51,612 bases of DNA, taken from positions 1 through 51,612 of IMG/VR virus record IMGVR_UViG_3300047320_000164, one strand, 5' to 3'. The stretch is from a virus. Positions within the stretch are counted from its first letter, which is position 1; every line of letters begins with the position of its first letter. The notes beneath the pieces were generated by a model. It saw only the letters and a list, made by a program, of their open reading frames with translations. It did not search any database and had not been told where the DNA came from. The position numbers and the translations under genes are program-made. Below are positions 1 to 51,612 of the stretch, one piece after another.

Positions 1-146
1 ATGGTATGAAGCAACATCACAACAGTACATTATGCAGTGTAATCAAACACTTACCTTAAAATATCAACATAGATCAATCACACAATAAACCACTGTATAG
101 ACCGGCTTAAAACAAGTACTTACACACTGTATATTCAACGATTCAG

Positions 147-515
147 TTACCGGGATGGTTGGTTTCGGTGCGCCACGGGCGCGCCGTCACCTGCGCTGGC
201 AGGCTGCATGTCGAGCTTGCATAGCCAAGACTGCGCGTAGCTGACGACTTCGCCGGCGTCGTTCCGAAGGCGCTCGAAGCCAGCCAAAACGAAACGGCCA
301 TCGTTCGCCCAGATGATGTGCGGCTCCATCAACTCCATGGCGCCCAGCACCTCGCCACGGTGGAGCCGGGCGACCTTTACTGGCCGCCGCAGTCCCTGGT
401 CGGTTACGTCCATGATCACCAGCGCACCTTTATGCGTGACCGTGAACCGGTCGCTCAGCATCCGCCTCGGCACCTCTACTCCCCGGGTGCGCATCGGGGT
501 GACAACAACATTCAT
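147..515 (-). CDS. SOS-controlled phage protein of unknown function
   Basis: 122-residue protein from the ATG at 515. I do not recognise a family; no membrane segment or signal peptide is visible and the composition is soluble. An upstream in-frame ATG at 539 is rejected because it lies inside the LexA box at 530-549, so transcription could hardly include it. The gene is the last one at the left edge and points outward, away from the lysis genes, which is the usual place of lysogenic-conversion genes. The LexA box implies expression after DNA damage. Function unknown. Confidence 0.7.
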   Translation of the reverse strand: MNVVVTPMRTRGVEVPRRMLSDRFTVTHKGALVIMDVTDQGLRRPVKVARLHRGEVLGAMELMEPHIIWANDGRFVLAGFERLRNDAGEVVSYAQSWLCKLDMQPASAGDGAPVAHRNQPSR

Positions 516-529
516 GATAGCCAGGTTAA

Positions 530-549
530 TACTGTACATAAATACAGTA
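530..549 (-). promoter_or_regulatory. LexA (SOS) box
   Basis: TACTGTACATAAATACAGTA matches the enterobacterial LexA consensus (CTGT, 8 bp, ACAG) with the flanking TA pairs; an 8-bp inverted repeat is seen at 529-536 and 543-550. It lies 15 bp upstream of the chosen start of the 147-515 gene. LexA of betaproteobacteria is known to use this same motif. Binding is inferred. Confidence 0.85.
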
Positions 550-561
550 TATCACCAGCTA

Positions 562-999
562 TCAACTGCCCGCGTTATCCTGGATCGTATAGTGCTTCGG
601 GTTCTTCTCGGCGTATTTCGCCTCAAGCGTCGGCGCCAGGTGGTTGAAGCTGCTCAGGCTGGCGATAACGCCGGCGCCGTTGAACTGCCTGTCATCGATC
701 AACGTCCCGCTCACGTGGGCGTCGATAAGGATGGCCAGGCACGCTAGTGCGTTGCCGAGGTGCGGCGTGCCGTCGTCTGGGTCGAGGTCTTCGCCCTCCC
801 ACCACCGGCCGGCATGACGCAGCAGCGCGCCGTAGTAGACGCTGGCCAGCACCGGGGTTGCACGCCAGTTCAAGCTGCCGTACTTTGTCTTCCCGCAGAA
901 AAGAGCCCAGCAACCATACATCGTCGCGGCAATGGGCCACAGGTGTAGCGGGACCTTAGCGCGCGCGATGGCGTCCTTTGGGTTGCGCGAATCGCTCAT
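562..999 (-). CDS. dATP/dGTP diphosphohydrolase N-terminal-type protein (DUF5664-like)
   Basis: 145 residues from the ATG at 999, which overlaps the stop of the upstream gene (ATGA). The middle carries the pattern KYGSLNW, then GRWWEGEDLDPDDGTPHL, then ALACLAILIDA, which I recognise from the phage family annotated as dATP/dGTP diphosphohydrolase N-terminal domain. Family members are linked to nucleotide-pool manipulation. Here the domain stands alone without a second catalytic domain, so activity on dGTP or dATP is not shown. It lies downstream of the lysis genes in the same leftward transcript. Confidence 0.65.
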   Translation of the reverse strand: MSDSRNPKDAIARAKVPLHLWPIAATMYGCWALFCGKTKYGSLNWRATPVLASVYYGALLRHAGRWWEGEDLDPDDGTPHLGNALACLAILIDAHVSGTLIDDRQFNGAGVIASLSSFNHLAPTLEAKYAEKNPKHYTIQDNAGS

Positions 1000-1247
1000 T
1001 TCTTCGTGACCTTTCCATGTACCCACATTGAGGCCATACAGCCCAGGCCGGAGCCTACTCCCACGGCGAGGGCGATCCAGCCATACCCGTTCCGCGCCGT
1101 CGTCGCGATGACGTAGACCTCGCAGGCCGCCATCGCCATCGACGTCGGCAGTACCCATAGGTACTGCTTGTTGACGACGTTGAGCTGCTGCGTCGCCTTC
1201 AGGAATATGAAGACGAACGATGTGCAGAATGCGATTAGATAGGTCAT
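996..1247 (-). CDS. small membrane protein
   Basis: 83 residues. Hydrophobic stretches at about 3-17, 30-48 and 56-74 suggest two or three membrane segments, with a short basic tail (HGKVTKK). Its stop overlaps the start of the 562-999 gene, so the pair is translationally coupled. No family recognised. Confidence 0.6.
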   Translation of the reverse strand: MTYLIAFCTSFVFIFLKATQQLNVVNKQYLWVLPTSMAMAACEVYVIATTARNGYGWIALAVGVGSGLGCMASMWVHGKVTKK

Positions 1248-1256
1248 GGCTGCAGC

Positions 1257-2366
1257 TCAGAACAGGCGGCCAACGGCTTTTGCGAACTCATATGGATCCT
1301 TTGCGCTTTTCTTCAGATTGCACTTGGGGCAGGCAATCACCAAGTTGGCGACGACATGCTTCCCGCCCTTTGAAAGCGGCTCGTAATGGTCGATGTGGTA
1401 TTTCTTGGGGCATTTGACGCTACACCAGTGACAGACCTTAGGCGCCGTCATTTCCCATGCGTGGATCGCAGCGGTTGAATCCCCGCCCTCTTCCTGTGCG
1501 CGGCGCCTGGCCTTGTAGGACATCTTGATTGCTCGAACCTTGGATCGGTTAGCTGCGGCCCATCGCTTCGCTTGCTCCTGCCGTCGTACTCGATTTGTTG
1601 CGTTGTAGGCGCGCGTACGGCGCAGGATGTGATCGATATTCTTGGCGTAGTAGCCAAGGTCGTAAGACTTTTTCGCGTCGGAAGCCGCTGCTTCGTTAGC
1701 GCATTGAACGCATGCCCCGCTCGTGTAGCGCAGCCCGGAGTGACCGGAGCTGCAAGGGCGTCCGACATAGGTCTTGTCACCGCGCACCAAGGCCAATTGC
1801 CTTGCCTGATGAGCTTCTCGCCACGGCCTTGTTACTTCCGCATAGTCTGCGGCGCGGCGTTTCGCAGCCTCTGCGCGCTCCACCTTACTTCTGCGAAACT
1901 CAAGGAGTGATGGTCGGGTCTGAGCTCGCGCCTCGTTTCGCGCCGCGCATGAAAGGCGATTGCACTCTACGCACTTCCCGTCGGTGACGTAGCGCGGGCC
2001 GAGATGCCCATGACAACAAGGAGTGCCGGTACTATATTGCGACAAGCCAGCGGCTTTCGCGGCCTTCCTGGCGCCCTTAGAATTGCGCCACGCATCCGAA
2101 CGAAGTGCGTAGCTAGGGTCGTTAGCAACGCGCCGCGCGAGCTTCTTTTCTGCCAGAAGCGGGTCACTATCACGCCGAACCTTTTGCCGTCGGCGACTCT
2201 CATCTAAGTCGGCGTGATACGCTTTTTTCTGCCTGATATTAAAGCACTCCAAGCAAGTGCCGTTAGAAACTAGACGCTCAGCGTAGTGCCCCTGCTTGCA
2301 GGGCTTGCCAGTGAAATAGCGCTTTAAGGCGAATGCCTTCGCTTGCGCGCGGAGGATGATTTCCAT
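1257..2366 (-). CDS. HNH endonuclease with three cysteine-rich repeats
   Basis: 369 residues. The C-terminal 60 residues form a zinc HNH nuclease: CHWC, YHIDHYEPLSKGGKH, then NLVIACPKCNLKK, giving the HxDH-N-CxxC arrangement. The N-terminal two thirds contain three repeats with the pattern G(K/T/R)PC-x2-GH-x3-RY-x2-G-x-C-x2-C (GKPCKQGH, GTPCCHGH, GRPCSSGH), probably zinc-binding DNA-recognition units. Start at 2366 is chosen because AAGGA lies four bases upstream; a longer frame to a TTG at 2456 has no such site. The gene sits between lysis-linked genes like a free-standing mobile nuclease. Target unknown. Confidence 0.85.
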   Translation of the reverse strand: MEIILRAQAKAFALKRYFTGKPCKQGHYAERLVSNGTCLECFNIRQKKAYHADLDESRRRQKVRRDSDPLLAEKKLARRVANDPSYALRSDAWRNSKGARKAAKAAGLSQYSTGTPCCHGHLGPRYVTDGKCVECNRLSCAARNEARAQTRPSLLEFRRSKVERAEAAKRRAADYAEVTRPWREAHQARQLALVRGDKTYVGRPCSSGHSGLRYTSGACVQCANEAAASDAKKSYDLGYYAKNIDHILRRTRAYNATNRVRRQEQAKRWAAANRSKVRAIKMSYKARRRAQEEGGDSTAAIHAWEMTAPKVCHWCSVKCPKKYHIDHYEPLSKGGKHVVANLVIACPKCNLKKSAKDPYEFAKAVGRLF

Positions 2367-2458
2367 ATGTTCCTTGACTAGAGGATGACCTTTGGGTGCT
2401 TGGAAGCTGGCGGTCAAACCAGCTTGTCGGGTGGCCACCCTATCCAAGCCCTTCAATT

Positions 2459-3643
2459 TTACTGCACCTCGAACATCTCGGGGCAGACAATCGTTCTACC
2501 GACCTGGCCAAATCGCTTGTGATACGTGATGACATTTGCGGCGCGATCGGAAATCCATCCGCCCCGCGAAGCATGTGCGTCTCGCGCGGCCAGTGTCGGG
2601 TGCTGCGTCACCGACATCCCGGCATATTCCTTTTCGTCGATGTGGTGACGGTGTCCGCAATGCGCGTACCGCTTACTGGTTGCGCCCCACATCTTAGAAT
2701 ACTGCGCAGCGAACAACATTGGAAGTTGCTCATTCTTCACCTTATGGCCGTGATGAAATGCCAGCATCGTGTCGCCGTGTTGGTGCACGTAAAACGGCAA
2801 TTCCGAATCGTTGACCGTCATGCGCGGCTCGCGCTCGTACATCGCGGCGAACATCTGGCGCAACCACATAGAGCCAGCCTCATCATGGTTGCCCTCGCAG
2901 ATAATTAGATGCAGGGAATCATGCTTGGCAAGCGCGTAGGCTATCAACTGGCGGATCACGCGGATCGCCGTGGCGACGATTTTCGAGAAGCGACCGTCTG
3001 CATCGAGGACGTTCTTGTGCGCCGGTGTGAGCGGCAAAAGCCCGTCTGTGTGTAGGAAGTCACCTTGAAGACAGAGCACACAGGCGCTCGCCTTAGGTGC
3101 TGATTCAACCATGTGAATGAAGCTGTTTAGCAGCATAGACTCGGCGATTTTCAGATCCCAGTCGGCGCCGCCCTCTTTATGCCAGGACAGTTGCCCTAGG
3201 TGATAATCGGTGAAGACGACGAGATTGCATAGCGCGTCGATTGTAGCCACCGGCGGAGCCACTGGCGCTACGCGAGGTAAATCTTCGGACATCGCCGCAA
3301 ACGCCTCCCGCATAATCGCCGCCTGCGCCTGCTCGTCCGCCGAGCTCTTTACCCACGTGAGCAGCGGCTCTGGTTCACCGCGCCGATACAGTAAGGAAGC
3401 GCCGCGCAGCTTCTGGCCCGGCGCCACCGGGTGGATCAGGTCACATTCCGGCGCGTAGCCCGCGCGCGCCGCGTTGGCCTTCATCCTCGAAATCGAATCA
3501 TTCACCGCATTCTTGGAGACACCAATTTCCGCGGCGGCCAGGGCTCCGCTACCGAGACGATTCACCGCCTCCGCACAGCTAACCTGGTGCGGCGTCCCGT
3601 ACGGGAAAATTCCAGTATCAATGACAGTTGGCTGAGTGGGCAT
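2459..3643 (-). CDS. metallophosphatase with N-terminal helix-turn-helix
   Basis: 394 residues. All calcineurin-like metallophosphoesterase motifs are visible in order: DYHLG (D-x-H), GDFLHTDG, GNHDE, HHGHK and CGHRHH. The first about 70 residues (SCAEAVNRLGSGALAAAEIGVSKNAVNDSISRMK) look like a helix-turn-helix. This layout is common in tailed phages; the substrate may be a nucleic acid but is not known. ATG at 3643 is preferred to a GTG at 3676. It overlaps the 70-residue upstream gene by 26 bp. Confidence 0.85.
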   Translation of the reverse strand: MPTQPTVIDTGIFPYGTPHQVSCAEAVNRLGSGALAAAEIGVSKNAVNDSISRMKANAARAGYAPECDLIHPVAPGQKLRGASLLYRRGEPEPLLTWVKSSADEQAQAAIMREAFAAMSEDLPRVAPVAPPVATIDALCNLVVFTDYHLGQLSWHKEGGADWDLKIAESMLLNSFIHMVESAPKASACVLCLQGDFLHTDGLLPLTPAHKNVLDADGRFSKIVATAIRVIRQLIAYALAKHDSLHLIICEGNHDEAGSMWLRQMFAAMYEREPRMTVNDSELPFYVHQHGDTMLAFHHGHKVKNEQLPMLFAAQYSKMWGATSKRYAHCGHRHHIDEKEYAGMSVTQHPTLAARDAHASRGGWISDRAANVITYHKRFGQVGRTIVCPEMFEVQ

Positions 3644-3830
3644 GGTCGTCCGATATGACAGAATCGTGCTCGCCACACGAGTTATCCGGCGTCACACTGG
3701 CGAAAGACCAAACGTGGAGTCGGGCTATATAGGAAGGTGGCAGGCGATGACACTCGCCGGGCTCATCCTCTTCGTCTGCTACAAAGAACCGGCAGCTTGC
3801 GCAGGCGTCGCGCGCGGGATCGTAGGCCAT
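3618..3830 (-). CDS. small cysteine-rich phage protein
   Basis: 70 residues. Four spaced cysteines (CASC, ECHR, SCGEH) with conserved-looking CxRxPP and CGEH motifs suggest a small zinc- or metal-binding protein of a type often seen near phage lysis genes. The longer upstream frame is low-complexity Arg-rich and overlaps Rz1, so the internal ATG at 3830 is taken. Function unknown. Confidence 0.6.
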   Translation of the reverse strand: MAYDPARDACASCRFFVADEEDEPGECHRLPPSYIARLHVWSFASVTPDNSCGEHDSVISDDHAHSANCH

Positions 3831-3834
3831 GGCG

Positions 3835-4113
3835 TCACAGACATCCCTCAATAGCCGCGCGCAGCTGGGCCTCGTACGCCCTGCCACGCGGCCAGTCCCT
3901 CGCCAGCGCCAGGATCTTCTCGCCGTCGGCAGCGCCGGGCTGGAGCCGGTCAAACTCAAAAGTGGGTGCAGCAGGGACATCCACCTCCTTCAGACATGCC
4001 ACATAGACCGGGATCTCCACGGTCTGCGTCGTCGGCGGTGCGCTGGCGCACCCGGACAGCAGCAGCGCTGGAATAATTTTTGGAATAATTTGTCGCCATG
4101 ATTGGTGTTTCAT
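3835..4113 (-). CDS. Rz1: Rz1-like outer-membrane spanin lipoprotein
   Basis: 92 residues. A short basic N-terminus, hydrophobic stretch and lipobox LLSGC (lipid on Cys22) mark a secreted outer-membrane lipoprotein. It follows Rz directly: its ATG overlaps the Rz stop (ATGA) and GGGAGG lies eight bases upstream, which fixes the start. Such o-spanins join the i-spanin Rz to fuse inner and outer membranes at the end of lysis. The mature part is not very proline rich, so identification rests on lipobox and position. Confidence 0.85.
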   Translation of the reverse strand: MKHQSWRQIIPKIIPALLLSGCASAPPTTQTVEIPVYVACLKEVDVPAAPTFEFDRLQPGAADGEKILALARDWPRGRAYEAQLRAAIEGCL

Positions 4114-4505
4114 CGCACGGCCTCCCATAGCCTGTTCACGGCCGGCATAGCTTCGTCGCAGCTCGTCGCGTGTGCGCCGATTATCTGCTGCAGCGCGCCA
4201 TCAAACCGCCTACCCTGCTCCGCCGCCTTGAGTCGGGCCGCGGCGCCGCGGGTCTCGGCGGCGGTTTTGGCTGCTCTCATAGCATCTACCGCCCGGTTCT
4301 GTTCGCGGATGGCGACGGTCAGATCGGCGCTCCTACCCTGCTCCGCTACCAGATCAACCCGGGCGGCATCGCGGTCGCGAGCCGCCAACCACCAGCCGAA
4401 GCCGGCCGCGCCGCCCACTAATGGCAGGGCGACGAGCAGCCCGAGAGCCGCGACCTTCCATAGGCCACCGGTTAGCGCGCCGCCGGCCGTGGATAGGATG
4501 CTCAT
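4110..4505 (-). CDS. Rz: Rz-like inner-membrane spanin
   Basis: 131 residues. One N-terminal membrane anchor (about residues 15-42, Gly/Ala/Leu-rich) is followed by a charged helical periplasmic domain with coiled-coil character, the usual i-spanin layout. Its ATG overlaps the stop of the DUF6527 gene (TAATG) and its stop overlaps the Rz1 start. The longer upstream frame is an artefact. Confidence 0.85.
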   Translation of the reverse strand: MSILSTAGGALTGGLWKVAALGLLVALPLVGGAAGFGWWLAARDRDAARVDLVAEQGRSADLTVAIREQNRAVDAMRAAKTAAETRGAAARLKAAEQGRRFDGALQQIIGAHATSCDEAMPAVNRLWEAVR

Positions 4506-4840
4506 TATTGCCACTCTTCCGGATAGTCCGGTAGGTCGACCGTTTGGCCGACGAGCGAGTGTGTGCAGTCGCCAAGGAACTGAATGCGCCCAGCGGTCAC
4601 GAAGGAATGGCAGGCGCGGGCGGTGCGCCACTCTTTGAATTCCTTGCTGGCGTCAGGCTTGGCCTCATGGGTCACAAGCACCGATGGCGTGAAAGTCGGG
4701 CTTTCGACGTTGCCGTCAAATCCCCATCCGCCGGGATTTGTGTTGATGGTGTGCGGCGAGTCGCAGCCTGGGCAGAAGAAGGAATAGCCGAAATGCCCGC
4801 CACCCTCCCAGTACCTCAACTTTTTCGATACCTGGCTCAT
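4505..4840 (-). CDS. DUF6527 family protein in the lysis cassette
   Basis: 111 residues starting at 4840 behind AAAGGGATCGT. Motifs FFCPGCDSPH, GNVESPTFTPSVLV, CHSFV, GDCTHSLVGQTVDLP match the family I know as DUF6527, often found between endolysin and spanin in siphophages. CPGC and the later Cys/His suggest a metal site. Biochemical role unknown. The start overlaps the endolysin stop. Confidence 0.75.
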   Translation of the reverse strand: MSQVSKKLRYWEGGGHFGYSFFCPGCDSPHTINTNPGGWGFDGNVESPTFTPSVLVTHEAKPDASKEFKEWRTARACHSFVTAGRIQFLGDCTHSLVGQTVDLPDYPEEWQ

Positions 4841-5313
4841 ACGATCCCTTTCAGGCAGATCTCGCGCTCGGCGGCGCGGCGGCGCGTCAGGCCGGGCCAC
4901 ACTTTGCCGCCGGCGCGATTCCACATCATCAGAGCGTCGCAGGAGCCGCGCACGTCGCCAGCGTTGGCCTTGCGCGCGACGCTCGACCCGCAGTAGGCCG
5001 CGATGCCCACGTTGTATGCAAAATCGACGTAGGCCACTTTCTGGCCGTCGGTGAGGCGCGCGCTGGTGCAGGCCATGACGCCCTCAGCGTGCCGCGCAAG
5101 ATCACGATCCAACTGCGCATTGCATTCGGCCGGCGTGTAGGTCTTTCCCCAAATCGCATTCTCGGTCGCACCATCGCAGTAGGTCAGCACGGCGCCGACA
5201 TCCTTGTAGGTTTTGAGCACTCGGCCCTCCATTGACGGCGTGAGCACATAGAGTGCAGCCGCTGCCGTGGCGCCGACAATGGCCGCGAGACTTCGCTTAC
5301 TTGGCAGCGCCAT
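4837..5313 (-). CDS. SAR endolysin, GH24 phage lysozyme
   Basis: 158 residues. The T4-lysozyme-type triad Glu-8aa-Asp-5aa-Thr is at E29, D38, T44 (EGRVLKTYKDVGAVLT). The N-terminus has a weakly hydrophobic Ala/Gly-rich segment (about residues 9-24), typical of signal-arrest-release endolysins exported by Sec and held in the membrane until depolarisation. AAGGAG seven bases before the ATG supports the start. Several cysteines could take part in disulfide control. Cleaves the glycan strand of peptidoglycan. Confidence 0.9.
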   Translation of the reverse strand: MALPSKRSLAAIVGATAAAALYVLTPSMEGRVLKTYKDVGAVLTYCDGATENAIWGKTYTPAECNAQLDRDLARHAEGVMACTSARLTDGQKVAYVDFAYNVGIAAYCGSSVARKANAGDVRGSCDALMMWNRAGGKVWPGLTRRRAAEREICLKGIV

Positions 5314-5527
5314 CGCTCAACTCCTTCTGCGCCAGCACGCGCGAGACGTTCGACAGGATCGAGATCACCGCGGCAATGCCGGCGAAAATGCCGTTCGGGA
5401 TACTGGCCGGCTGCACGAGTGCAACGATCACCTCGCCGGCGCCGAACAGTGTTGCCGCAATGTTGAACTTCACGGACCATGCCTTGGCTATGACCGCCTT
5501 CCAGTCTTCGATAAGGGTCAACTTCAT
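5297..5527 (-). CDS. holin-like membrane protein (DUF7940-type)
   Basis: 76 residues. After a short cytoplasmic helix (KLTLIEDWKAVIAKAWSVKF) come two hydrophobic segments (about 22-42 and 48-64) and a charged tail, as in holins of this group. The ATG at 5527 overlaps the stop of the preceding 55-residue gene and has AGGTGG upstream, so it is preferred to the start nine bases earlier. The end overlaps the endolysin start. It should release or trigger the SAR endolysin. Confidence 0.8.
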   Translation of the reverse strand: MKLTLIEDWKAVIAKAWSVKFNIAATLFGAGEVIVALVQPASIPNGIFAGIAAVISILSNVSRVLAQKELSDGAAK

Positions 5528-5691
5528 TTGCGCCACCTATTCATCCACTGCTGCACCGTCTTGGTCTCATAAATTCGCAACAGCGTCCAGATAATGGAAA
5601 GCAGTGCGGCTATGTGGGGTAACATGCCGACGAGCGTCGCAACCATGGCGCTCAGCGAAATTGCATCGAGGAGGTGTTTGATGTGGTCCAT
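5524..5691 (-). CDS. small membrane protein, possible second holin or antiholin
   Basis: 55 residues with a hydrophobic core (LPHIAALLSIIWTLLRIY) and a charged end (ETKTVQQWMNRWRK). Its stop overlaps the holin ATG (ATGA), so it is translated with the holin. Short proteins with this I-x-W-T-x-x-R-I-Y-E-T-K signature are common beside phage holins. Whether it makes holes, inhibits holin or does something else is unknown. No clear ribosome-binding site. Confidence 0.7.
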   Translation of the reverse strand: MDHIKHLLDAISLSAMVATLVGMLPHIAALLSIIWTLLRIYETKTVQQWMNRWRK

Positions 5692-5709
5692 CGTCGGCCT
5701 ATAAAGGAG

Positions 5710-5727
5710 GATCGCCAGGCGGCGATC
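5710..5727 (-). other. hairpin upstream of the lysis pair
   Basis: GATCGCC, a four-base loop and GGCGATC form a 7-bp hairpin between two lysis-region genes. The minus-strand sequence after it is only partly T-rich, so it may be a weak terminator or an RNA processing site. Confidence 0.35.
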
Positions 5728-5736
5728 GGTTAGAAA

Positions 5737-6024
5737 TCATTTGCCGGCGGAGTCGCGGCAGTGGTCTTTCTTAATCCAATCGAGGATCCGGCACAGCACG
5801 CACGCCCAGCGGCGGCCCTCGGCGCGCGCCCGATTTGCCCTGCTGCTGATCGTCTCGCTGTGGTCGCCATTCGCTGCGGCGTTGCCGGCCCGGTCGATGG
5901 CGATGGCGATATAGACCGCCTTGTCAGGATTGGTCAGCACGCACCAGAGCATGCGGGCTAAGGTGGCCGCCGCGCCGGCGACGCACGCCAGCCAGATACC
6001 GAAAATACGTGCACGCCTCGACAT
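5737..6024 (-). CDS. conserved phage membrane protein of the lysis region
   Basis: 95 residues. A membrane segment at about 8-31 is followed by NPDKAVYIAIAIDRAGNA and a soluble tail with RRWACVLCRILDWI. I know this pattern only as a conserved phage protein of unknown function next to holins. It is the first lysis-side gene after the terminator at 6042-6059. Confidence 0.65.
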   Translation of the reverse strand: MSRRARIFGIWLACVAGAAATLARMLWCVLTNPDKAVYIAIAIDRAGNAAANGDHSETISSRANRARAEGRRWACVLCRILDWIKKDHCRDSAGK

Positions 6025-6041
6025 AGCGACCCCGAAAAGAA

Positions 6042-6059
6042 AACCCGCCGGAGCGGGTT
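6042..6059 (-). terminator. rho-independent terminator (leftward)
   Basis: AACCCGC, loop TCCG, GCGGGTT followed on the minus strand by TTCTTTTC. The plus direction lacks a T-run, so the element stops leftward transcripts coming across the moron at 6083-6799 before they enter the lysis genes. Confidence 0.7.
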
Positions 6060-6082
6060 GTGATTATGTTATGTTCATAGCC

Positions 6083-6799
6083 ATGAAAGCGACAATTCAA
6101 ACCATGCCGTTGCGCTCGCACCTCACTGCCGGCGCTCTGCTGCTCGTCGGCGGCGCCATCGCGGCCATGGCGGGCTTCGACGTCATATTCGTCGCTGTGA
6201 CACGCGACTCTGCGTGGCTGCGATCCGCCCTATTCGTGACCTTGGCTGCCATCGGCCTTTGGTGCTCACGACGCGCGGGGCTCTCCCTGCTGCCTCATGG
6301 CTTGGCGCATCCAGTCGCGGCATCGTTCGGCATCGGCCTTGCGGTGGCGATCGCGATTGTGTTGATCGATGGCGTGCTGTTCCGCGCCATTCTGCCGCCG
6401 GAGTATGTGACCTCATTCCAGCATGGCCTTGGCGAGCGGATGGCCTATTACATGCTGCGCGCCTTCAATGAGAATATTCTTTACCGGCTGTTTCTCATGT
6501 CCACTATCGTGTGGACTCTTGGCTTGGTATGGCGCGATGCTCAAGGAAAAATCCCACCGGGCGCAATTTGGTTCGCAATCATTTCCGCTCAAGCCATGCC
6601 GATGTTTCTAAACGGATTGCCGCTTTTTTCTGAGGCGATCACCCCCGCCGCGATTCTCTTTATTGTCGTGCGATTCATATTGGCCGGCATTCTCTGGGGC
6701 TATCTCTACTGGCGCTACGGCTTTCTCACAACGGAAATTGCCCACGTCAGCACGCATATATTCCTGCAGCCGATGATGGGATTTGTGCTCAGTCCTTAG
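6083..6799 (+). CDS. CAAX-protease-like (CPBP) integral membrane protein, moron
   Basis: 238 residues from 6083 (a start at 6071 is possible; neither has a good ribosome site). About six membrane segments. A candidate CPBP motif reads FNENILYRLF, where the usual EExxxR appears as E-N-xxx-R, and a late AHVSTH could supply the metal/active-site histidine. The second glutamate is missing, so activity is doubtful. It is the only plus-strand gene among lysis and tail genes, flanked by a terminator, hence a likely lysogenic-conversion gene. Abi-type CPBP proteins are linked to immunity or exclusion, which is only a possibility here. Confidence 0.6.
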   Translation: MKATIQTMPLRSHLTAGALLLVGGAIAAMAGFDVIFVAVTRDSAWLRSALFVTLAAIGLWCSRRAGLSLLPHGLAHPVAASFGIGLAVAIAIVLIDGVLFRAILPPEYVTSFQHGLGERMAYYMLRAFNENILYRLFLMSTIVWTLGLVWRDAQGKIPPGAIWFAIISAQAMPMFLNGLPLFSEAITPAAILFIVVRFILAGILWGYLYWRYGFLTTEIAHVSTHIFLQPMMGFVLSP

Positions 6800-6802
6800 T
6801 GC

Positions 6803-7609
6803 TCACGAATTAGGGAACTCCAACGTCGGCGGGGTGAATGCGCCGGCGTAACGTGCAACGCCCTTTGTGATCCTGATTTCATCCATGAATCCAGGCAGGA
6901 GTGATGCCACCGTATTGTTGTTGCCGATCTCAAGGGGCTTGGTCGAATCGAAAAAGTTCGCAGTGACCGTAGACGAGGTCAGCACAACTCCGTCTTGATA
7001 GATCCTAAGCACGTTACTCGCGTCGCGGTCCGCCGCAATGTGCGTCCAGACGCCGGTAGTCTTGGTCCATGCGGCACCTATCAGGGGAGTATCGGCGCCG
7101 GTGGTCGACCAGAGGAAAATCAACTGGCCGCTATTGCCCTGCCCGAAATACCACCCGACGCTCCCGGTCTGCCACTGCGAGATCATGCCTCGATTGGTCG
7201 TACCAGGCGCAGTCGAAAGATATATCCAGAACTCAACGGTGAACTGTCCTGTGCCGAAGCACCAATCCGCACTGTCCGGCGACGTGACCTCACCCACACC
7301 AGATGCATCCTTCAGGTTCAGAGATGTCGGGCCAAACTTCGCTTGCGCGCTATCCAGTTTTGTCGAGCCGGCCATCGACATCGAGTGCGCGGCAGCCGAT
7401 TGATCGACGGCCGTGGTGGCGCCGTTGGTCCCGTTGAATTTCAACAGTAGAACTACATTCGCGAAATATGGGTCTGCTGGGCCAGACGATGCGCCGTAGG
7501 CGGCAAGCGCCTGCTGCGGCGCGCCCATGCTGCAATGGCGTGCGCGGACAATACCCCTTTGGCGCGGGACCAGAAGGCCGCTGGACGGATCGATATAGAA
7601 GCGGCTCAT
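6803..7609 (-). CDS. LamG/concanavalin-A-like tail fibre protein
   Basis: 268 residues. After an N-terminal region (about 1-45) comes a laminin-G-like jelly-roll domain from about 50 to 265: VVLLLKFNGTNGATTAVDQS, FTVEFWIYLS, WTHIAADRD, YQDGVVL and a closing FMDEIRITKGVARYAGAFT, which is the usual last strand of LamG_3 domains. Such domains bind glycans, so host-receptor binding is inferred. The ATG at 7609 overlaps the stop of the large tail fibre gene (ATGA). Confidence 0.8.
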   Translation of the reverse strand: MSRFYIDPSSGLLVPRQRGIVRARHCSMGAPQQALAAYGASSGPADPYFANVVLLLKFNGTNGATTAVDQSAAAHSMSMAGSTKLDSAQAKFGPTSLNLKDASGVGEVTSPDSADWCFGTGQFTVEFWIYLSTAPGTTNRGMISQWQTGSVGWYFGQGNSGQLIFLWSTTGADTPLIGAAWTKTTGVWTHIAADRDASNVLRIYQDGVVLTSSTVTANFFDSTKPLEIGNNNTVASLLPGFMDEIRITKGVARYAGAFTPPTLEFPNS

Positions 7610-9444
7610 GTCAGGCCTGTTCCGTTGATCCTCCAACGTGTCGACGTGACCTTGATCGCAGTCGCCTGACCGCCTGATGCGATAGTCCTACTTCCAGTCG
7701 AGCCTGCCGCACCAACTAAAACTAGCGTGTCAGAGGTAATCGCAATCGTCAGCGCGCCCGCGCCGAAATCGTTATCGAACGTGATCGCGGTCCCGATTGG
7801 GTATGGGACGTTTGCGTTACTGTCGATCGTCCATGTACGCGCCGTGGTATCCGCTTCCGGATGGTAAATGTGCTTGCCAGAGTCGGCTGCCACGGTGGTG
7901 TAGGCCGCGCTCTGGCTGTTCTGCGGGATGTTGCGGAAGCCGGCTTGCGCCGAGGTCAGCCCGTCGCCCTGCAGACTGGTGCGGACGTTTGCGAGGGTGA
8001 TGTATTTCGTGGCGTTGGAGGCTGCGCTATCTGCGATGGCAAACATGTCGGCATCGACTGGGGCGGTCTTCTGCGTACCAGCGGCGATGAGCGCGCCCCA
8101 CGCGGTCCAGAGCATCGCCTTGAGATTCGCCCAACTCAGCTTCTTCAACACGTTCGACGCCGCACTATCCATCAGGCCGATGTAGTCGGCATCGACCGGA
8201 GTGGTCTTGCTGGTGGCGCCATTGATCAGCGCGCCGGCCGTGGTCGTGGTCTCGTCGCCCGTGTTGGTGCCGGCCAGCGTCAGGCCAGAGTCCTTGATGA
8301 TCTTGCCAGTGCTACCGTTGAACAGCGCAACGTGATCGCCAGTCGCGGATGCTGGCCCGGTCACCGCGCCATCGACGTTGACCTGCGAGATATTCCAGCT
8401 TGCACCGACTCCAGCCTGTGTGCCGGCCGAGGTGGCGTCGGTGATGCAGTAGATCGTGTCGCCGACTTCGACGTTCGGCCCGCTGGCGCCGCCGATCTTG
8501 CCGGCCACGCTGATTTTGTACAGGTTGCCGGCGTCGGCCGCCGGGTAATTCGGGTTCGCCGAGCAGTCGATGACGCCCTTGAAGATCATGACATCGGCTG
8601 CGCCGCCGGTCACGATGTTGTCGACATAGGCCTTGACCGCCTTCTGCGTGGCGATGGCCGTGTCGCTGTTGGCTGCCAAGGTCACATCGGTGTCGCGCGT
8701 GAGCAGCGCCGCTGTGCCGCTGCCGGTGAAATAGGGGATCTTGTCAGCCGCCGAGGTCAGGCCAGCGATTGCCGCCAGTTCGGCGTCATAGGCCTGCACG
8801 TTCGTTCCTATCGCTAGGCCCAACGTCGTGCGCTGAGCGCTGGCGTCGGCGTCATCCAGTAGGGCGCGACCGGCGGCTGTACACGTGATCTCTTCGATGT
8901 TTCCGGCGCCAGCCGTGCTTCGCCCGAGCAGCTTATCGGCCGCGCTGACGTTCTGCATCTTCGCGTAGGTGACGGCGTCATCGTCGATTGCCCATGTTGC
9001 GCCGGAAGCCGAAACGGTAATGTCACCCTTATCGCCATCAGCCAATGCTGCAGCCGCGAGGCGGGACAGATAGTTACCCTGCGTGCCATCGCGGTTATCC
9101 GTGTAGCTCGTGACGCTGCTGCCGCTGGTGACGACGGTGTAGAGCGGCACGCGGCCGTTGGTGAATGCACTGGCGTTGACGCTCACTACACCCGAACTAT
9201 CCACTTCGACATAGTTCGTCACCGACGCCGTGAGCGTCAGCGTGCCGTTTGCGACCGAGATATTCGTGCCGTCGGCTTTTGTATAGCGCCCGCCATAGTA
9301 GCCCCAGGTCAGCGCAGCGGTCGTAGGCGCGCGCCGGCCGAAGATCATGGATGCGCTTCCGGCATCGAACAGCGCATTTGTAGTGACTTCCTTCTGCGAC
9401 TGGCTGCTGGAAAGCTGGTCAAGATTGGTTGTGCTGTCGCTCAT
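7606..9444 (-). CDS. large tail fibre protein
   Basis: 612 residues, Ala/Gly/Thr/Ser-rich. It begins with NLDQLSSSQSQKEVTTNALFDAG, a common attachment-domain opening, and has fibre repeats such as DGDKGDITVSASG, YAKMQNVSAADKLLGR, NVQAYDAELAAIAGLTSAADKIPYFTG. Near-duplicate blocks (GALINGATSKTTPVDADYIG and GALIAAGTQKTAPVDADMFA) show internal repetition. The ATG at 9444 is used; the longer frame starts with TTG inside the terminator region. It should be the side or central fibre attached to the hub. Confidence 0.85.
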   Translation of the reverse strand: MSDSTTNLDQLSSSQSQKEVTTNALFDAGSASMIFGRRAPTTAALTWGYYGGRYTKADGTNISVANGTLTLTASVTNYVEVDSSGVVSVNASAFTNGRVPLYTVVTSGSSVTSYTDNRDGTQGNYLSRLAAAALADGDKGDITVSASGATWAIDDDAVTYAKMQNVSAADKLLGRSTAGAGNIEEITCTAAGRALLDDADASAQRTTLGLAIGTNVQAYDAELAAIAGLTSAADKIPYFTGSGTAALLTRDTDVTLAANSDTAIATQKAVKAYVDNIVTGGAADVMIFKGVIDCSANPNYPAADAGNLYKISVAGKIGGASGPNVEVGDTIYCITDATSAGTQAGVGASWNISQVNVDGAVTGPASATGDHVALFNGSTGKIIKDSGLTLAGTNTGDETTTTAGALINGATSKTTPVDADYIGLMDSAASNVLKKLSWANLKAMLWTAWGALIAAGTQKTAPVDADMFAIADSAASNATKYITLANVRTSLQGDGLTSAQAGFRNIPQNSQSAAYTTVAADSGKHIYHPEADTTARTWTIDSNANVPYPIGTAITFDNDFGAGALTIAITSDTLVLVGAAGSTGSRTIASGGQATAIKVTSTRWRINGTGLT

Positions 9445-9456
9445 TGGTCTGCCCAA

Positions 9457-9480
9457 TAAAAAACCGCCCGAAGGCGGCTT
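9457..9480 (-). terminator. rho-independent terminator (leftward) before the tail fibres
   Basis: On the minus strand GCCGCC, loop TTCG, GGCGGT then a run of T. It lies between the hub C-terminal gene and the fibre gene, so fibre expression is partly separated from the rest of the tail. Confidence 0.8.
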
Positions 9481-9497
9481 GTTGGTGGTTGGTATTA

Positions 9498-10352
9498 CTA
9501 AACTGATCCGATACCCGGAATCCCGGGACCGACGGTGGCTGAAACTTGATAGACCTTTAGGTACACGGTTGACTGTGGGCTGCCAAAATCTGTCGTTTGA
9601 TCGGTTGCCGTGTACGTGGCCGTTGGACTAGTCAATCCAGTGATTGTGCGCTTCAGCACCGTATAGTCGCTGTCCCATATCTCCAACAGATAGGCCTCGC
9701 TTACCTCACCTAACGGCACGTCGACATAATCCCGCCATTCACCGCCGATCCTGCTGCGACGCACCCAGTTGATCGTCACGTCTCCGTCCGCATTCCTGCC
9801 GCCGCCGATTTGAACTGGTGCATAGCACTCCAGCCCCATTGCCGTATTCACGAAACCCTGCACCTCAGCATCCGGCAGCGATGTCTTTGAAGTCACGCCC
9901 TTATAGACCCTTGCCAGGCCGATTTCAGCCGTGCCAGGATTAGGGCGGCTCCAGGCGGTCATACTGGCCAGCACGAAGATGTCGCCTGCAGCATGCAGGC
10001 TCATCGCCCACTCGGTGCCACGGCGGCCTCGTAGTAAGCCGGATAATCGGTAGGTTGCCGCGCCGATGAGCGCCGCCGTTCGAAATTGCATCACCTCCCA
10101 TCGCCCCGGCGCGCCTAGCACGCATAGGCCGGACCCACTGAACACCTGCTGTTGCGTATAGCTGGTCAATGGCAAGCCCGACTGCAGCAGGATATCCACG
10201 CTGTTGAGCTCATCAAAAATATTGCCGCCACCGAAATCACCAAGGATGCCGGCCGCAGTGCCGATGGTTGCTGCGTTAGTCGAAGACAGCATCGCCTCGT
10301 AGGTTGAACCAGAGTCCACGCTTCTATACAGCGTCGCACCAGTCCATGTCAT
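9498..10352 (-). CDS. tail hub C-terminal part (Rcc01698-C-like), separate gene
   Basis: 284 residues. The sequence (GLPLTSYTQQQVFSGSG, YRLSGLLRGRRGTEWA, VYKGVT, WVRRSRIGGEWRDYVDVPLG, SEAYLLEIWD) matches the C-terminal region of gene-transfer-agent-like tail hub proteins, normally fused to the portion encoded upstream. The ATG overlaps the stop of the 915-residue gene (ATGA). So the hub is split into two polypeptides made from one coupled transcript. The fibronectin-like end from about 190 onward may hold the fibres. Confidence 0.75.
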   Translation of the reverse strand: MTWTGATLYRSVDSGSTYEAMLSSTNAATIGTAAGILGDFGGGNIFDELNSVDILLQSGLPLTSYTQQQVFSGSGLCVLGAPGRWEVMQFRTAALIGAATYRLSGLLRGRRGTEWAMSLHAAGDIFVLASMTAWSRPNPGTAEIGLARVYKGVTSKTSLPDAEVQGFVNTAMGLECYAPVQIGGGRNADGDVTINWVRRSRIGGEWRDYVDVPLGEVSEAYLLEIWDSDYTVLKRTITGLTSPTATYTATDQTTDFGSPQSTVYLKVYQVSATVGPGIPGIGSV

Positions 10353-13096
10353 AGTTGACCTCCCATCGCGACGTAAAATCCGGCGTTATCGTCCTCATCA
10401 CGCAGGAGGGGAATATCCATCAGCGCCAGTACGGTAGCACTCGGCTCGAAGACAGTCTGTGGTGAGTAGGGAGGTGGCATTGCGTCTGCGCCGGTTTGCG
10501 TGTAGACCTCGACCGACTCTTGGATACCTTCCCATTCGATGATCCCGTTAGGCTGATCACGGCGACTCGTGATGCGCGCCCGATAGATCGCACTGTCGGT
10601 GGGCAGTAGCACGATATCGGTTGGCTCAAGGAATGCGTACTTCCGGGTAGTCGTCCAGTGGAAGGTATTGTTCTGCCATGCCTGGTACAACTGGGTGCGC
10701 GCGATCTCCTTGGCCTTGGTCGCGGGCATCACGATGGGCAGTTGGATGTTCACGCGGTGCCGCGTGTCCTTAGTGATTCGTGAGTCGCCCTGGCTTCCGA
10801 TCTGGTGGTCAGCATCCAGATCCGAGTATTCCACGTCGACACGGACCGGCAACTCTGTTTCGAACGCGCGGCGGATATCGAGATTTGCCGGCATCTCACT
10901 GCCTGCTTCGTGCGCTGCACGATCAGCGGCCGGGATGGTTGTCACGGTCGCGGAGCCGCGCTTGATGAAGCGTACCTTGTCTTCCGATTCGACACAGTCG
11001 AAGTAGTAGGCCTGCTGCAGGGGCTCAATGGCAGCGCGCGCCGCCATTTGGTGCGGCACGATGTAGCCGTCGACCTGGTCGATCAACTCGGCAACATCGA
11101 TATCATCAGCTTCAAGTGTAGCGCGTGCGCAAAGGTCCGAAACGATGTCGGCTAATACGACTGGTGCGTTATCTAGTGCCGTGCCATATGGAATGTCATG
11201 GATATTATAGCCGTCAACATAGATAACCTTCTTTTGACCAGGCATATCCCACATTTTGCCGGTGGTGTGTGCAAAGTCGGTACCAATTGTCATTTCCTCG
11301 ATGATCGACTGCGTGATCGGGTCAAACAGCAATAGGCGCGTCGGATCGCCAAAACCACCTCCAATCACAAGACGTAAAAGGCCAGTTGCCTGATCGACAG
11401 TTGCTCCACGTACGCTGTCTCCAAACAGCTGCCCTGGTATTAATGGAAATGCAAAACCTGTATATGTTATTGAACCTGCGCCACGCGTAACCGCATGAAG
11501 CTGATTGTTCCCACTTCCAGCAAAAACCCACAAGGTTTCGTTCGCCGAGTCCCATACGATGGGGGGCATTATGACGGCGCTGCCGGGTACTATTACATGG
11601 GAAACCTCTGCTGCTATTAGATCGAATCTAGTTACCGGCGAACTGCTAAATACCCATGCCAGATAAGAAAATCCGCCAGCATACCCTTGAACAATAACCG
11701 CGTTAGGATTTTGTATTACAGTAGACTTATATGCCCATCCGGGAAAGTTAATGGCGGTCGAAGTAAGGTCGGGTGGGACGCCCCCTCCGCTGCCGCAAAC
11801 CATGCGCTTAGGGTTGGTTTGTGACCACATATCCAATACAGTAACCCACTTATCCTCCGATCCGGTTCTATCCGGTATCGGATCATAATCAGACCCATCT
11901 TCAGCCATGACGCTGGATGGCATAAATCCGGAAGAAAACCCACCTGTTATGCCATTGTTACTTGCGAAGTAAACTTTATTATTATCGACAACCGGAATAG
12001 GTATAGCTGGCCAGTAAAATATGTTATCGAACTGTCCGCTTGACGCATCATCATATATAGCGACAACGTGCCTCGTAGTCGTGTTGACAGCGTATCCATG
12101 GGTAAAAGGGGTCGGCACCCCGCAGCCCCATTCATCGTGCGCGGCAATTTCCGAGCCAGGAAGTCCGCGCCCAATAAAGTAGTAACCACCGCTGTAAACT
12201 GATTTACCTTGAATCGCGTATTGTGGATGGTCGTTCACTACAATGTAGGGAACATCCATGTACCATAATAGCGTCTTAGTTGCGGCATCGTACTCCTGTA
12301 TTTGCGGTCGATGCAAATTACTCGGATCGAGTGTGTAGGTTCCTGTCTCTGGATCAAAAACAGCATGCCCTGTCATGGTAGTCAACCATAGGTGTCCATT
12401 ACTATCCATGTCCGAAGTGGCAATCGCATCGTCCCGGCCGGTGGAATAGTATTCTCCAAAGGTGCTAGCGTCTGGTATATCAGTGTCGCCATCCGTGATG
12501 ACTTCGAATTCCCACTGTGGAGGACGGCCATTTAATTCCGTGACGTCGTAGTTTTCGAACACGACATAGGCATAGCCAAGGTACGCGGGGCTGGCGCCAT
12601 CGGTCGCTTCGATCAACGGGTCCACGTCCTGCGTCTCGGTGCCGAGGTAAAATCGAATGCTACCGATTGCCGGGTCCTGCGTGGCGCCGGCATTGTCTAT
12701 GCTGACGTCATAGATGATCTTTTTGTTCGCCCAGATCCGGCGAATGCCATCGATAGGACCCTCGCATACGAGGACCGCGCACGACAGCGTGTAGGTGAAG
12801 GTATGCTGCTCAGGGCCACCCTTCGCGCTCTCGGTCTGTTCGTGCTCAACTGCGACCAACTCCTTGGGCCAGATGACCGTGCCGGCGTGACGGTTTGTGC
12901 CGTACTCGAACGGGATCGGATTGCCGTAGACGGACATCTGCGTGCGCAGTTCGTCCAGGCGCGGACCATAGCGATCTGGCTGGCTCGTATATGCATCTAC
13001 GCCCGATCCTACCGCGTATGCGGCAGCCATCGCCGACGGATTCCACATGGTGAAGAAGCCTGTTACGCCAGCTGCAGCGACGCCAAGTAGCGACAT
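10349..13096 (-). CDS. tail hub/tip protein with large inserted propeller-like region
   Basis: 915 residues. Residues 1-204 (GSGVDAYTSQPDRYGPRLDE, VYGNPIPFEYGTNRHAGTVIW, CEGPIDGIRRIWANKKIIYD) and 646-915 (VVLADIVSDLCARATLEADD, VDGYIVPHQMAARAAIEPL, VRFIKRG) are the usual tail-tip hub. Residues about 205-645 are an extra region made of repeated strand-rich units with SxGHLWL, TKTLLWYMDVPY, NKVYFASNN, ETLWVFAGS and LLLFDPITQ, resembling a seven- or eight-bladed beta-propeller. The DNA of the insert is visibly richer in A/T than its flanks. The stop of the NlpC gene overlaps the start (TAATG). Confidence 0.85.
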   Translation of the reverse strand: MSLLGVAAAGVTGFFTMWNPSAMAAAYAVGSGVDAYTSQPDRYGPRLDELRTQMSVYGNPIPFEYGTNRHAGTVIWPKELVAVEHEQTESAKGGPEQHTFTYTLSCAVLVCEGPIDGIRRIWANKKIIYDVSIDNAGATQDPAIGSIRFYLGTETQDVDPLIEATDGASPAYLGYAYVVFENYDVTELNGRPPQWEFEVITDGDTDIPDASTFGEYYSTGRDDAIATSDMDSNGHLWLTTMTGHAVFDPETGTYTLDPSNLHRPQIQEYDAATKTLLWYMDVPYIVVNDHPQYAIQGKSVYSGGYYFIGRGLPGSEIAAHDEWGCGVPTPFTHGYAVNTTTRHVVAIYDDASSGQFDNIFYWPAIPIPVVDNNKVYFASNNGITGGFSSGFMPSSVMAEDGSDYDPIPDRTGSEDKWVTVLDMWSQTNPKRMVCGSGGGVPPDLTSTAINFPGWAYKSTVIQNPNAVIVQGYAGGFSYLAWVFSSSPVTRFDLIAAEVSHVIVPGSAVIMPPIVWDSANETLWVFAGSGNNQLHAVTRGAGSITYTGFAFPLIPGQLFGDSVRGATVDQATGLLRLVIGGGFGDPTRLLLFDPITQSIIEEMTIGTDFAHTTGKMWDMPGQKKVIYVDGYNIHDIPYGTALDNAPVVLADIVSDLCARATLEADDIDVAELIDQVDGYIVPHQMAARAAIEPLQQAYYFDCVESEDKVRFIKRGSATVTTIPAADRAAHEAGSEMPANLDIRRAFETELPVRVDVEYSDLDADHQIGSQGDSRITKDTRHRVNIQLPIVMPATKAKEIARTQLYQAWQNNTFHWTTTRKYAFLEPTDIVLLPTDSAIYRARITSRRDQPNGIIEWEGIQESVEVYTQTGADAMPPPYSPQTVFEPSATVLALMDIPLLRDEDDNAGFYVAMGGQL

Positions 13097-13503
13097 TACT
13101 CAACCCCCGGGAATCGGTAGATGGCCACCACCTTCTGGCGCCAAAACTCTGTATAGGACTGCAGCGCCGTCTTACGCGCGGTGACGTACGCGTGCACGAA
13201 CTGCTGGTTGCCGACGAACATAGCCACGTGGTGCGGTGGCTGCTTCTCAAATGCCATCAGCAGCACATCGCCGGCCTGCGGCTCACCGCCCACCCGGACC
13301 AGCTGCGCATCTAGTGCCGGCTGGAGTTCACCATTCGGTCGCAGTGGGTAGGCAGCCTTGTCTTCGTGCGGGATGTCGCACGCGCGCGCCACGCAGGCGA
13401 TCAATCCGATGCAGTCCAGCCCTACGCCCGGCACGCGGCCCTGTGCATGGAACGGCGTACCGACCATCGATATGGCGGCCGCTGCTAGATCCTCTTTTTT
13501 CAT
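13096..13503 (-). CDS. NlpC/P60 family tail tip peptidase
   Basis: 135 residues. Catalytic Cys31 lies in GVGLDCIGLI and the histidine in PPHHVAMFVG (His92 likely), the normal NlpC/P60 order. Tail-associated peptidases of this family cut peptidoglycan stem peptides during DNA entry or tail assembly. It overlaps the DUF2163 stop by ATGA and lies in the conserved DUF2460-DUF2163-NlpC-hub order. Confidence 0.9.
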   Translation of the reverse strand: MKKEDLAAAAISMVGTPFHAQGRVPGVGLDCIGLIACVARACDIPHEDKAAYPLRPNGELQPALDAQLVRVGGEPQAGDVLLMAFEKQPPHHVAMFVGNQQFVHAYVTARKTALQSYTEFWRQKVVAIYRFPGVE

Positions 13504-14354
13504 CAGACGCCTTTGTACATCTGGTCCTGGCCAGGCAGTGAAGGAAAACCACGGAAGCGAATCACGTTATCGAACTTGGAGTTACAGTCTTCGGCCGAGC
13601 GCTTCCGGCAACCGACCCAGACGATTACCTCGTCATCCTCGGCGACCTCGTACGGCATCGGCTCCTGTAGCGTAAGGACACCGCCGGCGCTGTGCTGCTT
13701 GATCTCCATCTGAAGACCAGAATTCGCGCCAGCGGTAAATTGCACCCTCCCCGCAGTGAAGAAGTCGGCGACCTGCGTCAAAGCGGCAATGGTGAAAGAG
13801 CGGTTGCTGGTCACGCCAGTTATGACCTGGTCGGGAAACTTCCATACGCCTTCCGTCTCAGGCACCCCGCAGCGCGCGTCGAACAAATCCGCGTTACAAG
13901 AGGGGGTGACCACGTCACCAAGCGTCTGCTGCAGCTTTTGCGTCATGCCGCGGAACTCCGCTGTGAACGACGAACGCCCCACGGAGATTTCACCGAACGT
14001 GTAGCGGTGTAGCTTCTCGCATCCCATCGTGAGGTCGCGGTAGTTCACACGCATCACGCGCACCTCGCAAAGGTCCCAAAGGCCAGCGGCGATGTCCGCC
14101 TCGTTCACACCTAAGGTCACGAGCGCGCCCTTCACGTCCATCGTGTCCACATTCATGGCTGCACTCGTTTCGGCGGCGGAAGGGATAACTCCGAAGGCAG
14201 ACTTGTACGTCATACCATCGAACGTGATGTCCTGGTCGTGGTCGGGCGTGACAGCAAGCACGAAGGAATCGCGCCGCGTCATCTTCACGATATGGGCGAT
14301 GGTGGTGACCGGCAACGCGAGGTGCGCCTTCAATTCAGCCGAGATGCTTTTCAC
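13503..14354 (-). CDS. DUF2163 / phage BR0599 family tail protein
   Basis: 283 residues. The ending VGCRKRSAEDCNSKFDNVIR followed by FRGFPSLPGQDQMY is the hallmark of the BR0599 C-terminal domain, and FDARCGVP in the middle belongs to DUF2163. Conserved cysteines may bind metal, as in the related gene-transfer-agent hub-associated protein. Structural component between distal tail and hub. Start overlaps neighbour by 4 bp. Confidence 0.9.
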   Translation of the reverse strand: MKSISAELKAHLALPVTTIAHIVKMTRRDSFVLAVTPDHDQDITFDGMTYKSAFGVIPSAAETSAAMNVDTMDVKGALVTLGVNEADIAAGLWDLCEVRVMRVNYRDLTMGCEKLHRYTFGEISVGRSSFTAEFRGMTQKLQQTLGDVVTPSCNADLFDARCGVPETEGVWKFPDQVITGVTSNRSFTIAALTQVADFFTAGRVQFTAGANSGLQMEIKQHSAGGVLTLQEPMPYEVAEDDEVIVWVGCRKRSAEDCNSKFDNVIRFRGFPSLPGQDQMYKGV

Positions 14355-14929
14355 AGACGCATCTCCGTCAGTGTCAGGTCATCGCAGATATACATCAGCC
14401 CGCCAGCACCGCGCGTGGCGACCTGCCAGAACAGTTCGTCCGAATCGAACTGCACAGGAACATCGAATTCGCCGCTCCAACCAGTCGGGCTCGCACCGCT
14501 GTTTTTGGTGATGATGCCCGTCGTGTAGTCCACCGTGTATGACCCGCCGCCGGCCACGGTGATCGCGCTCACTGGCTTGGTGATCTTCCGGGTGTAGGTG
14601 GCCGCACCGCTGGTGTAGCTCTTGCCGATCTGCCAGGTAGTCGGTGACAGCGCCGTTACGACCCCGCGCGAATCGCTCTTGTAGTCGGACCAGTCCTTAA
14701 TCCTGAAACCGTCGGCACGCACGGCCCGGAAGAAAGCATCAATCTCGTCCCGCTCCGCCTGCGTGCGGTGCGTGGTCGAGCCATTAAACTTTGTGAGGTA
14801 GTGAGCCCAGTTGACATTGATCGTGACCTGGCCTGAATCGGTCCTGATCCGAGTACGCGAGTCGAGCGGGCCGACGACCAGCCCATAAGCCAACTTATCC
14901 GGGAAGCGCGGGGTTTCGAGGAAGGACAT
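14351..14929 (-). CDS. DUF2460 family distal tail protein
   Basis: 192 residues opening with MSFLETPRFPDKLAYGLVVG and containing FNGSTTHRTQAERDEIDAF, FRIKDWSDYK and GVVTALSPTTWQIGKSYTSG, all typical of DUF2460. Family members are distal tail (Dit-like) proteins of GTA-type tails. The ATG overlaps the tape-measure stop (TAATG). Confidence 0.9.
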   Translation of the reverse strand: MSFLETPRFPDKLAYGLVVGPLDSRTRIRTDSGQVTINVNWAHYLTKFNGSTTHRTQAERDEIDAFFRAVRADGFRIKDWSDYKSDSRGVVTALSPTTWQIGKSYTSGAATYTRKITKPVSAITVAGGGSYTVDYTTGIITKNSGASPTGWSGEFDVPVQFDSDELFWQVATRGAGGLMYICDDLTLTEMRL

Positions 14930-17900
14930 TAGCTATTCCTCCTGCGCGCGCGGCTAAGGGCCACGGCCGTTCGGTTTGCCATCTGGTCAGCTGATTCCCG
15001 AGTGGTTCCAGGCGGCGCATCGATATGGATGTTGATGACGTCGCCGCCCGACGGCTGCTCCATCGGCACTGCATTCGTGACCATTTCACTGTTAAAGCCG
15101 ATGACCTGACTAGATCGACTTTCGATAACTGCACCCGCTGCGAATCGTTTGACCGACGCCCCGGCACCGAACACACCTCCATCCGCGAACGCTTTCGCTG
15201 CTGAACGCACAGCCATGCGCCCCTGGCTGTCACGGACCAGCGGCAAGAGAGTTACGTTGCCGCGGTCACCAACCATCCTGACCGCAAGCTCGCCACCTTT
15301 ATCGCGTACCAACGGCATGATCGCCTCAGGTCCAGCCTCACCCATCACACCAGTGTCGCCGTTTTTCATTGGGAAGAAGGTCGGCGCCGAAACAACGCCC
15401 GGGATACCACCCTTGGCGAACGGGATCACATTGCCGCCAGCGAAGATGTTGCCGTTGGCGGAGGCGAGCAGGTCAAGGTCAGCATAAGAGGCACTGGAAC
15501 CGACGTCGCCACCTCCAAACAGGCCGAATAGTCCCGAGGCGCCAGCCCCCGATCCCGTGGCGGAGATACGTGCGAGCGCTGCGGCCGCTGCATCTGCCGC
15601 AACGACTAAGGATGGAAGCGAGGTGACCGCCAGAGTACTCATTACCCCATTTGCGCCGGTGGTTGCGGCCGTAAAGGCAGTGACTTGCGTCGCCGCCGCT
15701 GCCGCACTAGCAGCAACAGCAGCCAGGTCGGGCGCGCCACCTAGACGTTTTACAAGCGACGCACCCACGTCAGCCGATGCCGTCGGCACCTTTGATGCCC
15801 CGCCAAACAGACTTGAAGCAGTATCAACGATACCGCCAAGTGCACCGTCCTTGCTAAAAAGTTTTACGCCCAGGTCTTTAATTGCAATCTTCGACAGGTC
15901 GGCGGCAATATCAGCGAACAACGATTTGAACGCATCCTTGATGGAGACGGTGCCACTGATGATCCTATCGAAAAAGGAATTGAAGCCGCCCTCAAAAGCG
16001 CCCTGAAATTTCTCTCGCACCAGGTCAGCGGATGCCGCGAGTTTATCGACTTCCAACTGCAGCGCGCGGGCCTGCTGGATCATCTTCGGATCAGCGGATG
16101 CGTGGGCTACAGCATCGAACGCAGTGGCCACTTGCTGCAAGTCGGCGGCGGCCTGTAAGCGAGCGTCGCTGACCATGCGCAGGCTTTCCAGTTCACCAGC
16201 CGCTCCGGTTTGGGCGGCAAGCTGGGCGCGCTCTGTCGCTTCGAACAGGTCGAACTGTATGCGATCGCCGACCTCATTAATACTGTTCAGCTTTGCCTGT
16301 GCGACCACCAATTCACGCAACGTAGCCAGGCGCGCGAGATCCGCATTACGAGCGGCTGCTTCACCGACATCGCCCTGACTCTCGGCTTCGTCGCGCTTAG
16401 TGGTCAGTTGCTTCTTGATCTTTTCGTTGCTCAAGTCAAAGCGCGCGCCGGCGGCCTCCGCGAGCAACCCCCTCTGCTCAAGCAAGTCGGCGTTGATCCC
16501 AGCGAGGGTGTCTTGGAATGCCTTTGCGGCACGCGCCTCCTCAAGTGATAACCGAATCGCAGCTCGCCCAGCATCCACCTGGAGGGCCGCCTTTTTATCC
16601 TGCAGGGCCTCTACCCGATTATTGACCTCAGCTGCCTGGTTCTCATCCTTCGGCTTGAATCGCTTCAGACCGGCAATTTCTTTGTCGATATTTGCTTCCT
16701 GCTCGCGCAATGCCTCTTCTTGAGAAGTTCGGAGCGCGCTATAGTAGCGACTGATCGAAATCAGATCTTCCTGGTAGTAGGCCTGCAGGAACTCGGTACG
16801 CGAAGCGAGGATCTGGCGCTCCCTTTCGGACATACGCTCCAGGCCCTTGAGTTCGCCCTCCAACTCCTTAAACGCACCATCCGGCGCCGGCGTACCGCTT
16901 GGCAGAACTGGGGCGCGTGGCTTCGACGTACCGATAAGCGCTTTCTTCTTGTATAAATCGTCGATGCGCCCCTGGATTTCAACGGGATCACCTTTCTCAA
17001 TGACGCCATCGAGGATAAGCTGCTTCTTCGCCATCAGCGCCGCGATCTGTTGGTCGTAGAGCTTCTTGGTGTTTTCGTTAGATTCCTTCAAGGCGTCTTC
17101 TTTGGCCTTGTAGTAATCCTTGTCGGAGAGCAGCGCCTCATTGTTATACTTCTGCAGGAATTGATTGCGAGTCGCCAGCAGATCCTGTTCACCTTTAATC
17201 TCGCCATCGCGCTTGCCGACGATGGCCTCGAACTTGTCGGGCGGTGGCGGATCCGTGAGGTTCTTGTGCAGGTTGCCAAATGCCTCCGCCGACTTCTCTA
17301 CCGCCTCGTTGTACTGCTTCCAGTCGCCAGATATTTTCCCAGGGCTGAGCGTAGCCAAGTCTTTCAGCACGCGACCGGCAAGGCCAGCTTTGATCGCAAC
17401 GTCGTTCAGCCCTGAGAGCCCGGCGGCAGCGGCGACGGCAAGCAGACGGATGGCCTCGGCTCCGCGCACGGCAAAGCCTGAAAACTGGTCGCCGTTTTCC
17501 TTTGCCGTAAGGAGTGCATTTGCCACCCCCTGCAGGGTCGGCAGCAACTCGGCGGCCAGGGTGCGGCCAAACGAGCCACTGAGCAGGCTGAGCTTGCCGA
17601 GCGTGTCGTTGAAAGCGTCTGCCTTGTCTGCGGTGTCTTGCGTGACGCCAGCATAGCGCTTGTAGTATTCGATGTTCTGCTGCAGCGCGCGTCCACCATC
17701 GTTCAAGAGAGCGATTTGAGCGGCTCCCGACTTACCCAGCAAGCGCGTAGCAATCGCGACCTTCTCTGGTCCGTCCGCGTAGCTTTCAAACTTGTCGGCC
17801 AGTTCGATCATCACTTGATCGACGGACTTCAGCTTGCCTTCGGCATCCTTGATATTGATACCAAGCGCCTTGAACGCGTCGGCGAACTCCTTGTTGCCGC

Positions 17901-18249
17901 CGGCGGCGCCAGCGATGGATTTATTCAGTTTGCCAGCCGCGTCGGCAATACTCTCAAGGTCACCACCTGCCTGGCCCGCAGCGAAGCCCAGGCCACCGAG
18001 CGTGTCCACAGCAATGCCCGTTTGCTTCGACAAGTCGTTCAAGTGATCGGCCGCGTCGATCGCTTCCTTGATGATGCCGACCAGCGCGCCGACAGAGATC
18101 CCCGCACCCAGCCCAGCAAGCGCGCCCTTGACGCCATCGAACGACTTGCCCATGCGCGCAGCGGTCGCACTGGTCTGCCGTTCCATAGCCTTCAGGGCAT
18201 CCTGGAACTTGGCGTACCGCGCCTCGATATCGATCTGCAATAACGGCAT
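14929..18249 (-). CDS. tail tape measure protein
   Basis: 1106 residues. N-terminal part (MPLLQIDIEARYAKFQDALK, AMERQTSATAARMGK, ISVGALVGIIKEAIDAADHLNDL) is the usual tape-measure opening, followed by about 700 residues of Glu/Lys/Ala/Gln-rich coiled coil, then a Gly/Ala-rich region and a C-terminal Phage_TMP-like domain with FFPMKNGDTGVMGEAGPEAI. It sets tail length and is ejected with the DNA. It follows the frameshifted chaperone genes. Confidence 0.95.
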   Translation of the reverse strand: MPLLQIDIEARYAKFQDALKAMERQTSATAARMGKSFDGVKGALAGLGAGISVGALVGIIKEAIDAADHLNDLSKQTGIAVDTLGGLGFAAGQAGGDLESIADAAGKLNKSIAGAAGGNKEFADAFKALGINIKDAEGKLKSVDQVMIELADKFESYADGPEKVAIATRLLGKSGAAQIALLNDGGRALQQNIEYYKRYAGVTQDTADKADAFNDTLGKLSLLSGSFGRTLAAELLPTLQGVANALLTAKENGDQFSGFAVRGAEAIRLLAVAAAAGLSGLNDVAIKAGLAGRVLKDLATLSPGKISGDWKQYNEAVEKSAEAFGNLHKNLTDPPPPDKFEAIVGKRDGEIKGEQDLLATRNQFLQKYNNEALLSDKDYYKAKEDALKESNENTKKLYDQQIAALMAKKQLILDGVIEKGDPVEIQGRIDDLYKKKALIGTSKPRAPVLPSGTPAPDGAFKELEGELKGLERMSERERQILASRTEFLQAYYQEDLISISRYYSALRTSQEEALREQEANIDKEIAGLKRFKPKDENQAAEVNNRVEALQDKKAALQVDAGRAAIRLSLEEARAAKAFQDTLAGINADLLEQRGLLAEAAGARFDLSNEKIKKQLTTKRDEAESQGDVGEAAARNADLARLATLRELVVAQAKLNSINEVGDRIQFDLFEATERAQLAAQTGAAGELESLRMVSDARLQAAADLQQVATAFDAVAHASADPKMIQQARALQLEVDKLAASADLVREKFQGAFEGGFNSFFDRIISGTVSIKDAFKSLFADIAADLSKIAIKDLGVKLFSKDGALGGIVDTASSLFGGASKVPTASADVGASLVKRLGGAPDLAAVAASAAAAATQVTAFTAATTGANGVMSTLAVTSLPSLVVAADAAAAALARISATGSGAGASGLFGLFGGGDVGSSASYADLDLLASANGNIFAGGNVIPFAKGGIPGVVSAPTFFPMKNGDTGVMGEAGPEAIMPLVRDKGGELAVRMVGDRGNVTLLPLVRDSQGRMAVRSAAKAFADGGVFGAGASVKRFAAGAVIESRSSQVIGFNSEMVTNAVPMEQPSGGDVINIHIDAPPGTTRESADQMANRTAVALSRARRRNS

Positions 18250-18257
18250 GAGGTATC

Positions 18258-18602
18258 CTATTTATTGAACTTCTTGCTAGCGGCCACGGCCGTGAAGAAC
18301 GTAACCGGATCGAGCTCCACCACCTTCTCTGGCACGGCCAGGCTTGGCATGAAGTCCGCCGGCGCAAGCGGCTTGACATTCGACTTCATGCTCTTACCGG
18401 CAAAATTCGCGACAGTCGAGCAGACCAAACCAGCGCGGAAGTCGGCCCGCTGATCGGCGTTGTCCTCGCCCCAACGATCCTCGTTATGGAGCGCGACCCA
18501 CATGCTGAATTCGGCCGAGCTCATCGTTCGATAGAGCTCATCAACCGTGCGCCCCATCCTCAAAGCGAGCATTGCTGCTACTCTGAGGCTGGGGCTTTCG
18601 AG
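18258..18602 (-). CDS. tail assembly chaperone, -1 frameshift extension (gpT-like, DUF4035-type)
   Basis: 114 residues read in the -1 frame after the slippery site at 18602-18608; from there the frame has no stop until 18258. The sequence LRMGRTVDELYRTMSSAEFSMWVALHNED is typical of gpT/DUF4035 proteins. An internal ATG at 18572 exists but the open frame extends to the heptamer, so the product should be a 226-residue gpG-gpT-like fusion, as in lambda. The fusion helps recruit tail-tube subunits to the tape measure. Confidence 0.85.
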   Translation of the reverse strand, partial: LESPSLRVAAMLALRMGRTVDELYRTMSSAEFSMWVALHNEDRWGEDNADQRADFRAGLVCSTVANFAGKSMKSNVKPLAPADFMPSLAVPEKVVELDPVTFFTAVAASKKFNK

Positions 18603-18937
18603 TTTTTTTCTGCTTCCTTGCCGTCGAGATCAGAAAGGCGCCATGCGATGTCCCAGAGATTCATAGCCGCCGCGTAGTGCTTGGCGCCGAAAGCCTCCCA
18701 CTCCGCCGACGTGAACAGGGGCTCGTCGTCGGCGTCGAGTACGCTGGCGGAAAGCAACGGCGCCAGGTGTCCGAAGCTTCGAGTAATGCGCCCTGTGGTC
18801 GCCTTAAACTCCTGGCTCAGCGCCATGCGTTCGGCGAGGCCCAAGCCGCGCACCAGAACGTCCCCACCCAACTCAGGCACCGAAACCACCTCTTCCGGTA
18901 ATGTCGGTAACTGCACTTCGGATTTCTTTACTCGCAT
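18578..18937 (-). CDS. tail assembly chaperone (gpG-like)
   Basis: 119 residues, zero-frame product that ends at a TAG about 25 bases after the slippery heptamer. Contains EEVVSVPELGGDVLVRGLGL, LLSASVLDADDEPLFTSAEW, typical of the short tail chaperone. It coats the tape measure before tube polymerisation. Its ATG lies just downstream of the terminator hairpin at 18956-18978. Confidence 0.85.
   Translation of the reverse strand: MRVKKSEVQLPTLPEEVVSVPELGGDVLVRGLGLAERMALSQEFKATTGRITRSFGHLAPLLSASVLDADDEPLFTSAEWEAFGAKHYAAAMNLWDIAWRLSDLDGKEAEKNSKAPASE
18602..18608 (-). promoter_or_regulatory. programmed -1 frameshift site A AAA AAC
   Basis: In the gpG frame the codons read GCA GAA AAA AAC TCG. 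The heptamer A AAA AAC is a canonical X XXY YYZ slippery site in the right phase. A -1 slip continues as AAA AAA CTC GAA AGC directly into the gpT-like frame. Confidence 0.85.
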
Positions 18938-19770
18938 GTCGTCCCCAAAAATGAAGAAGCCACCGAGCTGGTGGCTTCATTTGATGTCCGCACGGGCTTT
19001 CTGCCCACATATCCGACTCGCGCCGCTCGAAGCTTCGCTGCGGCGGACAACTTGGCACGCCATTCATCGGAGAACTTCCGCCCCTTCAGGGCTTCAGACA
19101 TCGTCTTGGAAAACTCCGGTGGACGCTTTTGCCCAGTACGTGCCAGGGATTGTTTTTTCTTGGTTTCGTCAGACACTACCCTACCCTTTGCTATCGCTGA
19201 CAATTTTGCGGAATGCTCAGCGGAGCGCACCTTTCCGGATAAAGATACAGACAGCTTTGCGCGCGTCTCTTTTGAGACTGCGCGCCCCATGCTTGCGGCG
19301 CCAATTTTTGCTTTATGCTCATCCGAAAGGACCTTGCCGGCTAATTTTGCGCGGTGCTCTTCCGAAAGTTTTTTACCCAATTTCGCCGCAGAAATTTTCG
19401 CTTTGGTTTCTTCGCTGTGCCTAATTCCCCTACGATGCACCCCAAGCTTGGCCCTTGATTCTTCCGTATGTTTCCATCCAAGCGCAGAGCCGGCTGTCAT
19501 GAAAATATTAAATTCTGGCTTGAGCGCATCCAGAAAGCGCTGCTCGTAGAAAAGCAAGTTAGATGGCTCGCAGATAATCAGTTTCCTGAATTCAAAAACG
19601 ACTTCGCCATACTTATCCCACGATCTCTGTAATTTAATATTCCTGTGCTTACCGTCGCGTAGCGCTGATCGATGTTTGTGCCATCTCTGCGCAAAATTCA
19701 CCGCAGACCCGATGTATTGTTTGCCGTTTAAAGTGTTGACGATTTCATAGATGCCAGATACCAATTTCAT
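18928..19770 (-). CDS. GIY-YIG homing endonuclease with NUMOD3 repeats
   Basis: 280 residues. The GIY-YIG domain is at the N-terminus: SGIYEIVNTLNGKQYIGS, then RWHKHRSALRDGKHRN and the catalytic Glu in FYEQRFLDAL. From about 105 to 235 there are at least seven NUMOD3-type DNA-binding units with patterns like HSEETKAKIS, LSEEHRAKLA, LSDEHKAKIG, VSKETRAKLS. Start at 19770 has GGGGAATCCA upstream. It separates the tail tube gene from the chaperones, so it is probably a mobile free-standing insertion. The neighbouring tail tube gene is intact. Confidence 0.9.
   Translation of the reverse strand: MKLVSGIYEIVNTLNGKQYIGSAVNFAQRWHKHRSALRDGKHRNIKLQRSWDKYGEVVFEFRKLIICEPSNLLFYEQRFLDALKPEFNIFMTAGSALGWKHTEESRAKLGVHRRGIRHSEETKAKISAAKLGKKLSEEHRAKLAGKVLSDEHKAKIGAASMGRAVSKETRAKLSVSLSGKVRSAEHSAKLSAIAKGRVVSDETKKKQSLARTGQKRPPEFSKTMSEALKGRKFSDEWRAKLSAAAKLRAARVGYVGRKPVRTSNEATSSVASSFLGTTCE
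18950..18978 (-). terminator. rho-independent terminator (leftward) after the tail tube
   Basis: GAAGCCACC, five-base loop, GGTGGCTTC, then TTCATTTTT on the minus strand. In other phages a terminator follows the major tail gene. Here it lies inside the last codons of the GIY-YIG gene, which reads through it. Confidence 0.75.
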
Positions 19771-19965
19771 TGGATTCCCCTCCCAATAGCCTTCCCATAA
19801 AGGGGCGAACACCAGGCCGTGGGATGCGGCTTTTCGGGAGCTAACCTAGGTGCTCGCTAACCATCGGGCAATCCAATGGCTTCGTGCTTCGTCGGTCAAT
19901 TTTTCGGTGCTTTCGCCGCCACCATCAATTGAACAAAAAACTAAATTATTGAGTCACCACCAATT

Positions 19966-20607
19966 TTAAGATGCGTAAATTGTTGGCCGGCCAAACATTG
20001 TTACTACAACTGCGGTTATGACTTTGTCTTGCGCAGTCCCCGTCGGCAGCAGCGTGCAGCCCACATAGCCGTTGAACACGACGATCTGGCCACCGGCGAA
20101 GGTGAAGCGGATCGCGCGCTGCGCCTGGTTGTCGGATGCGACCTTCAACGCCGCCAGCGCGGTATCGCTCGGGTCCCAGAGGCACTCGAACGAGTAGGAC
20201 GCAGCCGAGGCCAGACCTGGCACCTGCTTACGCACGTTGTCGTGGATGGTCGTGACATCGATGAAGTCGAAGTCGCCACCGCTGGCGGTCAGCCCTGTTG
20301 CGGTCGTCATGTTGATGCCGAAGGTGATCGCCTCGGCAAAGCCCGACGTGAACGTGTCGAACGCGGTGGTGTTCTCGCCTTCCAGGTCGAACGCATTGGT
20401 TGCGGCGTTGTCGACGCGGAACACGCGCGAGTCCACTTGGTGCATGCCCTCGGCCGTGATCTTGGCGTAGGTGCCATCGGTCATACCGTGCGCAGTCGAA
20501 CTGGCGACGCCCGGGTTTGCCTTGGTGATGGCGGTGATCGTGTCGGCAGCCGCCAACGCCGATTGAATAGCAACTTGAACGTTGCTCCACTTGACTACAT
20601 CGGTCAT
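19966..20607 (-). CDS. major tail tube protein
   Basis: 213 residues. GMTDGTYAKITAEGMHQVD, RVFRVDNAATNAFDLEGENT and a closing TAQDKVITAVVVTMFGRPTI are typical of lambda-like tail tube proteins of this phage group. It polymerises into the tube on the tape-measure scaffold. The end looks complete, so the homing endonuclease behind it did not disrupt it. About 150 bp of A/T-rich sequence without a gene follow (19813-19965). Confidence 0.85.
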   Translation of the reverse strand: MTDVVKWSNVQVAIQSALAAADTITAITKANPGVASSTAHGMTDGTYAKITAEGMHQVDSRVFRVDNAATNAFDLEGENTTAFDTFTSGFAEAITFGINMTTATGLTASGGDFDFIDVTTIHDNVRKQVPGLASAASYSFECLWDPSDTALAALKVASDNQAQRAIRFTFAGGQIVVFNGYVGCTLLPTGTAQDKVITAVVVTMFGRPTIYAS

Positions 20608-20749
20608 GGTAATACCTCATCAATTAAGACGAGGCGGCATGTAGTTGGCGGGCACCTTGCGGTGATGGCCAGCTGCGGGCTCGTTGTTGTCGTTCAGCCG
20701 GCCTTGGCAGCGAGGGCGGTCGCGTGGCTGCCTGCGGGCTAAAATGGTT

Positions 20750-20851
20750 TCAGTGCTTCGTCTGCTCCTTGAGCCAGGACTCCCATGCGTTGACGATGCC
20801 GCGCACAAGGCGAATCATGGTTTCATGAAGCTTGGCGGTTGAAGGGCTCAT
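20750..20851 (-). CDS. 33-residue phage protein
   Basis: Sequence MSPSTAKLHETMIRLVRGI then VNAWESWLKEQTKH: one amphipathic helix. It starts one base after the stop of the DUF3168-type gene with AGGA twelve bases upstream, so it is probably coupled to it. I know similar tiny proteins in this position in other phages but no function. Confidence 0.6.
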   Translation of the reverse strand: MSPSTAKLHETMIRLVRGIVNAWESWLKEQTKH

Positions 20852-20852
20852 A

Positions 20853-21203
20853 TCAAATCCTAACGGTTATAACTACGGCCGTTACTTCAGTCTCGCTGTC
20901 GTACTCATGGCGGCGGCCAACTGGTGGAATCTTGGCGCCGCCTAGAGCCACTATCGCGGCATCCGCAACCGAGCTAGCAACATCTTCGGTCTTCGCCATA
21001 CACCACACCTCCATCACCGCGAACTCACCAACAGGGATCGAACTATGGATGGTCGTGATGAACTCCGTGTCCGCGCGCGTATAGCAAATGGCTGGAAGTG
21101 GAGTCTTCTCCTTGATCGCGTTAGGGGAAATGCGCCCATCGATCAAAGCATCGACCGCCGCGTCATTTGCCAGCGCGGCGTAGACGGTTGTTTCAGCGCC
21201 CAT
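20853..21203 (-). CDS. DUF3168 tail completion protein
   Basis: 116 residues. AALANDAAVDALIDGRISPN, LPAICYTRADTEF and the late ETEVTAVVITVRI match the DUF3168/gp17-like tail completion family, which caps the tail-head joint. It overlaps the HK97-gp10-like gene by 11 bp. Order (connector, head closure, gp10, DUF3168, tail tube) is canonical. Confidence 0.85.
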   Translation of the reverse strand: MGAETTVYAALANDAAVDALIDGRISPNAIKEKTPLPAICYTRADTEFITTIHSSIPVGEFAVMEVWCMAKTEDVASSVADAAIVALGGAKIPPVGRRHEYDSETEVTAVVITVRI

Positions 21204-21732
21204 TTAAATCCTTGTTCGCCTTGTCGATGCGCGCCGCTAGTCGCGAGTTAAAGGCGGATAGGGCCTTGTCCTGATTGCTCGAGAAGGAGCGCGCAAACAT
21301 TTTCACGCCAGGAACAAGCTTCCCCGCGCTTTTCAAGCGGCTACGCTCTAAAGCCCTCCGACGAAAGCCGCCCTTGATTCGCTGACCGGGGCCGCGTGCA
21401 ATATATCCATCCTCAACCCAGCGCCAATAGAACGGATCGCCGTTCTTGCCAGGCTTACCAGATCTAACGCCAACCACTATGACCTCGGCGCCAGGCTTAG
21501 ACCTACTGCGGGAGCGTCCGGCGTAAATACCCTTCTTCAGTGCACCGCGCTTTCGGCGGGCATCTGGCTTCTTCAACTCTGGCGCCAATGCCACAGCACC
21601 CTTCCGGAAAACCGCAGCAGCAGCCAGAGATGCGCTTCGGACCACCTTCTGCTGCATATCCATCGACAGCTTGCGCAGTTCGGTGGAGAACGCAGGGATG
21701 CCGACAATCCTTGCAGCTATATTGTCAACCAT
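21193..21732 (-). CDS. HK97 gp10-like tail component
   Basis: 179 residues, strongly basic. Contains VRSASLAAAAVFRKGAVALA, GALKKGIYAG and FYWRWVEDGY, typical of the HK97-gp10 neck protein family. Acts at head-tail joining. Overlaps both neighbours by 8-11 bp. Confidence 0.85.
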   Translation of the reverse strand: MVDNIAARIVGIPAFSTELRKLSMDMQQKVVRSASLAAAAVFRKGAVALAPELKKPDARRKRGALKKGIYAGRSRSRSKPGAEVIVVGVRSGKPGKNGDPFYWRWVEDGYIARGPGQRIKGGFRRRALERSRLKSAGKLVPGVKMFARSFSSNQDKALSAFNSRLAARIDKANKDLNGR

Positions 21733-22054
21733 CGGTCAATCCTTCCTTTGCGAATATCTCGATCCCAACATTCATGCCGGCGGTATTGACGATGGAATCG
21801 ATATCGTAGACTTTGCCTTGGAACGAAATGCGCATCTGCTGCGTCAACCCTGGCCGGTGTCGAATTCTGAACCACGCTACCGACTCCGCGTACTGCTGCT
21901 TGGCGGTGAAGAATTCGCGCCCCCGCACCGGATCGAACTGCGCCCAAACGGTGGCGACGTCCTGCCACGTCACTACGTCCTCGCCGTTTGCCGGGTTCTT
22001 CGTAAGCGATTGCCGTTGAATCGTAATGCGCTTATTGAGCAGGCCGGCACGCAT
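21725..22054 (-). CDS. phage head closure protein (SPP1 gp16-like)
   Basis: 109 residues starting at 22054, where the ATG overlaps the connector stop (TGATG). MRAGLLNKRITIQ, DVATVWAQFDPVRGREFF and WFRIRHRPGL are the family signature of head-tail adaptors. Closes the connector after packaging. Confidence 0.9.
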   Translation of the reverse strand: MRAGLLNKRITIQRQSLTKNPANGEDVVTWQDVATVWAQFDPVRGREFFTAKQQYAESVAWFRIRHRPGLTQQMRISFQGKVYDIDSIVNTAGMNVGIEIFAKEGLTDG

Positions 22055-22869
22055 CACACGCCCCATACTTTATGAGGCGAGAGCAACGCGTCTACCGTGA
22101 GCGGAAGATTGGTCGAGATGTTCCCTATGTTCACGGCCTCGCGATTGCTATACCAATGTCCGATGAGCAGCAGCATGGCCTGGCGAAGCGCAGTCCACTC
22201 GGAGTCGTCTTCAGTCAATAGGAAGTTGGTACCTGACCCGGCTGCTGAAATGTCTATCGCCGGGCCACCCTCCGCGGCTGCCAACTTAAGAGATCCAACC
22301 CCGGAATCGATTGCGTAATATGTGGTGTCGACGGTCAGCCCGGTGGGCAGCGTGCCGCCGCTATTCACCACGCGTAAAGTGTCACCATCGGAGAATGGAT
22401 GATTCGGTGCGTTGATGGTGTCCGTCGCAGTCGTCACGGTGAACGGCACGGCGTAGCCCGCACTGTAATCCAACGTCACGGCCGCAGGATGCTGATACGT
22501 CATCGGCCAACTGGAGTCGAAAGCCTGGTATATGGTGGCCGGCAGTTCGGCCAAGTCGGACACATACAAGTTGCTATCTAGGACTTTGCTCTCGCCCTCG
22601 CCATCCAAGTAGGAGATGCCAAGCACCTCGCGCGCCGGCGTCTTCATTTCAAGCGTGCACGGCAATGCAGGGAACGTGGCGCGCAGCAGCCGTAGCACGA
22701 GCAGCCTACCAGTCACGCTCTCAACATGGCCACGGGCCGACGATATTAACCCCTTGATCAGCACGTCGTCGTCAGTGAAGTCGCTATCTACGCGGCAGTG
22801 CAATTTCGCTTCCACAAGCGATATAGGCTCCGCGCCTGGCGCGGAACGCTGTGCTACGTTACCGTACAT
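22054..22869 (-). CDS. head-tail connector protein (gp6-like) with an inserted beta domain
   Basis: 271 residues; family members without insert are about 190. Residues 1-145 (PISLVEAKLHCRVDSDFTDD, VTGRLLVLRLLR, PATIYQAFDSSWP) and the last 50 (LRQAMLLLIGHWYSNREAV) are the connector. Between them about 70 residues (NAPNHPFSDGDTLRVVNSGG, LPTGLTVDTTYYAID) form a separate strand-rich domain that is also seen in other phage surface proteins. Forms the ring below the portal. Confidence 0.85.
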   Translation of the reverse strand: MYGNVAQRSAPGAEPISLVEAKLHCRVDSDFTDDDVLIKGLISSARGHVESVTGRLLVLRLLRATFPALPCTLEMKTPAREVLGISYLDGEGESKVLDSNLYVSDLAELPATIYQAFDSSWPMTYQHPAAVTLDYSAGYAVPFTVTTATDTINAPNHPFSDGDTLRVVNSGGTLPTGLTVDTTYYAIDSGVGSLKLAAAEGGPAIDISAAGSGTNFLLTEDDSEWTALRQAMLLLIGHWYSNREAVNIGNISTNLPLTVDALLSPHKVWGV

Positions 22870-23103
22870 TTATTTGCCCTTGCCGCGACGACTAGCGCGC
22901 TCTGGCGCACCGGTGACAGAGGCTGCCGTGATGCACTCTCTGTCAGCACTTGCCTCGACAGCCATACCAGCACCGACGAAGGCTCGCGCTAGATCACGAG
23001 CACCGACTGAATCGGTCAACTCATACTCCTGCCCCTCAACGTATTGGTTCGCTTGAATGCCGTCCAGCGACCCCGTCTGAGTACTAGTCATTCTAATCCG
23101 CAT
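22870..23103 (-). CDS. small conserved phage protein of the head-tail region
   Basis: 77 residues with YVEGQEYELTDSVGARDLAR followed by AFVGAGMAVEA, the pattern of a short family found beside phage connectors, and a basic tail (ERASRRGKGK). Function unknown; perhaps a virion component. Confidence 0.65.
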   Translation of the reverse strand: MRIRMTSTQTGSLDGIQANQYVEGQEYELTDSVGARDLARAFVGAGMAVEASADRECITAASVTGAPERASRRGKGK

Positions 23104-23104
23104 A

Positions 23105-23827
23105 TCATCCTCGACTTAACAAAGGGTTTGGGTGCTTCGAGTGGTCGTAACGCGCTTCTATCTCGTCCGCAGTAACTACGGAATCGCGGGGCGTCATCGA
23201 TACGGATACGTTTCCTTGTGCGTCATGCGCCATTTGGACGTGCAAGGTGTCATACCCATAGACGCGCTCTTCGAATGGTGCGGCACTATCCATCAGAGAC
23301 GTGTTATCGGGAATACCGATACTGATCCCACGAGCCTTTGCTATACCCAGATGGAACTCGACGCAACCGCGCCCCTTTTCAGCTTGGTGTGCGTTCGGCA
23401 GCGTGTAATCGATTCCGAATAGGGTGATCTTCTTGACGCCGATGTGGACGGCATACGCGACTGCGTACGCGGCGGTGCTGTTGAAATACGCGATACCGCA
23501 GGAGTTGATGACGTCCTGAAGCGGGAATTCGACAAGCCCGGGGTAGTTTTCATGCTTACGACTTGTGTAGATCGGGCCAGGATGCTCTTTCATCCATTCG
23601 AGCATGGCGGCTATGTTACTCTCCGGCTTGACACTTGCGCGGCCTTCTTGGATGCGCACATCATCCATGTGGAAGATGCGGTCACATTGGATGATGTCAC
23701 CCAGAGCATTAATAGCCCAGACCTCATCAGCAAACCTACGGCGACTCCCAAGACGCTTGACCACATCCACGTAACACTCCAAGGATGGGCCAAGGCCAAG
23801 GATCACAACGTGATCAGGTGTCGCCAT
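23105..23827 (-). CDS. MptE/DUF115-like Rossmann protein in the head module
   Basis: 240 residues. A Gly-rich opening VVILGLGPSLECYVDVVK, then VWAINALGDIIQCDRIFHMDD, and KKITLFGIDYT resemble the 6-hydroxymethylpterin diphosphokinase MptE-like / DUF115 fold, which is also close to some glycosyl- and sialyltransferases. HMDD could be a metal-binding site. Its place between connector and decoration-type protein suggests virion modification, but no activity can be assigned from sequence alone. Confidence 0.6.
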   Translation of the reverse strand: MATPDHVVILGLGPSLECYVDVVKRLGSRRRFADEVWAINALGDIIQCDRIFHMDDVRIQEGRASVKPESNIAAMLEWMKEHPGPIYTSRKHENYPGLVEFPLQDVINSCGIAYFNSTAAYAVAYAVHIGVKKITLFGIDYTLPNAHQAEKGRGCVEFHLGIAKARGISIGIPDNTSLMDSAAPFEERVYGYDTLHVQMAHDAQGNVSVSMTPRDSVVTADEIEARYDHSKHPNPLLSRG

Positions 23828-24258
23828 TAGGTGGCGACCGGCGCGTTCATCGGGTTACTCAGCACCACGTTCGCTGCAACCGGGGTGGCTGCGGTAACGG
23901 TGGATTTGATGTTCGCCGAGACGTAGCGCTTAGCACCGATGTAGCCAATGCGCTTGGTCACGTTTTTGGTGGTGCCTGACGCGCGGGCACCAACGCTAGG
24001 TACTGCACTTGCCTCCAGACCTAGCAGGTCGGCGTCAGCCACCGAAGTCATAGTGCCGGTCACGTCGCCATGCTTGATGGTCAGGGTGTAGGCCGCGTTC
24101 GTGGCAGTGATACTACCGTACGAAGCGATTACCTCGACGCCCTCGTAGCCGGCGGTATCAATTACCTTGCCGGTTTGGCCGGTTCCAGTAGTGCCGACAG
24201 CTACCGGTGCGATGCTTGGCATCACCTTGATGTTGTGGTGCAGGTCACGCTTTGCCAT
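23827..24258 (-). CDS. probable head decoration or minor capsid protein
   Basis: 143 residues, Ala/Thr/Val-rich, beta-type, no signal peptide. Located directly after the major capsid gene, where decoration proteins usually lie. Sequences such as TAGYEGVEVIASYGSITATN and KRIGYIGAKRYVSANIK resemble conserved proteins in this place in other siphophages. Role inferred from position. Confidence 0.6.
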   Translation of the reverse strand: MAKRDLHHNIKVMPSIAPVAVGTTGTGQTGKVIDTAGYEGVEVIASYGSITATNAAYTLTIKHGDVTGTMTSVADADLLGLEASAVPSVGARASGTTKNVTKRIGYIGAKRYVSANIKSTVTAATPVAANVVLSNPMNAPVAT

Positions 24259-24291
24259 TTCATTCTCCAGATTTGAAAAGGGATATACAAC

Positions 24292-24312
24292 CTGCCCGCG
24301 CTAGGCGGGCAG
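24292..24312 (-). other. hairpin after the major capsid gene
   Basis: CTGCCCGC, five-base loop, GCGGGCAG: an 8-bp perfect stem in the 71-bp gap behind the capsid gene. No strong T-run follows on either strand, so it may be an attenuator or a 3' stabiliser of the abundant capsid mRNA. Confidence 0.5.
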
Positions 24313-24329
24313 CGGCTCTTGCGACCGAA

Positions 24330-25610
24330 TTAGGTCGAGCACTTCATGATGCGCAGGGCCTCAGGCAGGACGACCATACCGCCGACACGCCGGCGGAAGA
24401 TGAACCTGATATTGCCGCTGGTTGCCTGAGTGAACGGATCGCGCAGCATGTTCATCTGAACGCGATCAACCAGCGAATAGCCGCGGTTGAAATCCCCGTA
24501 AGCGACTGGCTTCAGGTTTGCGCCTTCGCTTGGCATGTCGGGAACTTCGACGTAAGGATCGCCGTCAATGGTATTTGGCTTGCCGCCGGAAATACCAGGT
24601 ATCCACAGGTACTGGTTCGTGGTGTCCTTCAGTCGGCGGATCGCACCCAACGAGGTGCGGTTCATCACGAAGTTCGCGTTGCGAGTGTAAGCGGTCTTAA
24701 TGGCATGCTTAAGCGTGATCAGGCCATCGGCCGTGATGGCGGCGGCAGATCCGCTGTTGGTGACTCCAACGTCGGCATTGGTCAGGAAGCCTTGCGGCTG
24801 ACCGACGCCAGAACCAGAAACGAACGCAGCACCTTCGGCGACGGCGAATTGCTCGCTTGCCTCCATTGAAACTTCGGACGCCAGGTCGAATGCACTATCC
24901 TCCAAGTTCTGCTCGGAGATATCAATCAGCGCATACATCTCATGCGCATGAATCTCCATCATACCCCATTGCAGACCGGAGGTCTCCGAACGAGTGCCCT
25001 GTTCAGCAGTCCAGACAGCTGCGAACTGGCCGTTGCGCTTTGGCAGCAGGATCGATTTGGCCGCCGTCGTCCGAACACGAGCAAGGCCGCGCACCGGACT
25101 AGTTTCAGTGACGCCCTTGATAATTTCGCGGACATACTCTGATGGTGCCAGATAGCCGCCCGTCACATCGTTACCGACGGATAGCGACTTGTATTCCGCG
25201 GCGATTTCATCCAAGCACTTGCGCTGCGCTTCGCTGAGGTTCTGAACACCCTTGACGTTGGCATCAACTACAGCGCGCACCCATTCGTTCGCATCGAATT
25301 TCTTGCCGCCCCCCTTGCCGCCTAAACCTTGGCGGTTCAGCTTTTCTTCCAGCGACTCGGCTGCGGCCTTGGCTTCTTCTGCTGCGATTTTGGCAGCCTT
25401 CGCCTCGTTCTCGGCTGCGGTCAACTTGGCATTCAACGCCTCGCCGTTTGCCAGACCTTTTTGCTCGATGGAGGCCAGCTTCGCTTCCAAGTCAGTTACG
25501 GCCTTGCCCTCGGCTTTCGCCTTAATCAGGGCGTCGTTCGTCTTCTTGAACTCTTCCCATGCTTGGCCCTGCTCTTCGATGACCTTCTTTACCTCTGCCA
25601 TATCCGACAT
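24330..25610 (-). CDS. HK97-fold major capsid protein with delta domain
   Basis: 426 residues. Residues 1-115 form an Ala/Glu/Lys-rich coiled coil (scaffolding delta domain). After about residue 125 the capsid fold begins: SVGNDVTGGYLAPSEYVREI, TSPVRGLARVRTT, and ends with DPFTQATSGNIRFIFRRRVG. Start at 25610 has AGGAATCAAA upstream. The protease encoded next to it should remove the delta domain at maturation. Confidence 0.95.
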   Translation of the reverse strand: MSDMAEVKKVIEEQGQAWEEFKKTNDALIKAKAEGKAVTDLEAKLASIEQKGLANGEALNAKLTAAENEAKAAKIAAEEAKAAAESLEEKLNRQGLGGKGGGKKFDANEWVRAVVDANVKGVQNLSEAQRKCLDEIAAEYKSLSVGNDVTGGYLAPSEYVREIIKGVTETSPVRGLARVRTTAAKSILLPKRNGQFAAVWTAEQGTRSETSGLQWGMMEIHAHEMYALIDISEQNLEDSAFDLASEVSMEASEQFAVAEGAAFVSGSGVGQPQGFLTNADVGVTNSGSAAAITADGLITLKHAIKTAYTRNANFVMNRTSLGAIRRLKDTTNQYLWIPGISGGKPNTIDGDPYVEVPDMPSEGANLKPVAYGDFNRGYSLVDRVQMNMLRDPFTQATSGNIRFIFRRRVGGMVVLPEALRIMKCST

Positions 25611-25670
25611 TTTGATTCCTTTCGATGTAAAAAACCAGCTCAAGGCTGACTGTTGGGCGGGTACCGCTAC

Positions 25671-26360
25671 TTACTGGAACCGCTTACTCTTGTAGAGAGA
25701 CGCAATCAGTTCCGGCTCACCCCCATCAGAATCACTCTGTCCGAGGCTCTTGACTCTGGCGATAAACGCCACAGCCCCTTTGCGGCTCATACCAGCATCG
25801 CGCAGGTATTGCTCCGCAGTCTTCAGGTCTTCCAATTCCTCAATGGACTTCACCGAAGTGACTCGCGCCAATCCATTCATTGGACGGGTCACCGGCGAAA
25901 CCTCCACCAGATCAATACGCTTTAACCGACGACGCGGCTCGTCGGGCGATGTACGGGGAACAATCTCCTTGGCAATGTAGCCAATGCTTAAACTGTCGAT
26001 TGCCGGGCGAGGCGTCATCTTCATCAATTTATACATTTCAATTCCACGCGCCGTGTCGGCAAACTTTCCAGAGACTTTCAGGCCGTGCCCGTCCTCAGCA
26101 AAGTCGGTCCACACTCCAATCGGAGTGAGGTCCTCAGCTGTCAAACCCATCCCGCCGTGTTGTGACATCATTGCCGGCCAGCGCTGTTTGCCGGCCTTGA
26201 CATCGGCTAGGAAGGCGGCAAACGCTCCCGGCTCAATCAAGTCACCGCCGGCGTCAATGTTATTGAACACGGCACCGTAGCCGGTAAAGCTCATGGCGTC
26301 AGCACCGCCATCGTCGCCAGCCAGCTTGATCTCGATGAGTCCACAAGTCAGTCGATCCAT
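25671..26360 (-). CDS. HK97-family prohead protease
   Basis: 229 residues. SFTGYGAVFNNIDAGGDLIE and PGAFAAFL open the S78 fold; candidate catalytic His68 is in MMSQHGG and Ser125 in IDSLSIGY, followed by LVEVSPVTRPMN. It cuts the scaffold domain of the capsid protein and itself during prohead maturation. Overlaps nothing; 3 bp from the portal stop. Confidence 0.95.
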   Translation of the reverse strand: MDRLTCGLIEIKLAGDDGGADAMSFTGYGAVFNNIDAGGDLIEPGAFAAFLADVKAGKQRWPAMMSQHGGMGLTAEDLTPIGVWTDFAEDGHGLKVSGKFADTARGIEMYKLMKMTPRPAIDSLSIGYIAKEIVPRTSPDEPRRRLKRIDLVEVSPVTRPMNGLARVTSVKSIEELEDLKTAEQYLRDAGMSRKGAVAFIARVKSLGQSDSDGGEPELIASLYKSKRFQ

Positions 26361-26363
26361 TTG

Positions 26364-27584
26364 CTACTCTCCTTGACCATCGGCACCGAGTTGTGCCATT
26401 CGTATATCAGACATATTTGCTGGAACAAAGTATTTCTCACCACCCTCATAAGGATTCTGGTCTTCCAGTGCACGTATCTCATTCGGATTAAGTCCACCAA
26501 TAGAGAACATCTTCGTGTAATACTCAGCCCGCGATTTCGCGTCGCCGCGCAGCAAGCCTTGCGCGAACAATTTTACAAAGTAGCCTTCATCCATTTCTTG
26601 CTGGGTGAGCAAGTCGCGATCTGCAACCTGCTCATAACGCTCCATCCAGGGCGTAAGGCTATGGACAACGTGGGCAATAAAAAACTGCTCAGCACTTGCA
26701 AACGTAGCGGTCTTATCCGCATAGCCAGCCATCTGTGGGAAGACGCGCCAAAACCGGCACACTTCCTCAATTTGCATGCGCCGTGTTTCGAGATGCTGCG
26801 AATCGACACCAGTCATAGACATCGTGCTGAACTTCGCCCCCTGGTCTAGAATTAAGGTCTTGAAGGAATTACTTCCCGTTGCGCCCTCTTGAAATGCCTT
26901 CTTCAAGGCGTCACGGCCTTCCTTCTTCAACTCCCCATCCAGCGAGACGATGCCCGCTGCCTTGGCTCCGTTCTTATGAAATCTGGAATGAGTCTCCTCT
27001 GTAGCCAACGCAAGGCCAAGCGCTTCACGTGCAAGGTCGGTGACGTCCAATCCCTCCACGCCATCCCATGATGGCCCATGCAGGCGAAAGATTGATTTAC
27101 TGGGAAATGGTCGCTCGACCCCATCGGGCATGGTGATCCAGAATTGCAGCGATGCGTCGTCGTCTTGTTCGGGGCGCACTCGGTTGGGCAATACCGGGAT
27201 CAACTCACGGACCTTGCCTCCGACACGGTTGATCACGCAGTAGCCCCCTTTGCTGAAGCACGCGTGATACATCATCGTTTCACGCAACTCGAACGGTGTC
27301 ATCCAGTCGTTCGGGCGCCGAGCCAGTACGCGATAAAGTGGGTGTTCTCGCGCTGCGGCACTCCCAGTATCGTTCTCGCGCATCAGCTTGATTGGGATTT
27401 GCGCAATTCCTTCCGCCAATACACGCCCACAGGAGAATGCTGCAGAAACTCTCAGTGCCGTCTTCCAACTTATCGCCGGGCCAGCCTTACTTGCGATTCC
27501 ACCGGAGAAAGCCCGCCAAAGTTCATCAAGGCCAACCGACTTGGTCTCAGAAGGCCCAATCAGGGACGTAAGAAAATCACTCAT
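26364..27584 (-). CDS. portal protein, HK97 family
   Basis: 406 residues. SGRVLAEGIAQ-type opening (SCGRVLAEGIAQIPIKLM), LARRPNDWMTPFELRETMMY, IFRLHGPSWDGVEGLDV and PQMAGYADKTATFASAEQFF are canonical for phage_portal. Dodecameric ring at the packaging vertex. Its ATG overlaps the stop of the 51-residue membrane protein gene. Confidence 0.95.
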   Translation of the reverse strand: MSDFLTSLIGPSETKSVGLDELWRAFSGGIASKAGPAISWKTALRVSAAFSCGRVLAEGIAQIPIKLMRENDTGSAAAREHPLYRVLARRPNDWMTPFELRETMMYHACFSKGGYCVINRVGGKVRELIPVLPNRVRPEQDDDASLQFWITMPDGVERPFPSKSIFRLHGPSWDGVEGLDVTDLAREALGLALATEETHSRFHKNGAKAAGIVSLDGELKKEGRDALKKAFQEGATGSNSFKTLILDQGAKFSTMSMTGVDSQHLETRRMQIEEVCRFWRVFPQMAGYADKTATFASAEQFFIAHVVHSLTPWMERYEQVADRDLLTQQEMDEGYFVKLFAQGLLRGDAKSRAEYYTKMFSIGGLNPNEIRALEDQNPYEGGEKYFVPANMSDIRMAQLGADGQGE

Positions 27585-27736
27585 GCGCGCCCCCGCAGAT
27601 GCCCAGCGAGACCCGCGGTCAACATCAACAAGCCGCCGACGATTAACCCGGCTGGACGATAAATCTCACTGACGCCGACACTTACAAGCACAGCGCCTAC
27701 AACAACCGACACTGTTTGGATGGTAGATGGTTTCAT
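27581..27736 (-). CDS. 51-residue membrane protein between terminase and portal
   Basis: Two hydrophobic stretches ([14 protein letters not shown] and [16 protein letters not shown]) separated by SEIYRPA, then HLRGRA. Both ends overlap neighbours by ATGA (terminase stop at 27733, portal start at 27584), so it is a real coupled gene. Small two-helix proteins at this point are known from other phages; no role known. Confidence 0.7.
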
Positions 27737-29457
27737 ACGAATATCGCTTCGCCCTCGTTCAGGTATGAGCCATCAGACAGCTCTTGCACCATCGCTCTAC
27801 CGATCGCCATGATCAGCGCGACAGCACCGTCGATCTTGTTATCATTGCCCTGCTTGATAGGGCGAACGACATCGTCATTGCCAGGTAAGTTCTTCCCAAT
27901 CACATTGCTTACGCACCACGTCATGATTGGGTGTCCGTCGTGATGGAATCGACCGGACAAAATCGCGGCCTCCAACTCCTTCATGGGGTCACTCATATTC
28001 GTGTAGTTTTGAGTAACAGTAATCGGGCTTAAGCCCTCGTCATCTAGCTGGTGCGAAAGGTTCGTTGCGCCATGCGGGTCGATCGGGCTAGCCTGGACTG
28101 GTGCAAGTTTGTTCGCCAGCTTTGCTTCTTCCAGAATGTCTCGGTAATCAATTTCTGCGCCGGCCGTCTCCACCAGGCGGCCTGAGTTAACCCACGCTTG
28201 ATAGCGCTCCGCCATCCTGCGATTCTCGGTGTTTCGGACTGTTTCCTCCGGAACCCAAAACATCGGATTAACGCTAAAGTAGTGGCGCTTACCATCGATG
28301 TCGCGCCAAAAAAGGCGCGCCATCGCGGTCAAGTCCAACTTCTTTGAAAGGTCAAATCCAAGATTGCACTCCTGCCCCTCAAACTGCTCCAGCTTCAGCG
28401 ACTTATCTTCGCAGGCCCGCCAAGACTCAAGGTTGAAAAAACCTGTCTTCGCCGAGGTCCATACGTTGAGATGCTTGGTCTTAAACGTATTAGCAAAGCG
28501 CGCAGAGCGTATAGCCCGCTGCTGCTGGCTAATCAGGTATTCCCTAAACACCGAAACACCCATGTTCGGGTTAGCCTTTGCCAATACCTTAGGGTCCGTC
28601 CAGTCGTCACCCTCATCGATTGTAAAAATGATCGCAAATAATTCATCGTCTGCGACAGTGCCTTCCAGCATCTCAACCGCCTGACGACGCTTGTCGTAAC
28701 AAGGTCCTTCGATGTTATCTCCAGCCGTCGTTATGATCAGCATCAGCGGCTGCCGCCGAGCCCCCATGCCAGTCAGCATGGTTTCATAGAGCGTCGCGCT
28801 GTCGTGCTCATGGAATTCATCTACGATCGCGCAAGACGGGGATGCACCGTCGCCAGGGTTCCCGATAAGAGGCTCGAACCGAGATCCATCGTCCGGTCGG
28901 TTCATGTTCTGCGCATTGACTTCAATGCCGGCCGCCTCGATCAACATTGGAGAACGCTTAACCATCAGGCGCGCAGGGCGGAAAACTTCCCAGGCCTGCT
29001 TCTCCGTCGTCGCGCCGCTATAGACCTCGGCACCAAATTCATTGTCGGCTACAAACATGCTCAGCCCGACGCCGGCTGCAATCACCGACTTACCGTTTTT
29101 CCGACAGACCTCCCAGTAACTCTCGCGGAATCGACGCAACTTCGTCTTCTTGATGATCCACCCAAAGGTGCATGCAATACCAAAGCACTGCCACCCCTCC
29201 AGGGTCACAAGCTGCCGCTTAAAGCCCCACTCCCCTTTTGTGTGAGGGAGATTCTCGATCAACTCCAGCTTTCGCTCCGCAGCTGCTGGATCGAAGCGGT
29301 ACTTGTATGCAGCGCGCCGGCTGGCCGAAATGTCGTCTACATGACGCTGGCAGGTTAGTCGAACCAAACGGCAAGACGGAATTTTCCCGGTCAAGACGTC
29401 GCGGCACCACTTCATTCCACGCTCAACTCTCGGGTACAACTCCTTTTTTTTAGCCAT
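27733..29457 (-). CDS. terL: terminase large subunit (Terminase_1)
   Basis: 574 residues. ATPase motifs: Walker A variant [13 protein letters not shown], Walker B with catalytic Glu [11 protein letters not shown], coupling motif LMLIITTAG. Nuclease domain begins at [15 protein letters not shown] with later acidic residues ([21 protein letters not shown]). Packages DNA into the prohead and cuts concatemers. It overlaps the P27 small subunit by 8 bp. Start at 29457 chosen because the longer frame lies within the small subunit gene. Confidence 0.95.
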
Positions 29458-29935
29458 TAACAAGTGCACCGAACGGATTATCCGACTTCCCTTTACTTCC
29501 ACCTGTTAGCCGTTGCCGACTCACCGGGTCTAGGCCGAGCTGTCCGCCAAACATCACCATCTGCTTAGCCGCAGCATTCAGCTCCGTCAACGCAGGATTC
29601 TTGATTGGACCGCCGGTAGCTCCCTCAATCACGATGCCATTTTTGTTCACGTGGTCCTGGGCAGCCCGCCAATTTCCGTAGGCGATACAGAAGCCCTCAA
29701 CGATATGAATATCGGAAAGCTGCAAAATCCTTTGCTGGCACAGCAAGGGTGTAACCCGCTCCCACATTTCACGAGCGATACCTTGTATCCATTCGGGCGG
29801 CTCAACATTTGTCACCAGGCCGAAGTCCGGTTCATCCTTGTTTAATGCGCGCTTACCGGGATTACCGGCCGCCTCTTTCCTTGCGGTCGGCTTCGCCTTT
29901 CGGCCACGCCCAGGCAGCTTTGCGACTCCGCCCAT
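29450..29935 (-). CDS. terS: terminase small subunit, P27 family
   Basis: 161 residues. [20 protein letters not shown] at the start, [20 protein letters not shown] and [10 protein letters not shown] near the end define the P27 family. It recognises the packaging site on phage DNA and feeds it to the large subunit. P27-type terminases with a nearby HNH gene usually belong to cos-packaging phages. Confidence 0.9.
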
Positions 29936-30008
29936 GTGCTACCTTTGGTTTTTAGAGTACCCGGTCTATCAGCTCAACATTCCCAGACTCCACGGATACG
30001 TAAGAAGT

Positions 30009-30203
30009 TCATTCACCCGCCGGCAAGTGAAATGCCGTGTCGGACGGTGTTTGCGAAGTGCTCGAAAGCAGCTTGCGCAGCCAAGCTATCCCATGGGCGT
30101 CGACACTCGCCCATTGCTCGGCCGTCAGCCGAATGGAGCGTTGTTCAAGTCGCTCATCTGCCGGAATTGGCGGCCGTCCGCGTCCGCGTTTCTGTTGTTC
30201 CAT
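30009..30203 (-). CDS. small basic DNA-binding protein (AT-hook/RHH-like)
   Basis: 64 residues. KRGRGRPPIP resembles an AT-hook; ERLEQRSIRLTAEQWASVDA looks like the strand and first helix of a ribbon-helix-helix domain. Such short proteins occur next to phage terminase genes. Regulatory or packaging-accessory role is inferred only. Confidence 0.65.
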   Translation of the reverse strand: MEQQKRGRGRPPIPADERLEQRSIRLTAEQWASVDAHGIAWLRKLLSSTSQTPSDTAFHLPAGE

Positions 30204-30506
30204 GACTTGAATATTGGATATTTACGAGACGCAGAAATAGCTTGCGCTAACCTATTATTTGCATCACACTAAAGAAACTTGGAATCAATCGAACTTGACA
30301 TCCCATACCCCGAAAACAGCAAGTACAAAGCCAGTAATAAGAAAAAATCTGTTGCGCAAAATCCACTGAACTGGATTTTTAATTTCGCGGTCATAAAAAT
30401 AAAGCCAACTGGCCGGTCATAGGCTGAAAAGCCCCAAAGAAAACACCCCCCCTACCCTCCCTGGCGGTGGCTCAGGCCTGAAATCAACTCCTTTGCAATA
30501 ACCGCG
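30204..30506. other. non-coding gap next to terminase, possible cos region
   Basis: About 300 bp without a convincing gene. It is A/T-rich in its first two thirds and holds a 6-bp hairpin at 30360-30377 followed by TTT, a near-palindrome ACTGGCCGGT at 30408 and a C-rich tract around 30443. The position between an HNH nuclease gene and the small terminase gene is where cos sites of related phages lie. No cohesive end can be read directly. Confidence 0.3.
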
Positions 30507-30914
30507 TCATGCCCGGCGATGGCTGCGTTCTTCGATCTGCTTCACACTGTTGTGGCACGGTTGACACAGCGATTGCCAGTTCGATTGCGACCAAAAAAGG
30601 TGTTGTGCCTGAAGAATCCAATCGCGATCCCCACTATCCAGGGCACGCTTCAGGTTGTGGGGGGTGATGTGATCAACCGCGTAAGCTGCTGATACACGGC
30701 CCTGCTTCTGACAATACACGCAGAGCGGGTTGAGTCGCTTGTATGCATCAGCAGCACGCTGCCATTTGCTGCCATAGCCGCGCTCAGATGCGCTACCGCG
30801 GCGATCACGATCACGCTGGACTTCAAGCTTCTGGTGCCTCTCGCAGAACCCAGGCTTATCTATCAGCACGCTACAGGCTGGAGCGCGGCATATAGTCTTA
30901 GGACGACGCGGCAT
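30507..30914 (-). CDS. HNH endonuclease next to terminase
   Basis: 135 residues. CRAPACSVL and CERH at the start, then RGYGSKWQRAADAYKRLNPL, CVYCQKQGRV, AYAVDHITPH and QSLCQPCHNSV: the terminase-associated HNH family. These nucleases help specific cutting at the packaging site together with terminase in HK97-like phages. ATG at 30914 preferred to a TTG at 30935. Confidence 0.9.
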   Translation of the reverse strand: MPRRPKTICRAPACSVLIDKPGFCERHQKLEVQRDRDRRGSASERGYGSKWQRAADAYKRLNPLCVYCQKQGRVSAAYAVDHITPHNLKRALDSGDRDWILQAQHLFWSQSNWQSLCQPCHNSVKQIEERSHRRA

Positions 30915-31122
30915 CGCACTTAGGCCTTTCACCAACTATCAGGTTCCCAACTACGAATCCCTGGTCCTTCTCTATCCGCTGCAGTTGGAGCTCACCGCGC
31001 TGATCGATCCGATCACCCCAAGCATCAACCCAGTCCTTCAAGGTCAGACTGAATGGGATGCCCTTCTTCTTGCAGTGGCGACGGAGGTTGTCTAGCTTGT
31101 GCAGCGCCTCGTCTACCGTCAT
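30898..31122 (-). CDS. conserved small phage protein
   Basis: 74 residues. The pattern LRRHCKKKGIPFSLTLKDWVDAWGDRID resembles a small phage family in which an IPF-LT-DW motif is conserved; some relatives are near HNH nucleases. It overlaps the HNH gene by 17 bp and the upstream gene by ATGA. No known function. Confidence 0.6.
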   Translation of the reverse strand: MTVDEALHKLDNLRRHCKKKGIPFSLTLKDWVDAWGDRIDQRGELQLQRIEKDQGFVVGNLIVGERPKCDAASS

Positions 31123-31319
31123 GAGTGCCTCAGCGTGGCGGGCGGCACGCGGCGCGCTATTTCGGACAGCGTCAAGCCGGTGTAACCGCGCGCACGCAGA
31201 ATGCCGAGCGCCTCCTCGCTATCTTCAAGTCGCAGCGCCAACTGGTCCAACACGCCATCGGGATCGCGAGTCGCCAAGCGGGCGAACTGCTGTCGAAAGA
31301 ACTTCCAGCCCGGGCGCAT
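31119..31319 (-). CDS. small phage protein of unknown function
   Basis: 66 residues, helical. Ends with ALGILRARGYTGLTLSEIAR and RVPPATLRHS, a motif I have seen in short phage proteins between replication and packaging modules. Coupled by ATGA to the following gene. Function unknown. Confidence 0.55.
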   Translation of the reverse strand: MRPGWKFFRQQFARLATRDPDGVLDQLALRLEDSEEALGILRARGYTGLTLSEIARRVPPATLRHS

Positions 31320-31321
31320 GG

Positions 31322-31456
31322 TCAGTAGGCCAGCACGCCGACGCGCGGCAGCCAGACGTACAGGACACTACAGGCCAACAAAGCCGAGCAGCCAACGCCA
31401 ACCAGGAGGGTGAGACCCAAGGCATCACTCTTGCGGCGGAACCGTGGAAACTTCAC
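31322..31456 (-). CDS. 44-residue membrane protein with GTG start
   Basis: Reads (M)KFPRFRRKSDALGLTL, then LVGVGCSALLACSVLYVWL and a short tail. One membrane helix. The GTG at 31456 has GGAGG eight bases upstream, which decides the start. Its first residues (MKFPxxRR) match the start of the next membrane protein at 31487-31801, suggesting a shared ancestry of the leader. Confidence 0.65.
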   Translation of the reverse strand: MKFPRFRRKSDALGLTLLVGVGCSALLACSVLYVWLPRVGVLAY

Positions 31457-31486
31457 AGCGAGATCCTCCAGATTGCGTACGCCGCA

Positions 31487-31801
31487 TCAGCGGCCGACGG
31501 CGAGTAACGCCAGCGACACCACAAGGCGCCGAACTGGCCACAATAGAATTCCAACAACCACCGTGAACATCACCTTCGCCCAGTGGTCCGCGTAGATCGC
31601 AATCGCGGCAGTGATTATGTCGGCCTGGCGCATACGGCAGTAGCCAACCACGAGGTAGGTCAGCAACAACAGGAGCCAGGCCGGTTCGGGAAGGTTAATG
31701 ACGTGGGTGAGGCCTACCACAATCAGGCAGGCAACACTAATCAGCACGAGGATGGAGAGGTAGCCGCTCACCACCTGCCGGCGCAAAGCGGGGAACTTCA
31801 T
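31487..31801 (-). CDS. integral membrane protein
   Basis: 104 residues, three hydrophobic stretches (about 13-32, 38-53, 70-100). Start at the ATG at 31801 with GAGG five bases upstream rather than the overlapping GTG. The N-terminal MKFPALRR is shared with the 44-residue gene downstream. It follows directly after the terminator at 31823-31840. No family recognised. Confidence 0.6.
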   Translation of the reverse strand: MKFPALRRQVVSGYLSILVLISVACLIVVGLTHVINLPEPAWLLLLLTYLVVGYCRMRQADIITAAIAIYADHWAKVMFTVVVGILLWPVRRLVVSLALLAVGR

Positions 31802-31816
31802 CACATCCTCTGGAGT

Positions 31817-31840
31817 AAAAAAGCCGCCCGGTGGGGCGGC
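31817..31840 (-). terminator. rho-independent terminator (leftward)
   Basis: GCCGCCC, loop CACC, GGGCGGC, followed on the minus strand by TTTTTT. A textbook terminator between the 47-residue gene and the membrane protein gene. Confidence 0.85.
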
Positions 31841-31875
31841 AAATCCAGCCCTTAGGCTGAATGGAGACTCGGTAC

Positions 31876-32019
31876 TTAACGATTCTTCGGCTTCGGCGTC
31901 AGGTTCCAGCCAAGTTCGCGGCGAGCCTGTTCGGGCGTCGGCGGTGGTTCACTTGACCGTTGGCGGCGATAGAGATACTCGCGCAAGCGCTGCTTGGTTG
32001 GCCGTTCCACTTGGGTCAC
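31876..32019 (-). CDS. 47-residue phage protein, paralogue of 49998-50141
   Basis: GTG start with GGAG six bases upstream. The sequence contains RPTKQRLREYL, EPPPTPEQARRELGWNL. It has exactly the same length as the plus-strand gene at 49998-50141 and shares PTKQ, YL, PPP-P-E and RR-LGW, so the phage carries two copies in different operons. Function unknown; small size and helices suggest a protein-binding role. Confidence 0.75.
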   Translation of the reverse strand: MTQVERPTKQRLREYLYRRQRSSEPPPTPEQARRELGWNLTPKPKNR

Positions 32020-32029
32020 GATCCGCTCC

Positions 32030-32059
32030 AAAGCAAGAAGCCCGCACAAGGCGGGCTTC
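32030..32059 (-). terminator. rho-independent terminator at the early/late boundary
   Basis: GAAGCCCGC, five-base loop, GCGGGCTTC, then TTGCTTT on the minus strand. It lies just after a possible late promoter and could be the terminator that a Q-like antiterminator must pass. Confidence 0.7.
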
Positions 32060-32145
32060 GGTATCCGGCTCCCGCGACTATAGTGCGCGGTGAGTGGCTC
32101 TTACTTTTTTCAGGGCGAACGAGTCCGCCTAGAAACTGCACTCTA
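32060..32145 (-). promoter_or_regulatory. candidate late promoter region
   Basis: The minus strand has a good -10 hexamer TATAGT at 32077-32082 but no good -35 at 17 bp, as is common for activator- or antiterminator-linked phage late promoters. Position: after the Q-like gene, before the terminator at 32037-32059 and all late genes. Inference. Confidence 0.4.
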
Positions 32146-32541
32146 TCAGAAAAGCACCGCAGTGCAAGGGTTGCGTCGCAACTTCTTCTCCAAATCTTGA
32201 CGGGCATCAAGGTACGCCACTTCCGGCCGTGTGTTTGGGAAGTTCCAAACCGTAGCTACGCTGTGTGCGTAGTGCACCGCCCAGATAGATATGCGCGGCA
32301 GGCTGTTGATCATCGCGTCCGTCGCTTCGGCTATTCGCATGTCAGCGTGCAGCTGGTCGTCGTACAGATCGCCACCGTATCCATCCCCTTCGCCAGCCAG
32401 GCCGCGCGCAGTTCGGCCGCCTAAGGCGCGATCTGGTTTTGATATCAAGTCCTTCCAGAGCGCAAGGCATAGGTCCAACGGTTCATTGGAGCTAGCGGCA
32501 CCGGCGTTCGTATGACTTTGCGTAAGCATGTCGCGTTTCAT
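32146..32541 (-). CDS. possible late-gene regulator (Q-like)
   Basis: 131 residues. The C-terminal half (AMINSLPRISIWAVHYAHSV, VWNFPNTRPEVAYLDARQDL) resembles short phage antiterminator or late activator proteins that end with a W-x-F-P motif and a final helix. Position last in the early operon, before a terminator and the late genes, fits. GAGAGG lies eight bases before the ATG. Assignment is mainly positional. Confidence 0.5.
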   Translation of the reverse strand: MKRDMLTQSHTNAGAASSNEPLDLCLALWKDLISKPDRALGGRTARGLAGEGDGYGGDLYDDQLHADMRIAEATDAMINSLPRISIWAVHYAHSVATVWNFPNTRPEVAYLDARQDLEKKLRRNPCTAVLF

Positions 32542-32593
32542 GGTGCTGGCCTCTCTTGGGAGTCGTGTAGAACATCAATGTGAATGTGGCGGG

Positions 32594-32941
32594 TCATGAG
32601 AAATTCTCCACCTTCCAGCCGCCGCCAGCCTTCTTTGGCAGTGGCTGGACCGCGATAAATCGCAGGGGGTAGAGGTCGGCGGCGATTTTGATCTTCGCCC
32701 GCGCGTCGTCTTCCCAATGCCCTTTAACCTCGTGTACCTCCAGGATGCCATCCGACAGCATCACCGCGAAGTCGGGCGTGTAGAACGTGTTGTCCGCCAA
32801 GCGGAACTTCAGGCCCTCGAACTTGAACCAGGCCACCTCGCCGGCGGCGCGGCGCTGGTCAAGCGTCGCAGCGTACGCTGCCTCGGTCTTGTTCATGGCG
32901 CCGACCTTCAGACGCCCAAGCGCTTGTAATGCAGATTTCAT
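32594..32941 (-). CDS. DUF1064 nuclease-like protein
   Basis: 115 residues. MNKTEAAYAATLDQRRAAGE, FYTPDFAVML and LEVHEVKGHWEDDARAKIKI show the DUF1064 pattern with PD-(D/E)xK residues (PDF, E-x-K). Members are thought to be phage nucleases, perhaps Holliday-junction type. AAAGGAG lies upstream of the ATG. Part of the early operon. Confidence 0.8.
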   Translation of the reverse strand: MKSALQALGRLKVGAMNKTEAAYAATLDQRRAAGEVAWFKFEGLKFRLADNTFYTPDFAVMLSDGILEVHEVKGHWEDDARAKIKIAADLYPLRFIAVQPLPKKAGGGWKVENFS

Positions 32942-32959
32942 CGAGTCTCCTTTGAACGT

Positions 32960-33223
32960 CTATTTTCGGTATGGAAGCCGGCCGGCGGGCGGTGCCGGTG
33001 GATCGACAACATGCGCGGCCTCGCCCATGCGCGTAACACGAGCCTCAACCCAGTTCTCACGTGGCGCAAGCGGCTTGGCAGGCCGATAGAGGCCGCACTG
33101 TGGGCGATTCCATGCAACCAGTTCGCGCAGCGATTCGAGGTAGCCAACACATTGGCCTTCGCCATCAACCGCGCCATCGGGCAGATCCTTGAATGTGAAA
33201 AAGCGGCAGCGGACGCAGGTCAT
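32960..33223 (-). CDS. small cysteine-containing phage protein
   Basis: 87 residues. CVRCRFF, GQCVGYL and RPQCGLY give a four-cysteine pattern typical of small zinc-binding phage proteins. The second half is Pro/Ala-rich. Its start overlaps the stop of the following replication gene by ATGA. Function unknown. Confidence 0.6.
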   Translation of the reverse strand: MTCVRCRFFTFKDLPDGAVDGEGQCVGYLESLRELVAWNRPQCGLYRPAKPLAPRENWVEARVTRMGEAAHVVDPPAPPAGRLPYRK

Positions 33224-33954
33224 GGCGCGCTCCCTGTCTGGTATTGCCGCACTTGCTCATCGATCAGCCGGCTTTGCTCGTCGTATGCCCGCTGCTCGGC
33301 GAGGATGCGCTCCTCACGTGCCAACTCCTTTGCTGCGGCAGAGTCGGCCAGCATCTTGCGGGTTGCGGCCAACTGCGCACGTGCCTTGGCGTCGGGCTCG
33401 ACATCGGCAGGCGGGCCGGGTAGCAGCGCCATCACCGTTGGCGGCGGCAGCAAGCCGGCTGCAGCAGCCCTGGTCAGCGCCGCTTGGCGCTTCACAGGGT
33501 CCCAGCCAAGTGACGTGGACCATTTTGCGGGCCGCTGCTCAGCGCGCGCTTGCGTCACGATGCGGATGTACGCCTCTTTGAACGCCATCCGCGCGCCCAC
33601 TTCGTCACCCAGCGCCAGCACCGGTTGGCACAAAGCGAAAGCTTCCGCGCACTCGGCCGTCCAGACCACGGTATCAGCCTCGCTGCAGCTGGTTATCGCG
33701 ATGGCCCAAGCTTCCTCGGCGCCGGGACGGCCGTCCATGAGGCGGCAGCGTTTTGCAATGCCGGCAGCAACCGGGACGAACTCCCCATTTTCATCCTGAT
33801 AGGCTAGGATCGCGGCCCGTACGACCTGCAGCGGAAAGGGTTCGAGAAGCGTCCACCAAGCCTTCATGATCCCCGCTTCCGGCATTGCCTTTCCGTAGGC
33901 GCCATAGACCGTCTTGATCAATTCCGAGAAGGTGGGCTTTTCAGCGGGCGTCAT
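33220..33954 (-). CDS. phage replication-module protein (helicase-loader-type position)
   Basis: 244 residues. FSELIKTVYGAYGKAMPEAG, MDGRPGAEEAWAIAI, EAFALCQPVLALGDEVGARM, AFKEAYIRIV and PAKWSTSLGWDP are a conserved pattern in betaproteobacterial phages, directly after the O-like gene, where lambda has P. The C-terminus is coiled coil (LAREERILAEQRAYDEQSRL). Helicase-loader role is an inference from position. Confidence 0.6.
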   Translation of the reverse strand: MTPAEKPTFSELIKTVYGAYGKAMPEAGIMKAWWTLLEPFPLQVVRAAILAYQDENGEFVPVAAGIAKRCRLMDGRPGAEEAWAIAITSCSEADTVVWTAECAEAFALCQPVLALGDEVGARMAFKEAYIRIVTQARAEQRPAKWSTSLGWDPVKRQAALTRAAAAGLLPPPTVMALLPGPPADVEPDAKARAQLAATRKMLADSAAAKELAREERILAEQRAYDEQSRLIDEQVRQYQTGSAP

Positions 33955-34925
33955 GGCGATTCCATCTCAATGGTATTCCCGTCGTTCTGCCCGTCCGCGA
34001 GGAACTCTTGCTCAATCCGCGCATTCATCTCCTCGACCGATTCCTTGCCGGCCTTTGGCTGCCCATCGTCGCATTGGATGAAGTGGTCAATGTGTTCCGC
34101 GTCACGCAGAATCAGGTTCAGGCCGTTGTACTTCGTGTTGCTGTTGTTCTGGCCCATGTTGTACGGGGTCCGCGAGCAACCCCGGATTGCCCTGCAGATG
34201 TCCGCTGGCGAGTAAAGGGCCAGGGCCTTCTGGATCAAACGTCGCCGTTTTTCGTCCAGCTTGGACTTGGGCGAAGCCATGCGATCTTGCCAGTAGCCGA
34301 AGATGACAATGACGGGGTCGGGCTGGGTTTGCCCGACATTGGTGTTGGTTCCGGTTCCGGCTTCGGTTGAGGCTCTGGTTGTGGCTCCGGTAAGGCTCTG
34401 GTTCTGGTTCTGGTTTTCGAACTCAGTTTGAAAGGGTTGTTTTAACCCTTCAGAACTGAGTTCGAAAGGGTTTCCATCACCCTTATGAACTGAGTTCGAA
34501 AGGGTTCGCAATAGCTCAAGCAAACGAGTCGGAAAGTGTTGTGAGTACTCCAGAATTGCCTCAACAAGGACTGCGCGAACACTGTCCGGAACGCTAAGAC
34601 TCTCATACAGACGGCCGGCGGCCTTGCCGACGTTCGGGTTCTCAAACAGGTTCCATTTCAGGTAGCGCTTGATCACCGTCCACTGCGTCTTTTCGCAGCG
34701 GTGCAGGTAATCTTTCGAGACCAGGCCGGCAAGCGCCTCGGCGGCACGGTCCGGTGCCCAGCGCAGATCCTCCGCGACGTAAGCAACGGGCAGCCGGTAG
34801 CAACCCAGCATATTCCCGTGCGGGCACGTCAACAGGTATAGCGCCAGGGTCCGCTCATCCTCGTTCATAGCCAGGACGTCACTGCTGGTCCAAAAGGCCG
34901 TGAACACCTTGCCGTAGTCACGCAT
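33951..34925 (-). CDS. replication initiator-like protein (O-type, winged helix)
   Basis: 324 residues. N-terminal domain: TAFWTSSDVLAMNEDERTLA, LYLLTCPHGNMLGCYRLPVA, YVAEDLRWAPDRAAEALAGL, winged helix of phage replication proteins. The middle (about 140-200) is encoded by the iteron region and Asn/Gln/Thr-rich repeats; C-terminal part IFGYWQDRMASPKSKLDEKR is the DnaT/O-like C-domain. GGGGGATCACC before the ATG at 34925 fixes the start. It should bind the iterons in its own gene. Confidence 0.8.
   Translation of the reverse strand: MRDYGKVFTAFWTSSDVLAMNEDERTLALYLLTCPHGNMLGCYRLPVAYVAEDLRWAPDRAAEALAGLVSKDYLHRCEKTQWTVIKRYLKWNLFENPNVGKAAGRLYESLSVPDSVRAVLVEAILEYSQHFPTRLLELLRTLSNSVHKGDGNPFELSSEGLKQPFQTEFENQNQNQSLTGATTRASTEAGTGTNTNVGQTQPDPVIVIFGYWQDRMASPKSKLDEKRRRLIQKALALYSPADICRAIRGCSRTPYNMGQNNSNTKYNGLNLILRDAEHIDHFIQCDDGQPKAGKESVEEMNARIEQEFLADGQNDGNTIEMESP
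34419..34506 (-). repeat. three iterons, candidate replication origin
   Basis: Direct repeats of GAACTGAGTTCGAAAGGGTT (first copy with two changes) begin at 34419, 34453 and 34487, exactly 34 bp apart. As 34 is not a multiple of three, each copy is read in another frame, so conservation is at DNA level. An A/T-richer interval and low-complexity CCGGTT/CTGGTT repeats lie beside them (34341-34415). Inside an O-type gene this is the lambda-like position of ori. Confidence 0.75.
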
Positions 34926-35343
34926 GGTGATCCCCCAGCGTCGATGGCGCGCCGAAGAGTGCCGCGACCAGCTCGTCCCGGGCTGGCTTGCGTTTCTGAG
35001 CGCGACCTTTAGCCTTGTAGAGGTCATAACGCTCCGGATCGCTCCGGACGCGTTCGCGATACGCTGCGGTACGCTGGGCTGGGGTCAGCCTGCTCGGCTT
35101 GGGAATGTCCTTACCAGCGCCAGCGCGGTACGCTGGTAAGCGCGTGAGACGCGTAGTTTGCACACTCCGCCAGGTCGCGATGTAGATCAGGTGGGCGCGG
35201 TGCATATAGCGGACGTACCTGCGCGCTTGCTCAAGGCATACGTGCACGCGGGCGGCCAGTTCATGCAAGGTCAGTGCATGACTGCTGAGCGCCAGCCTGA
35301 TCGCCTCAATGCGGCGCACGGTCAGGGGGCATTCGGTATTCAT
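34918..35343 (-). CDS. helix-turn-helix DNA-binding protein
   Basis: 141 residues. An N-terminal winged helix (LSSHALTLHELAARVHVCLE, QARRYVRYMHRAHLIYIATW) is followed by a basic tail with RTAAYRERVRSDPERYDLYK. Common in the replication module of phages from this group; likely a regulator or replication accessory factor. Confidence 0.65.
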   Translation of the reverse strand: MNTECPLTVRRIEAIRLALSSHALTLHELAARVHVCLEQARRYVRYMHRAHLIYIATWRSVQTTRLTRLPAYRAGAGKDIPKPSRLTPAQRTAAYRERVRSDPERYDLYKAKGRAQKRKPARDELVAALFGAPSTLGDHHA

Positions 35344-36113
35344 GCAACTGCTCCAACAGGTAGAACCCGATTCAGGAAGTCGCGCAGGGTCATGGCCTCG
35401 CTGCGGTTCAGTTTATCCAGGGTGATCCCGCCGCGTTGCAACTCGATCACGTCATCCAGCCAAACACCACAGCGGAATGGTCCAGCGGGGACGGCTTGAC
35501 GCGTTGGGGGCGCGGCTTCCGCTTGCACACCTTCAATGCAGTACCAGCGGCCGTCCGTATTCTTGATCTGCCCGCGCTCGCGTGCGGTGCGAAGGAAATT
35601 CGATGGAGACTGGTCGCTGCGCAGACCCATAGCCTCGACCAACTCCGTGGAGCGAGCGCCCTGGTCGCCGCGCTCGCGCAGGAAGGCCATAGCGCGCTCG
35701 GTGCGCATCATTGGGCTGACGCGGCGCGATTCGCCCTGCCCTGCTTCGTCCGCAGGCGGCGGCGCCGAGGCCGGTGGCGCACTCGGGGCGACAGTGGGGA
35801 ATGGTGCTGCGGGTACTGCGGGTCCCGGAGTAGATACGGGCGTTGGCGCCGCTGTGGGAGCGCTTCCTGGGGCTGCCGATTCGCGCAGGGCCGCGTACTT
35901 GCGCGAGGCCTTGAATTCATCGCTCAGGTTGTAGATCATCGCTTGGCGACCATCGGGGCCAAGGCCGGTGATGCGCACGACGTCGCCGGCGGTCACCAGG
36001 TCGCGCAGTGCCTCACTGACGTCCGCGAGCGGTGCGGCCAGCGCATCGGCGATCTCGGCGGCGCGGATGTTTGGCGTCACGAACATGAGGGCATAGATTT
36101 TCTGGTCATTCAT
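35340..36113 (-). CDS. DNA-binding protein with two HTH domains and Pro/Ala linker
   Basis: 257 residues. Residues 1-70 (VTPNIRAAEIADALAAPLAD) and about 135-195 (MRTERAMAFLRERGDQGARS, LVEAMGLRSDQSPSNFLRTA) look like winged helices. They are joined by a Pro/Ala/Ser/Thr linker (about 80-130). The C-terminal 45 residues resemble a dimerisation element. No family name. It starts and ends with 4-bp overlaps. Confidence 0.6.
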   Translation of the reverse strand: MNDQKIYALMFVTPNIRAAEIADALAAPLADVSEALRDLVTAGDVVRITGLGPDGRQAMIYNLSDEFKASRKYAALRESAAPGSAPTAAPTPVSTPGPAVPAAPFPTVAPSAPPASAPPPADEAGQGESRRVSPMMRTERAMAFLRERGDQGARSTELVEAMGLRSDQSPSNFLRTARERGQIKNTDGRWYCIEGVQAEAAPPTRQAVPAGPFRCGVWLDDVIELQRGGITLDKLNRSEAMTLRDFLNRVLPVGAVA

Positions 36114-36571
36114 GGTGTTGCTCCCATCAGGTCAAGTTGGCGCGGATCGATTTTTGGCGTCGGCGCCGGCCGCCCGACGCGCACCAGGTAGGCATGCGTC
36201 CATTCTTTAGGGTCGCCAGCGAGCCCGGCGCGGGATGGGTGGGGGTCATGCACGATCTCGCCGTTGCGGCCCACCACCGCGTGATACAGGCCATTGCCGC
36301 GCGGCGATGGGCCGCTGATCTCGTGGTATATGTCGCCCTCATCGCCGAAGAAGTTCCAGGCGCGGCTCGTGGTCAGGTAGGCGAAGCCGTGCGCGCGTAG
36401 GAATCTCTGGATGCCTTCCCAATACTTGTTGGCATCACCGCGGGCAATCTGCAGGAAGTGCGGCACCTCTGCCAGCGGCAAGTCCAGCAGCGAAGCGATC
36501 ACGGCACGCTGGCAGTCGCCGTGCTCGCCGATTTCCGGCTTACTGGTGAATTCCTGATCGACGGGGGTCAT
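36110..36571 (-). CDS. papain-like cysteine-peptidase-type phage protein
   Basis: 153 residues. A possible triad is visible: Cys in HGDCQRAVIASLLDLP, His in NGLYHAVVG, Asp in IVHDPHPSRAGL. I recognise this DCxRA - HAVV - HDPHPS pattern from conserved early phage proteins of unknown activity; it is reminiscent of peptidase C39/transglutaminase folds. Substrate unknown, maybe a host protein. Confidence 0.6.
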   Translation of the reverse strand: MTPVDQEFTSKPEIGEHGDCQRAVIASLLDLPLAEVPHFLQIARGDANKYWEGIQRFLRAHGFAYLTTSRAWNFFGDEGDIYHEISGPSPRGNGLYHAVVGRNGEIVHDPHPSRAGLAGDPKEWTHAYLVRVGRPAPTPKIDPRQLDLMGATP

Positions 36572-36575
36572 GGCG

Positions 36576-37454
36576 TCACTCCGTGGCTTCGGCAGCGACC
36601 AGCTTCTCGGTACCGCGCAAGAACGTCACCAGCTCCGCATAATCCGGGCAGACCACCTCACAGCGGGCGCCGCCAGCCATCTCCTTGCGGATGGCAGCAA
36701 CGAAGTCCTCGCACGACACCTGGCGGCGCAGTACTTCGACGCGGTCCTTCTTCGGCCAGCCTGGCACCTCGGGCTCGATGTGCTTCGCTGTCACCTTTTT
36801 CTTTCCGGCTGCAGCGGCCACCTCCGCCGCCTTCTGAATCACGGCGCCCGCCTTTTCGCCGTGCTTGCGGACGACCTTCACAGCCTCGGTGGCTGCCACC
36901 GTGCCGGCCTTCACAGCCTCCTGGACGTCGTGGTTGGCGCCCGCCAGCAGCAAGGCTTGCGCAACCTTGGCGCGCGAGCAGACCATGCCGTCAGCGATCT
37001 GGTCCACGGTCTGGCCGAAACCATGGAAGGCGCGCTTGCATAGCTCAGCGAACTGCAGCGGCTTCATGTCCTTCTTTTTGTTGCTGGTGCCGATGCGGTA
37101 CAGGCGCTCCAGGTCGTTGCCGGCGAACTGCTTGATGGGAACCAGGTACTTTTGCGTCTTCTTGTCGAGGATCGCCTTGCCCGCAGCGATCAGTCGGCCG
37201 TACTGCTTGTGCCGGCGATGGCCATCCACAATCCACACGCCGCCCTCTTCGCGCGGACGCACTTCCCACTGCTCCAGCGCGAAGATTCCGTGCTTTTCAA
37301 TGAAGCGATAAAGCTCCTCGTCCTGCTCCTCTTCCTCGTCGGTCCGTCCTTCGGGATTCAGGCCCGGCTCGATATGAATATCGAAATAGCCGATCTTCTC
37401 GCCGTCGGCTCGGTGGATGACGCCTTCATTGGTCATTTGGCGAAAGCTGGACAT
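36576..37454 (-). CDS. ParB/RepB-like nuclease-domain protein
   Basis: 292 residues. YFDIHIEPGLNPEGR, then VRPREEGGVWIVDGHRRHKQ (the ParB GxRR-type box reads DGHRRHK), LVPIKQFAGNDLERLYRIGT, and an HTH QTVDQIADGMVCSRAKVAQA. C-terminal part is charged. In phages such proteins may guide recombination or partition. Start at 37454 has GGAG six bases upstream. Confidence 0.8.
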   Translation of the reverse strand: MSSFRQMTNEGVIHRADGEKIGYFDIHIEPGLNPEGRTDEEEEQDEELYRFIEKHGIFALEQWEVRPREEGGVWIVDGHRRHKQYGRLIAAGKAILDKKTQKYLVPIKQFAGNDLERLYRIGTSNKKKDMKPLQFAELCKRAFHGFGQTVDQIADGMVCSRAKVAQALLLAGANHDVQEAVKAGTVAATEAVKVVRKHGEKAGAVIQKAAEVAAAAGKKKVTAKHIEPEVPGWPKKDRVEVLRRQVSCEDFVAAIRKEMAGGARCEVVCPDYAELVTFLRGTEKLVAAEATE

Positions 37455-37927
37455 TCTTCTCTCCGTTCTGGTTTTGGTTGCGGCAGTTGGGCGATGAGGC
37501 TCATGCATTGGGCGAGCAGATCCAACTGCGCGCCGTAGTAGGCCTCGAAGCGTTTCTTCCATGGGTGGACCGCGATCAGCGTCTTGTCTTCGCCGGCCCC
37601 GTCCTGGTGATGGCCGGCGCACAGCGGCAGCACCAGCGAGTGGCAGCCGGGTTTCGTTCGGCCATCGATGTGGTGAATACTGACTACCGGATTGAACTTA
37701 CCGTCCTTTATGCAGGCAATGCAGCCCAGCGCCGCCATGCGGTCATGCAGTTCGATGTCAGCCGGGGTGCGCGGGCGCTGCTTCGTCTTCATTGCGGCCT
37801 TGCGCGCCGGCGTGGTGCGCTTCAGTTTTGATACTTCGCGGGCCTCGATGCGCTCCACGCGCGCGAACGCTGTACGCTTCATTGGCTGAGTGCCGGGCTT
37901 CATGGCTGATCGCTTAAGTCCGGGCAT
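37433..37927 (-). CDS. ref: Ref-type RecA-dependent nuclease (recombination enhancement)
   Basis: 164 residues. Basic disordered N-terminus (about 1-50) then LHDRMAALGCIACIKDGKFN, VVSIHHIDGRTKPGCHSLVL, PLCAGHHQDG, the zinc/HNH core of P1 Ref. Ref cuts DNA in RecA-made displacement loops and enhances recombination. It overlaps the ParB-like gene by 22 bp and belongs to the early recombination set with RdgC. Confidence 0.85.
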   Translation of the reverse strand: MPGLKRSAMKPGTQPMKRTAFARVERIEAREVSKLKRTTPARKAAMKTKQRPRTPADIELHDRMAALGCIACIKDGKFNPVVSIHHIDGRTKPGCHSLVLPLCAGHHQDGAGEDKTLIAVHPWKKRFEAYYGAQLDLLAQCMSLIAQLPQPKPERREECPAFAK

Positions 37928-37930
37928 ACA

Positions 37931-38308
37931 TCACTCGCCAAAAGGTCGAGCGGGAGCTTTTGATTCGTCCCACTCCAACCAAGTCATTACGGGAGTTCCA
38001 TTGCGAGTTACTGCCCCCCCGTTTTTATCGACCTTCGGGCCACGAACCATGATCACTGCCTGGCGAACCTCGTCCGGCTGAGCGTTGATCCAGTCTTGGC
38101 AGAACTGCGGCGCATCCAGCTCGGGACTCACCTTCACGCGCTTGTCAGTGGTTTCGAACAGTTCCGCTGCCATGGTCACAACGCGGCCCGCCCATTCCTC
38201 AATCGACAAGGCGCGCTTACCCTCCATGGTTGGAACTTTGCGCTCCGCGACGCGGCGGCAGTTGGTTCGGCTTATGCCGAAAATACAAAAGGCTCCCATG
38301 GCGGTCAC
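37931..38308 (-). CDS. conserved early phage protein
   Basis: 125 residues. MGAFCIFGISRTNCRRVAER and TWLEWDESKAPARPF are recurrent in early phage proteins of unknown function. GTG at 38308 overlaps the upstream stop; ATG at 38299 is an alternative. No catalytic motif seen. Confidence 0.6.
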   Translation of the reverse strand: MTAMGAFCIFGISRTNCRRVAERKVPTMEGKRALSIEEWAGRVVTMAAELFETTDKRVKVSPELDAPQFCQDWINAQPDEVRQAVIMVRGPKVDKNGGAVTRNGTPVMTWLEWDESKAPARPFGE

Positions 38309-38550
38309 TTGAGGCGATGTTGCGTGACGCCAGTGATGCCAGGCGGCAGTTGCGGCTGCTTGTCCAGGAACTCACTACTTCCTTTTCCTGTAGCCTTTGC
38401 GTACTCGACCTCCACCTTTGCGGTGTTGATGATCACTTGAGCGACGCCGGAAATGGCCCGCGCTTTATCGATGTCCACCGAGCCGTCCTTTAAACCCTTC
38501 AGTGCGTCGAACAAGTGTCCGCGCAGTGCGTCAATGTTGTTGTCGCTCAT
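38305..38550 (-). CDS. small helical early phage protein
   Basis: 81 residues. MSDNNIDALRGHLFDALKGL followed by KDGSVDIDKARAISGVAQVI and INTAKVEVEYAKATG: a widespread phage family with an alpha-helical body, often next to replication genes. Function unknown. Coupled by 4-bp overlaps to both neighbours. Confidence 0.65.
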   Translation of the reverse strand: MSDNNIDALRGHLFDALKGLKDGSVDIDKARAISGVAQVIINTAKVEVEYAKATGKGSSEFLDKQPQLPPGITGVTQHRLK

Positions 38551-39218
38551 GATTCAGTCCTCGCGTTGATCTTGCGGTTCAGGGCGGCACGTAGCGCAAT
38601 CAGGTCCGCCAATTCTTGGGGTAGGTTGTGTCGCGTGTTGCGTCGCATGTTTTCGGCAAGGGATATGCACTCCACCTTGTCGATGGTGATTTCCTCGAGA
38701 TTGCTAGTGCGGCAGCCTGGCCGGAAGATCACGATGTGCTTCGGTGGGACGGGGCCGTTCTCGGCGACCCATACCAGCTCGTGGACGCCTCTCCAGCGCT
38801 TGCTGTTGTTACCCTTGTCGTTGCTGATCTTGCGCTGCAAGGTCCCGTCTTTATCCAGTCGGTAACTGCCGATTTCGCTGGTGTTGTGCGGAAGCTGACC
38901 GGGTTTGAATTGCGTTTGCTCGCCACCTTTATGAACGCCCTTCGTGCCCTTGTTCCAGGGCGACTGCCCTTTCTGAAATCTAGTTTCCGATCCGACGCCA
39001 TCACCGCGCCGCAGGCGGCACGATTGAGGGCCGGTTTTGAATTGCTCGGATTTTGCAAGGCCAAGCGCACCAGCCCTGTTGTATATTGCCGATAGGCTGA
39101 CTCCGATGGTCCTGGCCATATCTTTTGCTGTGACATGCGGATAGAAGTCACGCATCAATTGGTCTTGCCAGTCGGTCCAGCGATGTTTCGGAGTGATGAT
39201 GCCGCGAGATTTAGTCAC
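38547..39218 (-). CDS. HNH homing-type endonuclease with N-terminal HTH
   Basis: 223 residues from a GTG at 39218 behind GGAGG (six bases). N-terminal HTH: RWTDWQDQLMRDFYPHVTAK, TIGVSLSAIYNRAGALGL. C-terminal HNH_3-type domain: WRGVHELVWVAENGPVPPKH, FRPGCRTSNLEEITIDKVEC, LAENMRRNTRHN. A basic Gly/Lys linker joins them (QKGQSPWNKGTKGVHKGG). Typical free-standing mobile nuclease of phages. Confidence 0.85.
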   Translation of the reverse strand: MTKSRGIITPKHRWTDWQDQLMRDFYPHVTAKDMARTIGVSLSAIYNRAGALGLAKSEQFKTGPQSCRLRRGDGVGSETRFQKGQSPWNKGTKGVHKGGEQTQFKPGQLPHNTSEIGSYRLDKDGTLQRKISNDKGNNSKRWRGVHELVWVAENGPVPPKHIVIFRPGCRTSNLEEITIDKVECISLAENMRRNTRHNLPQELADLIALRAALNRKINARTES

Positions 39219-39294
39219 TTTCGACCTCCGGTACGGGTGATAAGCGGGTACGAAAAGTCGTGCTACGATCCACTTTTTGCAATGGAGGCAAGAT

Positions 39295-39462
39295 ATGTGG
39301 ACTTGCAAACGATGCACAGCCGACCTGAAATTCTCCGAGGTGGAGCCGGCCATAGATCATTTCGGCTGCTATTTTCTTTGTCCGCGATGCGGATACCGAA
39401 ACAAGCTGAAGAACGTCGGCAAACCGGATGGTGGGCTGGAGCTCGTCCAGGTGGGTGATTAG
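39295..39462 (+). CDS. zinc-ribbon protein encoded against the early operon
   Basis: 55 residues. CKRC and CPRCGYRN separated by about 24 residues form a zinc ribbon (MWTCKRCTADLKFSEVEPAI, HFGCYFLCPRCG). GGAGG six bases before the ATG supports the start. It is a single plus-strand gene inside a minus-strand operon, so its expression may interfere with it. Function unknown. Confidence 0.7.
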   Translation: MWTCKRCTADLKFSEVEPAIDHFGCYFLCPRCGYRNKLKNVGKPDGGLELVQVGD

Positions 39463-39491
39463 GGATCGTGCTGCCGTCACGCGGTCACGCT

Positions 39492-39608
39492 TCATGCCGC
39501 ACTCCACTCGACGTAAGCGCTTACCAAGGCGAAGACCAGGCCGCCAGCAACAAGGATCGGCAGCAGAGTCATAGTCCAGCTCCGGCCAGCTTTCGGTGCG
39601 TTTTCCAT
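39492..39608 (-). CDS. 38-residue membrane protein
   Basis: MENAPKAGRSWTMTLLPIL then VAGGLVFALVSAYVEWSAA: one membrane helix. AAAGGA eight bases upstream. The ATG overlaps the stop of the 39608-39844 gene by one base (TGATG). Function unknown. Confidence 0.6.
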   Translation of the reverse strand: MENAPKAGRSWTMTLLPILVAGGLVFALVSAYVEWSAA

Positions 39609-39844
39609 CACGAGCGTCCTTTCTTGCGTTTCAGGTAGGGGCGGTCACCACCGAATTTGGGAGCGTGGTGTGCGCTGAGTTCTGGCCGTGGCTCGAACGG
39701 CTGGTAGCGCAACAGGTCGACCACCTGCTGGCTTCCGTGGATCTGTATGTCGCAGATCGTGCCAACCACCTTGCCGTTTATCTCCAGAAGCTGGCCGACC
39801 CTGTAGGATCCAAGCCAGGTGCCGGTCACCAGGATGCGGGTCAT
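39608..39844 (-). CDS. small early phage protein
   Basis: 78 residues. First half beta-rich (TRILVTGTWLGSYRVGQLLE), second half basic and disordered (KFGGDRPYLKRKKGRS). Linked to both neighbours by 1- to 4-bp overlaps. No family recognised. Confidence 0.55.
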   Translation of the reverse strand: MTRILVTGTWLGSYRVGQLLEINGKVVGTICDIQIHGSQQVVDLLRYQPFEPRPELSAHHAPKFGGDRPYLKRKKGRS

Positions 39845-40443
39845 AGGGCTGCCCCTTGATCCGGGTCCGGATAGAGCGCGCGAAGTGCAGGTAAGTCGTC
39901 AGCGTGTATGCGCGGACCATCCTCGCCGAAGACCCATTCGGCGCCGTATTGCGCGCCGGGGAAGGTCAAGTAGGCGATGCACCTGGCGCCAAAGCCCGGA
40001 CGGGCGGCCTCAAGCCGGCGGCCGTACACATGGACGCTGGCGACATGGCAGCCCGGCATGCGCGCCTGAACCAGCTCGATCAGCGCAGATTCGGCTGCGG
40101 CGCGGCCACGCTGGCGGGCGAAGTCCTGCGCCATGCATGCCTCGCAGCAATACGCGGTTCCGGCGGCGCTGATTTGCATGCCCTCGGTGTCCTGAAACAC
40201 CGGGTTCGAGCAATCGTAGCTGCCGCATTCGTATGACCAGCCGGCCGCGATCAGCGCTGCAGCCGGCACTGGCCCGGGCGCGTACTGGTCCAGCTCCGGT
40301 TTGCGGCGGCAGTGGTCCACCTCATGGAACTCGCAGCCGCACTCGTTCGCGCCTTCGCGCCGGGCAGTCGCCGAGTTGGTGGCAAAGCGGATTGCCCAGT
40401 TGTCGCCGCCGTCGTAGACCTCGTAGGCCTTCAGGGGCTTCAT
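39841..40443 (-). CDS. early phage protein of unknown function with cysteine cluster
   Basis: 200 residues from the ATG at 40443. N-terminal LKAYEVYDGGDNWAIRFATN is followed by a Cys/His-rich part (NECGCEFHEVDHC, YECGSYDCSNP, YCCEACMAQ), possibly zinc-binding and seemingly a two-domain protein. The end is a beta-rich domain with AEWVFGEDGPRI. No family recognised. Confidence 0.6.
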   Translation of the reverse strand: MKPLKAYEVYDGGDNWAIRFATNSATARREGANECGCEFHEVDHCRRKPELDQYAPGPVPAAALIAAGWSYECGSYDCSNPVFQDTEGMQISAAGTAYCCEACMAQDFARQRGRAAAESALIELVQARMPGCHVASVHVYGRRLEAARPGFGARCIAYLTFPGAQYGAEWVFGEDGPRIHADDLPALRALYPDPDQGAAL

Positions 40444-40721
40444 GGCGTCACCTCCTGAGCGGTCTGCTCCAGCTCTGGAATGCCGGAAACGGGTCGCAGC
40501 CACGAATCCGGAAACGGCCCGCGCTTGTCGCTCTTGCCGTTCGGGTGGACGAAATATCCTGCCGCCTCTATCACCCAGAACGGAGCCAGTTCGGGTGGCG
40601 CATCCGCCCACAGCTTCCCGTCGATGGCCTGCCCCGGCGTCCATGCTCGCAGGACGGTTCCTATCTTTCCGGTATGCCGGCCATGCGTGCAGATGGCCAA
40701 ATCTCCTGGCTTGACGTTCAT
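40440..40721 (-). CDS. small early phage protein (SH3-like)
   Basis: 93 residues. MNVKPGDLAICTHGRHTGKI and GTVLRAWTP have the look of a KOW/SH3-like barrel that occurs in early phage proteins. Function unknown. Four-base overlaps on both sides. The longer upstream frame is discarded because it lies inside the next gene. Confidence 0.6.
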   Translation of the reverse strand: MNVKPGDLAICTHGRHTGKIGTVLRAWTPGQAIDGKLWADAPPELAPFWVIEAAGYFVHPNGKSDKRGPFPDSWLRPVSGIPELEQTAQEVTP

Positions 40722-41215
40722 GCTGCGGCCCACGCTTTCTGCTGCGCCTTGTGGGCCTTCAGCGCCGCCTTGTAGCTGGCCCTGGCTTCCTTCTTTGTTG
40801 GTTTCCACTCGCCCTGGATGTGCTCCGTGTAGTCGTAGTCGACTCGCTTGAAGCGCTCGTACTTGTACAGGTCTTGGCGGCATTCCTTCTCGCGATTCCA
40901 GTAACTCTCGTGGCGGACGCACGGCAACTCAATTCCAAGCCATTCGGCGAAGGACTCGCAGCATTCCGAGTGCAGGTAGTCTCGATAGGCGCCCTGAGCA
41001 CGGTTCGGCTGACGGACCTTGCCCATTTCGCCGTACACAACCTCCCAGGTCGGGTGCGCGTTGAGGATCACACCAGGCTCGTCATGGTCGAAGTTGACGC
41101 CGATGTAGTGCCCACGGTCGGCAGCGATGATGCCGCGCTTTCCGTTGATGGTGACGAGGCGGCCGACCGTGGCTGGCACGCCGTAGTACTCGCGCACATA
41201 TTGGCAGGCAGTCAT
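40718..41215 (-). CDS. early phage protein of unknown function
   Basis: 165 residues. QYVREYYGVPATVGRLVTIN and GKRGIIAADRGHYIGVNFD suggest a small SH3-like barrel, followed by a His/Cys-containing helix region and a Lys/Ala-rich tail (SYKAALKAHKAQQKAWAAA). Conserved in related early regions; no known activity. Confidence 0.6.
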   Translation of the reverse strand: MTACQYVREYYGVPATVGRLVTINGKRGIIAADRGHYIGVNFDHDEPGVILNAHPTWEVVYGEMGKVRQPNRAQGAYRDYLHSECCESFAEWLGIELPCVRHESYWNREKECRQDLYKYERFKRVDYDYTEHIQGEWKPTKKEARASYKAALKAHKAQQKAWAAA

Positions 41216-41862
41216 GGCGACACCCATTGAAATTCGATCACCCAGCACCACGGGTTGGCGTCCCAGCTGCCGGCGCCGTTGATGGATTCCCACAGCGCCG
41301 AGAATGCATCGGAGGCGGGCGCGCCGACCGCTGCGGTGTAGCGCGCATCCGTGCCGTCGATGAAGTGTCCGCCAGCGCGGTCGCGCTTCACGCCTTCAGC
41401 CAACACGTCGACCCCGCTGATCGCCTGCAGCCGCTCCACCCGCACGATGACGACCTCCAGTAGGATGCGGCTGGCCCAGCGCGGCATGTGGATGCTTGGG
41501 CGCCAGGCGCCTCGTTGGCTGTCGTAGAGCTTAATGTACGGGTCAGGCTCACCCGGCGCGACGTGAATCTCGCGCTCGGCATCGTCGGCACGGAAACGCA
41601 GTTCATAGGTGCGGTCGTAGCCCTTGTCGGTACCGAACGCACCGAGCATTTCGATCGACCAAGCCTCACGCACCCACAGGCGGTCGCCCGGCTTGCCGTA
41701 AGGCAGAGGGCGCTGGCTCCACTTGTCATCGAGCAGGCCGCCCAGCAGGTTCTCGATGAACGGCAGGTGCTTAGCCTTCACGACGCGCCGCGTCTGCGTC
41801 TTGCTGCCGTCCAGCAGTGCTCGCACCATGGGCGCCGAAAACAATATCGGATGCTCTTTCAT
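41212..41862 (-). CDS. ASCH-domain-like phage protein
   Basis: 216 residues. MKEHPILFSAPMVRALLDGS, KTQTRRVVK, GDRLWVREAW, HMPRWASRILLEVVIVRVER, ALWESINGAGSWDANPWCWV: the well-known phage morphogenesis-like/ASCH family. ASCH folds bind RNA or modified nucleosides. Exact role not known. Start at 41862 chosen over a longer frame that covers the next gene. Confidence 0.8.
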   Translation of the reverse strand: MKEHPILFSAPMVRALLDGSKTQTRRVVKAKHLPFIENLLGGLLDDKWSQRPLPYGKPGDRLWVREAWSIEMLGAFGTDKGYDRTYELRFRADDAEREIHVAPGEPDPYIKLYDSQRGAWRPSIHMPRWASRILLEVVIVRVERLQAISGVDVLAEGVKRDRAGGHFIDGTDARYTAAVGAPASDAFSALWESINGAGSWDANPWCWVIEFQWVSP

Positions 41863-42092
41863 GACCCATCCTTCGCAATAATGGTGTCGCCGCCAGTGTG
41901 AAAGGCGATGCATTCGATCAGGCGCTTGTAGCCGCTTTCGCCGAGAGGTATAAACCATCCGTCCCGAGAACTCCACGCCATCTGTGCGCGGAGCTCCTTC
42001 AGTACGTAAAGCGGGTCGCGCTCGACATACACTCGCCCGATCGCCATGGCGTGGCCGCCAGATTCTGGATTGATGCGATCTTCCGAGCTCAT
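41859..42092 (-). CDS. small early phage protein
   Basis: 77 residues. VYVERDPLYVLKELRAQMAW then GWFIPLGESGYKRLIECIAF suggest one alpha/beta domain. Overlaps neighbours by 4 bp on both sides. No family recognised. Confidence 0.55.
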   Translation of the reverse strand: MSSEDRINPESGGHAMAIGRVYVERDPLYVLKELRAQMAWSSRDGWFIPLGESGYKRLIECIAFHTGGDTIIAKDGS

Positions 42093-42427
42093 GGATGCTC
42101 TCCGCGAACCAAGTTGCTCAAAAAGTCTTCGTACAGCGCCGCCTTCTCCGAGAGGACGTTGCGCACCGCATCGCCAATGTGGCGGTCACGAGCAGTAGAC
42201 AGAAAGTGAACCTGGATAGCCTCGGCTTCCGTGTCGCACACCATCAGCACGTTGGCGCGCAGCATGAAGGACTCGGTGCCGTCCAGGCGCTTGTAGTGGA
42301 CGCGCTTGCCGGCGATGCGGGTGACCTTACGTGGCTCGGAGTGCTGGCCGTATTGCAGGCTCGAAGGGCCGTGCACCCAATGGCCCGCACGGACTTCGGT
42401 TTCTTCAGTGGCGCGGATGATGGTCAT
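42089..42427 (-). CDS. early phage protein of unknown function
   Basis: 112 residues from the ATG at 42427. N-terminal half beta-rich (VTRIAGKRVHYKRLDGTESF), C-terminal half helical (IGDAVRNVLSEKAALYEDFL). No motif recognised. Confidence 0.55.
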   Translation of the reverse strand: MTIIRATEETEVRAGHWVHGPSSLQYGQHSEPRKVTRIAGKRVHYKRLDGTESFMLRANVLMVCDTEAEAIQVHFLSTARDRHIGDAVRNVLSEKAALYEDFLSNLVRGEHP

Positions 42428-43119
42428 GCTGCCACCTCCACCGGCTGGCCCTTGAAAAGGTCGTACTGCTCGATGCTCCATGCCAGCGCGTAGCAACACC
42501 AGACGATGCTGTGCGTATATTCGGTGAAGTCGTGCTCGAACAGATCATCGAACTGCCAGCCGCGCCGCTGGGTGTCGCCAGCGTCGACGTGATGAAAGTC
42601 ATAGGCCGCACAAGTGGCTCGGTATTCGCCATCCTCCAGCGCGCCCAATACCTCGTCATCAACCGCCTCCCACAGCTCACGTCGGCCGTCCTTGTCGAGC
42701 GCCCCACTCTCCTTGGCGTCACGGATCCACTGCAGGCGGTACCCGTTGATGACACGCTTGAACTTTTTCTCGTTGAACTCCTTCACCTTGCCGCCGCCCC
42801 TGTTGCCGTCCACCGCTATCAGCTTCTCGGTCCAGTAGCTCAAGTTGATGCTCAAGGCGCGGCCCTTGCTCGCGTTGTACTCGCGATCCTGGCGGAAGAA
42901 CTCGAACATGTCGGTGGTGCGCTGGAACACGTACGTGCCCATGTCGCCGGTGTAGCAAAGGATGCCAGGCCACGTGATCAGGTCGAAGTGGTAGCAGCTG
43001 GTGTCTGGGCGCTTGAAGCGAATGTGGCGACTTACACCGTCATCGCGCAGCACAATCAGCTTGTGGTCGGCCACGTCCCGCAGGAACGATGCCTCGTTCA
43101 GTTGATATGCCCGGCTCAT
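42424..43119 (-). CDS. conserved early phage protein of unknown function
   Basis: 231 residues. LRDDGVSRHIRFKRPDTSCY, FDLITWPGILCYTGDMGTYV, FQRTTDMFEFFR and YALAWSIEQYDLFKG form a pattern found in many phages of Proteobacteria. Position in the early operon suggests takeover or DNA-metabolism role, but none is known. ATGA coupling with both neighbours. Confidence 0.7.
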   Translation of the reverse strand: MSRAYQLNEASFLRDVADHKLIVLRDDGVSRHIRFKRPDTSCYHFDLITWPGILCYTGDMGTYVFQRTTDMFEFFRQDREYNASKGRALSINLSYWTEKLIAVDGNRGGGKVKEFNEKKFKRVINGYRLQWIRDAKESGALDKDGRRELWEAVDDEVLGALEDGEYRATCAAYDFHHVDAGDTQRRGWQFDDLFEHDFTEYTHSIVWCCYALAWSIEQYDLFKGQPVEVAA

Positions 43120-43427
43120 GCCATCACCTTGATGGTGAGGCGCTTGATCAGCTGGGCATATTCGCGCTCGACCACTTCGCGGCCGTCTTGGCGCCGCAGC
43201 AGCTCGTGGCGCTGGCACAGTAGCACCTTGCCGTCCTTGGCGCGGACCTCGTAGAAACTGCGATAACGGAAGCCTTTCTGAGCGGTGTCATCGTCAACCA
43301 TTTTGAACACCGGCGAGCCAACAACCTGGACGTCCTGCCCGTCGTATTCCAGTGCGATGCCGTCGCAGCACGACAGGTCATTTACGGCAGTGACGATCTC
43401 GCCGATTTCGAGGGGTTTGATATTCAT
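43116..43427 (-). CDS. small early phage protein
   Basis: 103 residues. IGEIVTAVNDLSCCDGIALE and FRYRSFYEVRAKDGKVLLCQ suggest a beta-rich fold. Two adjacent cysteines. Not recognised. Confidence 0.55.
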   Translation of the reverse strand: MNIKPLEIGEIVTAVNDLSCCDGIALEYDGQDVQVVGSPVFKMVDDDTAQKGFRYRSFYEVRAKDGKVLLCQRHELLRRQDGREVVEREYAQLIKRLTIKVMA

Positions 43428-43795
43428 ACCACCTCCGCTTGCGAACGAGCAAAACACAGCAGGTGCTCAAGGGTGGTGCGGTGGAAGGCTTGAGCCTCGC
43501 CGGCCCAGTGGCGGATGGTGACTTGGATCGGTTCAAAGGACCCGCCAGCCTCGCGGTCCCCTAGTTCGCCCACGGTCCAGATCTGGCTCAGCGTACTTGG
43601 TGAACTAAATGCGCAGGCGCGGTGGACCTCTTTCTTGGCGCGTAGTGCCTGCAGGTGCACGACGGCGGATGCCTCATCGATCTCGAACTCCCGGCAAAGG
43701 TCCGAAAGGCTCACTTGCGTGTAAGCCCGGATGTGGTCCAGGATGTTCGCACGGACTATGGCGTCGCGTTCCCTCTTGAGTTTGGGGGTATTCAT
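43424..43795 (-). CDS. winged-helix DNA-binding protein
   Basis: 123 residues. IRAYTQVSLSDLCREFEIDE then ASAVVHLQALRAKKEVHR is a winged helix-turn-helix with wing strand HRACAF. The second half has no known motif. Likely regulator or DNA-binding accessory of the early operon. Confidence 0.6.
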   Translation of the reverse strand: MNTPKLKRERDAIVRANILDHIRAYTQVSLSDLCREFEIDEASAVVHLQALRAKKEVHRACAFSSPSTLSQIWTVGELGDREAGGSFEPIQVTIRHWAGEAQAFHRTTLEHLLCFARSQAEVV

Positions 43796-43887
43796 GGCGC
43801 CACTCCCCGCGCCGGTTTAGGCTGAGGTGGTGCTTTGGTAGGCACACGGTCTTTTGCGCGGCGCGCAGGCATGCGAAGGTAACCCAT
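43792..43887 (-). CDS. 31-residue basic peptide
   Basis: MGYLRMPARRAKDRVPTKA then PPQPKPARGVAP; basic and Pro-rich. GGAG six bases before the ATG at 43887 favours it over the ATG at 43899. Its stop overlaps the start of the winged-helix gene (ATGA). Could be a coupling leader rather than a functional protein. Confidence 0.45.
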   Translation of the reverse strand: MGYLRMPARRAKDRVPTKAPPQPKPARGVAP

Positions 43888-43927
43888 GATGATCTCCATG
43901 GCTTCTCGAACGGTTTATGGGGAGGCG

Positions 43928-44260
43928 TCAGGCTTGGTAGGACACGCGAGCCCGGGCGAACTCGTAGAGCAGTATGGTCAGCACCGATATGATTACTGCC
44001 ACGTTGTTGCCATTTGCCAGAAGGCCCAGGAGGATCAGGGCCTCGGCGCAGAATCGTAGGCTCGCCATTGCCGTCGAGCGCGGCTGATACCACGCGGTAT
44101 CCATCGCAAATGCGACGACGATCATGGCCAGGCTACGGAGAATGATCAATGCAGGGAATGCGGCTTGCGCGTAGGCGTCGCCTTGGCGAGCGATATGGAA
44201 GATCCAGGCTATTGCCGCGTAAAACACGAACCAGTGCAGCGAGTTGGTGACCGATTTCAT
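43928..44260 (-). CDS. integral membrane protein
   Basis: 110 residues, three to four hydrophobic segments (WFVFYAAIAWIFHIA, AFPALIILRSLAMIVVAFAM, ALILLGLLANGNNVAVIISV). No family recognised. Small membrane proteins in early regions are often exclusion or anti-defence factors, but nothing in the sequence proves this. Confidence 0.6.
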   Translation of the reverse strand: MKSVTNSLHWFVFYAAIAWIFHIARQGDAYAQAAFPALIILRSLAMIVVAFAMDTAWYQPRSTAMASLRFCAEALILLGLLANGNNVAVIISVLTILLYEFARARVSYQA

Positions 44261-44290
44261 GATAGACCCCCGAAAAATTCAGGAACAGCA

Positions 44291-44305
44291 CCCTCCTACG
44301 GAGGG
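44291..44305 (-). other. hairpin behind variable-region gene B
   Basis: CCCTCC, loop GTA, GGAGGG on the minus strand, 27 bases after the end of the variable cassette of the 44321-44773 gene. No T-run. Retroelement variable regions of the BPP-1 type also have a hairpin downstream of the variable repeat, so it may be more than a terminator remnant. Confidence 0.45.
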
Positions 44306-44320
44306 AAAAGTACTAAAGGG

Positions 44321-44773
44321 TTAAAGGGGCGATCTGCGAACGGCCCGCGCGCGGTACTGATCCGACTTGAGGTTGCAGTACTGGTCGCCACCGTTGAAGC
44401 CCTGCATCCAAGCGAAGTCAGGGGTGCCCGCGTGCTGCTCGCGGGACCAGTGGTAGCAGGGCTCAAACTCGCTTTTCAGGTTGGCATACAACAAGCTCTG
44501 CTCGCAGCAATCGGGCAAATCGCCGCCCAGCGCCAGCGCCCAGGCCACAGCATCGTCCCAGTTGGATTCGGTCGAGCCGGGCAGAAGCACGACATGGTGG
44601 CTGGGCGTACCGTCAGACTTCAGGACCAGGCCGGCGTAGCGCTCTCCCTCGCGCAGCTCGATCTTCATGGATGGGATTTCAACTACCAGCGCCGCGGCGG
44701 CGAGCGCGTCTACGCGGGCATTGAGCTCAGCGATGCTGGCTTTGATGCTCTTGATTTCGGACAGGTCGGACAT
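44321..44773 (-). CDS. DUF1566/C-type-lectin-like variable protein B
   Basis: 150 residues. N-terminus is a coiled coil (LSEIKSIKASIAELNARVDA), followed by a domain with GERYAGLVLKSDGTPSHHVV, NWDDAVAWALALGGDLP and a lectin-fold-like end HWSREQHAGTPDFAWMQGF, QYRARAVRR. The last 40 residues are nearly identical in DNA to those of the plus-strand gene 48486-49118, while the rest differs. This is the pattern of a target protein of a diversity-generating retroelement. Where the protein acts is unknown; no signal peptide. Confidence 0.7.
   Translation of the reverse strand: MSDLSEIKSIKASIAELNARVDALAAAALVVEIPSMKIELREGERYAGLVLKSDGTPSHHVVLLPGSTESNWDDAVAWALALGGDLPDCCEQSLLYANLKSEFEPCYHWSREQHAGTPDFAWMQGFNGGDQYCNLKSDQYRARAVRRSPL
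44332..44449 (-). repeat. 118-bp variable-region-like cassette, copy B
   Basis: Aligns without gaps to 48987-49104. 39 codons plus one base: 26 codons identical at all three bases, 13 different with nearly all differences in positions 1 and 2. Ends with an identical 14-nt G/C-only run (44341-44354) and a shared TTCGCAGAT. Confidence 0.85.
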
Positions 44774-44827
44774 GTTCTCTCCAGTATTTTTTATAGGTGG
44801 CGGCCGAAGCCGCCGTTGTCGAATCCG

Positions 44828-45019
44828 TCAGAGCTTGTCGATGGCTTCACGCAGAGCCTGGCGGGCGCGGTATTCCTTGATGCTGTCCGTCGAACTCTTT
44901 GTTGCGGCGTGAGACTTGTCCGCCTCACGCCACTTCTTAGCCAATGCGATCACTCTGTCTTCGGGAGAGGCCCCCAAGGGGTCTAAGGGCTGGCTCCCGT
45001 TGCCTCGCGATTGGTGCAT
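44828..45019 (-). CDS. small early phage protein
   Basis: 63 residues from an ATG at 45019 with GGGGA six bases upstream; a GTG at 45049 is possible. Helical C-terminal half (EDRVIALAKKWREADKSHAA, YRARQALREAIDKL). No family recognised. Confidence 0.5.
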   Translation of the reverse strand: MHQSRGNGSQPLDPLGASPEDRVIALAKKWREADKSHAATKSSTDSIKEYRARQALREAIDKL

Positions 45020-45118
45020 AGGCATTCCCCAGTTTTCTAAATTGCTCACTATTCAGTGAGCTCGCTTTGCTTCCAGATCAGCCGGCGTTCAACCGACAGC
45101 CCTTCCAGGACAATCGAA

Positions 45119-45388
45119 TCAGGGCCGCAGGCGGGCCGGGGCGCTGCCGTAGTTCACACGACTACCGAAGTTCGGCAAGCTGAAAACTTGGCCCACTTTG
45201 GGACCTTCAACCCTGGCCGGCATTGGCTTACGATGTATTGCAACCCACTGCTTAACCAAGGTCCTCAAGGCGCTGCTATGTTTAAGTCCAACTTCCCGGC
45301 ACACATCACGGAAACTCAAAAACAAGTCCGGATCGAAGTACGCCTTGACCAGGATGTCGCTAACGCTGCTAGTGCTGCTGTTACTCAT
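45119..45388 (-). CDS. small regulator-like protein (RHH-like)
   Basis: 89 residues. VKAYFDPDLFLSFRDVCREV followed by GLKHSSALRTLVKQWVAIHR resembles a ribbon-helix-helix core. GGGAG lies upstream of the ATG. Second gene after Cro in the leftward operon, a place for early regulators. Confidence 0.55.
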   Translation of the reverse strand: MSNSSTSSVSDILVKAYFDPDLFLSFRDVCREVGLKHSSALRTLVKQWVAIHRKPMPARVEGPKVGQVFSLPNFGSRVNYGSAPARLRP

Positions 45389-45454
45389 AAATTTCTCCCG
45401 GTGAATCTGACTTCTGGCTTTCTAGTTGTGGTGCTACTTCTGCTGCAGCAGCCG

Positions 45455-45679
45455 CTAAGCCGCTTTGGTGTTACGAAGGTAGGACCAATCGACCTTGTCG
45501 TTCAACTGCTCGCACCGCACAACGCCGGCGCTGAACTTCTCGATCTCCGGGCACTTCTCCGCAGGCACCGAACCTCGCGTAATCCATTCGTACACTGAAA
45601 CCGCGCTTATGCCGAAGTGCTCGGCGATTTTGCCGGCCCCGCCCGCGTCGTCTATGGCTTGTTTCAGTTCAATGCTCAT
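45455..45679 (-). CDS. Cro-like YdaS/HTH repressor
   Basis: 74 residues. SIELKQAIDDAGGAGKIAEH, FGISAVSVYEWITRGSVPAE is a classic Cro/YdaS HTH, with the recognition helix at about 23-36, and a short tail WSYLRN. First gene of the leftward early operon, divergent from the CI-like gene. With the -10 at 45687-45692 transcription should start almost at the ATG, so the mRNA is probably leaderless; no ribosome-binding site is seen. Confidence 0.85.
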   Translation of the reverse strand: MSIELKQAIDDAGGAGKIAEHFGISAVSVYEWITRGSVPAEKCPEIEKFSAGVVRCEQLNDKVDWSYLRNTKAA

Positions 45680-45686
45680 ACGTTCA

Positions 45687-45715
45687 AGCTTAGGCTATGC
45701 CTAACTTTACGTCAA
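45687..45715 (-). promoter_or_regulatory. leftward early promoter (cro)
   Basis: TTGACG at 45710-45715, 17-bp spacer, TAAGCT at 45687-45692. Operator O1 covers most of the spacer. Start point predicted near 45680. Confidence 0.7.
45690..45704. promoter_or_regulatory. operator O1
   Basis: Perfect palindrome TTAGGC-TAT-GCCTAA. Lies in the spacer and -10 of the leftward promoter. Same motif at 45738 and 47946. Confidence 0.85.
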
Positions 45716-45734
45716 GGCCATGCGCAAGTATTTT
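45706..45734 (+). promoter_or_regulatory. promoter of the CI-like gene
   Basis: TTTACG at 45706-45711, 17-bp spacer, TATTTT at 45729-45734. Start near 45741, inside operator O2, leaving about 11 bases before the ATG. Overlaps the leftward promoter. Confidence 0.5.
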
Positions 45735-45737
45735 TTG

Positions 45738-45752
45738 TTAGGCTATACCTTA
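45738..45752. promoter_or_regulatory. operator O2
   Basis: TTAGGC-TAT-ACCTTA, a degenerate copy of O1 centred 48 bp away, ending at the first base of the CI-like start codon. A weaker site there would give autorepression. Confidence 0.7.
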
Positions 45753-46204
45753 TGAAATTTCCTGAAATCGTCCGCCGTGCGCGAAAAAAGAAGGGCTGGA
45801 GCCAGAGTGAGCTTGGCAAAGCATTGGGTATGGCAGATACAAACATCTCTGCATATGAGAACGGCAAGGGGATGCCTAGCCTGGAAAATGCGAGGGAGAT
45901 GGCGCAGATTTTCAGAATGACCACGTCCCAGCTTCTTGGGGAAACGCCCGTACCAACGCATCTTGTATTTATGTCGAAGGGCGAGTGCGAAGCTGCCGGC
46001 TACAGCTGGGAAGACCCCATACCTTGCGAGCCGCAGAAGCCTGTTGAGGTCAGGGGCTTGGAGCCTGGGCGCTTCATGATGCTTGTGAATCTAGAGGGGT
46101 GCGAGTTGCTGTCCGTACTTCACCAACTGGATAGCCGAGATCGACGCACCCTACTCGGGCTTGCTGACGAACTCCTTCGCGGAAGCGATGGCGCTGGAAA
46201 ATAA
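45752..46204 (+). CDS. CI-like HTH_3 repressor without peptidase domain
   Basis: 150 residues. HTH: MKFPEIVRRARKKKGWSQSE, LGKALGMADTNISAYENGKG, MPSLENAREMAQIFRMTTSQ. The C-terminal part (FMMLVNLEGCELLSVLHQLD, RTLLGLADELLRG) has no S24 Ser-Lys dyad and no Ala-Gly cleavage site, so RecA-stimulated self-cleavage like lambda CI is not expected. Divergent from cro with shared operators. It should maintain lysogeny by binding O1-O3. Confidence 0.85.
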   Translation: MKFPEIVRRARKKKGWSQSELGKALGMADTNISAYENGKGMPSLENAREMAQIFRMTTSQLLGETPVPTHLVFMSKGECEAAGYSWEDPIPCEPQKPVEVRGLEPGRFMMLVNLEGCELLSVLHQLDSRDRRTLLGLADELLRGSDGAGK

Positions 46205-46326
46205 GTTGGCGGCAAGTTGCGGACGGGATAATCTTTCGCCAGCCGCTCAAGAATGCGCAATGCGTCCTTTCGAGCCCGCTGATCCATTAGTTTGTATGCC
46301 GCAACAACTCGGGTTAGCTTCTTCAT
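46120..46326 (-). CDS. possible small gene convergent to the repressor
   Basis: 68 residues. The first 40 (MKKLTRVVAAYKLMDQRARK, DALRILERLAKDYPVRNLP) look like a real helical protein and cover the stretch behind the repressor gene; the rest overlaps the repressor C-terminus in antisense and is low complexity. No good ribosome site. Kept with low confidence because similar short proteins occur beside phage repressors. Confidence 0.4.
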   Translation of the reverse strand: MKKLTRVVAAYKLMDQRARKDALRILERLAKDYPVRNLPPTYFPAPSLPRRSSSASPSRVRRSRLSSW

Positions 46327-46468
46327 TGTCGTCAGTCAAATTGTTTGGGGTGCGAACAACTTTAATTTAACTATGAAAAGTTCATAACGCGAAAAAAGAG
46401 CGCCTTTTACCCTTCAGTTTGCGTCCCAAAACTCAATAATTCTCACCTTTCATAAGTGGAGTCACCCC

Positions 46469-47080
46469 ATGATGCCTTTGAAATGGGTCATCTCGAGTTC
46501 TGTTCTGGCGGCGCTGATTTGGGGAGCGCTGGGAGAGGGGCGTCATAGGGGAGTTGGTAGCGAACCAAACGTTTCGACAAGTGAGGATGTGGCGATTAGC
46601 CAGATCACGGATGCAATGGAGGCTCAGCTCCAAAAAGGGGAGCCCATCCAGGCGCCACGCATCGAGGTGCCGCATCTCTGGAATTACGAGTCGCGCGTGG
46701 ACCCGATGACTGGTAAAACGGTACGGCTCGCAACCATCGGGGCCAATAACGAGCCTCGATTTCCAGGCAGATACACCCCAACACTCACTATCCGACTGAA
46801 TCCCGACCTTAGCACTGACATTATGCTGCAGGTCAAACAAGGGCATTTCGTCTGCGGCGTCCACGGCTGCGCGATAGCAGTGCGATTTGATGATGGAGAG
46901 ATAATCACGCTCAGAGCTGAGCCGCCCTCGGACCACGCCACGGATGCGTTAATCCTGGTCCCAGGATCGAAGGTTTCCGTAAAATTAAGGGCCGCGAAAG
47001 TGATGCGCGTGGAAGCGACCCTCTTTCAACAGGGCAATCACATCATGACCTTCGACGTTGGTGGCCTTGAAATGAGATAG
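46469..47080 (+). CDS. exported phage/prophage protein of unknown function
   Basis: 203 residues. Hydrophobic N-terminus PLKWVISSSVLAALIWGAL acts as signal peptide or anchor. The folded part has WNYESRVDPMTGKTVRLATI, RYTPTLTIRLN, HFVCGVHGCAIAVRFDDGEI, with two cysteines placed for a disulfide. I know this pattern from many prophages as a conserved hypothetical. GGAG seven bases before the ATG. A lysogenic exclusion or envelope role is possible. Confidence 0.7.
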   Translation: MMPLKWVISSSVLAALIWGALGEGRHRGVGSEPNVSTSEDVAISQITDAMEAQLQKGEPIQAPRIEVPHLWNYESRVDPMTGKTVRLATIGANNEPRFPGRYTPTLTIRLNPDLSTDIMLQVKQGHFVCGVHGCAIAVRFDDGEIITLRAEPPSDHATDALILVPGSKVSVKLRAAKVMRVEATLFQQGNHIMTFDVGGLEMR

Positions 47081-47110
47081 GCCAATAGCCGCGCCGGCGA
47101 GCGCCACCTA

Positions 47111-47353
47111 GTGCGCGATCTGCCAGACCGGGTAATCCAGCCTGTTCCCTTGGCAACTTGTGAAAAGCTAGTTGAATGGATGAAACAATTGAATAGATTT
47201 CAGGTTGTTGAATTGGCTAAGATTAGTAGGCGAAACCGGCACGCTCTTGCCGACATGGGGAAACCATGGAACTGCTATTTTCTTGGCTCGGCCTTGCCGT
47301 ACTCACCGCCGTTGTCTCCACCGGCCGATCACGGCCAGGGAACGGCTGGATGA
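47111..47353 (+). CDS. doubtful small gene
   Basis: 80 residues from a GTG. The first 50 (QPVPLATCEKLVEWMKQLNR, VVELAKISRRNRHALADMGK) look protein-like; the remainder overlaps the membrane protein at 47266 in another frame. No clear ribosome site. Could be the decayed start of a gene. Confidence 0.3.
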   Translation: MRDLPDRVIQPVPLATCEKLVEWMKQLNRFQVVELAKISRRNRHALADMGKPWNCYFLGSALPYSPPLSPPADHGQGTAG

Positions 47354-47442
47354 TTGCCGGTGGCTACATTGCACTACTGATTCTTGCGGCGTGGGCACTG
47401 ATCCCGATTATGCGCAGCGCTCGAACGATAATTCCCTGGTGA
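47266..47442 (+). CDS. 58-residue membrane protein
   Basis: MELLFSWLGLAVLTAVVS then GWMIAGGYIALLILAAWALI and a short basic tail. Two membrane helices. GGGGA is five bases before the ATG. Located in the lysogeny region, so a superinfection-exclusion type role is possible but unproven. Confidence 0.65.
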   Translation: MELLFSWLGLAVLTAVVSTGRSRPGNGWMIAGGYIALLILAAWALIPIMRSARTIIPW

Positions 47443-47516
47443 TCTTGATTGCTGGCGCGCCACACCACAAGCGGCGCAATGGACTTGCCTCGCTCGGGCA
47501 AATCTATCATCCGCAC

Positions 47517-47741
47517 CTAGCCTGCCGCATCTAGTAATTTCCGCAGCATCCCCTTCATTTCGCGCAACTCGCGCTCCACAGCCTCCAGCCGCTCGTCGGT
47601 CGGCGATGCATCCAGCCTGGCCCGGATCTCGTCTGACCTGGTTCGGCCATGGTGGTCTGCGGCCGCATCCAGACGTTCCATCACATCCTTCGGAAGACGT
47701 AGCGTCATTGCCGAGTAGTCGCTTTTCTTAATTTTCGTCAT
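47517..47741 (-). CDS. Arc-like ribbon-helix-helix regulator
   Basis: 74 residues. SAMTLRLPKDVMERLDAAAD, HHGRTRSDEIRARLDAS is the Arc-family RHH, followed by a coiled-coil tail (LEAVERELREMKGMLRKLL). ATG at 47741 preferred over a TTG at 47756. Minus strand, divergent from the rightward early operon; may repress one of the early promoters. Confidence 0.75.
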   Translation of the reverse strand: MTKIKKSDYSAMTLRLPKDVMERLDAAADHHGRTRSDEIRARLDASPTDERLEAVERELREMKGMLRKLLDAAG

Positions 47742-47900
47742 CCGGCAATTGTGCAAGCCGCCACTTCGACGTTGCTGAATTTGGTATCAACTAGGTATCA
47801 ATGTCGGGCATACTTGTGAGCCACAGCGCCGCTTTCACTTTGCAAGTAAGTTGCACTACCCTCAAACCCACACCTCCACATCGATCAATTTTTCGCAACT

Positions 47901-47942
47901 AAGGCACTACTTGAAAATATATTCAGGCAGTGCCTTGTTTTT
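47901..47942 (+). terminator. rightward terminator before the second early promoter
   Basis: AAGGCACT and AGTGCCTT form an 8-bp stem around a 20-base loop with a small inner TGAA/TTCA pairing, followed by GTTTTTT. It insulates the rightward early operon from lysogenic transcription upstream. Confidence 0.7.
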
Positions 47943-47963
47943 AACCTAGGCTTAGCCTAATAT
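47935..47963 (+). promoter_or_regulatory. rightward early promoter with operator O3
   Basis: -35 TTGTTT at 47935-47940, 17-bp spacer, -10 TAATAT at 47958-47963. Operator O3 (CTAGGC-TTA-GCCTAA, 47946-47960) fills the spacer and enters the -10. It differs from O1 at one arm base and at the centre. It should be switched off by the CI-like repressor together with the leftward promoter. Confidence 0.75.
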
Positions 47964-47997
47964 TCAATCAAGGCAACGGCTAAGTAGGGAAACAGCC

Positions 47998-48345
47998 ATG
48001 AACTCCGCAAAACGCAACATCGAAATTCCAAAGCGCCCTACACCGGTAGCACTGCCTCTTCGGCTCGGCTTCTCCGATGGTAGTAATGCGCACATCGTCA
48101 CCGACGCAAATGGTGAGGCGATTGGATCCACCTTCGCGATCGTGCCGAATATGACGGTGGAGGACGTAAGGAAATTTGAGCCGACAGCACGGCGTGTGCG
48201 CGAGATTGAGTACATGCTGAATGCGATCAACGCATACGAGGCCCTGGTTGGCGCGTTGCTGGCCATTTACCTGTCGCCACCAAACAAGCGGATTGCCGAG
48301 ATTGTCAAGACCGGTTTGCTCGCCGCCGGTGAAATCAAGGAGTAG
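47998..48345 (+). CDS. first gene of the rightward early operon, unknown
   Basis: 115 residues. Basic start (MNSAKRNIEIPKRPTPVALP), then GSTFAIVPNMTVEDVRKFEP and helices to the end. No family recognised. Starts about 28 bases after the predicted start point of transcription. Confidence 0.6.
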   Translation: MNSAKRNIEIPKRPTPVALPLRLGFSDGSNAHIVTDANGEAIGSTFAIVPNMTVEDVRKFEPTARRVREIEYMLNAINAYEALVGALLAIYLSPPNKRIAEIVKTGLLAAGEIKE

Positions 48346-48349
48346 CACC

Positions 48350-48469
48350 ATGAACCGTAGCCGCATTTTCGTCGTAGTCGTGCTTGCCTTGGTGGCCTAC
48401 ACCGCCTGGACCATGCAGGAGGTCGTTACTGGCCCACTGCGCAGCGTGATTACGCAACTCACCTTATAA
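48350..48469 (+). CDS. 39-residue membrane protein
   Basis: MNRSRIFVVVVLALVAYTAW then a short periplasmic end. Single membrane helix. AAGGAG seven bases upstream of the ATG. Four bases after the previous gene. Unknown. Confidence 0.65.
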   Translation: MNRSRIFVVVVLALVAYTAWTMQEVVTGPLRSVITQLTL

Positions 48470-48485
48470 CGAATTGGAGAACACA

Positions 48486-49118
48486 ATGAACGCCCTAGCA
48501 CCAGCCGAAGTCGTCAACGCTGAAGTCAAACTGCTCCAACCAGGCGCGCCCTTTGCAGGCGGCTTCTTTGTCGGCATCATGAATGTCAACGGCCAGCTCT
48601 GCGCGCTGATCGCCAGCCCCAAAGCCGGTGGCGAACTGCGTGGTGCATGGAATGCCTCCGCGAAATCCGTGGCCGGCGCACTGAGCTACTGCGACGGCCG
48701 CACCAATACTGCCGCAATGGCCGAAGCAGGCTCCAACTTGGCCAAGCAAATCCTGGCGCTCGAGATCGGCGGCTTCGCGGACTGGTATCTGCCAGCACAG
48801 GACGAGCTCGAAATGCTGTATCGCCACTTCAAGCCGACAGCCGAGCAGAACTACCTCTATGCCCGCAGCGGCGTGAACGCCAGCGCGTCGCCTGCCACGC
48901 ATGCATACACCGCCGACTCGCCGGCGCAGACCTGCGTCGAGTCCTTCAAGGACGGAGAGGCCAATGCCTTCGACGCAGCCTGGTATTGGTCCTCTACGCA
49001 GCACGCGGGCGACCCTGACTGCGCTTGGTTGCAGTTCTTCGGCGATGGCGGCCAGTTCTGCGACCACAAGTCGAATCAGTACCGCGCGCGGGCCGTTCGC
49101 AGATTGGTTATTCAGTAA
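48486..49118 (+). CDS. DUF1566/C-type-lectin-like variable protein A
   Basis: 210 residues. PFAGGFFVGIMNVNGQLCAL, ASAKSVAGALSYCDGRTNTA, GGFADWYLPAQDELEMLYRH, AAWYWSSTQHAG and the end QYRARAVRR are typical of DUF1566-type lectin-fold domains (the WYLP-x2-DEL motif is diagnostic). The last 40 residues equal the cassette of protein B apart from scattered residues. ATG at 48486 behind GGAG. No export signal. A ligand-binding protein whose binding face is diversified is the working idea. Confidence 0.8.
   Translation: MNALAPAEVVNAEVKLLQPGAPFAGGFFVGIMNVNGQLCALIASPKAGGELRGAWNASAKSVAGALSYCDGRTNTAAMAEAGSNLAKQILALEIGGFADWYLPAQDELEMLYRHFKPTAEQNYLYARSGVNASASPATHAYTADSPAQTCVESFKDGEANAFDAAWYWSSTQHAGDPDCAWLQFFGDGGQFCDHKSNQYRARAVRRLVIQ
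48987..49104 (+). repeat. 118-bp variable-region-like cassette, copy A
   Basis: Partner of 44332-44449. Variable codons A/B: TCT/CGC, ACG/GAG, GAC/ACC, TGC/TTC, TTG/ATG, TTC/GGC, GGC/AAC, GAT/GGT, GGC/GAC, TTC/TAC, GAC/AAC, CAC/CTC, AAT/GAT. G/C-only 14-nt run at 49082-49095. Beyond the cassette both copies carry TTTAGTACTT shortly after the stop. Confidence 0.85.
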
Positions 49119-49154
49119 TTTAGTACTTCGCCTTCCTCGATCAGGAGCTCCACC

Positions 49155-49562
49155 ATGGATATCAGCGAATCCCGCTTCATCGAAACGACTTCGTCGGACG
49201 CTACTGCAGCCGGCGGCGCCGACAAGAAGCTTCGCGAAGCGGCCCTCAAGAAGTTCCGGCTGCAACGGCTGTCCATTGCGGCTGGCGATGGGAAGGCCGC
49301 CGCCAAAGTTGCCGAAAGCCTGCGCGCTCTTTTCGCTGACACGGGAGTGTTGGAAGACCTGGTGCGAACCGCATTCACGGTCAACTACGAGGGCACCGGC
49401 CGCGCGCTGTTTAGCGTAGTCCAGGAAGTGATGCTCACAGACGCCGATATCGACGCCGCCCGCGAGCTGGGCATGCTGGCCACGGCACCCGCATCGCTGG
49501 AAGCGCGGCGCACTGCTGCTCTTGAGGCCGTGGGCGATGCGATCGAGCAGTTGGGGATGTGA
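49155..49562 (+). CDS. helical phage protein of unknown function
   Basis: 135 residues, nearly all helix, acidic (KKLREAALKKFRLQRLSIAA, DLVRTAFTVNYEGTGRALFS, SLEARRTAALEAVGDAIEQL). It follows variable protein A, but its acidic character does not fit the basic Avd accessory protein of retroelements. No family recognised. Confidence 0.6.
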   Translation: MDISESRFIETTSSDATAAGGADKKLREAALKKFRLQRLSIAAGDGKAAAKVAESLRALFADTGVLEDLVRTAFTVNYEGTGRALFSVVQEVMLTDADIDAARELGMLATAPASLEARRTAALEAVGDAIEQLGM

Positions 49563-49675
49563 TGGTCATCGCCTTCCCTCTTCGGAAAGAGCAGCGCCTC
49601 ATGCGGCTGATCTATGAATTACAGCAGGACCGGCCGGTGTTTCGGTCGCGGTGGTTTGGTTGGGGTTTTGGATAA
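49562..49675 (+). CDS. 37-residue basic protein
   Basis: MVIAFPLRKEQRLMRLIYEL then a Trp/Arg-rich end (RSRWFGWGFG). ATG overlaps the previous stop (TGATG), GGGGA upstream. Unknown. Confidence 0.5.
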   Translation: MVIAFPLRKEQRLMRLIYELQQDRPVFRSRWFGWGFG

Positions 49676-49818
49676 GTGGGGTACGGCAGCGAGGAAGGCG
49701 TGGAATAGGGCTGGGACGTCACGGCCTCACCTTCCGGTGACAGATGCAGGCCCGGCCTAAGTCCGGTGGTCTATAAGCCCGTCGCGGGGTGCACACAAGC
49801 GAAGCAGATAGTAGCACC

Positions 49819-49840
49819 GGCCTGGCGGAAACGTCAGGCC
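49819..49840 (+). other. hairpin with GAAA tetraloop
   Basis: GGCCTGGCG-GAAA-CGTCAGGCC, nine pairs (one G-T). It ends at the base before the 14-bp stem that encloses the tRNA, so the two helices could stack. Confidence 0.7.
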
Positions 49841-49928
49841 CCACACAGCGGCCATAGCTCAGATGGTAGAGCCCTGTCCTTCCAAGTCGGGTGTGTCGCG
49901 AGTTCGATTCTCGCTGGCCGCTGTGTGG
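49841..49928 (+). repeat. 14-bp inverted repeat enclosing the tRNA
   Basis: CCACACAGCGGCCA at 49841-49854 and its exact complement at 49915-49928. The inner seven pairs are the tRNA acceptor stem; the outer seven (CCACACA/TGTGTGG) extend it and leave no encoded CCA. Confidence 0.85.
49848..49922 (+). tRNA. tRNA-Gly (anticodon TCC)
   Basis: Acceptor GCGGCCA/TGGCCGC, TA, D arm GCTC-AGATGGTA-GAGC, anticodon loop CTTCCAA, T arm GCGAG-TTCGATT-CTCGC. The anticodon stem CTGTC/GTCGG has one T-T mismatch and one wobble, and the variable loop is seven bases. CCA is not encoded. Phage-borne tRNA genes may compensate codon usage or replace a cleaved host tRNA. Confidence 0.8.
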
Positions 49929-49957
49929 TTGCAAGAAGGCGCTGCAAGTCCGCAGCC

Positions 49958-49975
49958 GGCGGGAGCCACCCCGCC
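49958..49975 (+). other. hairpin before the next gene
   Basis: GGCGGG, loop of six, CCCGCC, followed by TCTTAATCCCTT. May act as a weak terminator or as the 3' end of the structured RNA. Confidence 0.4.
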
Positions 49976-49997
49976 TCTTAATCCCTTGGAGGCAGTC

Positions 49998-50141
49998 ATG
50001 GTTGCGCATCCCACCAAACAGCAAGTGAAGCAATATCTGCAGGATCGCCATGCATCCAAGGCGCCGCCGCCCTCCCCTGAGGAAATCCGGCGCCAACTGG
50101 GCTGGGGCCTGATGCAAACCGGTCGCGATACAGGGCGCTGA
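49998..50141 (+). CDS. 47-residue phage protein, paralogue of 31876-32019
   Basis: GGAGG five bases before the ATG. HPTKQQVKQYLQDRHASKAP, PPSPEEIRRQLGWGL aligns end to end with the minus-strand paralogue. Having one copy in each operon suggests a useful dose or two partners. Function unknown. Confidence 0.75.
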   Translation: MVAHPTKQQVKQYLQDRHASKAPPPSPEEIRRQLGWGLMQTGRDTGR

Positions 50142-50143
50142 TC

Positions 50144-50272
50144 ATGAAAGACGACCTAAAGTCCTGCATTCCAGCGATCCTCGTGATCCTGCTGCTGTAC
50201 GCGTTAGCCGGCACCGCCGACTATGCGGCGCAGAGCGAAACCGAAGCCGTGAACTCTGGAACGACGCCATGA
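50144..50272 (+). CDS. 42-residue membrane protein
   Basis: MKDDLKSCIPAILVILLLYA then LAGTADYAAQ and a polar tail. One membrane helix; starts two bases after the preceding stop and ends over the next start (ATGA). Unknown. Confidence 0.6.
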   Translation: MKDDLKSCIPAILVILLLYALAGTADYAAQSETEAVNSGTTP

Positions 50273-50409
50273 CCATCGCGCGCGACATCCTGAACAACCG
50301 CCGTGCCGGCCTGCCTTTGCGACTGGCAGTGCGCGCTGCGCTCCTGAAGCGCGAACTCAACAACTTTTATAGGAACGTCCAATGCCGTCTTACTGGGTCA
50401 CGTTCGTAG
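50269..50409 (+). CDS. 46-residue basic protein
   Basis: MTIARDILNNRRAGLPLRLA, VRAALLKRELNNFYRNVQ, helical and basic. Overlaps the previous stop by 4 bp and the next gene by 28 bp. Unknown. Confidence 0.5.
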   Translation: MTIARDILNNRRAGLPLRLAVRAALLKRELNNFYRNVQCRLTGSRS

Positions 50410-50639
50410 GCCGCTCCCGCCCTGGTTGCATCGAAGCGGAATCTGCGGAGGAAGCGCGCAGCGTCGCGGAGGCGAAATACGGCGAAGCGGTGGCGACAGT
50501 AGACGGTCTGCCCTACTCAGCCTTTCCGATCTTGCATGGCGACGCCAAGCCGTCTACCGGCTTCGAGGCGCGATGCTCAGACCCATATCGCTGCAGGGGC
50601 AAGATCGCTTGCCCAAAGCGGCCGTCATGTTCCTCGTGA
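50382..50639 (+). CDS. small early phage protein
   Basis: 85 residues. MPSYWVTFVGRSRPGCIEAE, SAEEARSVAEAKYGEAVATV: alpha/beta opening; Cys-containing end (CSDPYRCRGKIACPKRPSC) could bind zinc. Unknown. Confidence 0.6.
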   Translation: MPSYWVTFVGRSRPGCIEAESAEEARSVAEAKYGEAVATVDGLPYSAFPILHGDAKPSTGFEARCSDPYRCRGKIACPKRPSCSS

Positions 50640-50646
50640 GGATGCC

Positions 50647-50880
50647 ATGAGCGATGAAACCGAAGCCCAGCGAATAGCGCGGCAGGATCATGAGGCGGCG
50701 AACACCTACCGCCGCAACCGCGCAATCCGGAGCCGTTCCAGCCGTGCCAGGGATGAACAGGACGACTGGAAATTCCGCCAGCGCACCAAGCAGGAAAGCG
50801 AGGCCGTCATCGAAGAGGAAGTAAAGGCAGGTCCAGGCCGGCGGGATGTGCGGGCTGATGAAACCGAAGTGGAGGATTGA
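50647..50880 (+). CDS. small charged early phage protein
   Basis: 77 residues, strongly charged and probably disordered or helical (ARQDHEAANTYRRNRAIRSR, DDWKFRQRTKQESEAVIEEE). ATG at 50647 behind GAGG. Unknown. Confidence 0.55.
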   Translation: MSDETEAQRIARQDHEAANTYRRNRAIRSRSSRARDEQDDWKFRQRTKQESEAVIEEEVKAGPGRRDVRADETEVED

Positions 50881-51099
50881 ATGGCTACCACGCGCATAAA
50901 GGGTCGCTTCATCAGTTGCTGGCGGCAGGCAGACGACGAGTATCACCTGACAGTCTCGCACGAAGGTGGCGGCGGCGACGTCATCGAATTGAGTAAGGAA
51001 CATATGCTGCACGTCCTGGGCGCCACCAGCAACGGTCATAGCGTCGACTTCGCCATCACCGAAATCGACGCGCCAGCTGATGCCACATCAGAACCCTGA
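50881..51099 (+). CDS. small early phage protein
   Basis: 72 residues, beta-rich (ATTRIKGRFISCWRQADDEY, HLTVSHEGGGGDVIELSKEH). Begins at the base after the previous stop and precedes rdgC by nine bases. Unknown. Confidence 0.55.
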   Translation: MATTRIKGRFISCWRQADDEYHLTVSHEGGGGDVIELSKEHMLHVLGATSNGHSVDFAITEIDAPADATSEP

Positions 51100-51108
51100 G
51101 GAGTTACG

Positions 51109-51612
51109 ATGTTTTTCAAGAATGCACAAATTTACCGGCTGCCGACCAAATGGGAGTATGCCGTTGAGCAGTTGAGCGCTGCGCTGGCGCCGCACGTGTT
51201 CACGCCAGCCGGCAGCAACGAGCTGATGCGTCAGGGCTGGATCGCGCCGCGCGGCAACGGCGTGCCGCTGGTGCATGCTGTGCATGGCCAGTGGCTGCTG
51301 CGGCTGCAGACCGAGAAGAAGCTACTTCCCGCCGCGGTCATTAACCAGGCAGCGAAGGCGCGCGCCGCTGAAATGGAAGAAGCGCAAGGTTTCGCCCCCG
51401 GCAAGAAAGCCATGAAGGAACTGAAAGAGCGCATCGCTGACGAATTGCTGCCCCGCTCGCATCCTCTTCTCAGCTTCACGCACGTCTGGATCGACCCGGT
51501 CAACGGCTGGCTGGTGGTCGATGCCGCCAGCCCGGCCAAGGCCGACGAAGTGATCAAGCTGCTGCTGAAAGCGGTGGACCGCATGCCGCTGGAAAGCCTG
51601 CGCGTGCAGCGT
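51109..51612 (+). CDS. rdgC: RdgC recombination-associated protein (cut by window end)
   Basis: 168 codons present, no stop before the edge. MFFKNAQIYRLPTKWEYAVE, RQGWIAPRGNGVPLVHAVHG, RLQTEKKLLPAAVINQAAKA, FAPGKKAMKELKERIADELL are classic RdgC. RdgC is a ring-shaped DNA-binding protein that limits RecA access to DNA. Full length is about 300 residues, so roughly 55 percent is seen. GAGGAG five bases before the ATG. It is linked to the small phage genes, so it is likely phage-borne. Confidence 0.95.
   Translation, partial: MFFKNAQIYRLPTKWEYAVEQLSAALAPHVFTPAGSNELMRQGWIAPRGNGVPLVHAVHGQWLLRLQTEKKLLPAAVINQAAKARAAEMEEAQGFAPGKKAMKELKERIADELLPRSHPLLSFTHVWIDPVNGWLVVDAASPAKADEVIKLLLKAVDRMPLESLRVQR

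Follow-up and report, generated by a model that had tools for sequence, protein, structure and literature searches.

The window analyzed here is the whole 51,612-bp stretch of DNA, a linear virus record. Phage genes for terminase, portal, major head, tape-measure, tail, and endolysin proteins lie on the minus strand. A cro-like gene (position 45455) and a cI-like gene (45752) mark an immunity region that is flanked by the two genes considered below, i.e., gene A running leftward and gene B running rightward (Table 1). The window is a temperate phage. No integrase was found in the 51,612-bp record, which stops at base 51612, where 504 bp of rdgC are present. A DNA search of the right half of the window against phages returned only a short match, to the ASCH-domain gene of Klebsiella phages. 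This sole match to known phage DNA overlaps a gene at 41212-41976 (-), relatives of which occur in 45 of the loci examined below, often near a diversity-generating retroelement (DGR).

Table 1. Features of the two target genes and of the right end of the window (VR, variable region; TR, template; RT, reverse transcriptase)
Feature	Position	Strand	Description
Target gene A	44321..44773	-	150 aa; Lcl_C/DUF1566 type with N-terminal helix; cro-side (leftward) operon; SD GGAG before ATG
VR-A	44332..44438	-	107 bp, GCAG...CGCAGAT; edges from VR/TR alignments of relatives
Pre-VR 11 bp in gene A	44439..44449	-	Not template-derived; TR homology of relatives starts at GCAG
Possible hairpin (weak)	44291..44305	-	CCCTCC-GTA-GGAGGG; ~26 nt past the end of VR-A; no counterpart at gene B
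Target gene B	48486..49118	+	210 aa; Lcl_C/DUF1566 (C-type-lectin-fold); rightward operon behind cI; SD GGAG before ATG at 48486
Pre-VR 11 bp in gene B	48987..48997	+	Not template-derived; TR homology of relatives starts at GCAG
VR-B	48998..49104	+	107 bp; edges from VR/TR alignments of relatives
Conserved gene behind gene B	49155..49562	+	Same order in contig L050
rdgC, cut by contig end	51109..51612	+	Pfam RdgC, E=4.5e-57; profile positions 1-167 of 298

A repeat search returned, as the longest inverted pair in the window, a cassette with one copy in each gene. Recomputation reproduced the description in an earlier note on this DNA: an ungapped alignment of the cassette at 44332-44449 (minus) with that at 48987-49104 (plus) spans 118 bp, 26 of the 39 codons are identical and 13 differ, and 18 of the 19 mismatches are at codon position 1 or 2. 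The genes also differ upstream, as the note had said, with only 32% identity (ungapped) over the 300 bp before the cassettes, i.e., they are unrelated there at the DNA level. No third copy of the cassette was found in the window, the best match elsewhere being 61/118.

The same note had treated all 118 bp as the variable region. The pair is real, but the true VR is shorter (107 bp): alignment with TR-bearing relatives places its 5' edge at GCAG, 11 bp inside the cassette, and leaves the first 11 bp outside template homology. These 11 bp hold five of the 19 mismatches (CGCGA/TCTAC), including the only one at a third codon position, and represent gene-specific sequence ahead of the VR; the corresponding codons of relatives are GAG-CAG in gene-A-type genes and ACG-CAG in gene-B-type genes. 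One of the note's examples of adenine mutagenesis (ACG/GAG from AAG) falls in this segment and has to be dropped, as no template adenine corresponds to it. Within the 107-bp VR pair, all 14 mismatches are at codon positions 1 and 2 and none is at a third position (chance under random placement, 0.002). The other 93 bases are identical, third positions included, between flanks that are unrelated.

Both VRs carry an identical, adenine-poor 3' anchor, CGCGCGCGGGCCGTTCGCAGAT (IMH-like), and a homologous anchor with the same end point is present in the VRs and TRs of relatives. Identity between the two window copies stops at CGCAGAT, where the repeats of Burkholderia phage Magia also end. The exact 25-bp 3' end of the VR had no match among the viral contigs. 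In BPP-1, a hairpin or cruciform lies just downstream of the VR. In the window, a downstream hairpin considered as IMH evidence is not shared by the two targets: it is weak at gene A (DNA fold z=-1.6) and absent at gene B (z=+0.6).

The protein encoded by gene B contains an Lcl_C (DUF1566) domain above the Pfam cut-off (E=5e-14), and that of gene A matches the same domain under the cut-off (E=3e-4). AlphaFold models of the two proteins were of middling confidence (mean pLDDT, 69 and 75) and low in the VR; the gene A model has a helix at residues 4 to 26 and a low-confidence VR part. The best Foldseek match of gene B was the C-terminal domain of Legionella Lcl (probability, 0.99; E=5.7e-3). Its further matches were weak and many of them were C-type lectins, as were nearly all of the weak matches of gene A. 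In sequence searches of the PDB, the gene A family matched only Lcl (HbP1, 8q4e; E=9e-4) and the gene B family matched nothing; PADLOC gave no match for the target proteins. Neither protein begins with a strongly hydrophobic segment (hydropathy over 19 residues peaks at 1.3 to 1.4), which argues against export of both without excluding it. Judging by gene position, the targets are unlikely to serve in the tail; they may act inside the cell or in the envelope.

Single-sequence queries with genes A and B yielded only 0 to 2 relatives from viruses and, in addition, one genome contig of no relevance. An alignment query against viral contigs yielded 238 relatives, of which 80 loci were examined; homologues of gene A were present at 97 loci. 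Genomes carrying these genes do hold the template and RT that the earlier note had proposed to search for: an RT of one family is encoded at 68 of the 80 loci, and 6 more loci end within 1.5 kb. Two targets followed by Avd, TR, and RT make up the usual arrangement, and homologous genes in ~70 phage contigs adjoin Avd, TR, and a DGR RT. One template usually serves two to three targets, some of them remote. Thirteen VRs in the family lie >3 kb from the RT, and all of the distant targets seen are on the same contig as their RT. Opposite-strand targets occur in at least two phages, as in L141, where one target on the opposite strand lies ~6.4 kb before the RT. Repressors, integrases, DNA methyltransferases, and ParB-like, primase/helicase, and RecE-like genes recur as neighbors of the DGR, and these genes constitute the early/lysogeny region. 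The earlier note had located the two targets correctly (i.e., in early operons rather than among tail genes), but the placement that it called unusual is the rule in the family and no oddity of the window phage.

At 6 of the 80 loci, no recognizable RT was present in the examined flank, which extended >1.5 kb downstream. These loci (L025, L028, L037, L054, L081, and L088), which have target genes without an RT in the flank, are candidates for orphaned variable regions; L054 retains a partial Avd.

The earlier note also argued that every mismatch between the two cassettes fits an adenine in a common template. From two copies alone this fit is uninformative, because any two differing bases fit an A-to-N origin. 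The templates of relatives supply the test, and the argument holds for 13 or 14 of the 14 variable positions. The L058 TR (35 A in 107) has an adenine at every one of them (p=2e-8), the L050 TR (30 A in 107) at 13 (p=8e-8), and the TR nearest by identity, that of L059, also at 13 (p=1.4e-6; codon positions 1 and 2 only, p=6e-5); these p-values assume independent positions and serve for orientation only. The two VRs of L050 differ from their own TR at 18 and 10 positions, and all 28 differences are at A. Over 114 VR/TR pairs of relatives, 1,275 of 1,284 mismatches (99.3%) are at template adenines. The changes at template adenines comprise 673 A>G, 409 A>T, and 193 A>C. The Avd, TR, and RT of the relatives, together with the match to template adenines, strongly support the note's DGR interpretation, i.e., adenine-directed mutagenic retrohoming.

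These data bear on whether a retroelement is needed at all. Positive selection on ordinary paralogues, or gene conversion from one to the other, would account for some C-terminal similarity, which is expected given the Lcl_C/DUF1566 domain common to both proteins. The invariant bases are identical down to the third positions between unrelated flanks, however, and 13 or 14 of the 14 differences coincide with template adenines of relatives; moreover, gene conversion would homogenize the variable codons, not scramble them. We regard an origin of this kind as scarcely credible.

As a separate observation, the TR-like copies beside the RT in L072 (position 5560) and L076 (5808) read YSGPQYT instead of adenine-rich codons and resemble the local VRs, as if the template had been partly overwritten by a VR.

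As the earlier note had stated, the window contains no RT, and there was no RVT_1 match. The only match of the family-built RT and Avd models in the window was the VR of gene A itself. Neither an Avd (model from the Magia Avd) nor a TR was found in the window. The missing RT is most likely a contig-end effect, because the contig ends inside rdgC, just before the place that the DGR occupies in relatives. The closest syntenic contig, L050 (IMGVR_UViG_3300025233_000011), has the order gene B, homologues of the genes at 49155, 50382, and 50881, rdgC, a gene-A-type target, Avd, TR (4269-4375), and RT. An RT is present at 16 of the 17 loci where rdgC and a target gene occur together, mostly 1 to 3 kb behind rdgC on the same strand; as some of these loci are one virus seen twice, the count for distinct contigs is about 10 of 11. 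The one locus without it, L003, is on a contig that breaks off within the homologue of gene B. On the L050 map, the TR of the window phage would lie ~1.3 kb past the contig end and ~8.6 kb from VR-A.

A complete tRNA-Gly (TCC) gene is located in the early region of the window at 49847-49923 (+), and L050 has conserved DNA at the corresponding position, past its 49155 homologue and before rdgC. In L089 and L090, the two closest relatives for rdgC (78% identity), a more distant RT gene immediately precedes rdgC, and this RT-rdgC pair occurs there without recognized target genes.

We consider it very likely that VR-A and VR-B belong to one phage-borne DGR, the core of which lies just past the right contig end, behind rdgC. 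This core probably comprises a third target gene, Avd, TR, and RT. If instead an ancestral DGR wrote both VRs and its RT and TR have since been lost, the targets would be orphaned and the VRs static. The absence of RT, Avd, and TR from the whole 51.6-kb record agrees with such a loss, which may occur in the family given that, of the 74 relatives whose contigs continue far enough downstream, 6 show no RT in the examined flank. The record ends inside rdgC without an integrase, however, and L050 has its DGR directly behind that gene. In addition, the 107-bp VR pair is free of synonymous or third-position decay, which suggests recent homing. Loss of the element is accordingly improbable. An RT acting from the host chromosome or from a co-resident prophage, on a phage without a core of its own, is considerably less probable still: targets several kilobases from the RT do occur in the family, and remote targets are known (PMC7517822), but every distant target that we saw shares a contig with its RT, and synteny predicts a core within the phage.

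Sequence comparison establishes the VR pair, its boundaries, the adenine correspondence with the templates of relatives, and the synteny. From these we infer that the phage would carry its own RT and TR, that the element would be active, and that the targets would be binding proteins made early or in lysogeny, not tail parts. As is established for DGRs, reverse transcription that is error-prone at template adenines would be coupled to replacement of the VR by cDNA. A template RNA would be reverse transcribed with errors at its adenines, and the cDNA would replace the 3' end of each target between the GC-rich 3' anchor CAGTACCGCGCGCGGGCCGTTCGCAGAT and the 5' GCAG. Such replacement would keep the invariant codons of two otherwise unrelated genes identical and would randomize about a dozen codons of a putative C-type-lectin-type (Lcl_C/DUF1566) binding surface. 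One of the targets would be served across ~8.6 kb and in the opposite orientation.

Among isolated phages, Burkholderia phage Magia (gp46) and Shewanella phage vB_Sb_QDWS have homologues of gene A. Both carry a TR and an RT, and an Avd is also annotated in Magia. Magia (MT701587) was published as having a potential DGR with genes 47 and 57 as targets (PMC7883833). We found gene 46 to be a third target beyond these two, so that the Magia element consists of three targets, Avd, TR, and RT; its mismatches inside the repeat are at template adenines, and its repeats end in CGCAGAT. Like the window phage, Magia is temperate and has small lectin-fold targets outside the tail region with the same VR end, and its gene A homologue is located beside Avd. 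One Magia target, on the same strand as the RT, lies ~7 kb away from it, whereas one window target is on the opposite strand, and the RT and TR are present in Magia and would lie outside the record in the window phage. L050 shares with the window the order gene B, 49155 homologue, and rdgC, the DNA being ~73% identical in the first 1.4 kb, and its TR matches 84 of the 93 invariant VR bases; it differs in that a target, Avd, TR, and RT follow directly behind rdgC, where the window stops.

Stenotrophomonas sp. SKA14 likewise has one DGR locus with several DUF1566 targets, according to the accessible part of its description (PMC6642488), which concerns a bacterial record and, in that part, mentions neither a phage context nor linkage to rdgC. 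Earlier work has covered targets of the DUF1566 type, DGRs with multiple targets, and remote targets alike (PMC6642488; PMC7517822). The window system, whose targets are remote and outside the tail genes, falls into this already known class, of which Magia provides a published example from a phage.

BPP-1 (Mtd) resembles the window in adenine mutagenesis from a TR to a 3'-terminal C-type-lectin VR, and it has Avd and an RT. The BPP-1 target is a tail protein that serves host tropism, whereas the window targets lie in the immunity/early region. Phage DGRs are mostly understood as tail-fiber tropism switches. The window phage and some 70 related contigs place DGR targets in the immunity/early region, near rdgC, recE-type genes, and a repressor. 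In these widespread temperate phages, with target genes beside the immunity switch and recombination genes, a DGR might diversify small binding proteins that lack a detectable secretion signal, with the variable surface acting inside the cell. We offer this reading tentatively and think it rather unlikely; the partner would be, e.g., a host defense, a competing phage, or another intracellular partner, and, again doubtfully, binding to a host receptor would not be involved. Binding partners of the diversified non-tail proteins are testable in the isolated phage Magia.

Contig ends can hide a DGR core and leave variable regions that appear orphaned. A 2021 survey stated that its own method would miss remote targets owing to fragmented assemblies (PMC8144416).

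Other mobile or defense-type genes lie outside the two target operons of the window. A GIY-YIG-type homing endonuclease gene is located amid the tail genes at 18928-19856 (-), and an int-alpA RNA match (RF02996, 42 bits) covers 19790-19856 on its 5' side. At the left end, an HNH nuclease gene (1257-2456, minus strand) shows weak matches to PtuB-like and other candidate defense proteins.
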